Positions 1 to 64,000 of a stretch of DNA of 64,000 nt are shown one piece after another. The stretch lies in assembly GCF_000724605.1 (NCBI RefSeq), contig NZ_CP008802.1, positions 248,001-312,000 of the forward strand, written 5' to 3'. The translations under genes were made by a program, and so were the position numbers. The stretch's first letter is position 1. Each line of letters starts with the position of its first letter. This DNA is from Actinotignum schaalii (GTDB lineage Bacteria > Actinomycetota > Actinomycetes > Actinomycetales > Actinomycetaceae). Below the pieces are notes generated by a model, which did not search any database, was not told where the DNA came from, and saw nothing but the letters and a program-made list of their open reading frames with translations.

Positions 1-195
1 CTGGAGGAACTCCATGAACGCCTCCAGGCCCTGGACTTGGATCAGCCTTATCCGGCGGCCGCAGAAGGTAAACGCGGGCGCGCCGGCGGGGAAAAGCGCC
101 CGCACCTACCCGATGGCTGGCTCGATTCGCGCGAGCTTACCGCGGAGCAAGCCGCCCGAATCCACGAAGCCGAACTCGATATTTCCGGCGGCTAA
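1..195 (+). CDS. dusB: tRNA-dihydrouridine synthase (DusB), C-terminal end only
   Basis: An open frame enters at base 1 and stops with TAA at 193-195, giving the last 64 residues of a protein that begins upstream of the window. The tail carries a charged LEELHERLQALDLDQPYP stretch and ends LPDGWLDSRE...ELDISGG. From family knowledge this ending is typical of actinobacterial DusB enzymes, which reduce uridines in the tRNA D-loop, and dusB commonly lies just before dgt. No catalytic residue is inside the window, so the call rests on the tail signature and on synteny. Confidence 0.68.
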   Translation: MEELHERLQALDLDQPYPAAAEGKRGRAGGEKRPHLPDGWLDSRELTAEQAARIHEAELDISGG

Positions 196-297
196 ACCAG
201 CTACAGTGCGGCGCTTGCCTCGGGCCCGGCGCCCCGCACGTCACGACCGCACCGCTCGCCGCCACCGCACCGCCCGCGGGCTTGGTACCCTCTAGCT

Positions 298-1548
298 GTG
301 ACGGATTTATTTGGGGCGGCCGAAGTTTACGGGCCGGATGACCGCGAACGCTGGGTGCATGAACCACCCAAATCCCGTTCGCGTACCGATTTTGAACGCG
401 ACCGGGCACGGGTGCTGCATTCTTCGGCGCTGCGCCGCCTGGGCGCGAAAACCCAGGTCCTCGGGCCCGAATCGGATGATTTTGTGCGCACCCGCCTCAC
501 CCACTCGCTCGAAGTGGCCCAAATCGGGCGCTCGCTGGCAAAAAACTTCGGCTGCGACCCGGATATTGTGGAAACCGCGTGCCTGTGCCATGACCTCGGG
601 CACCCGCCTTTCGGGCATAACGGGGAGCGGGCCCTCGCGGAAGTGGGGGAGGAGATCGGCGGCTTCGAAGGCAATGCCCAAACCCTGCGCATCCTCACCC
701 GCCTGGAACCAAAACGCACCACTCGCACCGGGCGCCCGGCCGGCCTCAACCTCACCCGCGCCACCCTGGATGCGGTGATCAAATACCCGTGGGGTAATAA
801 CGAAGGCCCAGGTGGCACCCCGAAATTCAATTACTACCGCGATGACGCTGATGTTTTCGAGTGGATCCACGGCGAGCACGGCCACAACCGCTGCGTTGAA
901 GCCCAAATCATGGATTTGGCCGATGATATTGCCTATAGCGTCCACGATGTGGAGGATGCTATCGCCCGCGGATTCTTTGACCCATCCTGCCTGACCGACC
1001 CCGGGGAGCGCCAGAAAGTCGTGGCCGATACCCTCGCCTGGTACGGTGAACCGAGCGCGGGGGAGCTTTCCGATGCCCTCGACCGGCTGCTGCGCGAAGA
1101 AGCCTGGCCGGTGCACTTCGGTGGCAACTACCGTGATTTTGCCCGCATGAAGGACCTCACTTCCGACCTCATCGGTCGTTTTGTTTCCGCCGTATGCCAG
1201 GCAACCTGGGCGCAGTCCGGGCACGGCAAATTGGTGCGCTACAACGGTAACGTCGTCGTACCACCGGAAACTTTTGCCGAAATCACGGTTCTGAAAGGCA
1301 TCGCGGTCGCTTATGTTATGGCGCCGCGCGAACACGAACCGCATTACGTGGAGCAGCGGGCCATTATTTTCGACCTCGTCGAGGCGCTGTTGGAAAAACC
1401 GGAGGAATTGGAGCCGCACCTGGCGGAATTGTGGGCGAGTAGCGATAAGGACGCGCGGCTGCGTTTGGTGATTGACCAGGTTGCTTCGCTCACCGATCTT
1501 TCGGCGCGGCAGTGGCACGCGCACCTGTGCGGGATGCTGCGGCACTGA
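298..1548 (+). CDS. dgt: Deoxyguanosinetriphosphate triphosphohydrolase-like protein
   Basis: A 416-residue HD-domain phosphohydrolase of the dGTPase family, which removes triphosphate from dNTPs and so helps control nucleotide pools. The HD signature is visible: H69 in RTRLTHSLEVAQ, the pair H98-D99 in CLCHDLGHPPFGH, then FEGNAQ and MDLADDIAYSVHD further on. Length is normal for the type 2 actinobacterial family. The start is GTG with no clear Shine-Dalgarno sequence. It follows dusB by about 100 bases and precedes dnaG, a gene order common in actinobacteria. The frame is intact. Confidence 0.93.
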   Translation: MTDLFGAAEVYGPDDRERWVHEPPKSRSRTDFERDRARVLHSSALRRLGAKTQVLGPESDDFVRTRLTHSLEVAQIGRSLAKNFGCDPDIVETACLCHDLGHPPFGHNGERALAEVGEEIGGFEGNAQTLRILTRLEPKRTTRTGRPAGLNLTRATLDAVIKYPWGNNEGPGGTPKFNYYRDDADVFEWIHGEHGHNRCVEAQIMDLADDIAYSVHDVEDAIARGFFDPSCLTDPGERQKVVADTLAWYGEPSAGELSDALDRLLREEAWPVHFGGNYRDFARMKDLTSDLIGRFVSAVCQATWAQSGHGKLVRYNGNVVVPPETFAEITVLKGIAVAYVMAPREHEPHYVEQRAIIFDLVEALLEKPEELEPHLAELWASSDKDARLRLVIDQVASLTDLSARQWHAHLCGMLRH

Positions 1549-1595
1549 TATTCCGGCACTGATGTTCCGGCGCCCGCGGCCTCGGCGTGCGCTGC

Positions 1596-1681
1596 GGTTC
1601 GCGCGTGCGGAACGCAGTGGACGCGTGAAACGGTTCGCGTGTGTGGAACGCGTTGGGCGCGGGAAACGGTTCGCGCGTGCG
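1596..1681. repeat. 36-bp tandem repeat upstream of dnaG
   Basis: Two 36-bp units (1596-1631 and 1632-1667), each starting GGTTCGCG and ending GAAAC, are followed by a 14-bp partial third unit. They fill the gap between dgt and dnaG directly before the dnaG start. Function unknown. Confidence 0.6.
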
Positions 1682-1712
1682 CTGCGCGGCGGGCTCGCTT
1701 AGACTAGGCGGC

Positions 1713-3824
1713 ATGGCCGGGCTCATCAAAAGGGAAGACATCGATCGGGTGCGCGCCGCGGTGCGGATCGACGACGTCGCCTCCCAGTACGTGGCCCTGC
1801 GCCCCGGTGGGGTGGACTCCCTCAAAGGCCTGTGCCCCTTCCATGACGAGAAAACTCCATCCTTCCACGTGCGCCCGAACCTGGGGCGCTGGCATTGCTT
1901 CGGCTGCGGGGAAGGCGGCGACGTTTTCGCTTTCGTGCAGCGGGCCGAAAATATTGACTTTGTGGAGGCGGTCGAGCTGCTGGCGCGGCGCGCCGGAATC
2001 GAGCTGCATTACGAGGGCGCGCGCGAGCGTAAGCCGGGGGAGCCGTCCAAGCGGCGCCTCATCGATGCGCACCGGGTTGCCGTGCAGTTCTATCGGGCTC
2101 AATTCGATACCCCGGCGGCGGCCCCGGCTCGTACGCTCCTGGCCGAACGCGGTTTTGAGCGGGCGGCCATTGACCATTTTGAATGCGGCTACGCCCCGGA
2201 CTCCTGGGACGCGCTCTATACGCACCTGCGCAGCCACGGCTTTTCCGACCGGGAAATTGAAACGGCGGGCCTGGCCACCCGGGGCAACCGCGGGCTCTAC
2301 GACCGTTTCCGCGGGCGGCTCATGTGGCCGATTTTCTCCATCACCGGCGAACCCATCGGCTTCGGGGCGCGCCGCCTCGGGGAGGATGACCGCGGCCCGA
2401 AATACCTCAATACCCCCGAAACACCTATCTACAAGAAATCGCAGGTGCTGTACGGCCTTAACCTCGCGAAAAAGGAGATCGCGACCTCGCGTTCCGTGGT
2501 GATCGTGGAGGGCTATACGGACGTCATGGCCGCGCATCTGGCCGGAATCACGACGGCGGTAGCAACGTGCGGTACAGCTTTCGGCGCCGAGCACGTGAAA
2601 ATTGTGCGGCGGCTTTTGGGCGACGGCGCCAACCCGGCCGCCGGGGTGGTGCTCTCCTCCGGGAAGGCTTACGGCGGGGAGGTTATTTTTACGTTCGACG
2701 GCGATAGCGCCGGCCAGAAGGCAGCTTTGCGCGCCTTCGGGGAAGATCAGGCTTTCGCCACCCAAACCTATGTGGCAATTGCGCCGGATAATCTGGATCC
2801 CTGCGATGTGCGGCTCCAGCGCGGGGATGAGGCGCTGCGCGAGGTGATTGCCGGGCGGCGCCCCCTTTTCGAATTCGCGATTCGCTCCCTGATTGAGGAC
2901 CTTCCGCTCACCACCGCGGAGGGCCGCAGCGCCGGGTTGCGGGTGAGCGCCCCGATTGTGGCGGGGATTAGAGATCGGGTCCTGCGCGGGGAATATACGC
3001 GGAATCTGGCCGGCTGGCTCGGTATGGATGAGCATGTGGTGCGCCAGGCGGTGGCGGAAGCGGGGCGCCAGGGCCGGGCCCAGGCGCGCGCCGTGCTGGA
3101 GGCGGCCAGCGAGCACACCCCGGGGGAGCTGGCGGCGGGAGCTACGCAGCGGGCGGGAGTCGCGGCGCGGCCGGGGAATGCGCCGTCGTACCAGGCGGCA
3201 GCGCAAACGACGGGTGCAGTGCAGGGGAGTGCGGCGCAGGGGAGTGCGGCCGATACCGGTACCCACCGGGCGGCGACCTTGCCGCCGGTGTCGCAGCTGC
3301 GTGACCCTACCGAAAAAGTGGAGCGGGCCGCGCTGGAGATTTATCTTCAGCTTCCGGCTTTTGCCGCGCGGGCGGAGATGGATAATCTGCCCCCGCATAC
3401 GTTTACCCATCCCGTGCACCACGCCATTCACACGGCGATTCGGGCGGCGGGGGGAACCCGGGTCTTTGCCGAGCGCTTCGCGCAGTTGACCGGCGCGGGT
3501 ATGGATGTAGAACACGCCGAGCCGCAGGCGAGTGCCGCCTATGTGGAGGCGGTAATTGCGGCCGGGGGGCCGGAGCTAGCCGGAGTAATTTCCCAGCTCG
3601 CAGCAGAGCCGCTTCCGGAGACAGATGTGCAGCGCCTCCCGCACTACGTGTGGGGGATTGCCCTCGCGCTCATTCGCCTAGGGGTGCTGCGCCAAATCGA
3701 GGACGTGCGCTCCGCGCTTCAGCGCACCAACCCGGAAGACACCGCCTACCAGCAGCACTTCGCCCGCCTCATGGAACTCGAGGCGCAGCGCCGCACGTGT
3801 GAGGAACGCATGGAGCTGGGGTAG
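1713..3824 (+). CDS. dnaG: DNA primase
   Basis: A 703-residue primase that makes RNA primers at the replication fork. The N-terminal zinc ribbon has CPFHDEKTPSFHV and CFGCGEGGDVFAF (C41, H44, C62, C65). The TOPRIM core shows EGYTDVMA near residue 266 and FDGDSAG near 328. An Ala/Gln-rich linker (about 470-540) leads to the C-terminal helicase-interaction region. I chose the ATG at 1713 because MAGLIKREDI matches the normal primase N-terminus; the open frame extends upstream to 1641 but that part is repeat-derived. It is longer than E. coli DnaG, as is usual in actinobacteria. Confidence 0.95.
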   Translation: MAGLIKREDIDRVRAAVRIDDVASQYVALRPGGVDSLKGLCPFHDEKTPSFHVRPNLGRWHCFGCGEGGDVFAFVQRAENIDFVEAVELLARRAGIELHYEGARERKPGEPSKRRLIDAHRVAVQFYRAQFDTPAAAPARTLLAERGFERAAIDHFECGYAPDSWDALYTHLRSHGFSDREIETAGLATRGNRGLYDRFRGRLMWPIFSITGEPIGFGARRLGEDDRGPKYLNTPETPIYKKSQVLYGLNLAKKEIATSRSVVIVEGYTDVMAAHLAGITTAVATCGTAFGAEHVKIVRRLLGDGANPAAGVVLSSGKAYGGEVIFTFDGDSAGQKAALRAFGEDQAFATQTYVAIAPDNLDPCDVRLQRGDEALREVIAGRRPLFEFAIRSLIEDLPLTTAEGRSAGLRVSAPIVAGIRDRVLRGEYTRNLAGWLGMDEHVVRQAVAEAGRQGRAQARAVLEAASEHTPGELAAGATQRAGVAARPGNAPSYQAAAQTTGAVQGSAAQGSAADTGTHRAATLPPVSQLRDPTEKVERAALEIYLQLPAFAARAEMDNLPPHTFTHPVHHAIHTAIRAAGGTRVFAERFAQLTGAGMDVEHAEPQASAAYVEAVIAAGGPELAGVISQLAAEPLPETDVQRLPHYVWGIALALIRLGVLRQIEDVRSALQRTNPEDTAYQQHFARLMELEAQRRTCEERMELG

Positions 3825-3852
3825 CTAACTCCAACTATTGTGCTAATCATGC

Positions 3853-4611
3853 TCAGGATTCTTTGGCACCAAGCGAACGCGAGATCTTTGCTGCGGTTTG
3901 TTTAACCTGGGGAACCAAAGCGACGACTTCATCCATGCTTTTCTCCAATGTTAAAGTCGTGATTGATAATGCATGGTTCACACGTCCAAGATGGTTGCGA
4001 ATAGGGACGGCAACACACCGAATTCCGGGCACATTCTCTTCGTCGTCAATAGCGAATCCGCGGTCGCGAACTGTGTTGATTTCTTTTATTAGTTCAGCGG
4101 TTGTCGAAATAGTTCGGGGTGTATGTTTAGGGAGTTGCATCTCGGCCACGTAACGAATGATCGCCTCATCCTCTTCCTCGGCGAGGAAACACTTACCAAT
4201 TGAAGTTGAATGGAGAGGAAGCCGATCCCCAATTCGTGATGGTATGCGGTACGGGGTATCAGTTTCTTGTATGGCAACATAAACGGCATCTTTACCGTTC
4301 CTCGCCCCAATGTGCACTTGGCACCCAACTTCGCGGGCAAGTTGTCGGATGTAGGGTTTCGTTTGTTGAGAGATGTCGATTCTTTCGAATGCTGTTGCGG
4401 CGAGTGACAAAGCAGCCGGTCCGGCGTAATAGTTTCCGTCAGGGCTTACCGCAATGAACTCGTACTTCACCAAAGTTTGGAGAAGGCGATGCACACTAGA
4501 TTTTGCCAGGCCGGTCGCGTTAACGATGTCGGTAAAACGGGGGTGTTGCAGTGCTGCCTGAAGAACAATGAGAGTTTTATCGGCTGCGCTCGGGCTCTGT
4601 TTGGTACTCAA
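3853..4611 (-). CDS. IclR-family transcriptional regulator
   Basis: A 252-residue IclR-type regulator. Residues about 10-60 form the winged helix-turn-helix (FTDIVNATGLAKSSVHRLLQTL), and the rest is the GAF-like effector domain, including VGCQVHIGARNG and FAIDDEENVPGIRCVAVPI. The start is a TTG at 4611 preceded by GAAGG. It is divergent from the fuconate dehydratase gene across a 373-bp gap that contains two GGAAC/GTTCC palindromes, so autoregulation and control of the adjacent sugar-acid module are likely. IclR members next to such modules commonly sense sugar-acid intermediates; the actual effector is unknown. It converges with dnaG with 28 bases between the stops. Confidence 0.9.
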   Translation of the reverse strand: MSTKQSPSAADKTLIVLQAALQHPRFTDIVNATGLAKSSVHRLLQTLVKYEFIAVSPDGNYYAGPAALSLAATAFERIDISQQTKPYIRQLAREVGCQVHIGARNGKDAVYVAIQETDTPYRIPSRIGDRLPLHSTSIGKCFLAEEEDEAIIRYVAEMQLPKHTPRTISTTAELIKEINTVRDRGFAIDDEENVPGIRCVAVPIRNHLGRVNHALSITTLTLEKSMDEVVALVPQVKQTAAKISRSLGAKES

Positions 4612-4647
4612 GAGAAGAACCTTCTTCTAGATTAATACGGACCACCA

Positions 4648-4664
4648 GTTCCATTTTATGGAAC
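4648..4664. promoter_or_regulatory. Candidate IclR operator 1
   Basis: GTTCCAT-TTT-ATGGAAC, two perfect 7-bp inverted arms around three T, 37 bases upstream of the IclR start codon. It shares the GTTCC/GGAAC half with the palindrome at 4941-4955. The operator role is inferred. Confidence 0.5.
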
Positions 4665-4940
4665 TCAATTGTAGATGGTTGGCTGTTGCTTGTGTGCCTC
4701 CTCTCGTAAGGAGCCTTGAGGAACCGGAAACGATTCAAAGTCGTGCGGGAAGAGTCGCCCCGCATTTGTTTTGACCCTGAAATTATTATTTCCTGTATCT
4801 TTGGCGAGATTATGAAGATATGTGAAGGATGTCATACCTAAATACTAAACCCGCGTATTTGTGCAGTTTTACGCACTGGGTGCAAATCTTGGTTGCAAAA
4901 GGTCCTAGGATAGTTCCCCAAATGGGACTAGGGTTCATGA

Positions 4941-4955
4941 CGTGGAACTTCCACG
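4941..4955. promoter_or_regulatory. Candidate IclR operator 2
   Basis: CGTGGAACTTCCACG, a perfect 7-bp inverted repeat around one C, 30 bases before the GTG start of the fuconate dehydratase gene. Apart from these two palindromes, the 4612-4984 gap shows no gene. Confidence 0.45.
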
Positions 4956-4984
4956 GTGGGTAACTAAAACAAAGGAGTTTACTC

Positions 4985-6270
4985 GTGAGTAAGATTACCG
5001 GCGTAAAAACGTACGATTTTCGATTCCCCACATCTAACACGCTCTCTGGCTCGGATGCGATGAATCCCGACCCTGACTACTCGTCTGCTTATGTAGAGAT
5101 TTCTACTGACGCTGATGATGGAATTATCGGTGTTGGATTTGTGTTCACCATTGGTCGTGGAAATGATGTTGTTTGCGCGGCAATGAACTCTATGGCTCAC
5201 ACGCTCGTCGGGCGTAATGTTGAAGAGCTGCTCGACAATATGCGACTCGCGTGGGATCTGCTCGTAGGGGATTCCCAACTGCGGTGGCTTGGTCCCGAGA
5301 AGGGCGTGGAGCATATGGCTATCGGTGCATTGCTCTCTGCGCTTTGGGATATATCAAAGCCAAGCGTGCTGGAAAGCCGCTGTGGCGCCTGCTGGGCGAA
5401 ATGGAACCGGAAGAGTTGGTCGCAACCCTTGATTTCCGTTATCTTTCTGATGCGCTTCGTCCTGAAGAAGCTATTGAGTTCCTAAAGGACGGTCAGCGTG
5501 GTAAGCAAGAAAGAATTGCCAACCTTCTTGAAAATGGCTACCCCGGGTATTCCACTGCCGCGGGTTGGCTAGGGTACTCAGATGAAAAGATGGTCTCGCT
5601 GTGTAAGGAAGAGACTCAAGAAAAAGGGTTCAAGCTTATCAAGCTGAAGGTGGGACGCCGCGTCGAGGATGATATTCGGCGTCTTGGGTTAGCTCGCGAA
5701 GCTATTGGTCCCGATGTGAAGTTGGCTGTTGATGCTAACCAGGTGTGGGACGTTCCTGATGCGATTTCTTGGATTAACGAATTCCATGATTTCGATTTGG
5801 CTTGGGTTGAAGAGCCGACTTCGCCGGATGATGTGGTGGGACACGCAACCATTGCACGCGCTATTAATCCGATTCCTGTAGCAACTGGCGAACATATGCA
5901 GAACAGGATCATGTTCAAGCAGTATCTCCAAATGAATGCGTTTGGAATCATGCAGATTGATGCAACCCGTGTTGCGGGCCCGCAGGAACTGGTTATCGAA
6001 TACCTGCTTGCCAAGAAGTTTAATAAGCCTGTCTGCCCGCACGCTGGCGGCGTTGGCCTATGCGAAGCTGTGGCGCACTTTGCGATGTTTGATTACGTCG
6101 CGGTATCCGGAACTATGGAGAACCGGTTGATTGAGTACGTTGATAACCAACATGAACACTTTGTGCACCCGACAGTTATCAAGAATGGCAACTATATGCC
6201 GCAAACGGCTCCCGGCAACGGTGCTGAGATGACTCAGGCAACCGCTGAAAAGTACCTCTACCGAGGCTAA
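4985..6270 (+). pseudogene. fucD: L-fuconate dehydratase, frameshifted
   Basis: Enolase-superfamily dehydratase that would convert L-fuconate to 2-keto-3-deoxy-L-fuconate. It matches the FucD/ENOSF1 family from end to end: RFPTSNTLSGSDAM and QLRWLGPEKGV in the first frame; GWLGYSDEKM, KLIKLKVG, VDANQVWDVPDA, WVEEPTSPDD, GEHMQNR and CPHAGGVGLCE in the second. The start is GTG at 4985 after AAGGAG. The frame changes around 5349-5354, where GATATATCAAAGCC replaces the expected GATATCAAAGCC: a 2-bp gain in an AT run. Removing it gives WDIKAKRAGKPLW with normal family spacing. Either a slippage mutation or a sequencing error; the rest of the gene looks well conserved. Confidence 0.85.
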
Positions 6271-6406
6271 TTCTCCCGGGAAAACCACGTTCCACTGCCG
6301 CACGCGGGCTAAATAAATAGCTGTCGCTGCTTGCTATTGGTAATCCATTTGGATTCCCCGCGTGCGGCGGTGCGGACGTTGCACTCGTCAGAAAAAGGAA
6401 ATATAG

Positions 6407-7864
6407 ATGAATGCTTTACTTGTAGGTGTGAGTCAGCTACAAAGCTCAATACCCCAGGGACTTTTACCTTTCGCTCGCGATATCCCGGAAGTAAGTCTTA
6501 ACCCGGCAGCGCTTCTCATCAGTATCGTAACCGGCGTTGCCATCCTCATTATTTTGGTTAGCTGGGCGAAAGTTCACCCCTTCCTCGCGATTATGCTTGC
6601 GGCTCTGATTACCGGAATTGGGTCCGGGTTCGGGCTGATGAACACCGTCCACGCCTTCCTTGACGGCTTTGGAGACACCACTAAAAGTGTCGGTATCTTA
6701 GTCGGTATCGGTGCAATGTTGGGTGCGGTTTTGATGGTAACGGGAGCGACCGGCGTTTTAGTTGACGTTCTGATTTCGAAGTCGTCTCGCAAGATGCTCC
6801 CTTGGACTATGGCTCTCATCGGGTCTCTTATTGGGTTGCCCCTGTTCTTTGATGTTGGACTGATCATCATGGCTCCGGTGATCATCATGGTTACGCGGAA
6901 ATCTAAGATGCCCCTTATGATGATCGCGATGCCAGCCCTGGCGGGTCTTTGTGCAATGCAGGCACTCGTTCCTCCACACCCCGGGCCCACCGCCGCTCTC
7001 CAAACCTTTGAGAATGGTTCCATGGGCATCACGATGGGTATGGGCATTGTCCTTGCTATTCCTCTTGTTATTATCTGCGGACCGCTGTTCGCGAAGTACT
7101 CGACGCGCATCGTGCCGCGCGGTGCGCCGGACACGTTCGCTATGGCGGATAAAGAGGACGGTGTTGAAGGTCGTCGTAAGCCTTCCTTCGGGTTGTCTCT
7201 GCTCTGTGTCACCATGCCGGCCATTCTTCTCTTGATCACTTCGATTATCATGATGGTCCGCCCTGACCTTCACGATTCCAAGGAAATGGGTGCTCAGATT
7301 TTGCAGTTTATCGGGAATCCCGAGATTGCCCTTCTGATTTCACTGGTATTTGCATCTCTCACGCTTTTCGTTACGACAAGGTACCCGTGGGAAAAGCTCA
7401 ACGATGAAGCCGGGAAATCGTTACGTCCCATTGCTGGAATTGTATTTATCCTCGGAGCTGGTGGCGGTTTCAAGAACCTTCTGATTGATACCGGCATTGG
7501 AGATATGATCACTAAGTTTGTGGAAAACACAAATATATCGATCATCTTGATTGCTTGGGTGATTGCGGTGTTCGTGCGTGTGGCTACAGGGTCCTCGACG
7601 GTTTCGGCCATTACTACGGCCGGTATTCTGGAGCCGACAGCCACGGCACTTGCCTATGATCCGATCCAAACAGGCCTTCTTGTCCTTGCAATCGGTGCTG
7701 GGTCGTTTATTTTCTCCTTCGTAAACGACGCGGGCCTTTGGCTGGTAAAGGAGTACTTCGGATTCACGCTTCCTGAGATGTTCAAGACCTGGACAGTGAT
7801 GACATGTTTGATCTCCATTGTTGGGTTAGTTCTGGTTTGGGGTCTTGGGCTCTTCCTGTTGTAG
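6407..7864 (+). CDS. GntP-family sugar-acid permease (fuconate module)
   Basis: A 485-residue membrane protein of the gluconate:H+ symporter (GntP) family with about 12-14 hydrophobic helices. Family features include GLPLFFDVGLIIMAPVI, the VPPHPGPTAA loop and a C-terminal ATGSSTVSAITTAG plus FVNDAGLWLVKEYF. An AAAGGA site lies before the ATG. It sits between the fuconate dehydratase and aldolase genes. GntP proteins carry aldonates such as gluconate, so L-fuconate or a similar acid is the likely substrate (inference). The gene is intact although both neighbouring enzyme genes are frameshifted. Confidence 0.92.
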   Translation: MNALLVGVSQLQSSIPQGLLPFARDIPEVSLNPAALLISIVTGVAILIILVSWAKVHPFLAIMLAALITGIGSGFGLMNTVHAFLDGFGDTTKSVGILVGIGAMLGAVLMVTGATGVLVDVLISKSSRKMLPWTMALIGSLIGLPLFFDVGLIIMAPVIIMVTRKSKMPLMMIAMPALAGLCAMQALVPPHPGPTAALQTFENGSMGITMGMGIVLAIPLVIICGPLFAKYSTRIVPRGAPDTFAMADKEDGVEGRRKPSFGLSLLCVTMPAILLLITSIIMMVRPDLHDSKEMGAQILQFIGNPEIALLISLVFASLTLFVTTRYPWEKLNDEAGKSLRPIAGIVFILGAGGGFKNLLIDTGIGDMITKFVENTNISIILIAWVIAVFVRVATGSSTVSAITTAGILEPTATALAYDPIQTGLLVLAIGAGSFIFSFVNDAGLWLVKEYFGFTLPEMFKTWTVMTCLISIVGLVLVWGLGLFLL

Positions 7865-7903
7865 CGTAAATTCAATTATTTGAATTGGTCCTAACGTAGG
7901 GCT

Positions 7904-7948
7904 ATCGCTGGCCGGCGTGTTCAATGATTCAGCGCGCCGGTCAGCGAT
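7904..7948 (+). terminator. Hairpin after gntP
   Basis: Fourteen-base arms, ATCGCTGGCCGGCG and CGCCGGTCAGCGAT, with one mismatch and a 17-base loop, followed by GTTTCC. It lies 40 bases after the permease stop. A smaller palindrome, AATTCAA-TTAT-TTGAATT, lies at 7869-7886. No long T-run, so termination is only probable. Confidence 0.5.
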
Positions 7949-8093
7949 GTTTCCTGCGGTAGCTTATTGTCTTCTAGTGTTTTGCGCGGGTATGGATTCG
8001 CATTCCTCCTGTTATCGTTCGAAGTAAGTCGCAATGATGCGTGAGACATGGAAATGGGTAGCTTTTATTTGCCCAAACCTGGAAGGGGTTGGA

Positions 8094-8982
8094 ATGTTTT
8101 CTGGTGTGTATTGCCCGTCGGTCACGTTGATCGACGATTCGGGTGCGATTGATTATCCGGCGATGGCTGCCCATATTGATCGTCTTGCCGAGTCCGGGCT
8201 CAACGGGGTGCTCTTCTTCGGCTCGATTGGGGAGTTTTTCTCTTTCTCTACGGAGGAGAAGGCCGAGTTCTTGAAGTTCGCGGTCAAGCAGGCCGCGGGG
8301 CGTTTCCAGGTGCTGGCCGGGGTGAGCGCGGCGCGGCTGGGTGAGGTGCTGGAGAATATCGCGGCTGCTGAGGCGGCTGGTGTGGATGGCGTGGTGGCCC
8401 TCCCGCCGTTCTATTTCGGTCATTCGTACGGGCGGGCGCTTGATTTTTATGACGCGGTTGCGGGCGCGACGCAGCTTCCTGTTATGCTTTATAACTTCCC
8501 GGAGCGCACGTGCGGATTTGACTCCGGAGCTGGTGGCTGAGCTGGCCGCCCGGCACGAAAATATTGTGGCGCTCAAAGATACGGTGGATACTCAGAGTCA
8601 TACGCGGCGGGTGATTCGTGAGGTGAAGAAGGTGCGCCCGGATTTCGCGGTGCTTTCTGGTTTTGATGAGTATTACATTGGGAATCGGGTGTGTGGCGGG
8701 GCCGGGGTGCTTTCTGGCCTGACGAATTTGATTCCTGAGGTGTTTGCGGCGATGCATGCGGCGTATGAGGCCGGGGATGTTACGCGCGCGGCTGCGGAGT
8801 TGGGGAAGATTACGCGTTTGGCTGCGGTGTATGAGATCGGTGATATTTTCATTGCTGCGATTAAGGAGGGTGTGCGTTTGTGCGGGGTGGAGTGCTCGCC
8901 GTTGATGCGTGCCCCGCAGGTCCCGTTGAGTGCGGAGGATTCGGAGAAAATCGCGACGCTGCTGCGCGAAGTAAGGGCATAG
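8094..8982 (+). pseudogene. DapA-type aldolase (DHDPS/NAL family), frameshifted
   Basis: Class I aldolase of the dihydrodipicolinate synthase/N-acetylneuraminate lyase family. In this setting it probably splits a 2-keto-3-deoxy sugar acid into pyruvate and an aldehyde. The first frame has YCPSVTLID, GVLFFGSIGEFF and MLYNFPERT with the family Tyr; the second has the Schiff-base Lys in IVALKDTVD and GFDEYYIGN. The frames join near 8510/8511, where ACG-TGCGGAT stands where the family would have RTGADL, consistent with loss of two G. I chose the ATG at 8094 after GGAAGGGG; an earlier in-frame ATG at 8034 lacks a ribosome binding site. Confidence 0.82.
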
Positions 8983-9016
8983 ATTTAGCCGACAAGTTTC
9001 TATTTTTTCAAAAGCT

Positions 9017-9056
9017 GGGCGTTCCGGTCTGACGCACTCTAAAGGCCGGAACGCCC
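9017..9056 (+). terminator. Terminator after the aldolase gene
   Basis: Perfect 11-bp stem GGGCGTTCCGG / CCGGAACGCCC with an 18-base loop, then TTAT. It closes the fuconate module. Confidence 0.7.
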
Positions 9057-9159
9057 TTATATCCTACCTGTTTTGTTGGATGTGAAAGATGCGCCTGATG
9101 AGTGCCTGGAATCTAGGGTGAAGCTCAGACCAATTCGCACCTGTTAGAATTTACGCGCT

Positions 9160-9233
9160 GCCCCCGTAGCTCAGCAGGTTAGAGCAGTGGACTCATAATC
9201 CATCGGTCGCGGGTTCAAGTCCTGCCGGGGGCA
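9160..9233 (+). tRNA. tRNA with CAT anticodon, probably tRNA-Ile2
   Basis: A full cloverleaf of 74 nt: acceptor GCCCCCG/CGGGGGC, D-arm GCTC/GAGC, anticodon stem GTGGA/TCCAT with loop CTCATAA (anticodon CAT), and T-arm GCGGG-TTCAAGT-CCTGC. CCA is not encoded. A CAT tRNA can be elongator Met, or Ile2 whose C34 is changed to lysidine by TilS. The acceptor pairs C4-G69 and C5-G68 are known TilS identity elements, and the TCGGTC variable region resembles Ile2, so Ile2 is slightly favoured. It marks the left edge of the mobile-element region. Confidence 0.85.
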
Positions 9234-9347
9234 CTGTGTGATGGCTCGCGTCATAGGTTCGCTGGGCTAATAGACAAAAATAGTTGCTAATGACGGCGTG
9301 TCGTTGGCTTGGATTCGGCCCGGGACCGTACGAACCGGGTTCGTGAA

Positions 9348-9432
9348 CAGAGTGCGAAGGAGAGCACCGTTCGCACCCGATTTCGTGTCTCTAACGCGCA
9401 TTGTGGCATCTACGCGGTCCAAAATGCGCACT
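9348..9432 (-). repeat. Dispersed intergenic repeat, copy C
   Basis: Reverse-strand copy of the imperfect-palindrome element also seen at 44969-45053 and 59776-59857. Shared blocks read AGTGCGCATT, GCCACA, ACACGAAATC, AACGGTG and CGCACTCTG in the same order and spacing. Confidence 0.7.
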
Positions 9433-9530
9433 GTGGCACCTCTACCCGCCCGTGACCGCGGCGCGTCACAGCCCGGACGCAACGAGTTTTCCGTCAAGGC
9501 ATATCACGCCACGGAGGTCAAGGAAGCAAG

Positions 9531-9557
9531 CTTATTGAGGTACCCGACCTCAATAAG
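9531..9557. repeat. Perfect 11-bp inverted repeat
   Basis: CTTATTGAGGT-ACCCG-ACCTCAATAAG. It stands in a gene-free stretch and is not followed by a T-run. It might be an element end, a protein-binding site or a terminator. Confidence 0.55.
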
Positions 9558-9728
9558 GCCGACTTTCCGTTGCTATGACAGGGTAAACCCCAGATATAAG
9601 ACCCACTTTTTGTCTATTTACCCGTCCGCTTGTGACGCGGGATTTTTCGTGTTTTGGACAAAGAATTCATCGACTTTTTATGCCTATAGGACACTCGGGG
9701 CTGCGGATAGTTTCTAGCCAGCCGGTGT

Positions 9729-10067
9729 TTATCCTCGCCGGGCCCGGGCCTGGCGAGGGCGTGATAGGTTCTCGTTGATCTGGGATGGTTGGCGATGCCA
9801 GGAACCAATCACCAGATTGATATTGATCTGGCCACCGGCGGGGCGTTTACTCAAACGGATAGGCAGCGGGAAAGAGAAGAGTTCTTCCCCGTCATGAATG
9901 GTGAAGAAGCAGGCGTGGTTATCCTCTCCGATAACGCAATAGATCTGCCGGTTCTTGAAACGGGTACCCACGTAAAGCGGGTAGCTACCTACACGCACAA
10001 CTCCGTGATTGTGGATCCGTAATTCTTCTGGGATATCCCACGCGCCAGGCGGATTGTCAAGCGCGAG
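9729..10067 (-). pseudogene. IS481/rve-type transposase, C-terminal remnant
   Basis: Reading the minus strand from just after a stop at 10068-10070, the frame gives LALDNPPGAWDIPEELRIHN, then HGVVRVGSYPLYVGTRFKNR and IHDGEELFSFPLPIRL. This is the C-terminal beta-barrel tail seen on IS481-family integrase-like transposases (Gly-rich strand, YVG, then DGELL...LP). The DDE catalytic core and the N-terminal helix-turn-helix are absent, so this is a truncated, inactive remnant. Family assignment rests on the tail pattern only. Confidence 0.6.
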
Positions 10068-10074
10068 TTAAAAC

Positions 10075-10156
10075 TGCACGCCTAGCGCAATAGGAATTGC
10101 ACGCCTAGCGCAAGGAAAAATGCACACCCAGCGCAACCAAAACTGCACGCCCGCAC
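10075..10156. repeat. 23-bp direct repeats next to the transposase remnant
   Basis: TGCACGCCTAGCGCAA begins at 10075 and 10098, TGCACACCCAGCGCAA at 10121, and TGCACGCCCGCAC at 10144: four copies at an exact 23-bp period. They lie directly upstream, in the minus-strand sense, of the IS481-like tail. They may be iterated transposase-binding sites at an element end. Confidence 0.65.
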
Positions 10157-10239
10157 CGAAAGGGTAATCTAGCCCGGCCCTCGACCACCCCTACCGATCT
10201 CACCACTCAAAGCACGTCGGTGCTCCCGCCGACCATCTA

Positions 10240-11402
10240 GTGTACCGTCCTTGATTTAGCTTTCTGGTTGTTGGGTGGGGGTTTCCAGGGTTGTTCTCGC
10301 GCGTGCTATTTTCTCCAGGAGGCTATCCACGTCAGCTACCCACGTGAATGGTTTGGCGGTAAGGTTGCGTTCCTTGATCCAGGCCATGATCTTTTCTTCC
10401 AGGTCGGTTACTGAGGTGAACACTCCTCTGCGGATGAGTTTGTCGGTGATGATACCGAAGAAGCGTTCGACTTGGTTGAGCCAGGAAGAACTGGTGGGAG
10501 TGAAGTGGAAGGTGAAGCGGGGGTGTTTATCGAGCCAGTCTTTGACTTTGGAGTGTTTATGCGTTGCCAGGTTGTCTAACACGATATGTACATCCACGTC
10601 TTCGGGTACTGTTTGTTCGATGAGGTTGAGGAAGGCCATGAATTCTTGATGGCGGTGACGCTTAGAAGTACGCGCGATGACTTTCCCGGTTGCCACGTCA
10701 AGGGTCGCGAAAAGAGTGGAGGTGCCATGGCGTTTATAGTCGTGAGCCATCGTGCCTGCCCTACCTGGTTTCATGGGCAGGGAAGGTTGGGTGCGGTCCA
10801 GGGCTTGGATGGAAGATTTCTCATCCACGCATAGCACCAGTGCTTTCTCGGGAGGGTTGAGGTACAGGCCGACAACGTCTATAAGCTTTTCCTTGAATAG
10901 CGGGTCGTTAGAGAGTTTGAACGTGTCGGTGCGGTGGGGCCGGATCCCTAACGATTTCCAGACTTTCGCGACCGTGGTTTTACTCATTCCGCACTCTTTG
11001 GCCATCGAGCGTGCTGACCAGTGAGTATCCCCGCTGGGAGGCTTAGTGTTGAGGGTCATCTCGATCATGGACATGTAGTCCTCGTCGGAATACGTAGGTT
11101 TACGTCCTCTACCGGGTGCGATTTTCCCGAAGTTGGTTAGTCCTTCTTCTTCGAAGCGTTTACGCCAGTTACGTACCGTGATAGCCGAGGTATCAAAACG
11201 CCTGGCTATCTCCAGGTTAGCTATTCCCTGGCTCGCGGCTAGCAGGGCCCCGGCCCGCACCACTTCACGGTGTGGGCGTGAGGGTGAGTTGTAGATCTTT
11301 TCCAGGGCGCTTCGTTCCTCGTCGCTCAAGGCGAGTGGTTTAGCGGGGTGCGACATGGATTAATAATACCATCACCAGTAAGCTATTTCAAGGACAGTAC
11401 AC
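10240..11402 (-). mobile_element. IS630-family insertion sequence, apparently complete
   Basis: A single transposase gene lies between terminal inverted repeats. The left end reads GTGTACCGTCCTTGATTTAG from 10240; the right end at 11381-11402 is its inverse with three mismatches. A TA lies on each side (10238-10239 and 11403-11404) within CTAG, the usual IS630 target and duplication. The intact gene and nearly matched ends suggest a recent or still mobile copy. Confidence 0.88.
10256..11356 (-). CDS. IS630-family transposase
   Basis: A 366-residue DDE transposase in one frame. Two helix-turn-helix segments occupy about residues 30-150 (NLEIARRFDTSAITVRNWRK and MAKECGMSKTTVAKVWKSLG). The catalytic triad sits in LCVDEKSS, HIVLDNLATHKHS and TSSSWLNQVERFF. 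The length is complete for one-ORF IS630 members and no frameshift is present. The stop lies close to the inner edge of the left inverted repeat. Confidence 0.93.
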   Translation of the reverse strand: MSHPAKPLALSDEERSALEKIYNSPSRPHREVVRAGALLAASQGIANLEIARRFDTSAITVRNWRKRFEEEGLTNFGKIAPGRGRKPTYSDEDYMSMIEMTLNTKPPSGDTHWSARSMAKECGMSKTTVAKVWKSLGIRPHRTDTFKLSNDPLFKEKLIDVVGLYLNPPEKALVLCVDEKSSIQALDRTQPSLPMKPGRAGTMAHDYKRHGTSTLFATLDVATGKVIARTSKRHRHQEFMAFLNLIEQTVPEDVDVHIVLDNLATHKHSKVKDWLDKHPRFTFHFTPTSSSWLNQVERFFGIITDKLIRRGVFTSVTDLEEKIMAWIKERNLTAKPFTWVADVDSLLEKIARARTTLETPTQQPES

Positions 11403-11404
11403 TA

Positions 11405-11690
11405 GGCCGATAACCAGCCACCACCACGCCCGCCGATAGCCGGAGTCGGCAGGCGATCCTCGCCACCCGCAGGCGTGGATTCTCAAACGGAGTGCAACAA
11501 CTTTCACGATTGGGGGTGCGGTAGCGACGAAGGTGGTGGAATGGGCTAGATTTGAGATGTGGGAACTGACAGGGGCGCCATACTTGGTTAATCGGTGTGC
11601 CGGGAATATCTCTCGGTGATCCGCCAATCTGGAATTCTGTTTTGGCCTGTTTTGCGGACCCGCCGTGAGTAAACTACCCGGTAAGGTCGG
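11405..11690. other. Gene-free stretch before the CRISPR repeats
   Basis: About 290 bases with no credible reading frame on either strand and no cas-like sequence that I could recognise. By position it may include a former CRISPR leader, but it has no AT-rich leader-like tract. Confidence 0.4.
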
Positions 11691-11841
11691 CCTTTCCCCG
11701 CACGCGCGGGGGTAATTCCTTCTACTCGCTCGACCTCAACGAAACCGATGGCTTTTCCCCGTTCGCGCGGGGGTAATTCCTACTCCGGATATATGGGTGT
11801 GCCGATCCCCGTCTCGTCCCCGCGTAGGCGGGGGTAATTCC
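11691..11841 (+). CRISPR. Orphan CRISPR remnant, type I-E-like, 3 repeats and 2 spacers
   Basis: Three 29-bp repeats at 11691-11719, 11752-11780 and 11813-11841 enclose two spacers of exactly 32 nt (11720-11751 and 11781-11812), a 61-bp period typical of type I-E. All end GCGGGGGTAATTCC and hold a CCCCG...CGGGG stem. The 5' and loop bases differ: CCTTT-CCCCGCACG, CTTTT-CCCCGTTCG and CTCGT-CCCCGCGTAG, so the repeats have diverged. No cas gene is in the window. Orientation follows the usual I-E repeat sense. Confidence 0.82.
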
Positions 11842-11860
11842 GGGCAAAATGAGATCAGTC

Positions 11861-11938
11861 TGTATAGAACGGGTATTTTGAAGCACCACGGTGCTTCACG
11901 TTCTCCACCATAGCGCTTCGAAATACTCGTTCTAAACA
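11861..11938. mobile_element. 78-bp MITE with direct-repeat flanks
   Basis: Starts TGTATAGAACGGGTATTTTG and ends with its inverse (24-bp arms, three mismatches). The 7-bp ATCAGTC is duplicated on both sides (11854-11860 and 11939-11945). An inner perfect hairpin GAAGCACC-AC-GGTGCTTC lies at 11880-11897. It has no coding capacity, so it is probably a miniature element mobilised in trans by an unknown transposase. Confidence 0.7.
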
Positions 11939-11975
11939 ATCAGTCTAATAAACAGTCCGCAGCCCCGTTCGCACC

Positions 11976-12454
11976 CTTATTTCGTATTGCGTGAGTCTTG
12001 CAGATGTAACCTGACTTGGCTCATTTTGGCGTGATGCGATTCATATTGACGTTGTGACCTGGGATTTCATCTCGCCGGTGGGTGAAATGTCGTACTAACG
12101 GGTTGGCGGTAGGCTCTGGAGTATGCCACGACCCCGGATCCGTACCGTGACAACCAAGTCGGGCGCGTCCGATCTTTCACCGGAAAGAAGACTCGATCCA
12201 GGCGCATTTAACGATTGTGATGGTAGCGATGGCGTGCGGGCATGTTCTTGAGCAGTCCGCGGGTGCGTCGTTGAAACGGTTGGTGCGGACGTTGAAGAAG
12301 TACCGCTCATTCGCGCTTGAGGTGGGTGCGCAGGTCGTTCATGCTCGCCCCCGCTGCCGGCGGGCGCGGCCGTGCTTATCGAGTCACTGCCAAAGTCTCA
12401 CTAAAATGAGCCAAGTCAGGCTTATTTCGTATTGCGTGAGTCTTGCAGATGTAA
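11976..12454. repeat. 34-bp direct repeat pair (likely target duplication)
   Basis: The same 34 bases, beginning CTTATTTCGTATTGCG and ending TTGCAGATGTAA, occur at 11976-12009 and 12421-12454 without mismatch, immediately outside the ends of the 411-bp element. Confidence 0.85.
12010..12420. mobile_element. 411-bp IS1634-type remnant with perfect terminal repeats
   Basis: An 18-bp perfect terminal inverted repeat, CCTGACTTGGCTCATTTT, lies at 12010-12027 and, inverted, at 12403-12420. Between them on the plus strand a frame near 12155-12350 reads RARPIFHRKEDSIQAHLTIV, then MACGHVLEQSAGASLKRLVR, the C-terminal part of an IS1634/IS4-group transposase. Most of the transposase is missing, so this is a deletion derivative that could move only in trans. 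Members of the IS1634 group are known for long, variable target duplications, which fits the flanking 34-bp repeat. Confidence 0.75.
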
Positions 12455-12514
12455 CTTGCGCTCGACACCCGCGTGAGAATTTCACTTACCGGAGTTGCAT
12501 GATGTCGTTAAACA

Positions 12515-12560
12515 TGTACGCACCCGAGGCGGATGTGGATCCAGCCCGCGGGTGCGTACA
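12515..12560 (-). terminator. Hairpin downstream of the inositol-type operon
   Basis: Perfect 12-bp arms TGTACGCACCCG and CGGGTGCGTACA with a 22-base interval, 25 bases past the end of the minus-strand gntP gene. Only a short T-run (GTTTAA) follows on the minus strand. Confidence 0.45.
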
Positions 12561-12584
12561 CGTGGTTTTGTGAGTTTGAGTTTT

Positions 12585-13952
12585 CTATACGATGAGGTAG
12601 ACCAGGGAGCAGAAACCGAAGGATACGAGGGATATGACTGAGGTGAACGTGGTCCACATCTTCAGATTCGTTTTCGTGTCTACTTGAAGGAAGCCGCCTA
12701 CTAGCCAGAACCCGGAATCGTTGACGTGGGAAGCGAAGAAGGATCCTGCTCCCATCGCCACCACAACGAGTGCGGTTTGGATGTCGTTGAGTCCGGCACC
12801 TGCCACGGTGGCTGCGAGCAAGGCCGCGGTGGTTTGGATGGCCACGGTTGCTGAGCCTTGTGCGACTCGTAGTGCCAGGGAAATAAGGTAGGCAGCCAGG
12901 AGCAGGGGAATACCAAGATCGGCGAGCGTGTTAGCAAGCGCGGTACCGATACCGGTTTCGCGTAACACGGACCCGAACATGCCACCAGCACCGGCGACCA
13001 TGACGATCGCGGCTACTGATTTGAACCCAGCATCGTTGATCTTATCGATATTCTTCCAGGGTACTTTACGTACATAACCCAAAATGATTGACGCGACTAG
13101 CGCGGTAACGAACAGGGCGACAGCGGTTTCACCGAAGAATTTCAGTGCGCTTGCCCAGGCAGCGTTTTCCGGGATGATTCCCGCTGATTGCAGGGTACTG
13201 GTGACCGTGTTACCGGTAATCAACAAGATCGGGAGCATGAGGATGAAGAGGACGGTCGCGAAGGCGGGTTCTTTCCCGGGTAGTTCACGCCCGGATTCTT
13301 TCGATCCGAGAACGTTGGGGATGGGAACGTCGAACCGCTTGGACAGCCATAGTGCGAAGCGGTAGCCTGCCAGGTACCAGGTGGGAATCGCGACGATCAA
13401 ACCAACCAAGAGCACGGTCCCGATATTGATATTCATCGTGGTAGCCGCGGCTACGGGGCCGGGGTGGGGTGGCATGAGTCCGTGCATGACCTGGAACGCG
13501 CCTGCTGCTGGCAAGGCATACAGGAGTACTGGTCCGCCCAGGCGACGGGCAACGGAGAAGATGATCGGGAACATGACGATGAGTCCGGCATCGAAGAAAA
13601 TTGGGAAGCCGAACAAGAGCGACGCTACCGAGAGGGCTAGGGGTGCTCGTTTTTCACCGAACCAACGTAGCAGGGTTTGGGCGAGTACTTCAGCACCTCC
13701 GGATTGTTCGAGCATACGCCCGATGATTGCCCCGAACCCGATAATGAGAGCGAGTTTGCCAACGGTGCCCGAGAACCCGGTGAGCAGCATATCGAATAGC
13801 TCGCTGACTGGGACTCCGGTAGCGATAGCAGTTAGGCCTGATACTAGGATGAGCGCGACTGTAGCGTTGACTTTAAAAACGATAATAAGGAAGAGTAAAA
13901 CGGCTATCGCTGCCAGAGCGACACCGAGGAGGCCTCCTGTTGTCAGAGTCAT
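12585..13952 (-). CDS. GntP-family permease (inositol-type operon)
   Basis: A 455-residue multi-helix membrane protein of the gluconate:H+ symporter family. Diagnostic stretches are GFPIFFDAGLIVMFPII, MPPHPGPVAAAT, GSATVAIQTTAA and FASHVNDSGFWLVGGF. A strong AAGGAG precedes the ATG. It is the last gene of mmsA-iolC-aldolase-gntP, 27 bases after the aldolase gene. Because the three enzymes are exactly those needed after 5-dehydro-2-deoxygluconate, that acid is an attractive substrate (inference); gluconate-like acids are the family norm. Confidence 0.92.
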   Translation of the reverse strand: MTLTTGGLLGVALAAIAVLLFLIIVFKVNATVALILVSGLTAIATGVPVSELFDMLLTGFSGTVGKLALIIGFGAIIGRMLEQSGGAEVLAQTLLRWFGEKRAPLALSVASLLFGFPIFFDAGLIVMFPIIFSVARRLGGPVLLYALPAAGAFQVMHGLMPPHPGPVAAATTMNINIGTVLLVGLIVAIPTWYLAGYRFALWLSKRFDVPIPNVLGSKESGRELPGKEPAFATVLFILMLPILLITGNTVTSTLQSAGIIPENAAWASALKFFGETAVALFVTALVASIILGYVRKVPWKNIDKINDAGFKSVAAIVMVAGAGGMFGSVLRETGIGTALANTLADLGIPLLLAAYLISLALRVAQGSATVAIQTTAALLAATVAGAGLNDIQTALVVVAMGAGSFFASHVNDSGFWLVGGFLQVDTKTNLKMWTTFTSVISLVSFGFCSLVYLIV

Positions 13953-13979
13953 GAGTGCTCCTTGGATATGTGGGCTTCT

Positions 13980-14843
13980 CTAGGAGAGAAGCTGGGCGGC
14001 GTTGGCCACGGCGCCTTGAACGTCGCCTGATTGTGGATAGAGCAATGACCGGCCAATAACCAGGCCGATCACGTTAGGGATCTCCAAGAGGAGAGCCCAC
14101 CTGTGCAGGGTTTTAGCAGCGTCATTGCTGACTTCCCCGCCGAGGATAACGATGGGAAGGGTAGTAGCCCGAGCGAAGCGTTCCAGGTCTGGGGTATCGG
14201 GAAGTTTGAGGACCGTGTAGGCACTGTTAGCCCCCAAGCCTGAAGCGATTGCTATCGAGCGGGTGACAGCATCGGTAGAAACATCATTGATGACCTGGTT
14301 GCCTTCACGTTTTGAGATGAAGGGTTCGACCATGGCGATGCGTTGGCGCCGGGCAAGGTCGGTGACTACTTTCCCTGCCATCTCTAACGTGCCAACGGTT
14401 TGTGTTTCCTCGTAGGCGATACGGAGCAGGATTTTCCCTCCTTGCAGGCCTGCTTTGGTTATCCCTTTAGCCGTATAGCCTGTGATACGGTCATCGAGTT
14501 CCCAGGCGGCCCCGGCGAGCCCTGCCCGGTTCATCGACCCGTATACCCATTTGCCGTCCAGGGCTCTCAGGAGTGCGAGGTCTTCAATGATGTCGGCTGT
14601 TCCTAACAGGCCGGAAACCCCGGGCACGGCAAGCGCGTCACACAGGCGTGCGAGTAGGTCGAAACGGTCTTCCATAGCGCGTGGGTTAGCGCCAGCGGCA
14701 AACGCGCCCCGGGCGGGGTGGTCGGCGGCCATGATAAGGAATTTCCCGTTGGGTAGGAGGCTGGCGGGTTGCTCGCGTGTAAGCAAGGCTTGGTGAGCAG
14801 TGCCCGGGCAACGCCGTCCTGCAATAAGCCTGGCAATATCCAT
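13980..14843 (-). CDS. Cgl0158-type (beta/alpha)8 aldolase, inositol pathway
   Basis: A 287-residue TIM-barrel protein resembling the DhnA/class I aldolase-like proteins found next to iolC in actinobacterial inositol clusters. Visible features are FLIMAADHPARGAF near the N-terminus, GGKILLRIAYEETQ, MVEPFISKR and LPIVILGGEVSNDA. By context it would cleave 5-dehydro-2-deoxygluconate 6-phosphate into dihydroxyacetone phosphate and malonate semialdehyde, the step done by IolJ in Bacillus. The ATG lies two bases after the iolC stop, so translation is probably coupled. The chemistry is inferred from neighbours. Confidence 0.78.
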   Translation of the reverse strand: MDIARLIAGRRCPGTAHQALLTREQPASLLPNGKFLIMAADHPARGAFAAGANPRAMEDRFDLLARLCDALAVPGVSGLLGTADIIEDLALLRALDGKWVYGSMNRAGLAGAAWELDDRITGYTAKGITKAGLQGGKILLRIAYEETQTVGTLEMAGKVVTDLARRQRIAMVEPFISKREGNQVINDVSTDAVTRSIAIASGLGANSAYTVLKLPDTPDLERFARATTLPIVILGGEVSNDAAKTLHRWALLLEIPNVIGLVIGRSLLYPQSGDVQGAVANAAQLLS

Positions 14844-14845
14844 GG

Positions 14846-15841
14846 TTACTGGTTGCTTTCTACTGATTTGGGTGTATCGAGTAGTGCGTCGGTGTGGTTA
14901 GCAGCTAGTACTTGCTCGATTTCGTCCTGGGTGGGCATAGCGGTAGAGCATTCAATACGCGAGGTCACGATCGCGCCGGCAGTGTTGGCATACCGGATCG
15001 TTTTCTCCAGGCTCCAGCCCTGTAAAAGCCCATGGACAAGGGACCCACCGAAAGCATCCCCAGCTCCTGCCCCGTTGACCACAGTCGTGTTCATCGCGGG
15101 GATAAAGAATTCTTCCGTGCTCGATTTCGCGAGGGTGCCCTTGCTTCCTTGCTTGACCACAGCGATCTGGACCCCGCGTTCCAGTAGTGCTGTCGCAGCC
15201 CGGTGTGGGTCGGTTTCCCCGACCGCGATTTCGCATTCTTCTACGTTGCCAACCGCAACTGTGGCGTAGTCGAGTACCTTGGCGTAACGTTCCCGGGCCA
15301 GATCAACTGACTCCCAGAACATTGGACGCCAGTCCATATCGAAAACCGTGTGGTCTTTACGCCCACGCATGTCAAGCGCGCTCATGTGGGTTGAATACGA
15401 GGGGTCCTCACACAGGCCCGTCCCGGAAACCCACAAAAGTTTGGCCTCACGAACTTGGTCTTCGTCCAGGTCAGTTTCCTTGATCTGTAGGTCGGGTGCC
15501 GAGGGTTCACGGTAGAAGAAGAACGGGAAATGTTCGGGCGGGATAATCTCGCAGAAGGTCACAGGCGTGTTCAGGGTATCGTCAACGATCACGTATTCAT
15601 CTGATACTCCGAGCCTGCGCATTTCCAGGCGTACCCACCGCCCGAAAGGATCATTACCAACACCGGTGAGGGTGGCGCAGTCTTCTCCCAGGCGTGCTGC
15701 TGCTACCGCAACGTTAGTAGGCGATCCTCCCAGGAATTTCCCGAAAGTCTTGACTTCTTCGAGGGTGCAATTAGTTTGTAGGGGATAGATATCGACGCCG
15801 CAGCGTCCGATTGTTAGTACATCATGGACGACCATGTCCAT
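14846..15841 (-). CDS. iolC: 5-dehydro-2-deoxygluconokinase
   Basis: A 331-residue PfkB/ribokinase-family sugar kinase. It shows GRCGVDIYP at the N-terminus, FLGGSPTNVAVAAARLG, and the catalytic NGAGAGDAFGGSLVHGL near residue 265. The overall pattern matches IolC, which phosphorylates 5-dehydro-2-deoxygluconate using ATP. I chose the ATG at 15841 downstream of AAGGA; a GTG directly before it is also in frame. It lies 18 bases after mmsA and two bases before the aldolase gene, and all three share the minus-strand operon. Confidence 0.88.
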   Translation of the reverse strand: MDMVVHDVLTIGRCGVDIYPLQTNCTLEEVKTFGKFLGGSPTNVAVAAARLGEDCATLTGVGNDPFGRWVRLEMRRLGVSDEYVIVDDTLNTPVTFCEIIPPEHFPFFFYREPSAPDLQIKETDLDEDQVREAKLLWVSGTGLCEDPSYSTHMSALDMRGRKDHTVFDMDWRPMFWESVDLARERYAKVLDYATVAVGNVEECEIAVGETDPHRAATALLERGVQIAVVKQGSKGTLAKSSTEEFFIPAMNTTVVNGAGAGDAFGGSLVHGLLQGWSLEKTIRYANTAGAIVTSRIECSTAMPTQDEIEQVLAANHTDALLDTPKSVESNQ

Positions 15842-15859
15842 CACTTCCTTATCTATTGT

Positions 15860-17350
15860 TTATTCGGTGCGTTCAAACGACATTGTTGCTTCATAGGTGC
15901 CCTCGGAAGGCCAACGCACCGTGGTGGCCTTCGCGCGCGTGTAGAAGCGCACGCCTTCGGGCCCGTGGATATGGGTATCTCCCATGAGAGAGTCTTTCCA
16001 TCCACCAAACGAGTAGTAGGCTACGGGTGTGGGGATGGGGACGTTGATACCGACCATGCCAGCTTCAACTTCCAGTTCGAAACGACGTGCCAAGCCGCCA
16101 TCATTCGTGAAGATCGCTGCACCATTGCCGTACGGCGAGGAATTGACAAGAGTGATAGCTTCTTCATAGGTATCTACCTCAACGATGGCCAGGACGGGAC
16201 CGAAAGTTTCTTGCCTGTAGAGGAGGGAATTTTGGGGGACGTGCGTGCAAATAGTTGGACCGAGGAAATACCCCTTCTCGTGCCCGGTAACGCTGAGAGT
16301 GCGCCCGTCAAGGATGACTTTCGCGCCTTTTTCTTCGGCATCATTGATCGCACCAATAATGCGTTGTTTCGATTGAGCGTTGATAACCGGGCCCATTTGG
16401 ACGCCTTCGTCCAGGCCGTAACCCACCCGGATAAGCTCGGCGTGGTTCTTGACTGCTTTCGCGAGTTTTTCACCGATCCCGCCCACCGCGACAGCAACTG
16501 GCAGGGCCATGCAGCGTTCACCTGCCGCGCCGAAAGCCGCAGCTGAGAGATGTTTGCCAGCGAATTCGATATCAGCATCGGGCATCACAATCGCATGGTT
16601 ATTAGCCCCACCCAATGCTTGGACACGTTTACCCGCGCGCACCGCACGCTCCTGGATCAGTTTCGCCACCGGGGTTGAACCCACGAAAGAAACAGCCCTT
16701 ATATCCGGGTGGTCAATCATAGCCATCGTAAAATCATTCGACCCGGAAATAACCTGGAAGACCCCGTCAGGCAGTCCTGCTTCCTTATACAGACGCGCAA
16801 TCACAAGAGAAGCCGAGGGCGTGGCCGGTGCGGGTTTCAAAATGAAAGCATTCCCGGTAGCAATAGCAATCGGGTGCATCCACATAGGCACCATCACCGG
16901 GAAATTAAACGGGCAAATCCCGCTAACAACACCCAAGGGCTGGCGTAGCGTGTGAATATCTACCCCGGTGGAAATATTCGACGAGGTTTCACCTTTCAAA
17001 GCGACGTTAATCCCGCAAGCAAAATCAAGAGTCTCCCGCCCACGCTGGATCTCCCCGATAGCATCCGAATAATCCTTACCATGCTCAGCAACAATCGCTT
17101 TAGCGATCTCGTCTTGATGGTCCAGGACAAGCTGGCGCATCCGATACATGATCTCGGTACGCTTAGCCAACGAGGTGCGAGCCCAAGCTTTTTGAGCCTT
17201 AACAGCAACCCCTACCGCGTAGTCAAGATCTTCACGGCTTGCCTGTAACAAATACCCGCGAATCTCACCCCTAGCAGGGTCATCAACCTCAATCTTTCCT
17301 TCGGATTGCCCCGTGTATAGGCCACCATTAATCCAATGAGGTATATCCAT
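15860..17350 (-). CDS. mmsA: CoA-acylating methylmalonate-semialdehyde dehydrogenase
   Basis: A 496-residue aldehyde dehydrogenase of the MMSDH/IolA type, which turns malonate semialdehyde or methylmalonate semialdehyde plus CoA and NAD into acetyl- or propionyl-CoA and CO2. Signature pieces are ICPFNFPVMVPMWMHPIA, FVGSTPVAKLIQ, LGGANNHAIVMPDAD and the nucleophile in GAAGERCMAL (C280). The ordinary ALDH general-base Glu is replaced by the LGGA sequence, as expected in this CoA-dependent branch. I chose the ATG at 17350, eight bases after AAGGAG. First gene of the operon, divergent from the GntR regulator. Confidence 0.92.
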   Translation of the reverse strand: MDIPHWINGGLYTGQSEGKIEVDDPARGEIRGYLLQASREDLDYAVGVAVKAQKAWARTSLAKRTEIMYRMRQLVLDHQDEIAKAIVAEHGKDYSDAIGEIQRGRETLDFACGINVALKGETSSNISTGVDIHTLRQPLGVVSGICPFNFPVMVPMWMHPIAIATGNAFILKPAPATPSASLVIARLYKEAGLPDGVFQVISGSNDFTMAMIDHPDIRAVSFVGSTPVAKLIQERAVRAGKRVQALGGANNHAIVMPDADIEFAGKHLSAAAFGAAGERCMALPVAVAVGGIGEKLAKAVKNHAELIRVGYGLDEGVQMGPVINAQSKQRIIGAINDAEEKGAKVILDGRTLSVTGHEKGYFLGPTICTHVPQNSLLYRQETFGPVLAIVEVDTYEEAITLVNSSPYGNGAAIFTNDGGLARRFELEVEAGMVGINVPIPTPVAYYSFGGWKDSLMGDTHIHGPEGVRFYTRAKATTVRWPSEGTYEATMSFERTE

Positions 17351-17437
17351 TCGTATCACTCCTTTGTGAGTTCAAACCAGCAACCCCACCAACAGCGGCC
17401 GCCTCAGTTGTTTCCAAAATAACCCCACCCCACCCAC

Positions 17438-17564
17438 TTGTAAACACAAAAGACCAGCCAGTGCGGCCAGTAAACTTGAATGAACGCGGCCATATAGGCC
17501 GCTATCGAAGCGCTAAAAGCAGAGAAACACTAGCCAATCTCACTATTATCAGCTAAGTTTACAA
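17438..17564. promoter_or_regulatory. Candidate GntR/UTRA boxes in the divergent promoter region
   Basis: TTGTAAAC at 17438-17445 is mirrored by GTTTACAA at 17557-17564, with a third GTAAAC at 17470-17475. A separate palindrome, GCGGCC-ATATA-GGCCGC, lies at 17486-17502. The 17351-17599 gap holds both divergent promoters, so these are the likely operator sites; assignment is inferred. Confidence 0.4.
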
Positions 17565-17599
17565 TTGGGTGAACAAATAAGAGTGAGAGGGTCACGTTA

Positions 17600-18382
17600 A
17601 TGTCAAACCTGGGTGGGAAAGGCAATCCGGACCAACTGGATATTCCGGTCGCTCCGCAGATTGTTTTCGACTCTCGCTCCTCGCTTCCTTTGCATCAACA
17701 AATCACGCAATCATTAGGGAGCCTGATTGACTCGGGCGCGCTTGTGCCTGGTCAGCTCCTTGAAGACGAGGTATCTATGTCACGCAGGCTGGGAGTCTCA
17801 CGTCCTACACTGCGGCGGGCGTTGCAAGTGTTGACTGATGAGGGGAAACTTTCGCGGCGTCCACGTGTGGGGACCAGGGTGATGCCACGGGTTTTCCAAC
17901 GGGATCCTTCCCTGGCTAGTCTCTCCGATGATTTACGGGCCGCGGGTCGTGAACCACGCACGGATGTTCTCCAGTATCGGGTGGTGTTTGCTGATAGTGG
18001 TCTAGCTGGCGATATGCATTGCCCGGAAGGTAAAGAGATCGTGGCTTTGGAGCGGTTGCGGTGGGCTGAGGGGAATCGTATGGGGATTATGCGTAACTGG
18101 ATCCCAGCTGATCTAGCGCCCTCGCTTACCGCTATATCATCGGGTGGTCTCTACGATTTCTTCAAGAGCCATGGGATTGTGTTACGCGGTGGGGTCCAGC
18201 GTATTAGCGCGCGTAGCGCGACCCCCGCGGAAGCAGAACTCTTACACGTGGCATCCGGCGCACCGCTCTTACGGGTGCGGCGTAGTGCTTATGATGAATC
18301 CGGGCGGGTCGTGGATCTAGCCGACCACCTCTACGACGCAGATCAATACGACCTCACCCTCCCACTCAACTTCCCAGCGTGA
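17600..18382 (+). CDS. GntR-family regulator (HutC/UTRA type)
   Basis: A 260-residue regulator. Residues about 25-90 form the GntR winged helix (LPLHQQITQSLGSLIDSG, MSRRLGVSRPTLRRALQVL, then the wing SRRPRVGTRV). The C-terminal UTRA effector domain follows (LRAAGREPRTDVLQY, PLLRVRRSAYDESGRVV, YDADQYDL). It is divergent from mmsA, the arrangement of a local repressor. Actinobacterial inositol clusters are controlled by GntR-type IolR, so this may be an IolR-like repressor; the effector is unknown. Confidence 0.9.
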   Translation: MSNLGGKGNPDQLDIPVAPQIVFDSRSSLPLHQQITQSLGSLIDSGALVPGQLLEDEVSMSRRLGVSRPTLRRALQVLTDEGKLSRRPRVGTRVMPRVFQRDPSLASLSDDLRAAGREPRTDVLQYRVVFADSGLAGDMHCPEGKEIVALERLRWAEGNRMGIMRNWIPADLAPSLTAISSGGLYDFFKSHGIVLRGGVQRISARSATPAEAELLHVASGAPLLRVRRSAYDESGRVVDLADHLYDADQYDLTLPLNFPA

Positions 18383-18419
18383 ACCACACATGGAGGAATC
18401 GGTTTCTTGGTAAAAAGGG

Positions 18420-18463
18420 AACTGGGTGGCTAACGCGAGAATGATCGCGCAAGCCACCCAGTT
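18420..18463 (+). terminator. Terminator after the GntR gene
   Basis: Perfect 12-bp stem AACTGGGTGGCT / AGCCACCCAGTT with an inner CGCGA...TCGCG hairpin in the loop, followed by TT. Confidence 0.65.
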
Positions 18464-18538
18464 TTGGCTACGGTAACCGTGCTGTCCTACTCTGGGACAT
18501 ATGGAAATCCGGCAACCGCCATATGGGATTCTTTGGTC

Positions 18539-19873
18539 CTAAAGCACTTCCGGAGGAGTTTCTAACTGGTCGGCTATATCTTCCCAGTTAGATGCGAAGT
18601 TGCCGTATGCGGTTTTGATATCAACACCCACAGGGAGCTCCGGACATTCGTTTTCGAGGTTGGTACCCCAGTTTCCCCATCCCGACTGCTTGCGCTGTAC
18701 GATCTGGAAGCCTCCCGATGGCTTTGACGTATACCAGATCATTGCACGGCCGGTAGATGTGTCATATTCGACTGTCTTATCGGAAGCTCCGGGGAAGATA
18801 GTCTCGTGCTCCTCTTTCTGGACGTCGATAGGTTCAGAATCGACTTGCCAATCACGCAGCTCTGCATCAACAAACGATTTCTCGCGAACAATTGCCAGCC
18901 GTTCGCGGATTGTTTCGTCTGTTAAAGCACCTTCGAAAGTCGAGAATAGGCGCCAGTACAAATCCCAATGGGCGTTCTCAATATCATCGGTTAAGACGGC
19001 CTTAAATTCTTCGAGTTTCTTACGCTGCGGCAATGTGTCGTCAGAAATGGTCTGATCTACCATGTCGGCCAGGTGTCCAGCGTAAGGATCGCCGCTGCGA
19101 TATCGGGATCCTCCATAGCACGCAAACCGATCAAAGAGCAGTTTTCCTTGTCCGGCTTCGAATTCATCCCCGACGGTGATCTTGTTAGTTACAGAACGCC
19201 CGTTGATCACGGTTTGGAAATCATCTACGTAATAACGACGGCTGAACCAAGGCGTTCTATAAGTGAAAGCCCACTCGATTGAGAAGTTTTTACCCCTGAG
19301 CTCTGGGAGGAGTCCGTCTGGAATCACACCTAGCATTCGGAACGAAAGCAAAACTGGTCCGTCTTCAAGGATCTCAATCTTCACCTTTGTGTGTTCTGGC
19401 GGATTGATCAGTCCGTTTTCAGGAGTGAAGAACGGGCCGTAAAATCCGCCAATCGCATTGTTTCCAGAGGGGAGGAGGTCAATACCCTCATCCAGGGTAC
19501 GGAAATGCTTGAGCCCCCACTTCGATGCACCAGTGCCCTCTGCGGTACCCGTGCATACATCAATATCGAAGTAGCCCGTATTAACGCGGGCCCATGAGTC
19601 CGCTTCATTACCGGGTCCTCTTGTGATTCCTTCTCCGGATTCGACTGGTTCATCCAGTGTGAAACTTGCCTCGCCCTCAAAACTGAGTGTAGTGACAAAT
19701 CTGGTGGCCTTTTGTGGAGCCGGCTGATCAGCCAATCGCTGGCAAAGGATCTGCTCTCCAGTATTGGTTCGTGCTAGCCATAAAGACTCTGTGAGCACTT
19801 GCGGTTCATCGAAGTAAATCGGCTCGAATGCCCGCTTTCCTTCGATATTACTGATTACTTTATGGGTCTTCAT
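18539..19873 (-). CDS. Unrecognised 444-residue protein of the LacI/ABC sugar locus
   Basis: I do not recognise this protein. It has no signal peptide or membrane helix, is acidic, and is rich in Trp, Tyr, Phe and Gly, which suggests a beta-rich cytoplasmic carbohydrate-active or carbohydrate-binding fold. Notable stretches are SKWGLKHFRTLDEG, GGFYGPFFTPENG, FTYRTPWFSRRYYVDDFQ and KQSGWGNWGTN. Its ATG directly follows the permease stop (TAG-ATG, RBS GGAAAG inside the permease end), so it is translationally coupled to the transporter. It is the only enzyme candidate in the operon and may act on the imported sugar, but no reaction can be assigned. Confidence 0.8.
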   Translation of the reverse strand: MKTHKVISNIEGKRAFEPIYFDEPQVLTESLWLARTNTGEQILCQRLADQPAPQKATRFVTTLSFEGEASFTLDEPVESGEGITRGPGNEADSWARVNTGYFDIDVCTGTAEGTGASKWGLKHFRTLDEGIDLLPSGNNAIGGFYGPFFTPENGLINPPEHTKVKIEILEDGPVLLSFRMLGVIPDGLLPELRGKNFSIEWAFTYRTPWFSRRYYVDDFQTVINGRSVTNKITVGDEFEAGQGKLLFDRFACYGGSRYRSGDPYAGHLADMVDQTISDDTLPQRKKLEEFKAVLTDDIENAHWDLYWRLFSTFEGALTDETIRERLAIVREKSFVDAELRDWQVDSEPIDVQKEEHETIFPGASDKTVEYDTSTGRAMIWYTSKPSGGFQIVQRKQSGWGNWGTNLENECPELPVGVDIKTAYGNFASNWEDIADQLETPPEVL

Positions 19874-20848
19874 CTACTTTCCTGCCTTGGTGCTCTTCTG
19901 CTTGAGGGAGTCAATGGCGACGGCGAGAATAATGACGACGCCCTTAATTAGTAGCTGGGTGAAGAACTGGACATTCATGAGAATCATGCCGGTCGAGAGC
20001 ACTCCGAGAATGATCGCACCGATGAGGGTTCCGATGATCTTGCCTTTACCACCGGCGAGAGAGGTGCCACCCAAAACAACTGCGGCGATAGCATCAAGTT
20101 CGTATCCGGTGCCAGCGGTAGGCTGCGCGGAAACAACGCGTGCGGCGAAAATGACACCCGCAAGCCCTGAGAGTGCCCCTGCAATGACGTAAACAGATGT
20201 GAGTACACGCTTTACGTTGATTCCAGCGAGCCGTGCTGCCTCGGGATTGCCGCCGACTGCGTAAACATGCCTGCCGTACTTCGTTCGTTCGAGGATGAAC
20301 CAGCAGATGATGTAGACAATGATCATTACAATGACGGGAACTGGAATTCCGGCCATGTATCCGTTTCCGAGGTCTCTGAAAGCTAGCTTGTTATCCACGA
20401 TGGGTTGGCCGCCGGTCAGTGTGTATCCGAGGCCGCGGAGGAATGTCATCATGCCGAGCGTCACGATAAAGGGCGCGAGGGCTAGATACGCCGATAGGGC
20501 ACCGTTTACCCATCCCGCGACCGCACCAGCAAGAATGCCAGCGATTATCCCGACGATGGCTGGAGCTCCGGAGATACAGGCCAACACTGCGGTTACACCC
20601 GATACGGCGACGATTGATCCGACAGAGAGATCGATGCCAGCAGTAATAATAACGAAGGTCATACCGGCCGCAATGATCGCGTTGATAGAGATCGAACGGG
20701 CGATATTCATGAGATTGTTCATCGACATGAAATTCGGGGCGATGAGCGCCATAATCACGACGAGAAGGACAAGGACCGCGAGAATCCCAACCTTATCCCA
20801 CCATGCAGCGAAGTTCATTTTCCGTCGAGGTGCAGCTTCTATAGTCAT
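19874..20848 (-). CDS. Ribose/xylose-type ABC transporter permease
   Basis: A 324-residue RbsC-like inner-membrane permease with about 8-10 hydrophobic helices. Family signatures include GMTFVIITAGIDLSVGSIVA, TLGMMTFLRGLGYTLTGG, YGRHVYAVGGNPEAARLAGI and VLGGTSLAGGKGKIIGTLIG. Its start overlaps the stop of the ATPase gene by four bases (ATGA). It forms the membrane part of the CUT2-type importer encoded in this operon. Confidence 0.94.
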   Translation of the reverse strand: MTIEAAPRRKMNFAAWWDKVGILAVLVLLVVIMALIAPNFMSMNNLMNIARSISINAIIAAGMTFVIITAGIDLSVGSIVAVSGVTAVLACISGAPAIVGIIAGILAGAVAGWVNGALSAYLALAPFIVTLGMMTFLRGLGYTLTGGQPIVDNKLAFRDLGNGYMAGIPVPVIVMIIVYIICWFILERTKYGRHVYAVGGNPEAARLAGINVKRVLTSVYVIAGALSGLAGVIFAARVVSAQPTAGTGYELDAIAAVVLGGTSLAGGKGKIIGTLIGAIILGVLSTGMILMNVQFFTQLLIKGVVIILAVAIDSLKQKSTKAGK

Positions 20849-22344
20849 GCTTGTTCCTTTGTTGCTCCGGTCGCGAGGCTCATGACCGATTCTTCTGTGG
20901 CGTCTCGTGCATCGAGTTCTCCCACGACTTTTCCTTTTCGCATAACGATGATGCGATCAGACATTCCCAGGACTTCTGGGAGGTCAGAGGAAACCATGAT
21001 GATGGTTTTACCTTCTTTAGCCAGATCATTCATGATTTCGTAGATCTCCCTTTTCGCCCCGATGTCAACACCGCGCGTGGGTTCATCGAAAATCAAAAGA
21101 TCGGCACCTGCCATGAGAGTGCGGCCGAGAAGTGCCTTTTGTTGGTTTCCTCCTGAAAGAGCTCTTACTGGAAGACTTGTGGAGGTTTTTCGAATATTGA
21201 GCACCTCCATGATCTGGCGAACTTTCTTTCGAATTGCACCTCGCGCGAGCACGCCGAGTTTGGTGAAGTCACCCAGAGAGGCAATCGAGATATTCGATGC
21301 CGTTGTGTGATCCAAGAACAGACCTTGTTCCTTTCTGGATTCCGGCACCATGGCAATGCCAGATTCCAGGGCCTCCTTGGGACTTTTAGGATGATATCTT
21401 TCGCCTTTGAGTAGCAAAGTTCCGCTACTCATGGGATCTGCTCCCATAAGTAACCTGACGGTTTCCGAACGCCCGGCACCGACCAATCCTGCAAATCCAA
21501 GAATTTGACCGGCGCGAGCTTTGAAGGAGACGTCATCAACTCCAGGCGCTTTGAGATCCTTTGCCTCAAGCACCACTTCTCCCGATGCACGGTCTGCGTG
21601 TTCGTAGAGATCACCGATTTTTCTACCGACCATCATTCGCACGATTTCGTCAGGCGTTAATTCGGCTAGAAGCTGCGTTCCGACAGACGTTCCGTCCCGA
21701 AGAACGGACACCCTATCAGCCAACTTCCACACTTCTTCCATGCGGTGAGTGATGTAGATAAGGCCGACACCATTTTGCTGCTGTTCCCGAATAATTCTGA
21801 AAAGATCCTCTGTTTCAGCTCGGGAAAGCGCGGCAGTTGGTTCGTCGAGAACGAGGATGCGGGCATCCTCGGCAGCAGCACGAGCAATTTCGACCATCTG
21901 CTGCATACCGATGGAAAACGAACCGAGAGGCCTGTTCACGTCGATGTCCACTCCAATGGCCGATAACTTGGCGCGTGCATCGGAACGCATCTTCTCACGG
22001 TCAAGGATCCCGTGTTTGAGGGGTTCAACGCCGAGGCAGAGGTTCTCGGCTACCGTCAGATTTGGGACGGTATTGATCTCTTGGTGGATGATTGCGATTC
22101 CGTGTTTACGTGCATCGTTAGGAGATGAGATATGGACTTCCTGACCGTCAACGAAGATCTTTCCACTGTCCGCAGCAAGATTCCCTGCCAGGATCTTCAT
22201 CAACGTTGACTTGCCAGCGCCGTTTTCTCCCATAAGGGCATGAATCTCTCCGGCATTCAGATCAAAGGAAACTCCTCCGAGCGCTTGTGTAGCGCCGAAT
22301 CTTTTCCTGATCCCTTCGAGCTTGAGAAGCGTCATTTTTACCAT
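20845..22344 (-). CDS. Sugar ABC transporter ATPase, CUT2 (RbsA) type
   Basis: A 499-residue tandem ATPase with two nucleotide-binding domains. The first has Walker A GENGAGKSTLMKIL, FSIGMQQMVEIARA and Walker B ILVLDEPTAAL. The second has the degenerate P-loop GLVGAGRSETVRLL, LSGGNQQKALLGR and LLIFDEPTRGVD. The double domain is the hallmark of CUT2 sugar importers. The start given overlaps the binding-protein stop; a second in-frame ATG three codons later (22335) is equally possible. Confidence 0.94.
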   Translation of the reverse strand: MVKMTLLKLEGIRKRFGATQALGGVSFDLNAGEIHALMGENGAGKSTLMKILAGNLAADSGKIFVDGQEVHISSPNDARKHGIAIIHQEINTVPNLTVAENLCLGVEPLKHGILDREKMRSDARAKLSAIGVDIDVNRPLGSFSIGMQQMVEIARAAAEDARILVLDEPTAALSRAETEDLFRIIREQQQNGVGLIYITHRMEEVWKLADRVSVLRDGTSVGTQLLAELTPDEIVRMMVGRKIGDLYEHADRASGEVVLEAKDLKAPGVDDVSFKARAGQILGFAGLVGAGRSETVRLLMGADPMSSGTLLLKGERYHPKSPKEALESGIAMVPESRKEQGLFLDHTTASNISIASLGDFTKLGVLARGAIRKKVRQIMEVLNIRKTSTSLPVRALSGGNQQKALLGRTLMAGADLLIFDEPTRGVDIGAKREIYEIMNDLAKEGKTIIMVSSDLPEVLGMSDRIIVMRKGKVVGELDARDATEESVMSLATGATKEQA

Positions 22345-23294
22345 CCCGGGTATTCGTCTACCGCATCACGGGTGATGATTTGCGAAGGAATGAGGATAGT
22401 GGTTTCCGCGAGCGATTCCCCACGAGCAAGCTGCTGCCCAACCTCGATTGCTTTTTCGACCATCTTTGCGGGCTCTTGGGTGGCCGTGCCGACAAAGGGA
22501 GAACCAGCGGTTCGGAGTTCCTGGAGTCCTTCGGGAGAAGCGTCGATTCCTACCACCTTAATTTCACTTGTACGTCCAGCCTGCTGCACGGCAAGCGTCG
22601 CACCAAGTGCGGACGGGTCGTTCATTCCAAAGATGCCCTGGACATCGCTGGCTGCAGTAAGCATGTCGGTAGTGACGGAGAGACCGGTGGCGCGGTCATT
22701 TTGCGAGTTCTGGTGCCCGACCTCCTTAATGCCGGGGAAATTCTTCATTGCTTGATTGCAGCCCTTAATGCGATCTGTGATCGTTTGAATAGGTGTACCA
22801 TCAACAACCAAAATATTTCCCTTGCCACCCATCTGTTCGAATAGATAGGTGCATGCAATTTCGCCAGCCTGCACGGCATCGGTCATAACAATGGCATCTG
22901 CGCCCTTTGCAGGAGTATCAACAGCTACCACGAAGATCCCTGCCTGTCGGGCACGTTCGATAGCGGGTTGGAGGCCGGACTCGTCAACGGCGGAGACAAC
23001 GATAAGGTCCACGCCTTGCTGAATGAACGTGTCAATCTGAGTATTCTGATTCGCCAGATCAAGTTTGGCATCTTGGACGTTGAGGGTCGCGCCAATCTTC
23101 TCGGCTGCTTCTTTCGCTCCCTTATCCATAGCCGAGAAGAAGGGGTTCGACATGTCCTGCACCATCAAGCCGATTTTCTCGATCTTGTCAGGTTTCGGCG
23201 CTTCCGTAGCGGAGTCACCTGAAGTGCAACCCGAGAAAGTTGCGGCGAGCAGAATGCTTGTCGTGATGGCGAGCGCCTTTTTTGCTGTTCTCAT
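22338..23294 (-). CDS. Sugar-binding lipoprotein of the ABC importer
   Basis: A 318-residue periplasmic-binding-protein-like lipoprotein (RbsB family). The signal peptide ends in the lipobox ATFSGC with C23 as lipid attachment site. The mature part starts IGLMVQDMSNPFFSAM and contains VVSAVDESGLQPAIERA, GNILVVDGTPIQT and GIFGMNDPSALGA. A clear AAGGAG precedes the ATG. It is the first transporter gene, 60 bases after the LacI gene. The bound sugar is unknown; the family carries ribose, xylose, galactose, allose and others. Confidence 0.93.
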   Translation of the reverse strand: MRTAKKALAITTSILLAATFSGCTSGDSATEAPKPDKIEKIGLMVQDMSNPFFSAMDKGAKEAAEKIGATLNVQDAKLDLANQNTQIDTFIQQGVDLIVVSAVDESGLQPAIERARQAGIFVVAVDTPAKGADAIVMTDAVQAGEIACTYLFEQMGGKGNILVVDGTPIQTITDRIKGCNQAMKNFPGIKEVGHQNSQNDRATGLSVTTDMLTAASDVQGIFGMNDPSALGATLAVQQAGRTSEIKVVGIDASPEGLQELRTAGSPFVGTATQEPAKMVEKAIEVGQQLARGESLAETTILIPSQIITRDAVDEYPGW

Positions 23295-23318
23295 CGTTGA
23301 GATCTCCTTTTGGTTAGA

Positions 23319-23332
23319 TAGGCCGGTTTAGC
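23319..23332. promoter_or_regulatory. Possible weak LacI operator before the binding-protein gene
   Basis: On the minus strand GCTAAACCGGCCTA shares six of seven bases of the left half of the palindrome at 24432-24445; the right half is poorly conserved. Placed 25 bases before the binding-protein start. Confidence 0.25.
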
Positions 23333-23354
23333 CCAATTTGGTTTTCTAATTTGT

Positions 23355-24383
23355 TTAGCAGCCGCAGGACGCGCGAATTCTGAGCTTGACGTTCACCTCC
23401 TCAGACTCCTGGTTGTGGTAACGGATAGCTCCCTGCGGATGCTCTTGCATGATGTGAATAAGTTTTAGAGCGGCTTTTGCGCCAATGCCGCGAGAATCTT
23501 CGTCAATCAACGTCACTGGAGGATTGACGAAAGTTGACCAGGTGAATTCGTCAAACGCAATTAAGGCGACCTGATCGGGAACCTGGAGGTCACATGCCTG
23601 GAGTGCGTGCATGGTTCCGAGGAGGAGAGGATTGTTACCGGCAATAATCGCGAGTTTCTCTACCTTCGTATTTCTGAGATATTCCTCTAATGCAATTGCG
23701 CTCGATTGTGAGTCATTAGCGCATTCGAGAATCGAGAGAGTTGCCCCGAACTTCCTGGCGGCGTTTTTCATGCCTTTAATTCGAGTTTGCCTTGTGGACC
23801 ACCGCTCCGGGTAGATCAATAAAAGCCATGTGTCGAGTTCATGGTAATTAAGATGTTCACCGATTTGATGCGCAGCCTGTTCGTTATTTGAGGTTACAGA
23901 TACCGAACCGGACGGTGCGGTTGGTCCCTGCGAGTCGACATAGACAATGGGGATTCCCCACTCGCAAAGTTTCTCGTGATTGTCTACAGATAAAGTAAGA
24001 GTGCTGATAACTCCGGCTGCCCGCGATTGGATCGCTTCGGTGACAACCAAATCTTCAGTTTTCTGATCAAATCGGCCTTCAGGAGCAAGATCGGCTGTGC
24101 GTACTCCATGGGAAGATGCGCGCAACATTTCATGAATGCCATCGAGCATATCGACGTAGTAAGCATTGGATGTTGATGCAGTCATCACGACGATTGGTCC
24201 GGGAGTTTCGCGGCGCAGGGCGCGCGCCGTCTGGTTGGGGATGTAGTTGAGCGTCTTAGCCGCTTCCAATACTCGGGTTTTGGTCGATTGTGTTACGGGT
24301 GCTTTGCCGGAAAACGTATTGGAGACAGTCCAAATAGACACACCGGCGGCCCGAGCCACGTCTTTAAGAGTTGCCGGTTTCAT
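23355..24383 (-). CDS. LacI-family transcriptional regulator
   Basis: A 342-residue LacI/GalR repressor. The N-terminal helix-turn-helix is TLKDVARAAGVSIWTVSNTF and the hinge helix NQTARALRRETPG. The effector domain contains GPIVVMTASTSNAYYVDM, YHELDTWLLLIYPERWSTR and DQVALIAFDEFTWS. I chose the ATG at 24383 because GGAGACCCTG stands right before it and MKPATLKDVA is the normal family start; an upstream start would add a 13-residue non-conserved tail. It precedes the ABC importer operon on the same strand and very probably controls it. Confidence 0.92.
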   Translation of the reverse strand: MKPATLKDVARAAGVSIWTVSNTFSGKAPVTQSTKTRVLEAAKTLNYIPNQTARALRRETPGPIVVMTASTSNAYYVDMLDGIHEMLRASSHGVRTADLAPEGRFDQKTEDLVVTEAIQSRAAGVISTLTLSVDNHEKLCEWGIPIVYVDSQGPTAPSGSVSVTSNNEQAAHQIGEHLNYHELDTWLLLIYPERWSTRQTRIKGMKNAARKFGATLSILECANDSQSSAIALEEYLRNTKVEKLAIIAGNNPLLLGTMHALQACDLQVPDQVALIAFDEFTWSTFVNPPVTLIDEDSRGIGAKAALKLIHIMQEHPQGAIRYHNQESEEVNVKLRIRASCGC

Positions 24384-24431
24384 CAGGGTCTCCTTTGTCC
24401 CAATTGGTTGCGTTGAGGTCAAGCTATGCCA

Positions 24432-24445
24432 CCTAAACGTTTAGG
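24432..24445. promoter_or_regulatory. LacI-type operator
   Basis: CCTAAACGTTTAGG, a perfect 14-bp palindrome with a central CG as in classical LacI/GalR operators, 48 bases before the regulator start. It suggests autoregulation. The rest of the gap to 24681 contains no gene. Confidence 0.65.
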
Positions 24446-24681
24446 GCAAGGATGTGTATTGGCCCAAATGAGTGTGGGGTGTGGCACAGGGATTTGTGTT
24501 GTGGGCATTTCAAGATGCTTACTCTCAACAGTTTTGTATTTATTAGCATCGGGTGACTTGGTGGCTAAGACAAGGAGTGTATTTCGCGTGGTAATTATTC
24601 GCTTTTATGAGTTGCGCGGTTGGTGTGAAGTCGTTGTGCCACGCCCTTTTCTCACCAGGCCCGCGGGATTAAGGTGAATTC

Positions 24682-25587
24682 ATGATCGATGACAATGCTC
24701 CACTTCCGCAATCTGATCGTCCCACCGCTACCGCCGCCGGGCACTGGGTGCTCGCCCGCGCCGGCAAACGGGTCTTGCGCCCCGGCGGCTTGCATTTGAC
24801 GAAGGCCATGCTTGAGCACGCCCAGCTGGCCAGCGCGGATGTCGTGGAATTCGCCCCCGGTCTGGGCCGGACCGCGGAACTCATTATCTCCGAGCCCATC
24901 CACTCCTACACCGGAGTGGATCAAGACAAGAATGCGGTGACCCGCGTCAAGGGGATCGTGGAGAAAGTGGGCGGCGTCGTCGTTAATTCCACCGCGCAAA
25001 AATCTGGACTACCCGATGCCGGTGCCGATGTGGTCGTGGGCGAAGCGATGCTCACCATGCAGGGGGCGAGCTCCAAGGCCGCGATTGTGGGCGAGGCCTT
25101 CCGGCTGCTGCGCCCGGGCGGGCGCTACGCCATCCACGAACTCAGCCTCATCCCGGATAGCATCGACCCGGCTATTGCCGATACCCTGCGCAAGGGCCTG
25201 GCACAGACGATTCGCGTCAACGCGCGCCCGCTCACCCAGGCCGAATGGCGGCAGGTGCTCACCGATGCCGGTTTCGAAGTGGAATGGGTGGGGGATGCCC
25301 CCATGGCGCTGCTTTCCCTGCGCCGCAACCTGGCTGACGAAGGCCTGCGCGGGGTGGCTCGTATCCTCCGCAATGTGCTGCGCGATAAAGAGCTGCGGGC
25401 GCGGGTGCTGGCCATGCGCGCGCTCTTCCGCAAGTACCGCCACCACCTGGCCGGCGTGGCCATGGTGGCCCGTAAGCCTGTTGCATTTGCTGATGTTGCT
25501 GGCGCCGCCGAATCCACTGGCGCTGCTGAATCCACTGGCGCCGCCGGCTCTGCCGATGCCGGTACCTCCGCTACCACCGCTAACTGA
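24682..25587 (+). CDS. Class I SAM-dependent methyltransferase
   Basis: A 301-residue Rossmann-type methyltransferase. Motif I is VVEFAPGLGRTAELI, the acidic residue after strand 2 lies in YTGVDQD, and the post-motif region reads AFRLLRPGGRYAIHEL. A short repetitive tail at the C-terminus (AAESTGAAESTGAAGSADAG) is probably disordered. It is followed after 11 bases by a cupin gene with its own Shine-Dalgarno site, so the two are probably co-transcribed. The acceptor molecule cannot be read from the sequence. Confidence 0.85.
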   Translation: MIDDNAPLPQSDRPTATAAGHWVLARAGKRVLRPGGLHLTKAMLEHAQLASADVVEFAPGLGRTAELIISEPIHSYTGVDQDKNAVTRVKGIVEKVGGVVVNSTAQKSGLPDAGADVVVGEAMLTMQGASSKAAIVGEAFRLLRPGGRYAIHELSLIPDSIDPAIADTLRKGLAQTIRVNARPLTQAEWRQVLTDAGFEVEWVGDAPMALLSLRRNLADEGLRGVARILRNVLRDKELRARVLAMRALFRKYRHHLAGVAMVARKPVAFADVAGAAESTGAAESTGAAGSADAGTSATTAN

Positions 25588-25598
25588 AAGGACAACCG

Positions 25599-25940
25599 AT
25601 GAGTGAGAACACCCCGCAACTTTCCTACCTGGAGGATCTGAGCGCCACGGTGGACTACGCCGCCGCCTCGACCGTTTCCACCACCGCGCTGCGCGTTGAA
25701 GGTGCGAATGTGGTGGTCTTCTCCTTCGATACCGGCGAGGAGCTCTCCGAGCACACCGCCGCCGTGCCCGTGCTCATCCAGGTGCTGGAAGGGGAAGTGG
25801 AGATGCGTACCGAGGGGCGCACGGTGCAGCTGCGCCCCGGCGGGCTCGTGCACCTGCCCACCCGCCTCCCGCACGCGGTGCGCGCCCTGGCTCCCACCAA
25901 GATGGTGCTGTTCATGCTCACCGGGCAGAGCGTGGGCTAG
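25599..25940 (+). CDS. Cupin-domain protein
   Basis: A 113-residue single-domain cupin. The barrel motifs are recognisable in FDTGEELSEHTAAVPVLIQV and LRPGGLVHLPTRLPHAVRAL, with His residues in metal-binding positions (the first motif has one clear His rather than two). GAAAGGAC precedes the ATG. It sits between the methyltransferase gene and a small membrane protein gene with gaps of about ten bases. Its function is unknown; small cupins of this kind may bind metals or small ligands. Confidence 0.85.
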   Translation: MSENTPQLSYLEDLSATVDYAAASTVSTTALRVEGANVVVFSFDTGEELSEHTAAVPVLIQVLEGEVEMRTEGRTVQLRPGGLVHLPTRLPHAVRALAPTKMVLFMLTGQSVG

Positions 25941-25949
25941 AGTAGCCCC

Positions 25950-26234
25950 ATGTCACAACCCGAGAAACCGGATCTGCCTGAAGAGCCTGAAGTGGCGGAA
26001 GGGCCTGAGGTGGCCGAAGCCCGCGCCCTTGACGCCGCCCAGGCGGAAGAGATTCAGCGCATCGCGCGCCGACGCATGATCGCCGCCGCGATTGTGGGAG
26101 TCATCCTGCTCATCGTCATGTTCTTCGCTGGGCGCGCCCTGCGCCAGCACCTGGCCGCTTCTGATGTCGGTACGGGGGAGCCGGTAGCAGCAGTGGCGGC
26201 GAACGGTTATGGTGAGCAGCCCTGGAACGTGTAG
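25950..26234 (+). CDS. Small single-pass membrane protein
   Basis: A 94-residue protein: an acidic Glu/Pro-rich N-terminus (KPDLPEEPEVAEGPEVAEA), a basic RRRM junction, one hydrophobic helix (AAAIVGVILLIVMFFAG) and a short tail. No domain is recognised. It starts nine bases after the cupin gene and is probably the third gene of that transcription unit. Confidence 0.6.
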   Translation: MSQPEKPDLPEEPEVAEGPEVAEARALDAAQAEEIQRIARRRMIAAAIVGVILLIVMFFAGRALRQHLAASDVGTGEPVAAVAANGYGEQPWNV

Positions 26235-26375
26235 CGGCGCCTGAGGTATGCCTAGCAACGACCGAGGTACCGCTGAGGCCAGGCGTAGCGGCGCTTTGAG
26301 ACGAGGGTGGCAGAGCGCACACCTCTCAAGTTGCTTCACGGCCCGCCATTGACTATTATCTTTTCTGTTGCAAAT

Positions 26376-26447
26376 TCCCGCATAGCTCAATGGCAGAGCA
26401 TTCGACTGTTAATCGAACGGTTGCTGGTTCGAGTCCAGCTGCGGGAG
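26376..26447 (+). tRNA. tRNA-Asn (GTT)
   Basis: Cloverleaf of 72 nt: acceptor TCCCGCA/TGCGGGA, D-stem GCTC/GAGC, anticodon stem TTCGA/TCGAA with loop CTGTTAA (anticodon GTT), T-arm GCTGG-TTCGAGT-CCAGC, discriminator G. CCA is not encoded. Confidence 0.95.
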
Positions 26448-26583
26448 CGAACGAACGGCGGTGAGCGTAGGCTTACCGCCGTTCTGCTCTGTCCGGCACC
26501 CGCGGCGCGGCCCTGTAAGCCATAAGCCTAAGCCGCGCCGCCGGGCAGCCCTAATGTGAGAAATCTTACCAAAGGAGTTCGCG

Positions 26584-27096
26584 ATGGTATACCGGGAGAT
26601 TCGCGTGGTCGGGGACCCCGTCCTGCGCACCCCCTGCGATCCGATTCGGGAGATCACCCCGGGTATCGTGCACCTGGTCGAGGACCTCCTCGAAAACGTG
26701 AACGACGACGCCCGGGCGGGCCTAGCAGCCAACCAAATCGGGGTCTCCCTGCGCGCCTTCTCCTGGCATATCGACGGCGAGATCGATTACATCCTCAACC
26801 CCGTGATCGTGGCCCTCTCCGAAGATGAATACCAGGACGGCGACGAAGGCTGCCTATCCGTCCCGGACCTGTACTACCCGACCAAGCGCGCCTGGTACGC
26901 CCGCGCGGAAGGTATCGACCTGGACGGCAAGAAGAAAATTGTGGAAGGCGAGGGGCTCCTCGGGCGTTGCATCCAGCACGAATGCGATCACCTGGACGGC
27001 CACCTCTACCTCGACTGCCTGGAGCGGGAGGTCCGTAAACAAGCGATGCGCGATATTCGCCAGCTGCGCGTCTCTTCTGCGCTACAATCGCTCTAG
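26584..27096 (+). CDS. def: Peptide deformylase
   Basis: A 170-residue metalloenzyme that removes the N-formyl group from nascent proteins. All three motifs are present: [16 protein letters not shown] with the metal-binding Cys, and QHECDHLDG with both His ligands and the catalytic Glu. AAAGGAG lies just before the ATG. Length and motifs are standard. It stands alone between tRNA-Asn and a DUF3145 gene. Confidence 0.95.
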
Positions 27097-27151
27097 TAGC
27101 CCCTCCGCGTGGGTAGCACGGGGAAAGCCACCCAAGCGCAGGAGGAATGCT

Positions 27152-27658
27152 ATGGCACACAAATACGCCACTCGCGGCGTCATATTCATTCACTCTGTTA
27201 TGCCGGCCGTTCAACCCCACGTTGAATGGGCGGTTACAAGCGTGCTCGGATACGAACCGCATTTTGAGTGGACCAAACAACCCGCCGCCCCGCATATGAA
27301 CCGGGCAGAAGCCTCGTGGACGGGAGAAGTGGGAACCGGAGCCATGCTCGCCTCCGCCCTCAACGGCTGGGAGCATTTACGTTTTGAGATCACCGAGGAT
27401 GCCAGCCCGGTATCCGAAGGAGGCCGCTGGTCCGCCACCCCCGGCCTCGGTATTTTCTACGCCCAAACAGATCTGACCGGCAATGTCGTCATCCCGGAAA
27501 ACCGGGTGCGGGCAGCCCTGGAAAACGCGGGGAACGACGCCGCAGAAATGCGCCGGCTCCTTGATATTGCCCTCGGCCAAGCCTGGGACGATGAGCTTGA
27601 GCCTTTCCGCTATGCCGGCGCGGGTGCGCCGGTACGCTGGCTGCACCGCGTGGGCTAA
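27152..27658 (+). CDS. DUF3145 family protein
   Basis: A 168-residue protein conserved in actinobacteria, recognised from RGVIFIHSVMPAVQPHVEWA, EPHFEWTKQPAAP and the GTGAMLASALNGWEHLRFEI stretch. The ATG at 27152 follows AGGAGGAATGCT; the open frame runs much further upstream but that part overlaps the deformylase gene in another frame. No enzymatic function is known to me. It converges with the gene at 27677-28090. Confidence 0.85.
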   Translation: MAHKYATRGVIFIHSVMPAVQPHVEWAVTSVLGYEPHFEWTKQPAAPHMNRAEASWTGEVGTGAMLASALNGWEHLRFEITEDASPVSEGGRWSATPGLGIFYAQTDLTGNVVIPENRVRAALENAGNDAAEMRRLLDIALGQAWDDELEPFRYAGAGAPVRWLHRVG

Positions 27659-27676
27659 AGCCCTAAAAATGGCGGG

Positions 27677-28090
27677 CTAAAGCCCCAGGGCAGCCCGCAA
27701 ATCCTCCGCGGACAGCGGGGCGTTTTCATCTGGAATATCCGGCTTATCCCGCACATCCGCCTTATCCGACCGCTCCGGGCTAGGCCCCGCCGCCGCATTC
27801 GCGGTGGTGGCAGAAGCGGGGCGGGCCGCAGCTGCGCCGTCGTGCTGAGAAGAAGGGGAGAGGCTGAGGTCCGCGCCCGGGCAGCTGAGCCGCACCAGAT
27901 CCCCGAGGGTACGTGCCGCGCAAATCTCGCTATCGGGGACCACCACGCCGCTGGCGTCTTCCAACGTGACCGCAATCGCCCAGCGTGTCACGCTATCCAC
28001 GCGGCTCAGCTCGAAACTTTCGGTGGCATCCGGGTAACCTTCGCGCTCCAGAACATCCGCGCCTAGCGACATGAGTTGCGCTACCTCCAT
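27677..28090 (-). CDS. Hypothetical protein with an acyl-carrier-protein-like N-terminus
   Basis: A 137-residue protein preceded by GGGAGG. Residues 1-70 look like an acyl carrier protein helix bundle: ELSRVDSVTRWAIAVTLED with a DS pair where the phosphopantetheine Ser would be, GVVVPDSEI like the usual G-I-PD loop, and ARTLGDLVRL as the last helix. The remaining half is low-complexity Ala/Ser/Pro/Asp. The ACP similarity is by eye only. It diverges from the TPR-like gene at 28125; the gap is 34 bases. Confidence 0.6.
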   Translation of the reverse strand: MEVAQLMSLGADVLEREGYPDATESFELSRVDSVTRWAIAVTLEDASGVVVPDSEICAARTLGDLVRLSCPGADLSLSPSSQHDGAAAARPASATTANAAAGPSPERSDKADVRDKPDIPDENAPLSAEDLRAALGL

Positions 28091-28124
28091 CGCACGACCT
28101 CCCTATTTTCGGTACGCTCGCATC

Positions 28125-28742
28125 ATGGCATTCCTCGATTTGATGCAGCAACTCTTCCAGCATACCCGGGCCCCGGAAGCCGGTACCGCCACCGCGCAGG
28201 CGCTGCGTGAGCGGCTTGCTGAGGACCCGAACGACGTCGAGGCTTTCACCCAGCTCGTCACCCTGGCACGCGAGGCCGAAGGCGAACTGCCGCCCGCAGA
28301 TCCGCTCACCGCGGAGCTCACCGGAACCGGAAGCATCCTTTCCGCGGACCTGGCGATCTACGCCCTGGCCGAAGAACTCTCCAGCTCACCGGCTTCCTGG
28401 TACCCGCAGCTGCATATGGCTCGGCTCGCGGTGGACTCCGATCCCGAGCGGGCCCTGCGGCTCCTCACCACCGCCACGGATCGCAATCCGGATGGGCACA
28501 TCCTCGCCCGGGCCATGGCAATTCTGCGCGATGCCGGGCATCCGGATCAGGCCCTCAGTTTGGGGCTGGCCCATTGGGATCCGGCCACCCACAGTTTCGA
28601 GGCCGGTGAGGCTCTGGTACGCACCGCGTTGGCGGCTGGGCGCACCAATGAAGCCCGCGCGTACTTGCGGGAAATGGAACCCTATGCCAAGGCGAATGAG
28701 CTCGCGGAGTTGCGCGAGGCGGTGAGCGCGGCGGCCGGGTGA
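28125..28742 (+). CDS. TPR-like helical repeat protein
   Basis: A 205-residue, Ala/Leu-rich all-helical protein. Successive helix pairs such as LAEDPNDVEAFTQLVTLARE, HMARLAVDSDPERALRLL and AMAILRDAGHPDQALSLGLA look like tetratricopeptide-type repeats, so it probably mediates protein contacts. I chose the ATG at 28125 because an upstream start would overlap the divergent gene. Start and exact function are uncertain. Confidence 0.7.
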   Translation: MAFLDLMQQLFQHTRAPEAGTATAQALRERLAEDPNDVEAFTQLVTLAREAEGELPPADPLTAELTGTGSILSADLAIYALAEELSSSPASWYPQLHMARLAVDSDPERALRLLTTATDRNPDGHILARAMAILRDAGHPDQALSLGLAHWDPATHSFEAGEALVRTALAAGRTNEARAYLREMEPYAKANELAELREAVSAAAG

Positions 28743-28829
28743 ACCGTCACCGCGGCTACGTGACCCGTACCGCGCCCGCGCACAAAACCGCCGCTTCTCC
28801 GTGTCGCGGCCTCGACTAGACTAGGTGCT

Positions 28830-29444
28830 ATGGCTACCTTCATTGATATTCATCCTGAGGATCCGCAACCGCGGCTCGTCACCAAAGTGGTGGATCGGCT
28901 GCGCCGCGGTGAGGTGGTGGCCCTGCCCACCGATTCCGGTTACGCCATTGTGTGCCAGATGGGCAATAAGGAGGGCCTGGAGCGGATTCGCAGCATCCGG
29001 CAGGTGGGTGATAAACACCATTTCACCCTGCTGTGCCACGATTTCGCCCAGCTCGGGCAGCTCGTGATCGTGGATAATCCCGATTTTCGGCTCATCAAAA
29101 GCCTCACGCCCGGGCCCTACACCTTCATTCTCAAGGGCACCAAAGAAGTGCCGCGCATGACCCTCAACCCGAAGAAGCACACGGTGGGCGTGCGCATCCC
29201 CGACCACCGCATCACCCAGGCCGTGGTCACGGAAATGGGCGAACCGCTACTTTCCTCCACGCTGATTCTTCCCGGCGCGGAAGAACCCCTCGAAGAGGGC
29301 TGGATTGTGGAAGATGAACTGGGCCATGCCCTGGATGTGGTGGTGAACGGGCCCGTGGGGCGTGGTCCCACCACCGTACTTGACCTGGTAACTAACGAAA
29401 TTGCGAGACAAGGAGCAGGCGATACCGCCGGACTTGACCTGTGA
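28830..29444 (+). CDS. Sua5/YciO/YrdC-family protein, YciO type
   Basis: A 204-residue YrdC-like fold protein. LRRGEVVALPTDSGYAIVCQ, KHHFTLLCHDFAQLGQ, LTPGPYTFILKGTKEVPR and VGVRIPDH are typical of the YciO branch. The true L-threonylcarbamoyladenylate synthases TsaC/Sua5 carry KxR and SxN motifs; these are not clearly present, so the role in tRNA threonylcarbamoylation is uncertain. It overlaps the following HAD gene by four bases (GTGA). Confidence 0.85.
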   Translation: MATFIDIHPEDPQPRLVTKVVDRLRRGEVVALPTDSGYAIVCQMGNKEGLERIRSIRQVGDKHHFTLLCHDFAQLGQLVIVDNPDFRLIKSLTPGPYTFILKGTKEVPRMTLNPKKHTVGVRIPDHRITQAVVTEMGEPLLSSTLILPGAEEPLEEGWIVEDELGHALDVVVNGPVGRGPTTVLDLVTNEIARQGAGDTAGLDL

Positions 29445-30103
29445 ACCCTATCCTTATTGATCTGGACGGAACCTTCCACGATTCCGCCGCTATCGTCAAA
29501 GAAACTTTCCGGGCCACCCTGCGCGAAGAAATGGGGGAGGACCACCCCGAAGAATTCTTCGTGCAGTTCATCGGCCCGCCGCTCATCGATACCTTCACGA
29601 AGCTCGGTGCGGCCGACCCGGTAGAGATGGTACGCCGCTACCGAGTGCGCTACGAACAGCGCATGCTCGACACCCCGATTTTCCCCGGGATGCGCGAATT
29701 GGTAGAGGAGTTGGATGCGGCCGGGGTGCCGCTGGCTATTGCGACGTCGAAAAACGAAAAGAATGCCCGCGCGATTCTGGAACACCAGGGCGTGGCGCAG
29801 CACTTCCGCTATATTGCCGGGGATCCCGAAGATATCCCCGGGTACGGGAAAGCCGAGGTGGTGGGGGCCGCGCTGCGCGAATTGCAGGCGCAGGGCATCG
29901 ATACCTCGCGGGCCCTCATGGTGGGGGATCGTATTCACGATGTCGACGGCGCAGGCCAGCACGGCCTTTCCACGGTGCTCGTGGAGTGGGGGACTGCACC
30001 GCGTTCCGAATGGGAGCTAGCTTGGCGGCACGTGGGAACCGCGCGCGAGCTCGGTGAGATCCTGTGGGATTTCGCCGGAGTGGAGCGGTCACAATCCCAT
30101 TAA
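29441..30103 (+). CDS. HAD-superfamily phosphatase, phosphoglycolate-phosphatase-like
   Basis: A 220-residue HAD hydrolase. Motif I is ILIDLDGTFHDS with the nucleophilic and acid/base Asp, motif II is LAIATSKNEKN, the Lys is in GYGKAEVV, and motif IV is ALMVGDRIHDVDGA. An alpha-helical cap lies at about residues 15-85. The GTG start overlaps the stop of the YciO-type gene, so expression is coupled. The substrate is not determined; the Gph/PpaX class is the closest. Confidence 0.88.
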   Translation: MNPILIDLDGTFHDSAAIVKETFRATLREEMGEDHPEEFFVQFIGPPLIDTFTKLGAADPVEMVRRYRVRYEQRMLDTPIFPGMRELVEELDAAGVPLAIATSKNEKNARAILEHQGVAQHFRYIAGDPEDIPGYGKAEVVGAALRELQAQGIDTSRALMVGDRIHDVDGAGQHGLSTVLVEWGTAPRSEWELAWRHVGTARELGEILWDFAGVERSQSH

Positions 30104-30279
30104 CATCAGGCACGGGCATATTAACATAGGGTCACAGCAGCATTAAGTCTGGATACAATTTGATTAAGATCTGAGCAGCGAAGGGCGCGGCCGTATACAT
30201 CCACCCGAGGCGTCGTTAGACTCCCACATAAGATCGTCACCGCGGCGATTGGCTATCTAGCTCAACGGAGGGATCTGAT

Positions 30280-30747
30280 ATGAACGCGTATACGGCTGGA
30301 AAGATCGCGGCGGGAGCCGCGGTTCTCGGTGGTTTTCTTGGTTATCCGCTCCTCTACATTAACGCCTTGGATATCTTGCAATGGGCCTCAGAATTGAGCC
30401 TCGCTATCTGGATTTGTACCTGTTTCGGCATGCTCTGGGTCGCGCTCGGCCAGGTTTATTTCCTTGGGGTCTACCAGTGGTTTGGGCTGCTGGAACATCC
30501 CCGGCGCTCTGCACCGGCGTGGCTGCGCCCCACCATGCAGGCCATCCCGGTGATCGCGGCTGCCCTCGGAGTGATCCTCCTGGTCTTCCTCATTATTAAG
30601 GATGCCGGGCATCCGAGCATTCTCATTCTCATGGCTGCCCTGTGGGTGCTCAGCCTGGGTGCCAGCGCGGTAGCGCGGCTCATGTCCGAGTATCTTGCCA
30701 GCCGGGAAATCCCGGCGGAGGAGAAGCTCGCGGTCCCGGTCGCCTAG
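30280..30747 (+). CDS. Conserved four-helix membrane protein of unknown function
   Basis: A 155-residue protein with four predicted membrane helices (about residues 7-28, 40-66, 86-107 and 113-133). The loop between helices 2 and 3 contains YQWFGLLEHPRRSAPAWLRP. A strong GGAGGG site precedes the ATG. No domain is recognised. It stands alone, converging with the ABC exporter pair. Confidence 0.7.
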   Translation: MNAYTAGKIAAGAAVLGGFLGYPLLYINALDILQWASELSLAIWICTCFGMLWVALGQVYFLGVYQWFGLLEHPRRSAPAWLRPTMQAIPVIAAALGVILLVFLIIKDAGHPSILILMAALWVLSLGASAVARLMSEYLASREIPAEEKLAVPVA

Positions 30748-30779
30748 TCCCGCAGGTCTCAGGATCACGGTTAGCTTGG

Positions 30780-30889
30780 GCGCGCCGCCGCCAGCATAGG
30801 CTTGAACCGCCGGTTGCTTAGGCTCGCGCCGCCGGTCGCCTAAGCTCGCGCCGCCGGTCGCCTAGCCTCGCACCGCCGGCAGCTTAGGC
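30780..30889. repeat. 22-bp tandem repeat, five units
   Basis: Five units starting at 30780, 30802, 30824, 30846 and 30868, with core GCCGCCGGTCGC and ends in TAGGC or TAAGC. It fills the gap between the membrane-protein gene and the ABC exporter gene and runs over the stop codon of the latter. Confidence 0.7.
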
Positions 30890-32671
30890 CCATTGGCTTT
30901 CGTAGAGGCGGGCGTAGGCGCCGCCGGCAGCCAGCAATTCCTCATGGGTGCCGCTTTCTACCACGTCCCCGGCTTCCATAACCAGAATCGTGGTGGCATT
31001 GCGGACGGTGGAGAGCCGGTGCGCAATAATGAAGGACGTGCGCCCTTCGCGCAGCCGCTCCATCGCATCCTGAATAAGCGCCTCGGTGCGGGTATCCACC
31101 GAACTGGTGGCCTCATCCAAAATAAGCACATCGGGATTGGCCAGGTAGGCCCGCGCGATGGTGATGAGCTGTTTCTCCCCGGCGGAAACATTCTCGCCTT
31201 CATCCCCAATATGGGTATCAAAACCGTGGGGGAGGGTCTCGAGAAGATCATCAATGCCCAGGGCGGCCGCGGCGGCAATGGCGTCGTCGCGCGTAGCACC
31301 GTCCTTCCCGAAAGCGATATTTTCCCAGACCGTGCCGTCAAAAAGCCAGGTGTCTTGCAGGACCATCCCGAAATGTTCCCGCAGGGATTCCTTCGTGAAG
31401 GAATCGATGGGCGCGCCGTCCACGGTAATCGCCCCGCCGTCCACCTCATAAAAGCGCATGAGCAAATTGACGAGCGTGGTTTTGCCGGCGCCGGTGGGCC
31501 CCACAATTGCCACGGAATGCCCCGGTTCCACCCGCAGTGAGAGATCGCGGATGACCGGAGTGTCGGGCTCGTAGGCAAAACGCACGTGCGAAAACTCGAT
31601 GGTGCCGCGCCGCGCCTCGGGGGCCACCACCTCGCGGTAGCTGGACTTCGCATCCGGGGCCATTTCTTCTTGGGCCAGATAATCGAAAATGCGCTCCGCG
31701 GAAGCCGCCGCCGATTGAATAAGATTCGCGGTGGAGGCCAGGGACTGGAGCGGGTGGGAGAGCTGGCGAGTGTATTGCATCATCGCCTGCAGCCCGCCAA
31801 TCGTCATGGTGCCGGCCATCGCCTGAATACTGCCCAGGAGCGTGACGATGGCAAAAGAACCGTTCTGCACCAGCATCATGAGCGGCTGAGACATTTGCGC
31901 GATTGCCTGCGCGCGGAAGGACGCATCGTAGAGCTGCGCATTCGCGCTATCAAACTGCCCCTGGAATTCATCTTCCAGCCCGTAAGCGGCCACCACATCC
32001 AGCCCGGTGAAACTTTCCTCCACCACCGCGGATACATCGCCGGTGAGCCGCCACTGATCACGGAAATACGGGCGGGAGCTGCGCAGCAGCAGGAGGATCC
32101 CAATAATCCCCACCGGGATGACCACCAGCGAGGCGAGCGCCACCGACCAGGACAAATAGACCATCACCGCCACGATCCCGATGATCTGGTAGATCGCGGA
32201 GAGCACTTCGGAAAGGGTTTGCAGCAGAGACTGGGTCACGTTATCAACGTCGTTCGTGACCCGTGAGAGCACATCGCCGCGCTGCTGTTTATCCAGCACG
32301 GATAGCGGCATCCGATCAATTTTCTGCTGGCAATCTCGCCGCATCTTATAGCCGAGATCCTGAATAATAAGGCGAATAATATAGCCGAACCAGAAACGCA
32401 GCAGCGCCGAGAGAATATAGCACCCGGCCGCCAGGCTCAGCACCCGCGCCAATTCCGGGAAATCCACGCCGCCGGACCGGATTCCATCCACTACCACATT
32501 GGTGCCCTGCCCGAGCAGGAAGGGAGCGGTCACCACCGCCGCGGTGGAGATAAGCGAGAGCAGCAGCACCGCCACGATCCGCCCCACGTAATGGCGCAGG
32601 TAGTGGCGAATAAGCGTGAGGAGCGCCCCGCGGATATCGCGGGCTTCGTCAATATTTCCGGCACCTCTCAT
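30884..32671 (-). CDS. ABC exporter subunit B (canonical ATPase site)
   Basis: A 595-residue half-transporter: six membrane helices in about residues 15-320, then a nucleotide-binding domain with Walker A GPTGAGKTTLVNLL, signature VSAGEKQLITIARA and Walker B VLILDEATSSVD. The catalytic Glu is present. The start overlaps the preceding ABC gene by four bases (ATGA), so the two halves are made together and almost certainly form a heterodimeric multidrug- or lipid-type exporter. The substrate is unknown. The last codon lies inside a 22-bp tandem repeat. Confidence 0.92.
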   Translation of the reverse strand: MRGAGNIDEARDIRGALLTLIRHYLRHYVGRIVAVLLLSLISTAAVVTAPFLLGQGTNVVVDGIRSGGVDFPELARVLSLAAGCYILSALLRFWFGYIIRLIIQDLGYKMRRDCQQKIDRMPLSVLDKQQRGDVLSRVTNDVDNVTQSLLQTLSEVLSAIYQIIGIVAVMVYLSWSVALASLVVIPVGIIGILLLLRSSRPYFRDQWRLTGDVSAVVEESFTGLDVVAAYGLEDEFQGQFDSANAQLYDASFRAQAIAQMSQPLMMLVQNGSFAIVTLLGSIQAMAGTMTIGGLQAMMQYTRQLSHPLQSLASTANLIQSAAASAERIFDYLAQEEMAPDAKSSYREVVAPEARRGTIEFSHVRFAYEPDTPVIRDLSLRVEPGHSVAIVGPTGAGKTTLVNLLMRFYEVDGGAITVDGAPIDSFTKESLREHFGMVLQDTWLFDGTVWENIAFGKDGATRDDAIAAAAALGIDDLLETLPHGFDTHIGDEGENVSAGEKQLITIARAYLANPDVLILDEATSSVDTRTEALIQDAMERLREGRTSFIIAHRLSTVRNATTILVMEAGDVVESGTHEELLAAGGAYARLYESQWA

Positions 32672-34626
32672 GCCCGCGCCTCCTCACTGGTTGCGGCCGC
32701 CGCGGCGCTCGATTCCGTTCCACTTGCAGCCGTACCGAGTTCCGTACCGTTCGCTTCCGTTCCGCGTTCCGCGCCGCCTTCCGGCCCGCGCTCCTGGGAG
32801 CGCACAATCGAGCGGTACATCTCATTTGTTTCCATGAGCTGCGCGTGCGTTCCGCAGCCTACTACCTCACCGCAATCCAGTACGACGACGCAATCAGCGC
32901 TGCGGGTCGTCGAAATACGTTGGGCAATGATGACCACCGCCGCATCCCGGATCCGCTCCTTGAGGTTGGCCCGCAGCTGGGCATCGGTGGCGTAATCAAG
33001 GGCGGAGAAAGAATCATCGAAAACTACCAGGTCAGCCCCGGCCCGCCCGGAACTATCGGGCAGGGCCCGGTAGAGGGCCCGCGCGATGGTCAGGCGCTGG
33101 CGCTGCCCGCCGGAAAGATTAGTTCCCCCGGTTTCCACCGGCATCTCCAGCCCGCCCCCGGCCTCCACGAAATCCCAGGCCTGGGCGCAGCGCAGCGCAT
33201 CAATGACCCGCTCCTGGTCAATATCGCGGGTGGAGCCGGCAACATTGCTGGCCACCGTGCCGCTGAACAAGAAAGCCCGCTGGGGCACGAGGGCCACCCG
33301 GCGGCGGAAATCAGCGAGTCGAATATCGCGCACATCCACTTCGCCCGCCCCGGCGCCATCCGCTGCGGCACCACGCGTTCCAGCACCGCCGAATTCCGTT
33401 TCGCCGGCCTCGCCACCCGTGCCGGCTCCGCCGCTGCCTTCTACGGTGAAGCGCCCGGTGCTCACATCCACGAGGCGCGGCAGTATTTTCACCAGCGATG
33501 ATTTGCCCGAGCCCGAGGCGCCAATAATCGCCGTCGTCGTTCCAGGCCTGAAACACAAAGAAATGCCGCGCAAGGCAGGCTCGTCCGCATCCGCGTAGGT
33601 GAGGGAAATATCGCGCAAGCGGAAAGTAACTGGGCCGGGCGGCATCTCCCGCGCATCCGGCGCGTCCGTGATGGAAGGAACGGTGGTATTGACCTCGATG
33701 ACGCGCTCGGCGGAAACGTTCCCGCGCGGAACCACCATAATAATCATGCCGAGCATCATGACCGCGCCCAGAATCATCATGAGGTAGGTGATAAACGCGG
33801 CTAGCGCGCCCACCGGCATGGAACCTCCGGCAATCCGATGCCCGCCAATCCACACGATCAGCGCGGAAGCCAGCCCGATCACCGCGCTCATGGCCGGCAG
33901 CAGCGCGGACCAAATCGTGCCGATCTGGAGCATAATCGAGCGGAAATTGCGGTTATGAACCTCGAATTCCCCGGCCATGGCCTCCTCGCGGCGGAAGGCC
34001 CGAATCACCCGCACCCCGGAAAGCTGGGAGCGCAGCGCATCGTTAATGGCGTCCACGCGCCGCTGGAGAGTTTCGTAGCGTGTGGCCAGCATCGCGGTGC
34101 ACACCAGAATAATCGCGGTGAGCACCGGGATAATGACGAGGAGGGTGAGGGAGAGAACTACGTCTTGCCCGATGGCCATGAGCACCCCGCCCACGCCCAT
34201 AATCGGGGCCGTCACCATAATGGTGAGGGACATGAGGGTGACCATCTGGATTTGGTTGACGTCGTTCGTGGTGCGGGTGACCAGGGTGGAGGCCCCGAAA
34301 CGCTGCTGATCCGCGGGTGAAAAACGCTGCACGTGCGCGAAAGTTTCGCGGCGCAGTTCCCGGCCCAGGTGGGTGGAGACCAGCGCCCCGTAATAGATTG
34401 CCCCGATGGCGCACAGCACCTGCGCGAGGGTGAAGAGCCCCATGAGCAGCCCGCGCGACCAAATATAGGAGCTATTGCGTTCCAGAATGCCGTAATCGAT
34501 AACGTTAGCGCCCAGCGCGGGGAGGGTGAGCCCGAGGAGCACCTGCGCGATCTGTAGCACAGCAATCGCGAGGAGCTGGAATTTGCGGTCGCGCAGATGC
34601 CTCCACGCCAGTCGATAAACGGTCAA
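32668..34626 (-). CDS. ABC exporter subunit A (degenerate ATPase site)
   Basis: A 652-residue half-transporter with six membrane helices and a nucleotide-binding domain: Walker A IIGASGSGKSSLVKIL, signature TNLSGGQRQRLTIARA and Walker B LVVFDDSFSALD. The catalytic Glu after Walker B is replaced by Asp, as in the non-hydrolysing site of heterodimeric exporters. A Gly/Ala/Glu-rich insertion of about 40 residues follows Walker A before the Q-loop, and the C-terminus ends in a GTE/Ala-rich tail; both look like repeat expansions. The start is TTG, placed after GGAGG. Confidence 0.92.
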   Translation of the reverse strand: MTVYRLAWRHLRDRKFQLLAIAVLQIAQVLLGLTLPALGANVIDYGILERNSSYIWSRGLLMGLFTLAQVLCAIGAIYYGALVSTHLGRELRRETFAHVQRFSPADQQRFGASTLVTRTTNDVNQIQMVTLMSLTIMVTAPIMGVGGVLMAIGQDVVLSLTLLVIIPVLTAIILVCTAMLATRYETLQRRVDAINDALRSQLSGVRVIRAFRREEAMAGEFEVHNRNFRSIMLQIGTIWSALLPAMSAVIGLASALIVWIGGHRIAGGSMPVGALAAFITYLMMILGAVMMLGMIIMVVPRGNVSAERVIEVNTTVPSITDAPDAREMPPGPVTFRLRDISLTYADADEPALRGISLCFRPGTTTAIIGASGSGKSSLVKILPRLVDVSTGRFTVEGSGGAGTGGEAGETEFGGAGTRGAAADGAGAGEVDVRDIRLADFRRRVALVPQRAFLFSGTVASNVAGSTRDIDQERVIDALRCAQAWDFVEAGGGLEMPVETGGTNLSGGQRQRLTIARALYRALPDSSGRAGADLVVFDDSFSALDYATDAQLRANLKERIRDAAVVIIAQRISTTRSADCVVVLDCGEVVGCGTHAQLMETNEMYRSIVRSQERGPEGGAERGTEANGTELGTAASGTESSAAAAATSEEARA

Positions 34627-34644
34627 TCACTAGCCTCCATATAT

Positions 34645-34706
34645 GTGTGGCGGCCCGAAAGCTCAACTCGCGACAACTGTTCGCGGGTGAGAAAGGACCG
34701 CCACAC
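34645..34706 (-). promoter_or_regulatory. Leader hairpin upstream of the ABC exporter genes
   Basis: GTGTGGCGG at 34645-34653 pairs with CCGCCACAC at 34698-34706; an inner CGCGA/TCGCG stem lies at 34669-34685. It ends about 18 bases before the TTG start of the exporter operon. It could be the terminator of aceE, or a leader structure affecting exporter expression. No T-run follows. Confidence 0.4.
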
Positions 34707-34861
34707 TATGCTACGTGTGAGAGCACGGATGCTCAAACACTATTCAATTAGTTACGACGACGCCGGGCCTGCGCCGCTGCCGGTGCAGCACCCGAGCGCC
34801 GTAGCTTGGGCGTGCCGGGAATCCCGGTGATGCCGGGAGCGCCGGCGTGGCCCGGGCAGCT

Positions 34862-37624
34862 TTACTCCGGGTCGTTATCGGGAACCGGTTCGGCGGCTGC
34901 CGGGTTATGCAGATCGTACTTCTCGATTGCCTGGCGGACAACCGAGCGGTCGATCTTGCCGGCCTTGGCCAGCGCGTACAGGGCCCGCACCACCATGGTG
35001 GCATCGTCGATCTTGAAGTAGCGCCGGGCAGCCGGGCGGGTATCGGAAATACCGATGCCCTTGGCGCCGAGCGTCTCATAATCGCCGGGAATCCATTCGC
35101 GGATGGAATCCTGGACCTGGTGCTCGAAATCGGAGGTGGCGATGAAGGGGCCTTCTTCGCCTTCCAGCTTCGCGGTCACGTAGGCCTTGCGCGGTTCTTC
35201 CTCCGGGTGGAGGTAGTTGTATTCGTTGGTGGCCAGGCCATCTTTACGCAGCTCATACCAGGAGGTCACCGAGTAGACGGTGGCATCCACGCCCCAGTCA
35301 TCACGCAGCATGCGCTTGGCTTCGCGGGCCCAGCGCACCCCCACGCCCGAGGAGAGCAGATTGACACGCGGGCCGCCCAGGCCATCAGCTTCATCAAGCT
35401 TGTAGATACCGCGGATAATGCCATCCACGTCCACATTCTCCGGTTCGGCGGGCTGGTGGATGGGTTCGTTGTAGACCGTGAGGTAGTACATGACGTTCTG
35501 CTCACGCCCATCAGAGCCATCCCCGTACATACGCTTCAGGCCATCCTTGAAGATATGGCCGAGTTCATAAGCGTAGGCCGCATCGTAAATGACCATGCCC
35601 GGGTTGGTGGAGGCGAGCACGGGGGAGTGCCCGTCCATATGCTGGGAGCCTTCACCCGTGAGGGTGGTGCGCCCGGCGGTGCCACCAATAATGAAGCCGC
35701 GGGCCAGCTGATCGTAGGCCGCCCAGAACTGGTCCCCGGTGCGCTGGAACCCGAACATCGAGTAGAAGATGTAGAAGGGCACCATCGGGGTGTTATGGGT
35801 GGCGTAGGAGGTTCCGGCCGCCACGAAAGCGGAGAGGGAACCGGCTTCGGTAATACCGGTGTGGAGCAGCTGGCCCTGGGTAGATTCCTTGTAGGAAAGC
35901 AGCATATCGTGGTCCACCGCGGTGTACTGCTGGCCTTGGGTATTGAAGATCTTGGCGGAGGGGAACATGGAATCCATGCCGAAGGTACGCGCTTCGTCCG
36001 GAACGATTGGCACCATGCGGAAGCCGAATTCCTTATCGCGCATAATGTCCTTGAGCAGGCGAACCAGGGCCATGGTAGTGGCGACCTTCTGCTTGCCCGA
36101 ACCCTTCTTCATGGATTGGAAGGGCTTATCGGCCGGCAGCGCAATCCCACCCTGGTGGGTGCGGCGCTGGGGCAGGTAGCCGCCCAGCGCTTCGCGCCGC
36201 TCGCGCATATGCTTCATGGCCGGGTGATCTTCAGCCGGCTTGTAGTACGGCGCGTTATAGGGATCTTCCAGCTGGGAATCATCAATGGGGATACGCAGGG
36301 TATCGCGCAGCAGCTTGAGATCGTTGCTATTGAGCTTCTTCATCTGGTGGGTGGCATTACGCCCCGCGAAGTTCGAGCCGAGGTCATAGCCCTTGACCGT
36401 TTGCGCCAGAATCACGGTGGGCTGGCCCTTATGGGCCAGGGCGGCCCGGTAGGCGGCGTAGATCTTGTGGTGATCGTGGCCGCCGCGGCGCAGCGCCCAA
36501 ATCTCATCATCGGACCAATCTTCCACCATGGCCTTCGTGCGCGGATCGCGCCCGAAGAAGTTATTGCGCACGTAGGAGCCGTCATTCGCCTTGAAGCCCT
36601 GGTAGTCGCCGTCCGGGGTGGAGGTCATGAGATCCACGAGGGCGTGGTCCTTATCCTGGGCGAGGAGCTTATCCCAACCCGAACCCCACAGCACCTTGAT
36701 GACATTCCAGCCCGCACCCTTAAAGAAGGATTCGAGTTCCTGCACGATATTGCCGTTGCCGCGCACCGGGCCGTCCAGGCGCTGGAGGTTGCAATTGACC
36801 ACCCAGGTGAGGTTATCGAGCTTCTGGGAGGCGGCCAGCTGGAGCATGCCGCGCGATTCGGGTTCGTCCATTTCGCCATCGCCCAGGAAGGCCCATACGT
36901 GCGAATCCGAGGTGTCCTTAATACCGCGTTCGCTCAGGTAGCGATTGAACCAAGCCTGGTAGATGGAGTTCGTGGCGCCCAGCCCAAGGGACACGGTGGG
37001 GAACTGCCAGAAGTCCGGCATCTGGTGGGGATGCGGGTAGGAGGGCAAGCCGCGCCCGCCGGAAATATGGGAGGCCTCTTGGCGGAAAGAATCCAGATCC
37101 GCTTCCGTGAGGCGCCCTTCCAGGTAGGCACGGGCGTAATTACCGGGGGAGGAGTGGCCCTGGAAGAAGATTTGATCCCCGCCGCCGGGAGCATCCGGGC
37201 CGCGGAAGAAGTGGTTGAAGCCCACTTCATAAAGGGTGGCCTGGGCGGCGTAGGAGGAAATATGGCCGCCTACCCCCACGCCGGGGCGCTGGGCGCGCGT
37301 GACCATCACGGCCGCATTCCACCGGGTCCAGCTGCGGAATTGGTGTTCGAGTTCCTCTTCTTCCGGGGTGCCCGGGTACGGAGGTTCTTCTTCCGCCGGA
37401 ATCGTATTGATATAGGGCGTGACGAGATCAGGGGAGACCGAAACTCCCTTGGCGCGCGCGTGCTCATCCACGCTGGCGAGGATAAACCGCGCCCGATCCG
37501 CACCATTTGTTTCAATCAGATCATCCACGGACGCGAGCCATTCGCGGGTTTCTTCCGGATCAACATCCGGGATCTGGCTGAGCTGGCCGGACACCATGCG
37601 ATCATCAGAATCTTGTGAAGCCAC
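34862..37624 (-). CDS. aceE: Pyruvate dehydrogenase E1 component, homodimeric
   Basis: A 920-residue thiamine-diphosphate enzyme that oxidatively decarboxylates pyruvate in the pyruvate dehydrogenase complex. It matches the single-chain E1 of proteobacteria and actinobacteria: [20 protein letters not shown], the Mg-ThDP motif [10 protein letters not shown] near residue 245, and [16 protein letters not shown] chose the GTG at 37624 because GGAGGA lies six bases before it; an ATG twelve codons upstream has no such site. The E2 and E3 partners could be the SucB and Lpd encoded at 60-63 kb, as in other actinobacteria. It is divergent from DUF3052. Confidence 0.94.
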
Positions 37625-37934
37625 GGAATCTCCTCCATTGCTTGAGTGGTTGTAGTTCATTGGGACGTGTCAAGGCTACCCGTTCGCGGCTTTAGTCCCA
37701 GAACGGCTGTGGTACCTCTTACACATGCACTCTTATATTACCGCGTTGTTGAGAGCCATCGCACAGGCATGAGCGGAATTAAGCTGAGCGGTGGACGGGG
37801 CGCACGGCCGGTGGCTTTCGCGGCGCCCGGGAACCGGGCGGCGCGCGTCGTCGTACGGTAATGATCACCAAAATCACGGGCGACGCGGCTGAGATTAACT
37901 TGAAAAAATGCCGGCGATCAGATGAGCTTAAGCC
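37625..37934. other. Divergent promoter region between aceE and DUF3052
   Basis: About 310 bases without a gene. It must hold the promoters of both genes. An AT-rich ATATTA tract lies near 37735-37741, but I cannot assign definite -35/-10 boxes. Confidence 0.4.
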
Positions 37935-38333
37935 ATGAGTTCGTTTGGTTTCCAGAAAGGGAACATCATCCAAGAATTTGGCTACGACGACGACGTAGCC
38001 GCCCAGGTCCGCGCGCAGATCGAAGAAACTATCGGAAGCGCGCTGGTGGACGAAGATTCGCGCGATATCGTGGACGGCGCCATCGCCTGGTGGCGCGCGG
38101 ACGACGGTGACGTCGATGACCTCACCGATTTGCTCCTGGATATCAAGGCTAATTTCGACGACGAAAATGCTATCTGCTGGCTCTTCGTGCCCACGGGGCG
38201 GGTGTCGAATGCGGTGCCGCATAACGATATTGAAGAGGCTGCTGATACCGCGGGCATGCAACCAACCACATCCGTGGCCCTCGGGGAGTCCTGGACGGGC
38301 GTGCGCCTCACCAATAAGGGCCTGCGCTACTAG
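37935..38333 (+). CDS. DUF3052 family protein
   Basis: A 132-residue acidic protein conserved in actinobacteria beside aceE. The family pattern is clear: GFQKGNIIQEFGYDDDV, DEDSRDIVDGAIAWWRADDG, LLDIKANFDDENAICWLFVP and TTSVALGESWTGVRLTNKG. The function is unknown. Its conserved place next to the E1 gene suggests, but does not prove, a link with pyruvate dehydrogenase. Confidence 0.87.
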   Translation: MSSFGFQKGNIIQEFGYDDDVAAQVRAQIEETIGSALVDEDSRDIVDGAIAWWRADDGDVDDLTDLLLDIKANFDDENAICWLFVPTGRVSNAVPHNDIEEAADTAGMQPTTSVALGESWTGVRLTNKGLRY

Positions 38334-38399
38334 AAGCCGGCGGCGGGAAGGTGCGCGCGGGCCGCGCATCGGGTAGGATCATCCGAGTGCGCAGCGCGC

Positions 38400-38473
38400 G
38401 GGCCCGTAGCTCAGTTGGTCAGAGCACCTGGTTTACACCCAGGGTGTCATCGGTTCGAATCCGGTCGGGCCCA
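38400..38473 (+). tRNA. tRNA-Val (TAC)
   Basis: Cloverleaf of 74 nt: acceptor GGGCCCG/CGGGCCC, D-stem GCTC/GAGC, anticodon stem CCTGG/CCAGG with loop TTTACAC (anticodon TAC), T-arm ATCGG-TTCGAAT-CCGGT, discriminator A. Confidence 0.95.
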
Positions 38474-38504
38474 CTCTTTATGCCGTGAGCGCCGCGAAAT
38501 TCCG

Positions 38505-39344
38505 CTACCACTCTTCGTGCGTGCGCGCATCCCATACATGCAGATCGCCGGTGTCCAGCGCGGCCAGATCGCGCATATCCGAGTCGTCCAGGGTGAAGTT
38601 GAAGATATCGGCATTTGCCCGCCAGCGCTCGCGTTGGGACGACGACGGAATCACCACAATGCCCTGCTGGACACACCAACGCAGCACAATCTGCCCGGCA
38701 CTCACCCCGTGCTTGGCAGCCAGGCGCGCCACCACAATCTGATCGAGCAGCTTTTCCGGCCCGCCGAGCGGGCGCCACGCCTGGGTGACAATACCGTGGC
38801 GCTCGTGGAAAGCGCGCAGATCGGCGCGTGGGAGGGCAACCGAGAGCTGGACCTGGTTGAGCACCGGCCATACCCCGGTGGCCTCATAGAGGTGTGTGAG
38901 GTGTTCGGGAAGGAAATTCGAGACTCCCACGTGGCGCACCAGGCCCTCTGCCTGCGCCGCGAGCATCTCCTCCCAAGTTTCCACGTACAGGCCGCGGGAG
39001 GGATTGGGCCAGTGGATGAGGAGAACGTCAAGGTAATCGGTATCTAGGCGACGTAGCGAATCCTCAATACTGCGCCGGGTGTACCGCTTCCCCTGTTCCC
39101 CGCCGGCTACCTTCGAGGTGATGAACACCTCCGCACGGGGCACCCCGGAGCGTTTCACCGCTTCGCCAACGGCCGTTTCATTGGCGTACTGCTGGGCGGT
39201 ATCGATAAGGCGGTAGCCATCGGCAATAATCTGGCCCAAGATGGTGGCAAGCTCGTTACCTTTGGCCAGTAGGGAGCCGATTCCAACCAGGGGAATCTGC
39301 CCGCCGTCGGCAAGGGGAATGGTGGGAATATCGCATGTGGTCAT
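38505..39344 (-). CDS. Aldo/keto reductase
   Basis: A 279-residue NADPH-dependent TIM-barrel reductase. The catalytic tetrad is visible: Asp and Tyr in LIDTAQQYANE, Lys in VFITSKVAG and His in VLLIHWPNP. The family signature GVSNFLPEHL follows, and the C-terminal cofactor region reads VVIPSSSQRERWRANADIF. The length is normal. It closely resembles 2,5-diketogluconate-reductase-type enzymes, but the substrate is not predictable. Confidence 0.92.
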   Translation of the reverse strand: MTTCDIPTIPLADGGQIPLVGIGSLLAKGNELATILGQIIADGYRLIDTAQQYANETAVGEAVKRSGVPRAEVFITSKVAGGEQGKRYTRRSIEDSLRRLDTDYLDVLLIHWPNPSRGLYVETWEEMLAAQAEGLVRHVGVSNFLPEHLTHLYEATGVWPVLNQVQLSVALPRADLRAFHERHGIVTQAWRPLGGPEKLLDQIVVARLAAKHGVSAGQIVLRWCVQQGIVVIPSSSQRERWRANADIFNFTLDDSDMRDLAALDTGDLHVWDARTHEEW

Positions 39345-39512
39345 GCCCCACAGCCTATCAATGTGATCGATGTCATGTCTATTCGAGTTTTTCCTACGGG
39401 CTCAGGGCTTGCGGCGGGTGGGCGCCGGGGCGAAAACGATAAAAAAGTACTCAAATCGCGGTTATGTCGTAGGCCCTTGTTACCCTGGAAAACGGATAGC
39501 AAGGAGTACCAC

Positions 39513-41087
39513 GTGACTGACCTACCCACCCACGCGCAAATCGCCGCGCAGGTCCCCGATAACGTCGAGAATCCCAAAAAGTACATTAAGGAACATAAGG
39601 AAGCCCTGCGCCGCGACCGGCGCGCCCGCGCCACCCGTTCCTTTATGGGCCAACCCACCGGCCTGTATTCCCTTTTCGGCCTGGAGCTCTGGGAGCGTTT
39701 CTCCTACCTGGGTTTCCAAGCCATCCTGGTCCTCTACTTCACCGATGCCATCGCGAGCGGCGGGCTCGGTTACGCGGAGGACGTGGGCTCCTCCATCGTG
39801 GCCGCCTACGGTGCCCTCGTCTACCTGCTTTCCATCGCGGGCGCCTGGATCGCGGATCGAATCTCCGGCACCTACCGCACGGTGCTGTGGGGCGGCATTG
39901 TTATTGCCGCGGGTCATATCGCCATGGGTATCCCCACCGAATTCTTCACCTGGGTGGGCCTGGGCCTCATCGTGGTGGGAACCGGGCTCCTCAAACCGAA
40001 TGTTTCCACCATGGTGGGCGAACTCTACGCCCCCGGGGATAGCCGCCGCGATGCCGGATTCTCCATCTACTACGCCGGGATTAATATCGGAGCGTTCCTC
40101 GGGCCGCTGGTGGCCGGATTCCTCGGCCAGCGGGTGCATTGGCACGCTGGCTTCGCCTCTGCCGCTGTGGGAATGATCCTGGGCCTTATCGCCTACGTGG
40201 CAACCGGGAAAAACCTATCCGGGCGGGCCAAAGCGCATCGCATCCGCGCCAGTTTCGTGGCGGACCGTTCTTTTTGGATGCTCGTGGGGCTCGTTGGGGC
40301 AGTGGTGGCGGTAGCTACCCTTTTCGCCACCTTCTCCTCCGCCACGCTCAGCGACGTCGTCAATGGCATTTCTGTGATCACCTGGATCGTGCCGGTGTTC
40401 TTCTTCTTGTGGATGTACCGCTCTCCGAAGGTCACCCCGGTAGAACGGCGCAATCTCATCCCCTACGCGCTGCTGCTCATTGCCCTCATCCTCTACAATC
40501 TGCTCTATTTCCAAACCGGGAATACCCTCAACCTCGTGGCCCTCAACGCCACCGATAACACCATCGGCTCCCTGAGCTACCCCTCCTCCTATTACATTTC
40601 CCTCACCGCCATCGTGGAAATCATTATGGGGCCAGTCCTTGCCTGGATCTGGCTGAAAATGGGCAAACGCCAACCCCACGTGGCCGCGAAAGTGGGGCTG
40701 GGTGCGGTGCTCGGCGGGGTTGCCTTCGTGATCGTGGCGCTCGCGGGCATCCTCACCCCGCGCGGGGCTCTTCTTATGCCGCTGTGGCTGGTGGGATGCT
40801 ATATCTTCCTCGGTCTGGGAGACCTGGTGCTGCAAACCTCGGGGATGTCCGCCACCACCAAACTCGCCCCGCGGGCTTTCGCCTCCCAAACCATGGCCCT
40901 GTGGTTCGCGGCCATGGCCTGCGCCCAGGGCATCCAAGCCCAGGTGGTGAAATTCTTCGATTACGAAAATATGGCCGCGTCTATCCCCGCCTACTTCGGG
41001 GTGCAAGGACTGGTGGTCATCGGTTACGGCGTGCTGCTCATGGCGCTTACCCCGTGGATGCGCTCACGTATGAAAGTCGTCGCGTAA
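39513..41087 (+). CDS. POT-family di/tripeptide:H+ symporter
   Basis: A 524-residue transporter of the proton-dependent oligopeptide family with about 14 membrane helices. Signatures are GLELWERFSYLGFQAILVLY (ExxERF motif), LIVVGTGLLKPNVSTMVGEL and FSIYYAGINIGAFLGP. I chose the GTG at 39513, which follows AAGGAGTACCAC; the open frame continues upstream without conservation. The next gene encodes an S15-like peptidase, so import and hydrolysis of short peptides may be linked. Confidence 0.92.
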   Translation: MTDLPTHAQIAAQVPDNVENPKKYIKEHKEALRRDRRARATRSFMGQPTGLYSLFGLELWERFSYLGFQAILVLYFTDAIASGGLGYAEDVGSSIVAAYGALVYLLSIAGAWIADRISGTYRTVLWGGIVIAAGHIAMGIPTEFFTWVGLGLIVVGTGLLKPNVSTMVGELYAPGDSRRDAGFSIYYAGINIGAFLGPLVAGFLGQRVHWHAGFASAAVGMILGLIAYVATGKNLSGRAKAHRIRASFVADRSFWMLVGLVGAVVAVATLFATFSSATLSDVVNGISVITWIVPVFFFLWMYRSPKVTPVERRNLIPYALLLIALILYNLLYFQTGNTLNLVALNATDNTIGSLSYPSSYYISLTAIVEIIMGPVLAWIWLKMGKRQPHVAAKVGLGAVLGGVAFVIVALAGILTPRGALLMPLWLVGCYIFLGLGDLVLQTSGMSATTKLAPRAFASQTMALWFAAMACAQGIQAQVVKFFDYENMAASIPAYFGVQGLVVIGYGVLLMALTPWMRSRMKVVA

Positions 41088-41179
41088 AGCTGGCGGCGTC
41101 GTCGTACCTCAACGCGCCCCACGAAAACCGCAGCGCACGCACAGAAGCAACACAGCACAGACGCACAGGAAGGAGAACA

Positions 41180-43234
41180 ATGGAGTACATCACAGATTTT
41201 CCCTACGAGACCGAGATTCGCGAGGGGTGGATTCCGCTCTCGGACGGCACCCGGCTGTGGATGAAAGCGTGGATGCCGCGCACGGAAGAAAAAGTGCCGG
41301 CGATCCTCGAATATCTGCCCTACCGTAGCGGGGACTGGACCGCGCCGCGCGATCACGAACGCCACCCGTATTACGCCGGGCACGGCTACGCTTCCATCCG
41401 GGTCGATATCCGCGGGCACGGTAATTCCGAGGGTATCCCGGGCGATGAATACGATGCGCAGGAACATAAAGACGGACTGGAAGTGATCGAGTGGATTGCC
41501 TCGCAGGAATGGTGCACGGGCAGCGTGGGCATGTTCGGGATTTCCTGGGGCGGTTTCAATTCGCTCCAGCTCGCCTCCTACCAGCCGGAAGCTCTCAAAG
41601 CGATCGTGACCACCTGCTCCACCGATGACCGCTACGACAATGACGTGCACTATTTCGGCGGCTCGATGCTCGCGGTGGATATGCATGCCTGGGGCGCCAC
41701 CATGCTCGCTTTCGAATCCCGGCCCCCGGACCCGCGCGCCGTGGGGGAGAAGTGGAAGTCCATGTGGCTGGAGCGCCTCAATAATATGGAGCCCTACGTA
41801 GATACCTGGATGAGTCACCAGACCCGCGATGCCTACTGGAAACACGGCTCGGTGTGTGAGGATTATTCGAAACTCGACGCGGCGGTGCTCGCGGTGGGCG
41901 GCTGGTTCGACCCGTACCGCGATACCGTGCTGCGCCTGGTGGAGAATCTCTCCGCGCTGGGGAAGCACGTGCGCGGGCTGCTCGGGCCGTGGAGCCACCA
42001 GTATCCGGATCGCGATCTGCGCCCGGGGCCGCATATTGATTTCCTCGGGGAAACGCTGCGCTGGTGGGATAGGTGGCTCAAGGGCGCGGATAACGGCGCG
42101 ATGGATGAGCCGCTGCTGCGCACCTGGATCAGTGACCCCATGCGCCCGGCCTCGGTGTACGAGGAAATCGAGGGGCGCTGGGTGGCGGAACGCGCCTGGC
42201 CTTCCCCGGATATTGCGCCCCTGCGTTTCGAGTTGGGGCAGGCGAGCGTATCGCCGGGTGCGGTGTGTGGTGGCACGATTCTTGTGAAGTCGCCGCAAGA
42301 CATCGGCTCAGATGCTGGGCGGTACTTCCCGTACGGGAACGACGCCGATTTGCCGGTTGATCAGCGTGCCGACGATGGCCGCGCGGTGACCTGCGATTTT
42401 TACCTGGGGGAATCGGTCGAGATTCTCGGTAATGCCAGGGCGTTGCTGCGGCTGCGCAACGGCGGGGAACGCGGGCATATGTATGTGCGCCTGGAAGATG
42501 TGGCCCCGGACGGTGCCTCCACGCTCATCACCCGCGGGAACCTCAACCTGAGCGCCCGCGAGGGGCGTGAACGCATCGTGGAGATGCCCGCGGGGCAGTG
42601 GGTGGATGTGGAGATTCCGCTCACCGGTATTGGCTATCATTTCGCGGCCGGGCACACGTTGCGGGTGGCGCTGTCCAGCGCCTACTGGCCGTGGATTTGG
42701 CCGGCGCGGGACAACGCCGGAGTGGAGGTGGATCTGGGGGCTTCCGCGCTGGTGGTGCCCGCCCGCCCGATCCGCCCCGGGGGAGAGCGCGATGCCCTCG
42801 ATGATGCGGTGAGTTTCGCCGGGCCGGTTCAGCCTATTGGTTTGGACGTGACGTACCCGGAAGCAGGAGCTGCCGGGGCGCGCCGCCCCGAACGCCTCAT
42901 CGCCCGTGACGTGGTGAAGAAAGAGACGTTTATCCAGGTGGATCCGGCCTACGGGGGAACCCGGGTCTACCCGGACGGCCTCCACTACGACGAAGATTCG
43001 GTGGAACGCTACTGGATTTCCTGGGATGACCCGCTTTCGGCACGCACCGAAGCCGAATGGAAAATCGGGCTGGCCCGCCCGGATATCGATTGGGAGGTTC
43101 GCCTGGAAGCCGATACCCGCATCCGCTGCGATGCGCAGAATTTCTACGTGCAATCGGTGGTCACCGCCTTCGATCACGAGGAAGAAATCTTCCACAAGGA
43201 GTGGAAGAGCACCGTGGAGCGCACGGCGTCCTAG
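41180..43234 (+). CDS. CocE/NonD-type serine hydrolase (S15 peptidase family)
   Basis: A 684-residue alpha/beta hydrolase of the X-Pro dipeptidyl-peptidase/cocaine esterase family. The nucleophile is S122 in GMFGISWGGFNSLQ; the fold start is RLWMKAWMPRTEEKVP and the C-terminal jelly-roll region includes GHTLRVALSSAYWPWIWPA. I chose the ATG at 41180 after AAGGAG. The frame is open upstream but runs through the peptide-transporter gene in another frame. The neighbouring transporter suggests peptide substrates; esters are an alternative. Confidence 0.88.
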   Translation: MEYITDFPYETEIREGWIPLSDGTRLWMKAWMPRTEEKVPAILEYLPYRSGDWTAPRDHERHPYYAGHGYASIRVDIRGHGNSEGIPGDEYDAQEHKDGLEVIEWIASQEWCTGSVGMFGISWGGFNSLQLASYQPEALKAIVTTCSTDDRYDNDVHYFGGSMLAVDMHAWGATMLAFESRPPDPRAVGEKWKSMWLERLNNMEPYVDTWMSHQTRDAYWKHGSVCEDYSKLDAAVLAVGGWFDPYRDTVLRLVENLSALGKHVRGLLGPWSHQYPDRDLRPGPHIDFLGETLRWWDRWLKGADNGAMDEPLLRTWISDPMRPASVYEEIEGRWVAERAWPSPDIAPLRFELGQASVSPGAVCGGTILVKSPQDIGSDAGRYFPYGNDADLPVDQRADDGRAVTCDFYLGESVEILGNARALLRLRNGGERGHMYVRLEDVAPDGASTLITRGNLNLSAREGRERIVEMPAGQWVDVEIPLTGIGYHFAAGHTLRVALSSAYWPWIWPARDNAGVEVDLGASALVVPARPIRPGGERDALDDAVSFAGPVQPIGLDVTYPEAGAAGARRPERLIARDVVKKETFIQVDPAYGGTRVYPDGLHYDEDSVERYWISWDDPLSARTEAEWKIGLARPDIDWEVRLEADTRIRCDAQNFYVQSVVTAFDHEEEIFHKEWKSTVERTAS

Positions 43235-43248
43235 AGTAGGGTGGATTC

Positions 43249-44034
43249 ATGACGTATACAGTGGCGGATATCACCGCGGCCATGGATGAATTCTTCCCAC
43301 CCGCATACGCGGAAAGCTGGGACCGGGTCGGCCTGGTGGCCGGCCTGCCCAGCGACGAGGTGCGCAGCGTCGCTTTCGCCGTCGACCCGTGTGAAGCAAC
43401 CGTGCAAGAAGCCTGCGAACGCGGGGCTGACCTCCTCATTACGCACCATCCCCTCTTTTTGCGCGGAACCTCCACCGTGGCGGGAACGTTCGCCAAGGGA
43501 AGGTGGGTGACGCAGCTGGTGCGCGGGCGGGTCGCGCTTTTTAGCGCCCACACCAATGCGGACGTGGTGGCCTCCACCGCCGCACTCGCGCGGCTTCTGG
43601 AGGTGGAGATTGAGGCGCCGCTCGATCCCGAATCCGGAATCGGCGGAGTGGGCAGCATCGCAGCCGTACCTTTCGGGCAGCTGGTGGAACGGGTAGCGCA
43701 GGTGCTGCCGCATACTCCGGCCGGGGTGCTCGGAGCGGGCGATCCGAATCGGGTGGTGCGGCGCCTGGCCATCTGTTCCGGTTCGGGGGATTCACTATTG
43801 GCGGCCGCGAAAGCCGCGGGCGCGGATGCTTATCTCACCGCTGATCTGCGCCACCACCCGGCCACCGACCATATCTGGGACGGCGGCTGCGCACTCATCT
43901 GCGCCACCCACTGGGCTAGCGAATGGCCGGTGCTGGGGGAGATGGAGCAGCGTTTACGCGAACGCTTCCCGCAGCTGGATACGTATATCTCCGAGATTCC
44001 CACGGATGCCTGGAATATTGCGGTGCGCGGGTGA
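43249..44034 (+). CDS. Nif3-like dinuclear metal centre protein
   Basis: A 261-residue member of the DUF34/NIF3 family (GTP cyclohydrolase I type 2-like). The metal ligands lie in DLLITHHPLFLRG, FSAHTNADVV and, near the C-terminus, CATHWASEWPVL. It is the short form without the central PII-like insertion. It begins 14 bases after the hydrolase gene and is followed by a coiled-coil protein gene, an arrangement common in actinobacteria. The biochemical role is not settled. Confidence 0.88.
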   Translation: MTYTVADITAAMDEFFPPAYAESWDRVGLVAGLPSDEVRSVAFAVDPCEATVQEACERGADLLITHHPLFLRGTSTVAGTFAKGRWVTQLVRGRVALFSAHTNADVVASTAALARLLEVEIEAPLDPESGIGGVGSIAAVPFGQLVERVAQVLPHTPAGVLGAGDPNRVVRRLAICSGSGDSLLAAAKAAGADAYLTADLRHHPATDHIWDGGCALICATHWASEWPVLGEMEQRLRERFPQLDTYISEIPTDAWNIAVRG

Positions 44035-44120
44035 GCTCGCTGCGCGGGGCCGGTTCTCCCACATAGAATAGGGGAAGGCGCGCCGTGCGCCTTTCGTGCG
44101 AGTCGAAGGAGATCCACCCG

Positions 44121-44861
44121 ATGAAAGCACCCCGTGCCGATCAACTTATCCTGCTTCAGGTTGCCGACTTGGACGCGCAGCTCAACCGCCTTGAGCGGGA
44201 AAATACCCAGCATCCACTGCGAGCTTCCTTGGGTAAACTCCTCAACGCGATTGCCGCGCGCGGGCGGGAAAAAACCGCGGCGGAAACGCGGTTGGAACAG
44301 GCGCGGGCGGAGTTAGCGAGCGTGGAGAAGGCCAGCGCGGATTTGGCTCGTCAGGTAGCGGACAAAGAAGAAAAATATAATGCCGGCACCGGGCTGACCT
44401 CCCGCGATCTGCTCGTGCTGGAAGACGAAATGGCGGCGCTGCGCACCACCCTGGAAGAAACGTCGGAAAAGGAATTCGCTGCGCTCGAAGCTGTTGAAAG
44501 TGGCGAAGAGCGAGTACGAGAACTGGGTGCAGCTATCGATTCACTCCAAGAAAAAGTACTGGCCCAGCGCTCCGAACTGGAGGACGTGGTCGCGGACATC
44601 ACCGCCTCCCAAGAAAAAATCCGCGCCCAGCGCGAGGAACTCTACGAGCCGCTGGCAGAATCGCTCAAAAAAGTGTACGAACACTCGGTTGCCACCGGTG
44701 GCTACGCGGTTATGACCATGACGCCCAACGGCGCTACCGGGGCGGGAATCACACTTTCCCCGGTGGAAGTGGCGCAAATCAAGGCGACCCCGGAAGATGA
44801 GATTTATCTTTCCGAGGATTACGACTGCATTATCGTGCCGGTTGATTACGAGGAAGCCTAG
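44121..44861 (+). CDS. Coiled-coil protein with a degenerate C4 zinc ribbon
   Basis: A 246-residue protein of the family usually annotated as zinc ribbon domain protein and found after Nif3 in actinobacteria. Residues about 10-185 form a long antiparallel coiled coil; the C-terminal part keeps the family pattern GAGITLSPVEVAQIKATPED and YDCIIVPVDYEE. The four zinc-binding cysteines are missing: only one Cys remains. AAGGAG precedes the ATG at 44121. Either this lineage lost metal binding or the fold is held otherwise. Confidence 0.82.
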   Translation: MKAPRADQLILLQVADLDAQLNRLERENTQHPLRASLGKLLNAIAARGREKTAAETRLEQARAELASVEKASADLARQVADKEEKYNAGTGLTSRDLLVLEDEMAALRTTLEETSEKEFAALEAVESGEERVRELGAAIDSLQEKVLAQRSELEDVVADITASQEKIRAQREELYEPLAESLKKVYEHSVATGGYAVMTMTPNGATGAGITLSPVEVAQIKATPEDEIYLSEDYDCIIVPVDYEEA

Positions 44862-44882
44862 GCGGGCTTTCTTTTTCACGCC

Positions 44883-45053
44883 TGTACTTCGCATGTACGA
44901 CAGGTGCAGTACAGCTCGGAAAAACAACCCGTCCCCGCCAGAGCAATCGCCAGGCGGGGACGTCCGAAGTGCGCATTCGAAGCCATGGGAGCCACAGAGT
45001 GCGCATAAGAAACACGAAATCAGCTGAAAACGGTGTTCTTATGCGCACTCTGC
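44883..45053 (+). repeat. Dispersed intergenic repeat, copy A (171 bp)
   Basis: Starts TGTACTTCGCATGTACG and ends with a near-perfect hairpin, AGAGTGCGCATAAG...CTTATGCGCACTCT (44997-45052). It is homologous along its length to 59683-59857; its second half (44969-45053) matches 9348-9432 on the minus strand. It lies between two convergent genes and could also act as a terminator. Confidence 0.75.
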
Positions 45054-45064
45054 GTCTTGCGGCT

Positions 45065-47497
45065 TTAGCGCGTGGCGCGCTTACGGGAAGCGTAAGCCAC
45101 CGCGCCCGTTCCGGTGAGCATCAGCAGCAGAGCCGTACCCGCGATACCGCTGCTCTCCGCACCGGTGTTCGGCAGCTGCGTCGCGGGTGCGGCATGCTTG
45201 GCAACCGACTGCTGAGCGCGGGCGACCGGGGCGGAAGGATCGGCATGCTTGCCACCCTGCGCTGAAGGACTCTGCGCCGGAGCTCCCGGTGTCGGCGTGC
45301 TCGGAGTCGCGGTTCCGGTTCCGGGCTGCTCTGGATTAGCCGGTTGTTCCGGTTGCGCCGGAGTTTCAGGAGCGCCCGGGGTACCGGGCTGCTCACCCGC
45401 ACCCGGCCGCTCCGGCCGCTCCGCTTCCTCAGCCGCGCACTTCTCCAGGAACGTCCGCAGCGCCGCGATACGCGCATCAACCCCGGCAAGATCATCCGCG
45501 GAACGCTTGACCGCCGCATCCGCCTCCGCGGCCTTCGCGGTCGTGTCCGCAAGTGCCGTGCCAGCGGCCGCATCCTGCTCGCGGGCCGCCGCCGCATCCG
45601 CCTCCGGCTGGGTAGCGGCCGCAGCCAGTGTGTCATATTCGGCCTGCAAACCGTCCAGCTTCGCGCCGGCCGCTTCCAGATCCTTCACCTTCTGGCGTGC
45701 GGCGTCACGTTCACCTTCAGCGGTCGTGACCGCCGCGGCGCTCTTCTCCGCTGCAGCCTTCGCCTTCTCAAGCTCCTGATCCGCGGCGCCCTTCGCGGCC
45801 TCCGCCTCCGCGAGCGCCCCGGCAGCTTGGGTCTGCTCCTGCTGTGCATCTTCACGCTTGAGTCGCAGATCATTCCACTTGGGTACGTGCACGGTCATGA
45901 TCTGCTCGGAAAGTGCGGCGTGCTCGGCGGCTAGCTGCGTGGCTTTCTCCTGCGCGGCGGCGGTTTCCCGCTGGGCCGCGGCCAGGGCCTCATCCACCGG
46001 GCGAGTCGCTTCCGCGGCGGCCGCTTCCGCCGCGGCGAGGGCGGCCTTCGTCGTTTCTACCTGCCGCTGGGCCGCGGTGAGCGCCGCGTCCTTCTCCGTG
46101 AGAGCAGCGCGCTTCGCAGCCTCAGTCTCCACCGCTGCGGCGAGCTTCGCGGCGCTCTCCTGCGCGGCCTGCTGATTCGCAGCGTGAGCTGCCTCCAGCC
46201 CGGTCTTCTCGGTCTACGCGGCATCGCGCTCCGCTTCCTTCGCTGGAACCTGGGTGGCCAGCTGATCCTTTTCCGCAGCCTTGGCAGTATAGGCCTCATT
46301 GGCCTGCGTGAAAGCCGCCTTCTTCGGGGCAGTTTCCGCCTTCTTCGCCTCCCATTCCTGCCGGTACTGCTCTACATCCTCCTTGGTGAAATTCTTCTTA
46401 TCTCCGGCAGCGGCCTCGTACCATTCCCTTGCCTCGTCCTCGGCCGCCTGGGCTTCGTTGTAGGCAGCCTCGGCGTCATTCTTGGCCTGCTCGAGCCCGG
46501 GCAGCGCGGCCTCCACCTCGGCCTGGCGATTCTTCAGGTCGGTCACGGCGTTCTCAAGATCGCCGAGTTTCTGCGTGGCCTGCGCCAGCTTCGCCTCCGA
46601 GTCCTTGAGCTTCGCCTGGGCGGCTTCGTCCTCGCCGCGCTTGGTGGTCACATCGTTAGCGGCTGCGGTGGCCGCCTGCTGCGCCTCATCCTTGGCGGCC
46701 TGAGCGGCGGGTAGGGCGGCAACAGCGTCGTCGTACCCGCGCTGCGCGGCGGCGACCTTTTCCGCTTCCCGCGCAACCACCTCGGAACGGGCATCCTGCG
46801 CCGCGCGTTCCTTCGCCTGCGCCGCAGCCAGATCCGCGTCCGCCTGCGCCTTCTTCTCGGTCACCTCACGCAGCTGCGCGGCGAGCTTCTCGCGTTCGGC
46901 ATTGCCCGCGACCTCGGCCGCCTGCGCCGCCTCCAGCTTCGCGCGCGCATCCTTCTCCGCCTGCGTTTTCGCGGCGAGATCCGCGTTCTTTTCCTCAAGA
47001 ACGCGCTGCGCTTCCGTTACCGCCGCGCTGTCCTTGTCTTTTTGCGACGACGCCGCGCCTACCCGGCCCTCCGCTTCTTCGAGGGAGGTGCGGGCCGCGG
47101 GAAGCGCATCTTTCGCGGCCTGACCTTCCGCCTGGAAAGCATCGAGGGCGGCTTTCGCGCCGTCGCGCGCCTCCGCGGCAGTCTGGGCGGCCTTCTCCGC
47201 TTCGCTCAGCTTCGCGGCGGCCGCATCCTTAGCGGCCTGCGCCGCAGTTGCCGCTTCCTGAGCGGCGGCGAGCTCCTGTTGTGCCGCCTCCGTTTTCTTG
47301 AGCAGTGCCTCGTGTTCGGCATTCGCCTCATCCGCCGCGGCCTTCGCCTTCGGGGAATCCGTGCAGGAGGTAAAGGACGCGCCCGGGGCGGGGGAGCCGG
47401 CGGCCGGCTGGGCGTGGGCAGCCACGGTGCCCGCCATGGTAAGGGCGAGGGTGGTCACGGTAAGAGTACTGGCGAGTTGGGAAATGCGCTGTGTCAT
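45065..47497 (-). pseudogene. LPXTG-anchored coiled-coil surface protein, interrupted by TAG
   Basis: A secreted coiled-coil protein of about 810 codons, split by an in-frame amber at 46214-46216 (GCG-TAG-ACC). The upstream 427 residues have a signal peptide (TLTVTTLALTMAGTVAAHAQ) and long Ala/Glu/Lys heptads. The same frame continues after the stop with TEKTGLEAAHAANQQAA and more heptads, then a Pro-rich wall-spanning part and the sortase signal LPNTGAES, a hydrophobic helix and SRKRATR. As written, the product would be secreted without an anchor. A single base change or a sequencing error would explain it. Probably an adhesin or wall-structural protein. Confidence 0.85.
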
Positions 47498-48213
47498 GGG
47501 GATCCTTCGCGAAGACGTGCAGTACTACCCGGAACGGCTAATCTGCAACTTTTGACCGTTTATAAAACAGCTAAAGTCTACGGGGAGAACTGTATATTCG
47601 TACATGACCTTTGGATAAATGTGGTGAGCCTCTATGGTGGGGCATGTCCGTGGCTTGTGGGGCAGTGGGGTATCCGCGCTGTGTAGCATATCCGTGGCGC
47701 GTGGCGGGTATGTGTGGCGTTCGGCAGCTCGTGGTGTATTCGCGCAGCGTTGCGGAGAGAGGTGCGGGAGCCGACCCTCACGCAAAGTCGGCCCCCGCAG
47801 CCATTACCTACTAACAGAGAAAACGCGCGAAACGTCGCTGTTTTGCCTGTTGCTTGGATTCTAAGCAGGTTTAATATTTATGAGCAAGGGATCCTCAAAG
47901 GCTTAACAATTGCCGCTGTGGCGGTGGGAACGGCTTGCCTTACTTTCCCGCGCATTCGGACTTTCGCATGTGAGCAAGGAAACAATATTGCATAATTACT
48001 CGTGGTAATCGATGGTGGAGATACATTCAGAAACGGCATTCTTAGATGCTGCCGGAACCCCGATCAGAACCCTGATCGGAATCCAGGGGTGACCGCCGCA
48101 CACCGTATAACGGCACCCGCGCACCGTAGGGTTGCCTACCGCGTGCCCGTAGGTCTGCTACCGCGTGCCGGTAGGTCTGTGCCCGCGCGCCCGCTGGGCT
48201 GGTAGCATAAACG
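47498..48213. other. Long intergenic region before rnpB
   Basis: About 715 bases without a credible gene. It must hold the promoter of the LPXTG protein (minus) and of rnpB (plus). Two adjacent 22-bp direct repeats, CTACCGCGTGCCCGTAGG and its near copy, lie at 48136-48157 and 48158-48179. Confidence 0.5.
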
Positions 48214-48559
48214 GGTCATGTTGGCCGGGCGGCCGCGCGGCGCGTATGCGCCTCGAGGAACGTCCGGGCTCCGTAGAGGACGGTGGTGGGTAACGCCCAC
48301 CCGGGGTGACCCGCGGGAAAGCGCAACAGAAAGTAAACCGCCGCAAGGTAAGGGTGAAAGGGTGGTGTAAGAGACCACCGCGTGCCGGGTGACCGGCATG
48401 GCACGGCAAGCCCCACCGGGAGCAAGATCAGACAGTGCCCCGCAAGGCTCCTCGTCTAGGGCACGGGTGGATTGCTAGAGTGCGTCAGCAATGGCGCACG
48501 TAGATGGATGGTCGCCGCCGCGCAAGCGGTACAGAACCCGGCGTATAGGCCAAGATGAC
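48214..48559 (+). ncRNA. rnpB: RNase P RNA, bacterial type A
   Basis: The catalytic RNA of RNase P, which trims tRNA 5' ends. Universal segments are present in order: GAGGAACGTCCGGGCTCC, then ACAGAAA, AGGGTGAAAGGGTGGTGTAA with AGACCACC, TAGATGGATGG, and ACAGAACCCGGCGTATAGGC. Helix P1 pairs GTCATGTTGGCC at the 5' end with GGCCAAGATGAC at the 3' end, with one mismatch, and sets the limits. About 346 nt, normal for actinobacteria. Confidence 0.95.
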
Positions 48560-48560
48560 A

Positions 48561-48590
48561 GCGGGGGCGGATTTTCGGATCCGCCCCCGC
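48561..48590 (+). terminator. Terminator of rnpB
   Basis: Perfect 12-bp stem GCGGGGGCGGAT / ATCCGCCCCCGC with a six-base loop, one base after the end of RNase P RNA; a weak T-run (GTTGT) follows. Confidence 0.75.
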
Positions 48591-48706
48591 GTTGTACATC
48601 AGCTCGTGCCGTATCTGGCCCACCGTGCCTACCCGCTCGCCACGCGCATATCAGCTCACGCCGTAGCCCGCCGTGCCTCCCCGCGGCCCGCGCCGCGTAT
48701 ACCCGC

Positions 48707-49618
48707 CTAGAGCCGCAGCCCGAGATTCGGATCGGAGGGCAGCGTGAGGATTTCGGGCCCGCTTTCCCGCACCACAATGGTGTGCTCGAATTGGGCGGTG
48801 CGCCCGCGATCCTTGGTCACAACGGTCCAGTCATCATCCCAGATCTCATAGTCGATAGTTCCCAGGGTCACCATCGGCTCGACCGTAAAGACCATATTCT
48901 CTTCGATAGTTTCCCCGTGCAAAGGTGCGGCGTCGTAATGAGGAATAATAAGGCCGGAGTGGAAAGCTTCGCCTACGCCGTGCCCGGTGAAATCGCGGAC
49001 GTCCCCGTAATCGAAACGCTTGGTGTAGGACTCGATGACCCGCCCGATCACATTGACCTGGCGCCCGGGGCGTGCCGCTTTAATTCCGCGCAGGGTGGCG
49101 GTGGCGGTGCGTTCGATGAGGAGGCGGGATTCTTCGTCGATCTCGCCCACGCCGAAGGTGGCATTGGTATCCCCGTGCACGCCGTCCTTATAGGCCGTGA
49201 CATCCAGATTAATAATGTCGCCCTCGCGTAGTACCTGGTCATCGGGGATGCCGTGGCAGATAACCTCGTTCACGGAGGTGCAGATCGACTTGGGGAAACC
49301 CATATAGCCCAGGCAGGAAGGGTAAGCCCCGTTATCGATCATGTACTCGTGCGCGATGCGATCCAATTCATCGGTGCTCACGCCCGGGCGGATCGCTTTG
49401 GCGGCCTCGTACATGGCGTCTGCGGCAATGGTTCCCGCCACCCGAATCCGCTCAATCGTCTCCTCGGTTTTCACATCCGAGGCGGTGATCACTTCCGGCC
49501 CGTCATGGAACATATATTCGGGGCGTTCAATATGGGGCGGAACTTTACGGCGCGGCGAAATCTTTCCGGGACGCGCCGTACCGAGCGGCGCACGTGCTGC
49601 AAGACTCATAGCCACCAT
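48707..49618 (-). CDS. map: Methionine aminopeptidase
   Basis: A type I methionine aminopeptidase of 303 residues that removes the initiator Met. Metal ligands and surrounding motifs are clear: [40 protein letters not shown] and QFEHTIVV. An N-terminal extension of about 45 residues with [14 protein letters not shown] is typical of the actinobacterial form. ATGs at 49618 and 49609 are both possible starts and neither has a good ribosome binding site. The gene follows panB by nine bases and is probably co-transcribed. Confidence 0.93.
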
Positions 49619-49627
49619 TGTAGTGGC

Positions 49628-50434
49628 TTAGAAACTATGCTCCTTATCCGGGAATTCCCGGCCCTTGACGGCCGTGCGGAAAGCGGTGACAGCGTTGCTC
49701 AGCGCCGCACCCACCTCACCGAAACGCTTGGCGTAGGAGGGCTGCCATTCGGTCATCCCGGCCATATCCGGCCAGACCAGCAGCTGCCCGGAGGTGCGAT
49801 ACCCGGCCCCGATGCCGAGGGTGGGAACCGAAAGAATCTCGGTAATTTTTGCTCCGAGTTTCCCGGGTACCATTTCGACGACGACGGCAATAGCCCCGGC
49901 CTTCTCCAGCGAGACCGCGTCATCAATAATGGCCTCGCTTTCTTCTTCATCCCGGCCCTGGACCCGCGGGCCACCCAGGGCGGCATCCGCGTGGGGGCGG
50001 TAACCGACGTGGGCCACCACGTTAATCCCGGCCTTGGTGAGGGCTTCGACGGTGGGGGCGAAAGCTTCCCCGCCTTCCAGTTTCACCGCGTCCGCCCCGG
50101 CCCGCACTAGGCGGATGGCGGTGCGGATAGCCTGCGCGGGGCTTTCTTCGTAAGTGCCCATGGGCATATCGGCAATAATAAAAGCCCGGGTGGTGCCGCG
50201 CATGACGGCGCTGGTGGCTCGCTCAATATCTTCCAGGGTGACCTGGATAGTGGAGGAGAATCCCAGGGCGGTATTGCCAATGGAATCACCCACCACCAAA
50301 ATATCGATTCCGGCCGCGTCCAAGATCCGCGCTGTTAGAGCGTCATAGCAGGTGAGTGCCGTGAGCACCTCTCCGTTAGCGACCATCTCATTCAGGTGCT
50401 GCACCCGAATTCGTGCCGGTGAGAACTCCGTCAT
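49628..50434 (-). CDS. panB: 3-methyl-2-oxobutanoate hydroxymethyltransferase
   Basis: A 268-residue TIM-barrel enzyme that makes ketopantoate, the first step of pantothenate and CoA synthesis. Family motifs are LTCYDALTARILDAAGIDIL, VGDSIGNTALGF, ADMPMGTYEESP, AVKLEGGE and VAHVGYRPHADAALGG. GGGAGGT precedes the ATG. It is divergent from the DUF2207-like gene and precedes map. In mycobacteria panB also lies near glnA2-glnE. Confidence 0.95.
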   Translation of the reverse strand: MTEFSPARIRVQHLNEMVANGEVLTALTCYDALTARILDAAGIDILVVGDSIGNTALGFSSTIQVTLEDIERATSAVMRGTTRAFIIADMPMGTYEESPAQAIRTAIRLVRAGADAVKLEGGEAFAPTVEALTKAGINVVAHVGYRPHADAALGGPRVQGRDEEESEAIIDDAVSLEKAGAIAVVVEMVPGKLGAKITEILSVPTLGIGAGYRTSGQLLVWPDMAGMTEWQPSYAKRFGEVGAALSNAVTAFRTAVKGREFPDKEHSF

Positions 50435-50524
50435 GATTACCTCCCGATATCTATGGCTTAGAGTACTAGGTCACGCGCGCCGGTGCATCATCGGGCACGG
50501 TACGCTAGGTGCGAGGAGGTGACT

Positions 50525-51724
50525 GTGGAACCCTTGCTTGAGCTGGTGTCCATGAACGCACTGGAATTCTGGTTGGCCTTAGGGATCGGGGTGACCGCCC
50601 TGGTCATTATGTGCTTGGCGCTCATCCCCAGTCGGGAATATGCCGATCTGCCGCGCGGGGTGTATCCGCGTGAACCGGCCGGGGTGACCGGCCATAATTA
50701 CCGGCGGCGCCGCCCGCATACCCGCCCACCGGTACGCACTATTCCGCCGGAGATGCCCGCCGCCCTCGGGGCTTTTATGCACCGCCACTACGCCGCGGAC
50801 GATGCCGCCATCACCACTCTCCTCGACCTGGCCGCCCGCGGATTCCTCACCATTGACTTCTTCCGGGATCCGGCCCTGCGCGGCCAGATGATCACTATCT
50901 CCCTCACCGAAGCCGATACGTCCACCCTCGAACCTTTCGAGGCACGCTTCCTGGCCGCCCTGGCCTCCCCGGAAAGCGCAGAATCTGCAGCATTCCGGGA
51001 ATCCGAACCCTTTGATGACCGCTCGTATCGCACCGCGATGGAAAACGCCGGGCTGCCGGCCGCCTCCCGCCCGGTGCTGCGAGTGCAGGGATTCTCCACC
51101 CGCCTCGCCCTCGCCATCGCGCGCGATAGCAAAGCGGAAGTGGTCTCTCGGCGCGGTTGGTACCACCACGGGCGCGAATTGGTGGGTTCGCTGGCCGCTG
51201 TGCTTTTCTTCGGGGGTATTGCCCTGACGGGCCTGGCTTTTATCGGAGCCCTGGCTTTCCAGCTGTCCTGGTACTGGCTCATCGTGGGTGGCTGGCTGGT
51301 GTTCTGCGGATTCGTTGGGCTCCTCAACTTTTCTTCCCTCACCCCGAACGGGGTGGTGGCCTCCGACCAGGTAGAAGGCTTCCGGCGCTTCCTCACCGCG
51401 GCGCCCCGCTTCGCCGGGGTGAGCGCGGAGGTCCTCGCCTCCTATGTGGGCTGGGCCTACGGCCTGGAATGCGCCGATGAATGGGTTCGTTCCCTCGAGC
51501 GAATTAACTCGCGGGATATGCGCGACGTCGGCGCTGCCCTCCCGTGGCTGCACCTGGCCGGAGAAGATATCACAAACTGGTACCAGCTGCGCGAAGCCCT
51601 GAGCGTTCTGGAGACCCGTTTCCGTTCCCACCCGCTCGCCCACGATCTTCCGCACGCGCGGCGGCGCCACCTGCGGCGTTTCGTACGCGGATTACTTCCC
51701 GTTTCTACTCGCACGCACACATAA
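50525..51724 (+). CDS. DUF2207-like membrane protein
   Basis: A 399-residue protein with an N-terminal membrane helix (NALEFWLALGIGVTALVIMCLALI), a cytoplasmic domain beginning TIPPEMPAALGAFMHRHYAADD, two central helices (about 230-275) and a C-terminal domain, TPNGVVASDQVEGFRRFL and GWAYGLECADEWVRSLE. The pattern resembles the C-terminal half of DUF2207 proteins. I chose the GTG at 50525 with GAGGAGG just upstream. The function is unknown. It precedes glnA2 by about 100 bases. Confidence 0.72.
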   Translation: MEPLLELVSMNALEFWLALGIGVTALVIMCLALIPSREYADLPRGVYPREPAGVTGHNYRRRRPHTRPPVRTIPPEMPAALGAFMHRHYAADDAAITTLLDLAARGFLTIDFFRDPALRGQMITISLTEADTSTLEPFEARFLAALASPESAESAAFRESEPFDDRSYRTAMENAGLPAASRPVLRVQGFSTRLALAIARDSKAEVVSRRGWYHHGRELVGSLAAVLFFGGIALTGLAFIGALAFQLSWYWLIVGGWLVFCGFVGLLNFSSLTPNGVVASDQVEGFRRFLTAAPRFAGVSAEVLASYVGWAYGLECADEWVRSLERINSRDMRDVGAALPWLHLAGEDITNWYQLREALSVLETRFRSHPLAHDLPHARRRHLRRFVRGLLPVSTRTHT

Positions 51725-51823
51725 CGAGGTTTCGCCCGCAACTAACGGACCGCGCCCGAACGCATAACCGAATTCGCCCGAACTAACGGACCCTCCCCGA
51801 AAAACACGGAAAGATGAAGCGCC

Positions 51824-53161
51824 ATGGATGACCAGCAAGAACACGTCCTTCGCACCATAAGCGACCGCGGTATCCGCTACGTGCGGCTGTGGTTCACCGA
51901 TATCGTCGGCACCCTCAAATCCGTGGCGGTGGCTCCCGTGGAGCTCGATAATGCTTTTGCGGAGGGCGTCGGCTTCGACGGCTCGGCGATCCAAGGCCTC
52001 ACGCGCGTGTATGAATCCGATATGATTGCGCGCCCGGATGCCTCGACCTTTGCGGTCTTGCGTGGCGTGGATGGGAGCGACGACGCCGCCTTCATGTTCT
52101 GCGACATCCTCACCCGCGAAGGTGAACCGGCCCGCTCCGACCCGCGGGCTATCCTCCAGCGCACCCTACGCCGCTGCGAGGACCTGGGCTTCACCGCCTA
52201 CGCCCACCCGGAAGTGGAGTTCTACCTCTTCCAGCCGGGATCCAGCGATGATGAAGAACCCACCCCGATTGATTCGGCCTCTTATTTCGATTACGTGACC
52301 CGCTCGGTGGCCCATAACTTCCGGCGGGATGTGATCCTCTCCCTGGAAGACGTAGGCATCAGCGTGGAATTTTCCCACCACGAAATTGGCCCGGGCCAGC
52401 AGGAAGTGGATCTGCGCTACGCCGACTGCCTCACGATGGCCGATAACATTATGGCCGCTCGCGTCATTATTAAAGAAGTGGCGCTGCGCCACGGGGTGGA
52501 AGCGTCCTTCATGCCCAAACCCCTGGCGCACTGGCCCGGCTCGGCCATGCACACCCACTTCTCACTTTTCGAAGGCGAAACAAATGCCTTCCACGACCCG
52601 CGCGGCCAATTCGGGATGTCGGTCACGGCGCGGCGCTTCCTAGCCGGGCTCATGCGCCACGCCCGCGAAATTACCGCGGTGACGAACCAGCATGTTAATT
52701 CCTATAAGCGGTTGTGGGGCGGCGGGGAAGCCCCGCCCTACGTGTGCTGGGGGCCGCGCAACCAATCGGCCCTCGTGCGGGTGCCCGAATACAAACCCAC
52801 CAAACCGCAATCCGCGCGCCTGGAATACCGCGCCCTGGATACCGCCGCCAATCCCTACCTGGCTTTCGCGGCCGTGCTGGGCGCGGGCCTGGCCGGAATC
52901 GAAGGAAAATACGATCTTTCCGACCCGGCCGATACGGATGTCCTCCTCCTCACCGATATGGAACGCTCCGTGCTCGGCATCGAATCCCTGCCCGGGAGCC
53001 TGGATAGCGCGCTCAAACTCATGGAAAGCTCCGACCTGGTTGCCGAGATCCTGGGCGAGGACGCCTTCGATTACTTCCTGCGTGATAAACGCGCCGAATG
53101 GACCGAATACCGCGGCCAAGTCACCCCGCTGGAACGCGCGCGTTTCCGGGCTGACCGCTAG
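51824..53161 (+). CDS. glnA2: Glutamine synthetase, GlnA2 type (no adenylylation Tyr)
   Basis: A 445-residue class I glutamine synthetase making glutamine from glutamate and ammonia. Active-site stretches are VGFDGSAIQGLTRVYESDM, HPEVEFYLF, HHEIGPGQQEVDLRYADCL, GSAMHTHFSLFEG and PYVCWGPRNQSALVRVP. The segment that carries the regulatory Tyr in GlnA1 (YELPPEE) reads DVLLLTDMERSVLG here, so this enzyme is not a target of adenylylation. It lies 17 bases before glnE, the mycobacterial-type order. Confidence 0.93.
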   Translation: MDDQQEHVLRTISDRGIRYVRLWFTDIVGTLKSVAVAPVELDNAFAEGVGFDGSAIQGLTRVYESDMIARPDASTFAVLRGVDGSDDAAFMFCDILTREGEPARSDPRAILQRTLRRCEDLGFTAYAHPEVEFYLFQPGSSDDEEPTPIDSASYFDYVTRSVAHNFRRDVILSLEDVGISVEFSHHEIGPGQQEVDLRYADCLTMADNIMAARVIIKEVALRHGVEASFMPKPLAHWPGSAMHTHFSLFEGETNAFHDPRGQFGMSVTARRFLAGLMRHAREITAVTNQHVNSYKRLWGGGEAPPYVCWGPRNQSALVRVPEYKPTKPQSARLEYRALDTAANPYLAFAAVLGAGLAGIEGKYDLSDPADTDVLLLTDMERSVLGIESLPGSLDSALKLMESSDLVAEILGEDAFDYFLRDKRAEWTEYRGQVTPLERARFRADR

Positions 53162-53178
53162 GGTCGCGGGGAGCGGGT

Positions 53179-56100
53179 ATGCGACGTCTCACCCTTGCCC
53201 AGCGGGCCCGGCGCTGCGGATTCACGGCCCCCGAACGCGCCGCCGCGGAGCTGGAGGCCGGCGCCTGGCAGCCGGAGGATTTCGCGCACGTCGCGGATCC
53301 GGACCGGGCGCTTGCGGCCTGCGCGCGGCTCGGCCTGAACCGTGGGGAGGGCGTAGGGAACGACGACGCAGCCCGGCCACGCCTGCTCGCCGTGCTCGGG
53401 CTCTCCACCGCGCTGGCCGATCACCTGGCGCGCCACCCCCGAGCCGCACAGGAACTGTGCGGGACCGCCGAAGAAGCCGAAGCACGCGCCCTGCTGAACG
53501 AGGCGGATGAACGGGAGGCCATGCGCGCCGCTCTGGCGCCTTGGCTCGCGGGCGCTGCGGCGGATACTGAGGCGGGTACTGAGACCGGTGCCGGACCGAA
53601 GGACGGACCGGAGGCCGGAACCGATACTGGGAACAATTCACACGAGGCGCCCGGAAACGATCCGCGCGAGAACCGCAGTGACCTCCAGAGCGCTATTGCC
53701 GCGCTGCGCGCCCACTACTACACCCGCATCCTCACCCTGGCCGGCTGGGACCTCACCCTGCCCGATCCCGCTGCTCGCCTGCCCGAGGTAGCCGCCACCC
53801 TCTCCAACCTGGCCTGCGCCACCCTGGAAGGTGCCCTCCACCTCGCCCGCACCCGAGTACCCGATGCTCACGATGTCGATTTCACGATTATCGCGCTCGG
53901 GAAAACCGGGGGAGGGGAACTCAATTACGCCTCCGATGTGGACGTCGTCTATATCACCGAACCGCGCCCGGGAGTCAGCGAAGCACGAGCTCTGGAGATC
54001 GGCACCGCGCTGGCGACCACCCTCGCCGGATATATCAGCGCACCCGGCCCCGAAAGCGCCCTGTGGACCATTGACACCGCGTTGCGCCCCGAAGGCGGAA
54101 CCGGTCCCCTGGTGCGCACCCTCGCCTCCCACCTGGATTACTACGCCACCTGGGCACAAAGCTGGGAATTCCAAGCCCTCCTCAAAGCCCGCGTGGCCGC
54201 CGGAAACCGCGAACTCGGAGATAACTACCTGCGCGCCACCGCCCCGCTCGTCTGGAACGCCGCCTCCCGGGACAATTTCGTCACCGACGCCCGGGCCATG
54301 CGCGCCCGCGTGGAAGCCCATATCCCCACCGCCCAACGCGACCGCCATATCAAATTAGGGGCGGGCGGCCTGCGCGACGTGGAATTCACCGTCCAACTCC
54401 TCCAGCTCGTGCACGGGCGCGTAGACACCACCATCCGCTCGGCCACCACCACCACGGCGCTCGCGAGCCTCTCCGAAGGCGGATATATCTCCCGACCCGA
54501 TGCCGCTCGCCTCGACCACCACTACCGCTGGCTGCGCTGCCTAGAACACCGCGCCCAACTGGTGCGGCTACGCCGGGCCGCCGTGCTACCCACCCGCGAA
54601 GACGACCTGCGCCGCCTGGCCCGCTCCCTCGACCTGCCCGACGCCGCGACCCTCACCGACACTTTCGCGCAGGTACGCCGGGAGGTGCGCGAACTCCACC
54701 AAGATATTTTCTACCGGCCTCTTCTTCCCGCCGCCGCGCAGCTAGCCGCTGATGATATTTCCCTGGCTCCCGAAGCCGCCCGCACCCGGCTGGCCAGTAT
54801 CGGCTACCGCGACCCGGCCGGCGCACTACGCCATATCAGCGCCCTCACCGAAGGCACCAGCCGGCGCGCCGCCATCGCCCGCCAGCTCCTGCCCGTCATG
54901 CTCGGGTGGTTCGCCGAAGGCCCCGAACCGGATGCCGGCCTGCTCGCCTTCCGGGTGCTCTCCGAAAAAATGGGGGCCACCTCCTGGTATATGCGCACCC
55001 TGCGTGACGGTGGGCCCGTCGCCCACCGCCTCGCCCTCATTCTTTCCCGCTCGCGTTTCCTCGCACGCGATATCCCCGAACTACCCGAATCCATTGCATG
55101 GTTGGGCGACGACGCCGAGCTGGCCCCGCGCAGCGCCGGGGCGCTGCGCGGGGAGCTGGACGCGCTCCTCGAGCGACGCAGCCGGCCGGAGGAGATCGCC
55201 GGGGCGGGCCGGTGGTTGCGCTGGCGGGAAGTGCTGCGCACCGCCATGGCCCAGGCTCTCGGACTGCTCGGGCCCGAAGACGCGGCGGGCGCGGTGAGTA
55301 ACGCCGTGGAATGCGCGGTGGAAGCGGGGGTACGCGCCGCCAGGTGCGCCGTCGTCGCCGAAAAAAACCAGGCGGATGGCCCGCATCCCGATTTTTCTTT
55401 TGCGGTGATCGGGCTGGGGAGCCTGGGCGGGCGCGAATGTGGCTATACCTCCGATGCCGATGTGATCTTTGTGTGGGACGGGCCGGAGGAAGCTGCCGGG
55501 GATGCCGATGCGCTGGCGCGTGCTTTTATGCGCCTGGAGCAGGAGGTGGGCGGGGCGCCGCCGCTGGCGGTGGATGCGGATATGCGCCCGGAGGGCCGGA
55601 ATGGGCCACTGGCACGCAGCTTGGATTCCTACGGGGAGTATTACCGCAGCTGGGCTGAGCCCTGGGAATTCCAGGCGCTGCTGCGGGCTCGGGTAGTGGG
55701 CGGGAACCGCGAACTCGGGGAACGTTTCCTCGAGCTCATCGCCCCGCTGCGCTACCCGGCGCATTGGGATGAGGCGCGACGCACCGCTATCCGGCTCATG
55801 AAAATCCGGGTGGAAAAAGAGCGGATTCCCGGGGGAGTGGCCCCGGCCTCCCACCTCAAGCTCGGGCCGGGCGGGAGCGCGGATGTGGAGTGGACGGCGC
55901 AGCTCCTCCAGCTTGAGCACGCCGCGGCCTGCCCGCAACTCCGGGTCACCGGGACGGGGGAGGCACTGCGGGCGGCCGGTGCTGCCGGGCTGATCACCGC
56001 GGATGAGGAACACGCCCTCGTGGAAGGCTGGCGTGCCGCCAGTGCCCTGCGCCAGGCCGCTTTTGTGGCGACGGGCCGCAGCGGGAGCGCCGCACAGGTC

Positions 56101-56241
56101 ATTCCGCGTGATCCGCGCGAGCGCGAACGCATGGCCGCGATCCTGGGCGCCGAGCACGCCAGCGATATTCTCGACCGGCGCGCCCGAGCCGCGCGGCACG
56201 CCCGCGCCGCTGTGGAACACGTTTTTTACGGCCGCGACTAG
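53179..56241 (+). CDS. glnE: Bifunctional glutamine-synthetase adenylyltransferase/deadenylase
   Basis: A 1020-residue protein with two nucleotidyltransferase domains that attach AMP to, and remove it from, glutamine synthetase. The N-terminal domain carries GKTGGGELNYASDVDVVYI near residue 241, the C-terminal one GLGSLGGRECGYTSDADVIFVW near 743; each is followed by HLKLGPGG- or HIKLGAGG-type segments for the helical bundle. An acidic low-complexity insert (about 125-165) precedes the first domain. It converges with its presumed target glnA1. Confidence 0.95.
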   Translation: MRRLTLAQRARRCGFTAPERAAAELEAGAWQPEDFAHVADPDRALAACARLGLNRGEGVGNDDAARPRLLAVLGLSTALADHLARHPRAAQELCGTAEEAEARALLNEADEREAMRAALAPWLAGAAADTEAGTETGAGPKDGPEAGTDTGNNSHEAPGNDPRENRSDLQSAIAALRAHYYTRILTLAGWDLTLPDPAARLPEVAATLSNLACATLEGALHLARTRVPDAHDVDFTIIALGKTGGGELNYASDVDVVYITEPRPGVSEARALEIGTALATTLAGYISAPGPESALWTIDTALRPEGGTGPLVRTLASHLDYYATWAQSWEFQALLKARVAAGNRELGDNYLRATAPLVWNAASRDNFVTDARAMRARVEAHIPTAQRDRHIKLGAGGLRDVEFTVQLLQLVHGRVDTTIRSATTTTALASLSEGGYISRPDAARLDHHYRWLRCLEHRAQLVRLRRAAVLPTREDDLRRLARSLDLPDAATLTDTFAQVRREVRELHQDIFYRPLLPAAAQLAADDISLAPEAARTRLASIGYRDPAGALRHISALTEGTSRRAAIARQLLPVMLGWFAEGPEPDAGLLAFRVLSEKMGATSWYMRTLRDGGPVAHRLALILSRSRFLARDIPELPESIAWLGDDAELAPRSAGALRGELDALLERRSRPEEIAGAGRWLRWREVLRTAMAQALGLLGPEDAAGAVSNAVECAVEAGVRAARCAVVAEKNQADGPHPDFSFAVIGLGSLGGRECGYTSDADVIFVWDGPEEAAGDADALARAFMRLEQEVGGAPPLAVDADMRPEGRNGPLARSLDSYGEYYRSWAEPWEFQALLRARVVGGNRELGERFLELIAPLRYPAHWDEARRTAIRLMKIRVEKERIPGGVAPASHLKLGPGGSADVEWTAQLLQLEHAAACPQLRVTGTGEALRAAGAAGLITADEEHALVEGWRAASALRQAAFVATGRSGSAAQVIPRDPRERERMAAILGAEHASDILDRRARAARHARAAVEHVFYGRD

Positions 56242-56383
56242 CCCGCGCCCCGCGCCCCGCGCACGCGACCAGGCCGCCGCGGGCCGCGTCGCCTGTGTGC
56301 AAGGAGCCCGGGTGCTGCGGGTAGTACGGCCAGTGCGAGCGGGGCAGTACGGCCAGTGCGAGACGCCCCGGCCTCGCACCCGT

Positions 56384-57808
56384 TTAGAGCGTGTAGTACA
56401 GCTCGAATTCGTACGGGTGGGGGCGGGCCCGCAGCGGGGTCACTTCCGCATCCATCTTGTACTTAATCCAGGTGGCGATGAAGTCCTCGGTGAACACATC
56501 CCCTTCGAGAAGGAAATCGTGATCGGCTTCCAGCTCGGCCAAGGCCGCATCGAGGGAGGCCGGAATCGTCTCAATATCCGCGTATTCTTCCGGCGGCAGC
56601 TCGTAAATATCCTTATCGATGGGCGCCGGCGGCTCGATCCGGTTGCGGATACCGTCCAGGCCTGCCATGAGCTCCGCGGAGAAAGCCAGGTAGGGATTGG
56701 CGGTCGGGTCGGGAACCCGGAATTCAATACGTTTGGCGGCCGGGGAATTCCCGCTCAACGGAATCCGGATCGCGGCCGAACGGTTACGCGCCGAATACAC
56801 CAAATTGATGGGCGCCTCAAAACCGGGAACCAGGCGGCGGTAGGAATTCACGGACGGATTAGTGAAGGCCGCGAGCGCCTTCCCATGGGCCAGCAAGCCG
56901 CCCACATACCAGCGCGCCAGATCCGACAGCTGCCCGTAGCCACGCGGATCGTGGAAAAGCGGCTGGCCATCCTTCCACAGTGACATATGGCAGTGCATCC
57001 CCGAGCCGGCCGAATCGAAAAGCGGCTTGGGCATAAAAGTGGCAGTTTTTCCGCATACATCAGCAGCCCGGCGAATGACGTACTTGAATTTCATGAGGTC
57101 GTCCGCCGCGGCCCGCAGAGAATTGAAGCGATAGTTGATTTCTTGCTGGCCGCCCGCACCCACTTCGTGATGGGCACGTTCCACATCCAAGCCGACCTGC
57201 GCCAAATACTGGCACATGAGGTCACGCACATCCTCGTTCGCGTCCACCGGCGCCACCGGGAAATAGCCCTGCTGGTGGGGAATCTTGTAGCCGGTATTTC
57301 CGCCCGGCTCCGGCCGGCTCGAATTCCAGGAGCCCTCATTGGAATCAATCACGTACATGGAATGATTGACCGTGGTGTCATAGCGCACGTCGTCGAATAA
57401 ATAAAACTCGGCTTCCGCACCCACCGAAATCGTGTCCGCAATACCCGTGGAACGCAGGTAGGCCTCGGCGCGTTCGGCAACATTGCGCGGATCGCGCGCG
57501 AAAGGCTCATCCGTGTAGGGATCCACCACGTTGAAATTCATGACGAGAGTGGGTTCGGAACGGAACGGATCCACAAAAGCGGTGGACACGTCCGGAAGCA
57601 GTTTCATATCCGATTCGTGAATCGAGGTAAAACCGCGGATCGAGGAGCCATCGAACATATAGCCCTCGTTCATTTTTTCGGCGGTTGCCTGGGTGGCGGG
57701 CACCGTGAAATGCTGCATCACACCGGGCAGGTCACAGAAGCGAATATCAAGAAATTCGATCTCGTTTTCCGCGATAAACTCGGCAGCTTCGGCGACACTT
57801 GTGAACAT
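56384..57808 (-). CDS. glnA1: Glutamine synthetase, type I (GlnA1)
   Basis: A 474-residue GSI-beta glutamine synthetase. Key segments are [19 protein letters not shown]-like [63 protein letters not shown] and [19 protein letters not shown]. The adenylylation loop is intact as [13 protein letters not shown], so GlnE control applies. GGAGGAG stands before the ATG. The gene is transcribed towards glnE and separated upstream from the DUF4191 gene by a terminator. Confidence 0.95.
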
Positions 57809-57882
57809 GCGGACTCCTCCCGGCGCGCGGCGCGGCTAGCGGTGCGGTTACCCCATGTAGTTTAGCGTGCTGCCCCCGGCTC

Positions 57883-57913
57883 AAAAAACCTCCGGGCGTG
57901 CCTCCGCCCGGAG
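57883..57913 (-). terminator. Rho-independent terminator of the DUF4191 gene
   Basis: On the minus strand CTCCGGGCG-GAGGCA-CGCCCGGAG forms a perfect 9-bp stem followed by G and six T. It lies 55 bases past the DUF4191 stop and upstream of the glnA1 start. Confidence 0.85.
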
Positions 57914-57967
57914 AACTCACGTGGAATTCCCCGGGCGGATACTACATATGTACGACGACGGCGCGGC

Positions 57968-58669
57968 CTACTGGCCGCGCAGGGCCCGCCGATTAGCACG
58001 AATATTAGTGGGATCAATTCCCTTGGGGATATTGAGTGCCTTATTCCCCAAAGCTTCGAGGCGTTGGGCCAGGGCAGAAACTTCCTGGGCGGAAATTTCC
58101 TTCTTGAGCTTCTTAATAGCCTTTTCAATCTTGGCCAGCGGAACCTGGCCTTCGCCATTGCCCTTGAAAATGGCGTGCACCGGGGCGTTCGGGGCTACCC
58201 GGCGGATAGCCCGGCGCTCATCATCAACGAGCTTGCGGGTACGCGAGATGGGGCCTTCGGCAACCAGAACCACGCCGGGGCGCCCGATGAGGCGGAAAAC
58301 GAAATCCTGGTGGCGGGCGTTGAAACGCACCGGTTCGGTTTGCTTGACCCACGAGCCGCGCAGCGAATCAAGAATCGCGGAGGTGGCTCCCGGCATGCCG
58401 TCCAGCTGCGCGTAGCTAGCCGAGCGCACCGCCCGGGTGAGAAGCAGCATGGGAAGCAGGAGCATGAGGAGGATCCCGAAAACGGTCCACGCGATCCAGC
58501 TCTTGGTGAGGAAACCGAGGAGAATACCGATTGCCAGGCCCGCGAGCCCGGCCAGGGCAAGCCACCAGCCCAGATGCTTGTAGGTGCGCTTCGCGATGGT
58601 GAATGCGTCACGCAGAGTCTTGAAAAAGCCCGGCTTCTTCTTCGCGCCCTTGTTCTTATCCTGTGCCAT
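57968..58669 (-). CDS. DUF4191 family membrane protein
   Basis: A 233-residue protein with two membrane helices (about residues 35-55 and 58-78), a basic N-terminus (KNKGAKKKPGFFKTLRDAF) and a soluble C-terminal part containing GRPGVVLVAEGP and KKLKKEISAQEV. The pattern fits DUF4191, conserved beside glnA1 in actinobacteria. The function is unknown. AAAAGGA precedes the ATG. Confidence 0.85.
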   Translation of the reverse strand: MAQDKNKGAKKKPGFFKTLRDAFTIAKRTYKHLGWWLALAGLAGLAIGILLGFLTKSWIAWTVFGILLMLLLPMLLLTRAVRSASYAQLDGMPGATSAILDSLRGSWVKQTEPVRFNARHQDFVFRLIGRPGVVLVAEGPISRTRKLVDDERRAIRRVAPNAPVHAIFKGNGEGQVPLAKIEKAIKKLKKEISAQEVSALAQRLEALGNKALNIPKGIDPTNIRANRRALRGQ

Positions 58670-59004
58670 CTGATTCCTTTTAGATCCTTCTCGATAGTCC
58701 CCGTCGATTCTAGACGATAGAGCCGGCTTTGTTGAGCGGCTGGCCCAATCTCACGCTGGCGTACCCTTCGGGGGGCGGTGGGGAGCGTGCGGTGGCCGCG
58801 GTATCGAGGGCAAGTGCGGTGATGTGCTCGAGAACTCTGCGTGAGGTGGGAGGCGTGCTGCTGCGGCGTGCGGCGTGCGGCATGAGGCGTGAGGCGTGAG
58901 GGCTGAAGCCTGAGGTGTGAGCGGCTTGTGGATAACGACGCGGTGGCGGGCCCTCCTGTGGATGGCTTCTGGACGAGATGGGCCGGCGGTGGTGAAGTAC
59001 GCCT
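58670..59004. other. Gene-free interval
   Basis: About 335 bases without a credible gene. It contains a purine-rich near-repeat of GGCGTGAGG-like units around 58865-58925. Confidence 0.5.
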
Positions 59005-59586
59005 ATGGCAGGCACAGCGATGAATCGGCGCGGGGCACGCGGGGCACGTGGCGTAGGCGGGGTAAGCGGAGCTAGCGACGGGCGGGTAGCTATGTTGGTG
59101 CGCCTGTGCGTCCTCGGGATGGTGGCAGGTGTACTGGTAGGAATGGCGCTGGGCGCGCTGGTACCCACGGTGAACAAGGCACCCGCGGATCCGGTGCGGG
59201 GAGAAGACCCGGGGTACGGCGATGGCGCAGATCTCGCGTCGGAGCCGGATGCTGGGGCGGTGGCACGCCAGTTAGTGGCGGCCCGCGATGCCGCTATTAG
59301 TGCGGGTGATATAGCGGCGCTGAGCGCGTTGAGCGTGCCGGAAGGTGAAGCAGCGGCAGCCGATGCGAAGTTGCGTGGGATTCTGGAGAACACTCCGGTA
59401 GTGCATGTGGAAACCGAGGTACGGGAAGCTTCCTGGGTGGGGGAGAAGCTTCTTGAAGTTGTCACGGTGCAGCGCAGGCTCGTTCTCGCCAGCGGGGAAA
59501 CTATCGGGCCGCAACCGGAGCGGTGTGCGCGCTGGCAGCTGAGCCCGCAGCCGTGGCGGATTGTGGCGGTTCATCCGTGCCCGTAA
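59005..59586 (+). CDS. Membrane-anchored extracytoplasmic protein of unknown function
   Basis: A 193-residue protein with a Gly/Arg-rich start, one hydrophobic helix (about 29-52, LVRLCVLGMVAGVLVGMALG) and an extracytoplasmic domain with RQLVAARDAAISAGDIAAL, VHVETEVREASWVGEKLLEV and PERCARWQL. The domain resembles small NTF2-like secreted proteins in pattern, but I cannot assign a family. No clear ribosome binding site precedes the ATG; another in-frame ATG lies at 59020. Confidence 0.6.
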   Translation: MAGTAMNRRGARGARGVGGVSGASDGRVAMLVRLCVLGMVAGVLVGMALGALVPTVNKAPADPVRGEDPGYGDGADLASEPDAGAVARQLVAARDAAISAGDIAALSALSVPEGEAAAADAKLRGILENTPVVHVETEVREASWVGEKLLEVVTVQRRLVLASGETIGPQPERCARWQLSPQPWRIVAVHPCP

Positions 59587-59682
59587 AGGCGGCCGCCGGC
59601 GAGGGCCCATCAACCGAGGGCCCATCAACCGAACCTCAGGAGTCACACCAGCACCTGGGTAGGGGCTATATGTTTTCCGGGA

Positions 59683-59857
59683 TGTACTTCGCATGTACGG
59701 CATCGGCAGTACACCCCGGAAAACACACCCCGCCCGCCGGCCGCGGGGCGGCGATGCCCCAGCAAGGCAACAAAACGGGCATTCCGGACACCGCCTCCCG
59801 CAGAATGGGCATAAGGAACATAAAACCGGCTAAAACGGTGCTCTTACACCCACTTTC
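59683..59857 (+). repeat. Dispersed intergenic repeat, copy B (175 bp)
   Basis: Starts TGTACTTCGCATGTACG like copy A, here enclosed in a longer hairpin (TGTTTTCCGGG at 59671 pairing with CCCGGAAAACA). It continues with GGGCATAAGGAACATAAAAC and AAAACGGTGCTCTTA, matching copies A and C in order. Confidence 0.7.
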
Positions 59858-59909
59858 TTTTCCAGTAGGTGGCAGTGTGGTTGTGAATCAAAATTCCTGA
59901 GGAGGAACG

Positions 59910-60077
59910 ATGACAACCATGCCAACCACAACGCACGTCAAAGCCCGCGTTTTCACTCGCCAACAACAACGAGAAATCGCGTTGACATACGCGGGCCTGA
60001 AACGTGGCCAGAAAGGCCCTTACGCCGCGGGGTGGCTATTAACCCGAAAACTCCCCGGTATCCGGAATGCCAGATAG
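59910..60077 (+). CDS. Short ORF, possible transposase-like N-terminal fragment
   Basis: A 55-residue basic peptide starting MTTMPTTTHVKARVFTRQQQ, with a strong GAGGAGG site before the ATG. The segment REIALTYAGLKRGQKGPYA resembles the start of the helix-turn-helix protein OrfA of IS3-type elements, but it soon diverges and stops. It may be a decayed gene or a genuine small protein. The end overlaps a hairpin (60051-60096). Confidence 0.45.
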   Translation: MTTMPTTTHVKARVFTRQQQREIALTYAGLKRGQKGPYAAGWLLTRKLPGIRNAR

Positions 60078-60096
60078 CACTATCGGAACCGGGGAG
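60051..60096 (+). terminator. Hairpin at the end of the short ORF
   Basis: CTCCCCGGT at 60051 pairs with ACCGGGGAG at 60088-60096; the stem extends with one mismatch. CTTCC follows, so termination is only possible. Confidence 0.35.
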
Positions 60097-60207
60097 CTTC
60101 CCGTTCGCGCGATCACGCGCGCGACTGAGGTTGCGTTACTGAGTTACGCGGCACCTGAGATGCACTGCGTAACCCAGAGGAACCAAGGTTCTTAGTTCTT
60201 TAGTTCC

Positions 60208-61971
60208 TTAGAACGCACCCTCGAAATCGGCTTCTTCCAAGCGGGCCTTGAATTCCTTGAGGAACCGGCCGGCATCTGCGCCGTCGACCAAACGGTGATC
60301 GTAGGTGATCGCCGGGTAGAGGTAGGAACGAATGCCAATAGATTCATTGCCGTCCGCGTCCTTGACGATGCCGGGTTCGCGCATAATCGCGCCGATACCC
60401 AGGATGGCCACCTCGGGCTGGTTGATGACCGGGGTGTCAAACATGACGCCGTTCGAGCCGGTATTTGTAATGGTGAAGGTACCGCCGGTGAGGTCATCGA
60501 CAGCTGCTTCGCCATTGCGTACCTTGGCCGCGCCGGTGTTGATCGCCCGTGCCAGGCCGGCGATATTGAGATCGCCCGCGTTCTTGATAACCGGAACGAA
60601 CAGGCCCTTCGGGGTATCCACCGCGATGCCGATATTCTCGTAGTCGAAGTACTCCACCTCATTGTCCTTGATGGTGGCGTTGAGCTTCGGGTGGTTCTTC
60701 AGGGTATCGATGGCGGCCTTGACGAAGAAGGGCAGGTAGGTCAGCTTGGTGCCTTCACGTTCGGCGAAAGCGGCCTTATTGGCTTCCCGGAGCTTGACGA
60801 TCTTCGTGACATCCACCTTGATCACGGTGGTCAGCTGCGCCGAAATCTGGAGGGATTCCACCATGCGCTTGGCGATGGTTTGGCGCAGGCGCGTCATCTT
60901 CGCGGTGGTACCGCGCAGCTGAGCTGCCTCAGCGGACGGCGCGCTCGGCACGGACTTCTTCGCCGCGGCGGGCGCAGGCGCAGCTGCCGGGGCCGGCTGG
61001 GAAGCAGCGGCCTGGGCACGCGCGGCTTCTTCTGCGGCCTTCTTCGCGGCCGCGGCTGCCGCTTCCACATCCTGGCGGCGAATACGCCCGCCCACACCGG
61101 AGCCCTTGACTCCGGACAGATCCACATCTAAGTCCTTGGCGAGCTTGCGCACAATCGGAGTGATATAAGCATCCGGTTCGGAGAACCCGGTACCGGCATC
61201 AGCCGCATCCAGATCCGGGGTGTGCGCCTGGTTTTCCTGCTGGGCCGGGGTGCCGTGCTGCGGGGTCCCGGAAGCCGGTTCCTGGACCGCTGCCACACTG
61301 GCCGGTGCTTCAGCCGGGGCCGCACCGGCGGCGGGAGCCGCGGGGGCGGGCGCGGCTGCGCCGTCGCCGATATAAGCGATGACGGTGCCTACCGCAACCG
61401 TTTCATCTTCCTGGACCACAATCTTCTGGATGATGCCGGCGGCCGGGGCCGGGACTTCCGAATCGACCTTGTCCGTGGAGACCTCCACGATGGGCTGGTC
61501 GGCTTCGACTTCGTCGCCTTCGGCTACCAGCCAGGAGGTAACAGTTCCCTCATTGACGGATTCGCCCAGAGCCGGCATCTTCACTTCCACACCGGTGGCA
61601 GCCGAGCCACCCTGCTGCGGAGCCGGCGCGGCGGGCGCGGCGGGTGCAGCTGCCGGCGCAGGAGCAGCAGCCGGAGCCGCTTCTTCGGCGTGCGCCGCAT
61701 TGCTGGCGGGAGCTGCCGGAGCAGCCACGCCGGAGCCATCACCGATATAGGCGAGGATGGCACCCACCTCAACTTCTTCATCTTCCTGGACGAGGATCTG
61801 TTCGATCACGCCTTCCGCGGGGGAGGGGACTTCCGAATCGACCTTGTCTGTGGACACTTCCACAATCGGCTCGTCGAGCGAAACAGTATCGCCCACCTGC
61901 TTGAGCCAGGCAGTCACGGTACCGGTGGTGACGGATTCGCCCAGGGCGGGCATCTTCAACGGTTCAGACAT
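60208..61971 (-). CDS. sucB: Dihydrolipoamide acyltransferase (E2), two lipoyl domains
   Basis: A 587-residue E2 of 2-oxoacid dehydrogenase complexes. Two lipoyl domains each hold the lipoylated Lys in EVSTDKVDSEVP (about residues 43 and 157), joined by Ala/Pro-rich linkers. A peripheral-subunit-binding domain follows (ITPIVRKLAKDLDVDLSGVK), then the catalytic domain ending with HRLVDGADAGRFL. Actinobacteria often use one such E2 for both pyruvate and 2-oxoglutarate dehydrogenases, so it may partner aceE. It begins 18 bases after lpdA, in one operon. Confidence 0.94.
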   Translation of the reverse strand: MSEPLKMPALGESVTTGTVTAWLKQVGDTVSLDEPIVEVSTDKVDSEVPSPAEGVIEQILVQEDEEVEVGAILAYIGDGSGVAAPAAPASNAAHAEEAAPAAAPAPAAAPAAPAAPAPQQGGSAATGVEVKMPALGESVNEGTVTSWLVAEGDEVEADQPIVEVSTDKVDSEVPAPAAGIIQKIVVQEDETVAVGTVIAYIGDGAAAPAPAAPAAGAAPAEAPASVAAVQEPASGTPQHGTPAQQENQAHTPDLDAADAGTGFSEPDAYITPIVRKLAKDLDVDLSGVKGSGVGGRIRRQDVEAAAAAAKKAAEEAARAQAAASQPAPAAAPAPAAAKKSVPSAPSAEAAQLRGTTAKMTRLRQTIAKRMVESLQISAQLTTVIKVDVTKIVKLREANKAAFAEREGTKLTYLPFFVKAAIDTLKNHPKLNATIKDNEVEYFDYENIGIAVDTPKGLFVPVIKNAGDLNIAGLARAINTGAAKVRNGEAAVDDLTGGTFTITNTGSNGVMFDTPVINQPEVAILGIGAIMREPGIVKDADGNESIGIRSYLYPAITYDHRLVDGADAGRFLKEFKARLEEADFEGAF

Positions 61972-61989
61972 AGAGTTATCTCCCTCGAT

Positions 61990-63363
61990 TTAGTGGTTGT
62001 GGAGCGGCTTGCCCGCGAGGACCAGTGCCGCTTCGCCGATTGCTTCGTTCTGGGTGGGGTGGGCGTGGATAAGGCCATCGAAGTCCTGCGCGTAGGCTTC
62101 CCAGGCCACCATGAGTTCACCTTCGCCAATCTGTTCGGACATGCGCGCCCCAATGGCGTGGAAGCCCACAATGGGGCCATCCTTGACCGCAACCAGCTTG
62201 ACGAAACCGGTCGCGCCCAGCATCTGGGACTTGCCGTTCCCGGTGAGGTTGAAGGTGGCAGTGGTGATATTTTCCTTGCCGTATTCTTCCTCAGCCTTAT
62301 CCTGATTGAGGCCCACGGAGGCGATTTCCGGGGTGCAGAAAGTCACGCGCGGAATCTTCGTTTCGTCAATCACCTTGGGGTTGAGGCCCGCGATATCTTC
62401 AGCAACGAAAATACCCTGGAGGAAACCGCGGTGTGCCAGCTGGAGGCCGGGCACAATATCGCCCACCGCGTAGATTCCATCAACGTTCGTGCGCAGGCGC
62501 TCATCGGTGAGCACGAAACCGCGATCCATCTTCACCCCGACTTCTTCGTAGCCGAGGTTTGCGGTGGCCGGACCGCGCCCGATAGCGATGAGCAGGTAAT
62601 CCGCCTCGAATTCCTTGCCGTCCTGGGTGAAAACCTTGACGGAATGATCGGTTTGTTCGAGGTGATCAAACATGGTTCCGGTGGCGAATTTAATACCGCG
62701 CTTGCGGAACTGGCGTTCCAGATTCTTGGACACTTCCGCATCCTCATTGGGGACCAGGCGCGGCAGGCCCTCAATAATCTGGACTTCCGCACCGTAGGAG
62801 CGCCACGCGGAGGCGAATTCCACCCCGATAACCCCGCCGCCCAGCACGATCACGGATCCGGGGGCCTCACCCAGCTCCAGCGCTTCGGTGGAGGTGAGGA
62901 CGCGGCCGGTGATCTCCTGGCCGATGGTCTTCGAGTAGGAACCGGAGGCCAGCACAACGTGCTTGCCGCGGTAGTGCACGCCATTAGCTTCGATGGTGTC
63001 TTTCGCGACGAGCTTGCCCCAGCCCTGCACAATTTCTACTCCACGTGAGGAGACCAGGCCGGTCAGGCCCTTGAACATCTTCTCGATCACGCCGTTCTTG
63101 TAGGCCTGCAAAGTGGGCATATCAATGCCCTCAAAGGAGCCCTTTACACCGATGGACGGGCCTTCGCGCATTTCATCAGCAACATCAGCGGCGTGCAGCA
63201 ATGCTTTGGTGGGGATGCACCCGCGGTGCAAACAGGTACCGCCGAGCTTGTCAGCCTCAATGAGAGCAACGGTCAGGCCGAGCTGACCGGCACGAAGCGC
63301 GGCCGCGTAGCCGCCGCTGCCGCCACCGAGGATGACGACGTCGTACTCTTTCGTTTCTGCCAC
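61990..63363 (-). CDS. lpdA: Dihydrolipoamide dehydrogenase (E3)
   Basis: A 457-residue FAD-dependent disulfide oxidoreductase that reoxidises the lipoyl groups of E2. FAD motif VVILGGGSGGYAAALRAG, redox pair C44 and C49 in GGTCLHRGCIPTK, NAD motif VIVLGGGVIGVEFASAW, and the C-terminal HAHPTQNEAIGEA with the catalytic His-Glu. I chose the GTG at 63363 after GAAGGG because VAETKEYDVVILG is the usual start; an in-frame upstream start is not conserved. Confidence 0.95.
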   Translation of the reverse strand: MAETKEYDVVILGGGSGGYAAALRAGQLGLTVALIEADKLGGTCLHRGCIPTKALLHAADVADEMREGPSIGVKGSFEGIDMPTLQAYKNGVIEKMFKGLTGLVSSRGVEIVQGWGKLVAKDTIEANGVHYRGKHVVLASGSYSKTIGQEITGRVLTSTEALELGEAPGSVIVLGGGVIGVEFASAWRSYGAEVQIIEGLPRLVPNEDAEVSKNLERQFRKRGIKFATGTMFDHLEQTDHSVKVFTQDGKEFEADYLLIAIGRGPATANLGYEEVGVKMDRGFVLTDERLRTNVDGIYAVGDIVPGLQLAHRGFLQGIFVAEDIAGLNPKVIDETKIPRVTFCTPEIASVGLNQDKAEEEYGKENITTATFNLTGNGKSQMLGATGFVKLVAVKDGPIVGFHAIGARMSEQIGEGELMVAWEAYAQDFDGLIHAHPTQNEAIGEAALVLAGKPLHNH

Positions 63364-63488
63364 AGGATTTCCCTTCGCAATACAACATTTTGGAATGCGG
63401 TACAAGAGCCGCTATACCTATATTCTGCCATGCCGAGGTGTTATCTGGGACGCATCACGCTCCCAGCGAGGGTCGCTAAAATCACCGT

Positions 63489-63803
63489 ATGGGTCTTTTT
63501 TCGCGTCGCTCCCGTTCCCGTGCTGCTCACGGCGGTGCTCGCCGTTCGGCGACGGCGAAACACTTCGCCGATTTCATCGAGACTCGCGCGGGGGTGGAAG
63601 CCTATTTTGAGGTGGAAACTCCGCGGGAGCCGGCAGCTCTTCTCCTCGTTGCTCGCACCGGGGAGTGGACCCGCCGGCGGGTGCCCGATCTGGCAGCCGG
63701 AGCACAACTTGCCCGTGAACTGGGCATACCTTTCTACGAAATTAATCGCACCGGCTATCCCGAGTCGGTGCGCCGTTGGAACGCGGAGCACCGGCGCGCT
63801 TAA
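63489..63803 (+). CDS. Small conserved protein next to lpdA
   Basis: A 104-residue protein with a basic, Ser/Arg-rich N-terminus and a compact domain: FADFIETRAGVEAYFEVET, LLLVARTGEWTRRRVPD and AAGAQLARELGIPFYEINRT. It resembles small actinobacterial proteins found beside lpdA and often labelled oxidoreductase, but I see no cofactor motif. It is divergent from lpdA. Confidence 0.7.
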   Translation: MGLFSRRSRSRAAHGGARRSATAKHFADFIETRAGVEAYFEVETPREPAALLLVARTGEWTRRRVPDLAAGAQLARELGIPFYEINRTGYPESVRRWNAEHRRA

Positions 63804-63884
63804 AGGTTTATGATGGTACGTCGTCTCCGCGGTCAGCTCCGCGGGGGAGGCGCGCAGCCAGTGCAGGATTCTGGGAGGAGCCAG

Positions 63885-64000
63885 GTGAATAGTGAAATGA
63901 TCCGAGACGAGAGGCGCACCGCCGTGGGCTGGCCTCTCTTCCTCCTCATTGCGCTGAGCCTGGGGGCCGCCATTTTTGTGTGGCGGGCCATTGTTGCGGG
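63885..64000 (+). CDS. Membrane protein, N-terminal part only
   Basis: A GTG start preceded by GGGAGGAG opens a frame (VNSEMIRDERRTAVGWPLFL onwards) that runs off the window. The visible 38 residues contain one membrane helix. No family can be assigned. Confidence 0.5.
   Translation, partial: MNSEMIRDERRTAVGWPLFLLIALSLGAAIFVWRAIVA

Follow-up and report, generated by a model that had tools for sequence, protein, structure and literature searches.

Actinotignum and a related genus probably take up a ready-made intermediate of the inositol pathway, or something very like it, because a gene cluster in the 64,000-nucleotide stretch of Actinotignum schaalii DNA analysed here (the window) encodes only the last three enzymes of inositol breakdown together with a sugar-acid importer. 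Judged from gene content and arrangement, the balance tips modestly toward a scavenging module, in which the lower steps of inositol catabolism, as found in actinobacteria, would be joined to an importer for 5-dehydro-2-deoxygluconate or for a 2-deoxy-5-keto-hexonate very similar to it. More tentative is the proposal that Actinotignum and the neighbouring genus have a pathway dedicated to importing and fermenting 5-dehydro-2-deoxygluconate, to which we give not quite an even chance. The cluster is a real and apparently undescribed variant of inositol catabolism, with a predicted substrate.

The four reverse-strand genes form a tight, operon-like cluster and are presumably co-transcribed. From first to last they encode a CoA-acylating (methyl)malonate-semialdehyde dehydrogenase (MMSDH, 15860–17359), an IolC-type 5-dehydro-2-deoxygluconokinase (14846–15844), a Cgl0159-type aldolase (13980–14843) and a GntP-family permease (12585–13952), with spacers of 15, 2 and 27 bp, respectively. 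A GntR/HutC-type (UTRA) regulator matching PF00392 and PF07702 is encoded divergently on the forward strand (17600–18382), and the intergenic region between the divergent genes (17360–17599) is the presumed promoter/operator. Each of the five genes occupies a single open frame. Two weak promoter-like sites in the intergenic region do not stand above those in shuffled sequence, and a search for common 8-mers in 14 intergenic stretches gave no shared operator motif, the top words occurring in 4 stretches, as also happened in 11 of 50 shuffles.

All four of the enzyme and permease families named in a preliminary description of this DNA are confirmed by profile scores. MMSDH scores 625 bits against TIGR01722 (subfamily cut-off 448.5), the kinase 355 bits against the 5-dehydro-2-deoxygluconokinase (IolC) model TIGR04382 (curated equivalog-domain cut-off 300), the aldolase 346 bits against the Cgl0159 family PF22649 (gathering score 27) and the permease 385 bits against PF02447 (cut-off 22.5) and 351 bits against TIGR00791 (cut-off 293). 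The best PDB relative of the kinase is 3pl2. The aldolase had been labelled Cgl0158-type; its family is in fact Cgl0159 (PDB 3fok, the sole convincing solved relative), and Cgl0158 is the kinase gene.

Corynebacterium glutamicum has a myo-inositol operon of the actinobacterial type, in which GntR is followed by IolC–Cgl0159–IolB–IolD–MMSDH. In the full operons of the taxonomic family of Actinotignum the order is, for example, GntR followed by kinase–aldolase–IolB–IolD–MMSDH (locus L050), and homologues of the window's regulator lie divergently beside the kinase. The Cgl0159-type aldolase family adjoins IolB in 39 of the 50 genomes whose neighbourhoods were read. The module shares with such operons the kinase, aldolase and MMSDH families, the divergent GntR homologue and the adjacency of kinase and aldolase, but has no IolB, IolD, IolE or IolG above cut-off, and carries GntP instead of IolB–IolD. 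The available text of PMC9430895 defines a myo-inositol catabolic gene cluster as at least three of iolB, iolC, iolD and iolE together; the window's cluster has IolC, lacks the two or more further members from IolB, IolD and IolE, and also lacks IolG, the expected non-core member.

The preliminary description had noted the lack of IolG, IolE, IolD and IolB locally, and this holds for the whole single-contig genome, where IolB and IolE have no match at all and those to IolD and IolG fall below threshold. The IolD match (183 bits, cut-off 715), near a gene read as ilvC, is acetolactate synthase. Three PF01261 matches are read as L-ribulose-5-phosphate epimerase, xylose isomerase and a rhamnose-isomerase-like gene, and the one IolG-like protein (256 bits, cut-off 355) is encoded at genome position 831038–832033, more than 500 kb from the cluster. 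A complete upper pathway elsewhere in the genome, one of the two results that the preliminary description had set against its own reading, was sought and not found. The same pattern extends to all seven genomes that carry the module. IolE has no match in any of the seven, against matches in all five controls (above cut-off only in G049); IolD exceeds its cut-off in none of the seven but in four of four controls, as does IolB, for which one module genome (G092) has a single sub-threshold match of 74 bits.

The seven genomes comprise five of six Actinotignum genomes, the window's included, and two genomes of the second genus (G091 and G092), so that the arrangement, whose comparison among relatives had been suggested earlier, proves to be conserved in two genera with different gene orders. 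In the window the divergent GntR is followed by MMSDH–kinase–aldolase–GntP, whereas in G091 and G092 the order is GntR followed by kinase–aldolase–GntP–MMSDH, as a free-standing five-gene cluster with flanks read as housekeeping genes. There, GntP occupies the exact IolB–IolD slot of the family's full operons. The occurrence of two orders in two genera rules out a chance neighbourhood. Among the matches listed in a hand-read set of 396 genomes of the order, the window's genome and G091 are the only ones with a GntP no more than 5 kb from an IolC, and GntP was not found beside the aldolase in the other 43 genomes read, 29 of which were viewed with only 1.5 kb on each side. The tested pairs (the window with G053 and with G052, and G091 with G092) show strong purifying selection, with dN/dS of 0.014–0.095 and no stops. 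Because GntP sits in the IolB–IolD slot, the upper genes are missing from all seven module genomes and the pairs tested are under purifying selection, we conclude that the place of the upper pathway is taken by the importer.

The steps that follow are inferred one by one, including what is transported, what the regulator senses and that the acid comes from outside the cell. Uptake of 5-dehydro-2-deoxygluconate, or of a closely similar 2-deoxy-5-keto-hexonate, would be the task of GntP. The IolC-type kinase would then add a phosphate at C6 of the imported acid, and the Cgl0159-type aldolase would break the resulting 6-phosphate down into DHAP and malonate semialdehyde. MMSDH would convert malonate semialdehyde to acetyl-CoA, CO2 and NADH, with DHAP entering glycolysis. 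The GntR–UTRA protein presumably keeps the cluster repressed in the absence of both the substrate and its phosphate. The scavenging reading put forward in the preliminary description is supported as far as a lower-only pathway with an aldonate importer is concerned, on the strength of the IolB–IolD slot, the two genera, the missing upper genes and the purifying selection; its choice of the exact acid, and release of that acid by other microbes, stay suppositions. Its statement that the cell "burns" the acid should read "ferments", because the genome paper of A. schaalii, in its available sections, reports no TCA cycle (PMC5720513). Its remark that no dedicated module of this kind has been described agrees with the open-licence literature, in which we found no such description, no paper treating the kinase and GntP together and none on uptake of 5-dehydro-2-deoxygluconate; nor did we find where in nature the acid would occur outside cells. 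It is reported to accumulate in Anaerostipes cultures, either within the cells or in the medium (PMC8355322).

The substrate prediction leans on the relatives of the permease. In RefSeq, E. coli GntP is annotated as a transporter of fructuronate and E. coli IdnT as one of L-idonate, 5-ketogluconate and gluconate. Fructuronate and 5-ketogluconate are the 2-hydroxy versions of 5-dehydro-2-deoxygluconate, and import of this deoxy acid or a close analogue is the best reading of the permease because members of its family carry these counterparts. The two E. coli proteins are, however, only 29% (GntP) and 34% (IdnT) identical to the module GntP, which falls on the YgbN branch of the tree, and their partner enzymes differ. 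The GntP proteins of the window and of the second genus are 68% identical. The closest non-module protein, 67% identical, belongs to G255, where its gene is an orphan on a contig of 8.7 kb; it nests within the module clade, and the transporter type is therefore not tied to the module; the next best among 396 genomes of the phylum is 54% identical. A GntP scan of genome contigs confirmed at least eight GntP loci in at least seven genomes, and among the matches listed these are seven loci in six module genomes and one 32% relative from Niallia. No solved structure of a GntP relative was found at E 0.001.

A close analogue as the substrate is possible, if unlikely, because the module's kinase and aldolase depart from their ordinary counterparts at several sites that are otherwise invariant. 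The acid could, for example, be another stereoisomer, or a 2-deoxyaldonate first oxidised at C5 by an unlinked dehydrogenase, and the products would still be DHAP and malonate semialdehyde. Both enzymes form clades with long stems in their trees (0.87 for the kinase; 0.72, with support of only 91%, for the aldolase). MMSDH and GntR do not place the two genera in a single clade, which counts against the main reading, as do the long stems. The next best kinase outside the module is 62% identical (396 genomes of the phylum), and kinase relatives on 16 plasmid records are all below 60% identity. At eight kinase columns (27, 101, 108, 109, 150, 170, 259 and 287) all six module rows depart from the residue that 40 full-operon kinases conserve at 95% or more, and columns 108 and 109 adjoin the FYR motif, which we take to be carboxylate-binding. 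Only 87 of 111 conserved columns are retained in the aldolase, compared with 171 of 177 in MMSDH. Against a changed substrate, the kinase keeps 134 of its 150 conserved columns, and no sugar-acid dehydrogenase accompanies the module in both genera. The aldolase residues K137 and E173, invariant in 10 aligned rows, are 36 residues apart, close to the spacing of 38 between Lys and Glu given for LacD and DUF2090 in the available text of PMC9007349, although this is an analogy between unaligned sequences. The IolC–DUF2090 fusions and IolJ of other bacteria, treated in that text, share the reaction proposed here, in which 2-deoxy-5-keto-gluconate 6-phosphate is cleaved, but the module aldolase is a separate protein of the Cgl0159 family, which the available text does not name and for which no activity assay was found in the open-licence literature.

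It is distinctly less probable that permease and enzymes belong to separate pathways, with GntP supplying the Entner–Doudoroff route with gluconate or another aldonate like it and the kinase being one of the "three kdgK" of PMC5720513. That paper, in its available sections, counts five paralogues of gntP and three copies of kdgK in A. schaalii, proposes a semiphosphorylative Entner–Doudoroff route, and mentions inositol for a symporter and for phosphatidylinositol. By default the permease would be expected to carry gluconate, because three of six relatives at about 50% identity adjoin gluconokinase (L070, L071 and L078); one (L080) has neighbours resembling gluconate 5-dehydrogenase and idonate dehydrogenase, each below its model's cut-off, and two (L079 and L082) have neither. 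The proposed route resembles the module in combining GntP uptake with a sugar-acid kinase, but it requires a KDG kinase and a KDPG aldolase, and neither MMSDH nor the Cgl0159 aldolase has a role in it. The module kinase reaches 144 bits with NF040938 and 70 with NF052444 (cut-off 400 for both), far from its score with the IolC model, and on these scores it is rejected as a KDG kinase; they also make it less likely that the enzyme acts solely on a different sugar, such as a 2-keto-3-deoxy acid. In addition, GntP has stayed with the enzymes in both genera despite the different orders.

Two further readings are very improbable. That the cluster is a decaying, functionless remnant of a complete inositol operon might be suggested by its kinase, aldolase, MMSDH and regulator, which have homologues in the full operon of other genera and share its arrangement, but a dead remnant is rejected on the dN/dS values of the pairs tested from both genera, the frames are intact and a permease has been gained and retained. 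Use of inositol through upper enzymes unrelated to IolE, IolD and IolB, with the IolG-like protein as the first step, draws on the SSS-type symporter gene that adjoins it, yet the IolG-like gene is unlinked and sub-threshold in a genome with the upper-pathway gaps described above.

If import of 5-dehydro-2-deoxygluconate is correct, a compound hitherto regarded as a pathway-internal intermediate in inositol catabolism would be a nutrient that these bacteria find in their niches, through exchange or because it is otherwise freely available. The module predicts an extracellular 2-deoxy-5-keto sugar acid, for which we found no listing, in the places where host-associated actinobacteria such as Actinotignum live, and offers one clean gene set for testing such an acid as a nutrient. 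In addition, one permease of the large GntP family would gain a new substrate open to testing, and the reading of the module kinase as a KDG kinase in Actinotignum may need correction.

The cluster proposed in the preliminary description, an IolC-type kinase, an aldolase, a (methyl)malonate-semialdehyde dehydrogenase (MMSDH) and a GntP permease, stands, as family profiles and gene positions agree. On the minus strand, MMSDH (17359–15860) comes first, followed by the kinase (15844–14846; nearest solved structure 3pl2), the Cgl0159-type aldolase (14843–13980) and, last, the permease (13952–12585); a GntR–UTRA regulator (17600–18382) is divergent from the cluster. MMSDH, kinase and permease score above the curated NCBIfam thresholds for their models. 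The aldolase's match to PF22649 spans the whole profile, and the solved structure nearest to it in a PDB comparison is 3fok, 'uncharacterized protein Cgl0159'.

Adjoining this module, at 3853–8982, are an IclR-type regulator, an enolase-superfamily sugar-acid dehydratase, a second GntP (6407–7864) and a DHDPS-family lyase. The dehydratase and lyase each fall in two overlapping frames in the window and in single frames (427 and 316 aa) in A. timonense (L040). A DDE_3-type transposase gene (10256–11356, minus strand) separates the second GntP cluster from the module; at about the same place A. timonense has a different gene, read as a transposase. A ribose-type ABC sugar transporter cluster, which has a LacI regulator of its own, ends in a gene for a 444-aa protein (18539–19873, minus strand). 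Three relatives within the genus carry this protein at 96–97% identity; it has no Pfam or NCBIfam match at E 0.001 and finds nothing in the PDB better than E 0.47.

The upper inositol pathway (IolG, IolE, IolD and IolB) is absent from the window's genome, a single contig of 2,159,306 bases that is 99.95% complete. Its lack, claimed from the window, holds genome-wide: profile searches return zero matches for IolB and for IolE, and nothing exceeds the cut-off for IolG or IolD. The sole IolG-like protein (256 bits versus a cut-off of 355) is unlinked, lying >500 kb from the module beside an SSS-type symporter. The IolD match (183 bits versus 715) is near a gene read as ilvC; given that score and neighbor, it was rejected as a true IolD and taken as an acetolactate synthase. 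Across the seven module genomes tested (G000, the window's own; G052–G055; G091; G092), IolE has no match, as opposed to matches in 5/5 controls, only one of which (G049) is over the cut-off. IolD and IolB exceed their cut-offs in none of the seven and in 4/4 controls, G092 having one sub-threshold IolB match of 74 bits.

The PF22649 aldolase is present in 103 of the 213 genomes of the family. Its neighborhoods were read in 50: the 30 best by score, with ∼1.5 kb of flank, and 20 with longer stretches, picked partly for low aldolase score (G115, one of the best 30, also had a longer stretch). The comparison across related genomes that the preliminary description called for places the GntP arrangement in 7 of these 50, in two genera, whereas the aldolase adjoins IolB in 39; kinase and aldolase occur without IolB in the stretch in two (G112 and G115), and the aldolase is alone in two others (G151 and G163). 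Beyond the 50, three genomes (G147, G148 and G168) have the kinase next to IolB and IolD without a Cgl0159 protein, and G056, an Actinotignum genome like the window's own, has no aldolase match. Among the matches listed in a profile scan of genome contigs, the permease is found at 98–99% protein identity in A. timonense, A. schaalii (two genomes) and A. sanguinis, and at 67–68% in a second genus, represented by two genomes: Actinomycetaceae bacterium zg-1166 and one recorded as Arcanobacterium haemolyticum ET43. A. schaalii AS1054 (G054) carries kinase–aldolase–GntP twice (L037 and L038), on contigs that both end at the same place inside the kinase and so do not cover the stretch beyond it (MMSDH, regulator); the copies differ slightly, and either the genes are duplicated or the assembly mixes two strains.

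A full inositol operon from another genus of the family (L050) runs GntR | kinase–aldolase–IolB–IolD–MMSDH, with IolC, IolB, IolD, MMSDH and an IolG over cut-off, whereas G091 and G092 have GntR | kinase–aldolase–GntP–MMSDH, flanked by genes read as gatA/gatB and as central-metabolism genes. GntP thus occupies exactly the IolB–IolD slot. Elsewhere, L055 (G115, genus g16) has a kinase–aldolase pair without IolB, IolD or MMSDH in 12.4 kb, with IolG-like genes nearby; the missing three may lie elsewhere in that genome. In L044 (9807–10670) and in L045 (9674–10537), a Cgl0159-family protein with 45% identity to that of the window stands without a kinase beside it; the one in L044 has lost the otherwise conserved Lys213.

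In 396 genomes of the order, IolC is found in 154 and GntP in 190, each at E 1e-60, and by hand reading of the matches listed the two lie <5 kb apart only in G000 and G091; several genomes of genus g46 have them roughly 16–50 kb apart. Identity drops to 62% for the next best kinase and to 54% for the next best GntP when 396 genomes of the phylum are searched. Within this sampling, the module kinase type was thus encountered in two genera only.

Which acid does the module degrade? A route from 5-ketogluconate or 2-keto-3-deoxygluconate (KDG) is argued against by the presence of MMSDH, which favors a product with a malonate-semialdehyde skeleton and hence a 2-deoxy acid as substrate. Across 40 full-operon kinases (L069, L073, L075 and L076 dropped beforehand), 150 columns show ≥95% conservation, and the module kinase retains 134 of them; the aldolase retains 87 of 111 (42 rows; L044, L045 and L069 dropped) and MMSDH 171 of 177 (12 rows). 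Eight conserved kinase columns, two of them touching the FYR motif, hold another residue in 6/6 module rows, a pattern that could come from drift on a long branch or from a slight difference in substrate.

The permease falls in the YgbN branch of the E. coli paralogues (40% identity). In RefSeq, E. coli GntP is labelled as a transporter of fructuronate and IdnT as one of L-idonate, 5-ketogluconate and gluconate. Fructuronate, or 5-keto-mannonate, differs from 5-ketogluconate at C2 only; removal of the C2 hydroxyl from either gives 5-dehydro-2-deoxygluconate. The family therefore handles the right kind of substrate, and by this analogy the putative cargo of the module GntP would fit its class. 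GntP-family transporters are also listed for gluconic and xylonic acid in the part of PMC12076931 consulted. Three of the six actinobacterial relatives at ∼50% identity whose neighbors were read lie beside a gluconokinase over cut-off (L070, L071 and L078); L080 has gluconate-5-dehydrogenase-like and idonate-dehydrogenase-like neighbors, both under cut-off, and L079 and L082 have neither gluconokinase nor idonate-type neighbors. A 67% identical GntP in G255, alone on a short contig near a gene read as an integrase, nests within the module clade.

The kinases of the module fall in a single clade (SH-aLRT 100, stem 0.87), and so do its aldolases (support 91); both trees are quick ones that drew a program warning about the meeting of long branches. 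The MMSDHs of the two genera form no single clade, although one origin is compatible with the data, and in the GntR tree, where the Actinotignum proteins sit on a long branch, well-supported branches force two changes. Kinase, aldolase and GntP thus travelled as a set; the regulator may have been a separate addition, as perhaps may MMSDH. This counts against a single inherited cassette but lends more weight to the repeated pairing of these genes. Simple Nei–Gojobori estimates of dN/dS are 0.014–0.095 in 14 gene comparisons (window versus G053, window versus G052, and G091 versus G092 without GntR, the last pair with dS >1.2), with no internal stops.

According to PMC5720513, A. schaalii ferments and lacks a TCA cycle; its genome is given five GntP paralogues and three copies of 'kdgK', among which the module kinase may have been counted. 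The terms 5-dehydro-2-deoxy, 5-keto-2-deoxy and methylmalonate do not occur in that paper. For the aldolase step, PMC9007349 names IolJ (characterized) and DUF2090 (proposed), not Cgl0159. In PMC9430895, as far as excerpted, three or more of iolB, iolC, iolD and iolE must occur together for an inositol cluster to be counted, so a module of this type would be passed over. Sections of two further papers report that 5-dehydro-2-deoxygluconate accumulates once Anaerostipes is fed inositol (PMC8355322) and that the GntR-type IolR of C. glutamicum represses inositol genes (PMC9603128).

Import of 5-dehydro-2-deoxygluconate or a close analogue, and its breakdown by kinase, aldolase and MMSDH, is the best available interpretation, and one toward which we lean modestly. 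The module is a new variation on a known pathway rather than a different sort of system, and its interest is that it points to a testable nutrient found on no list.
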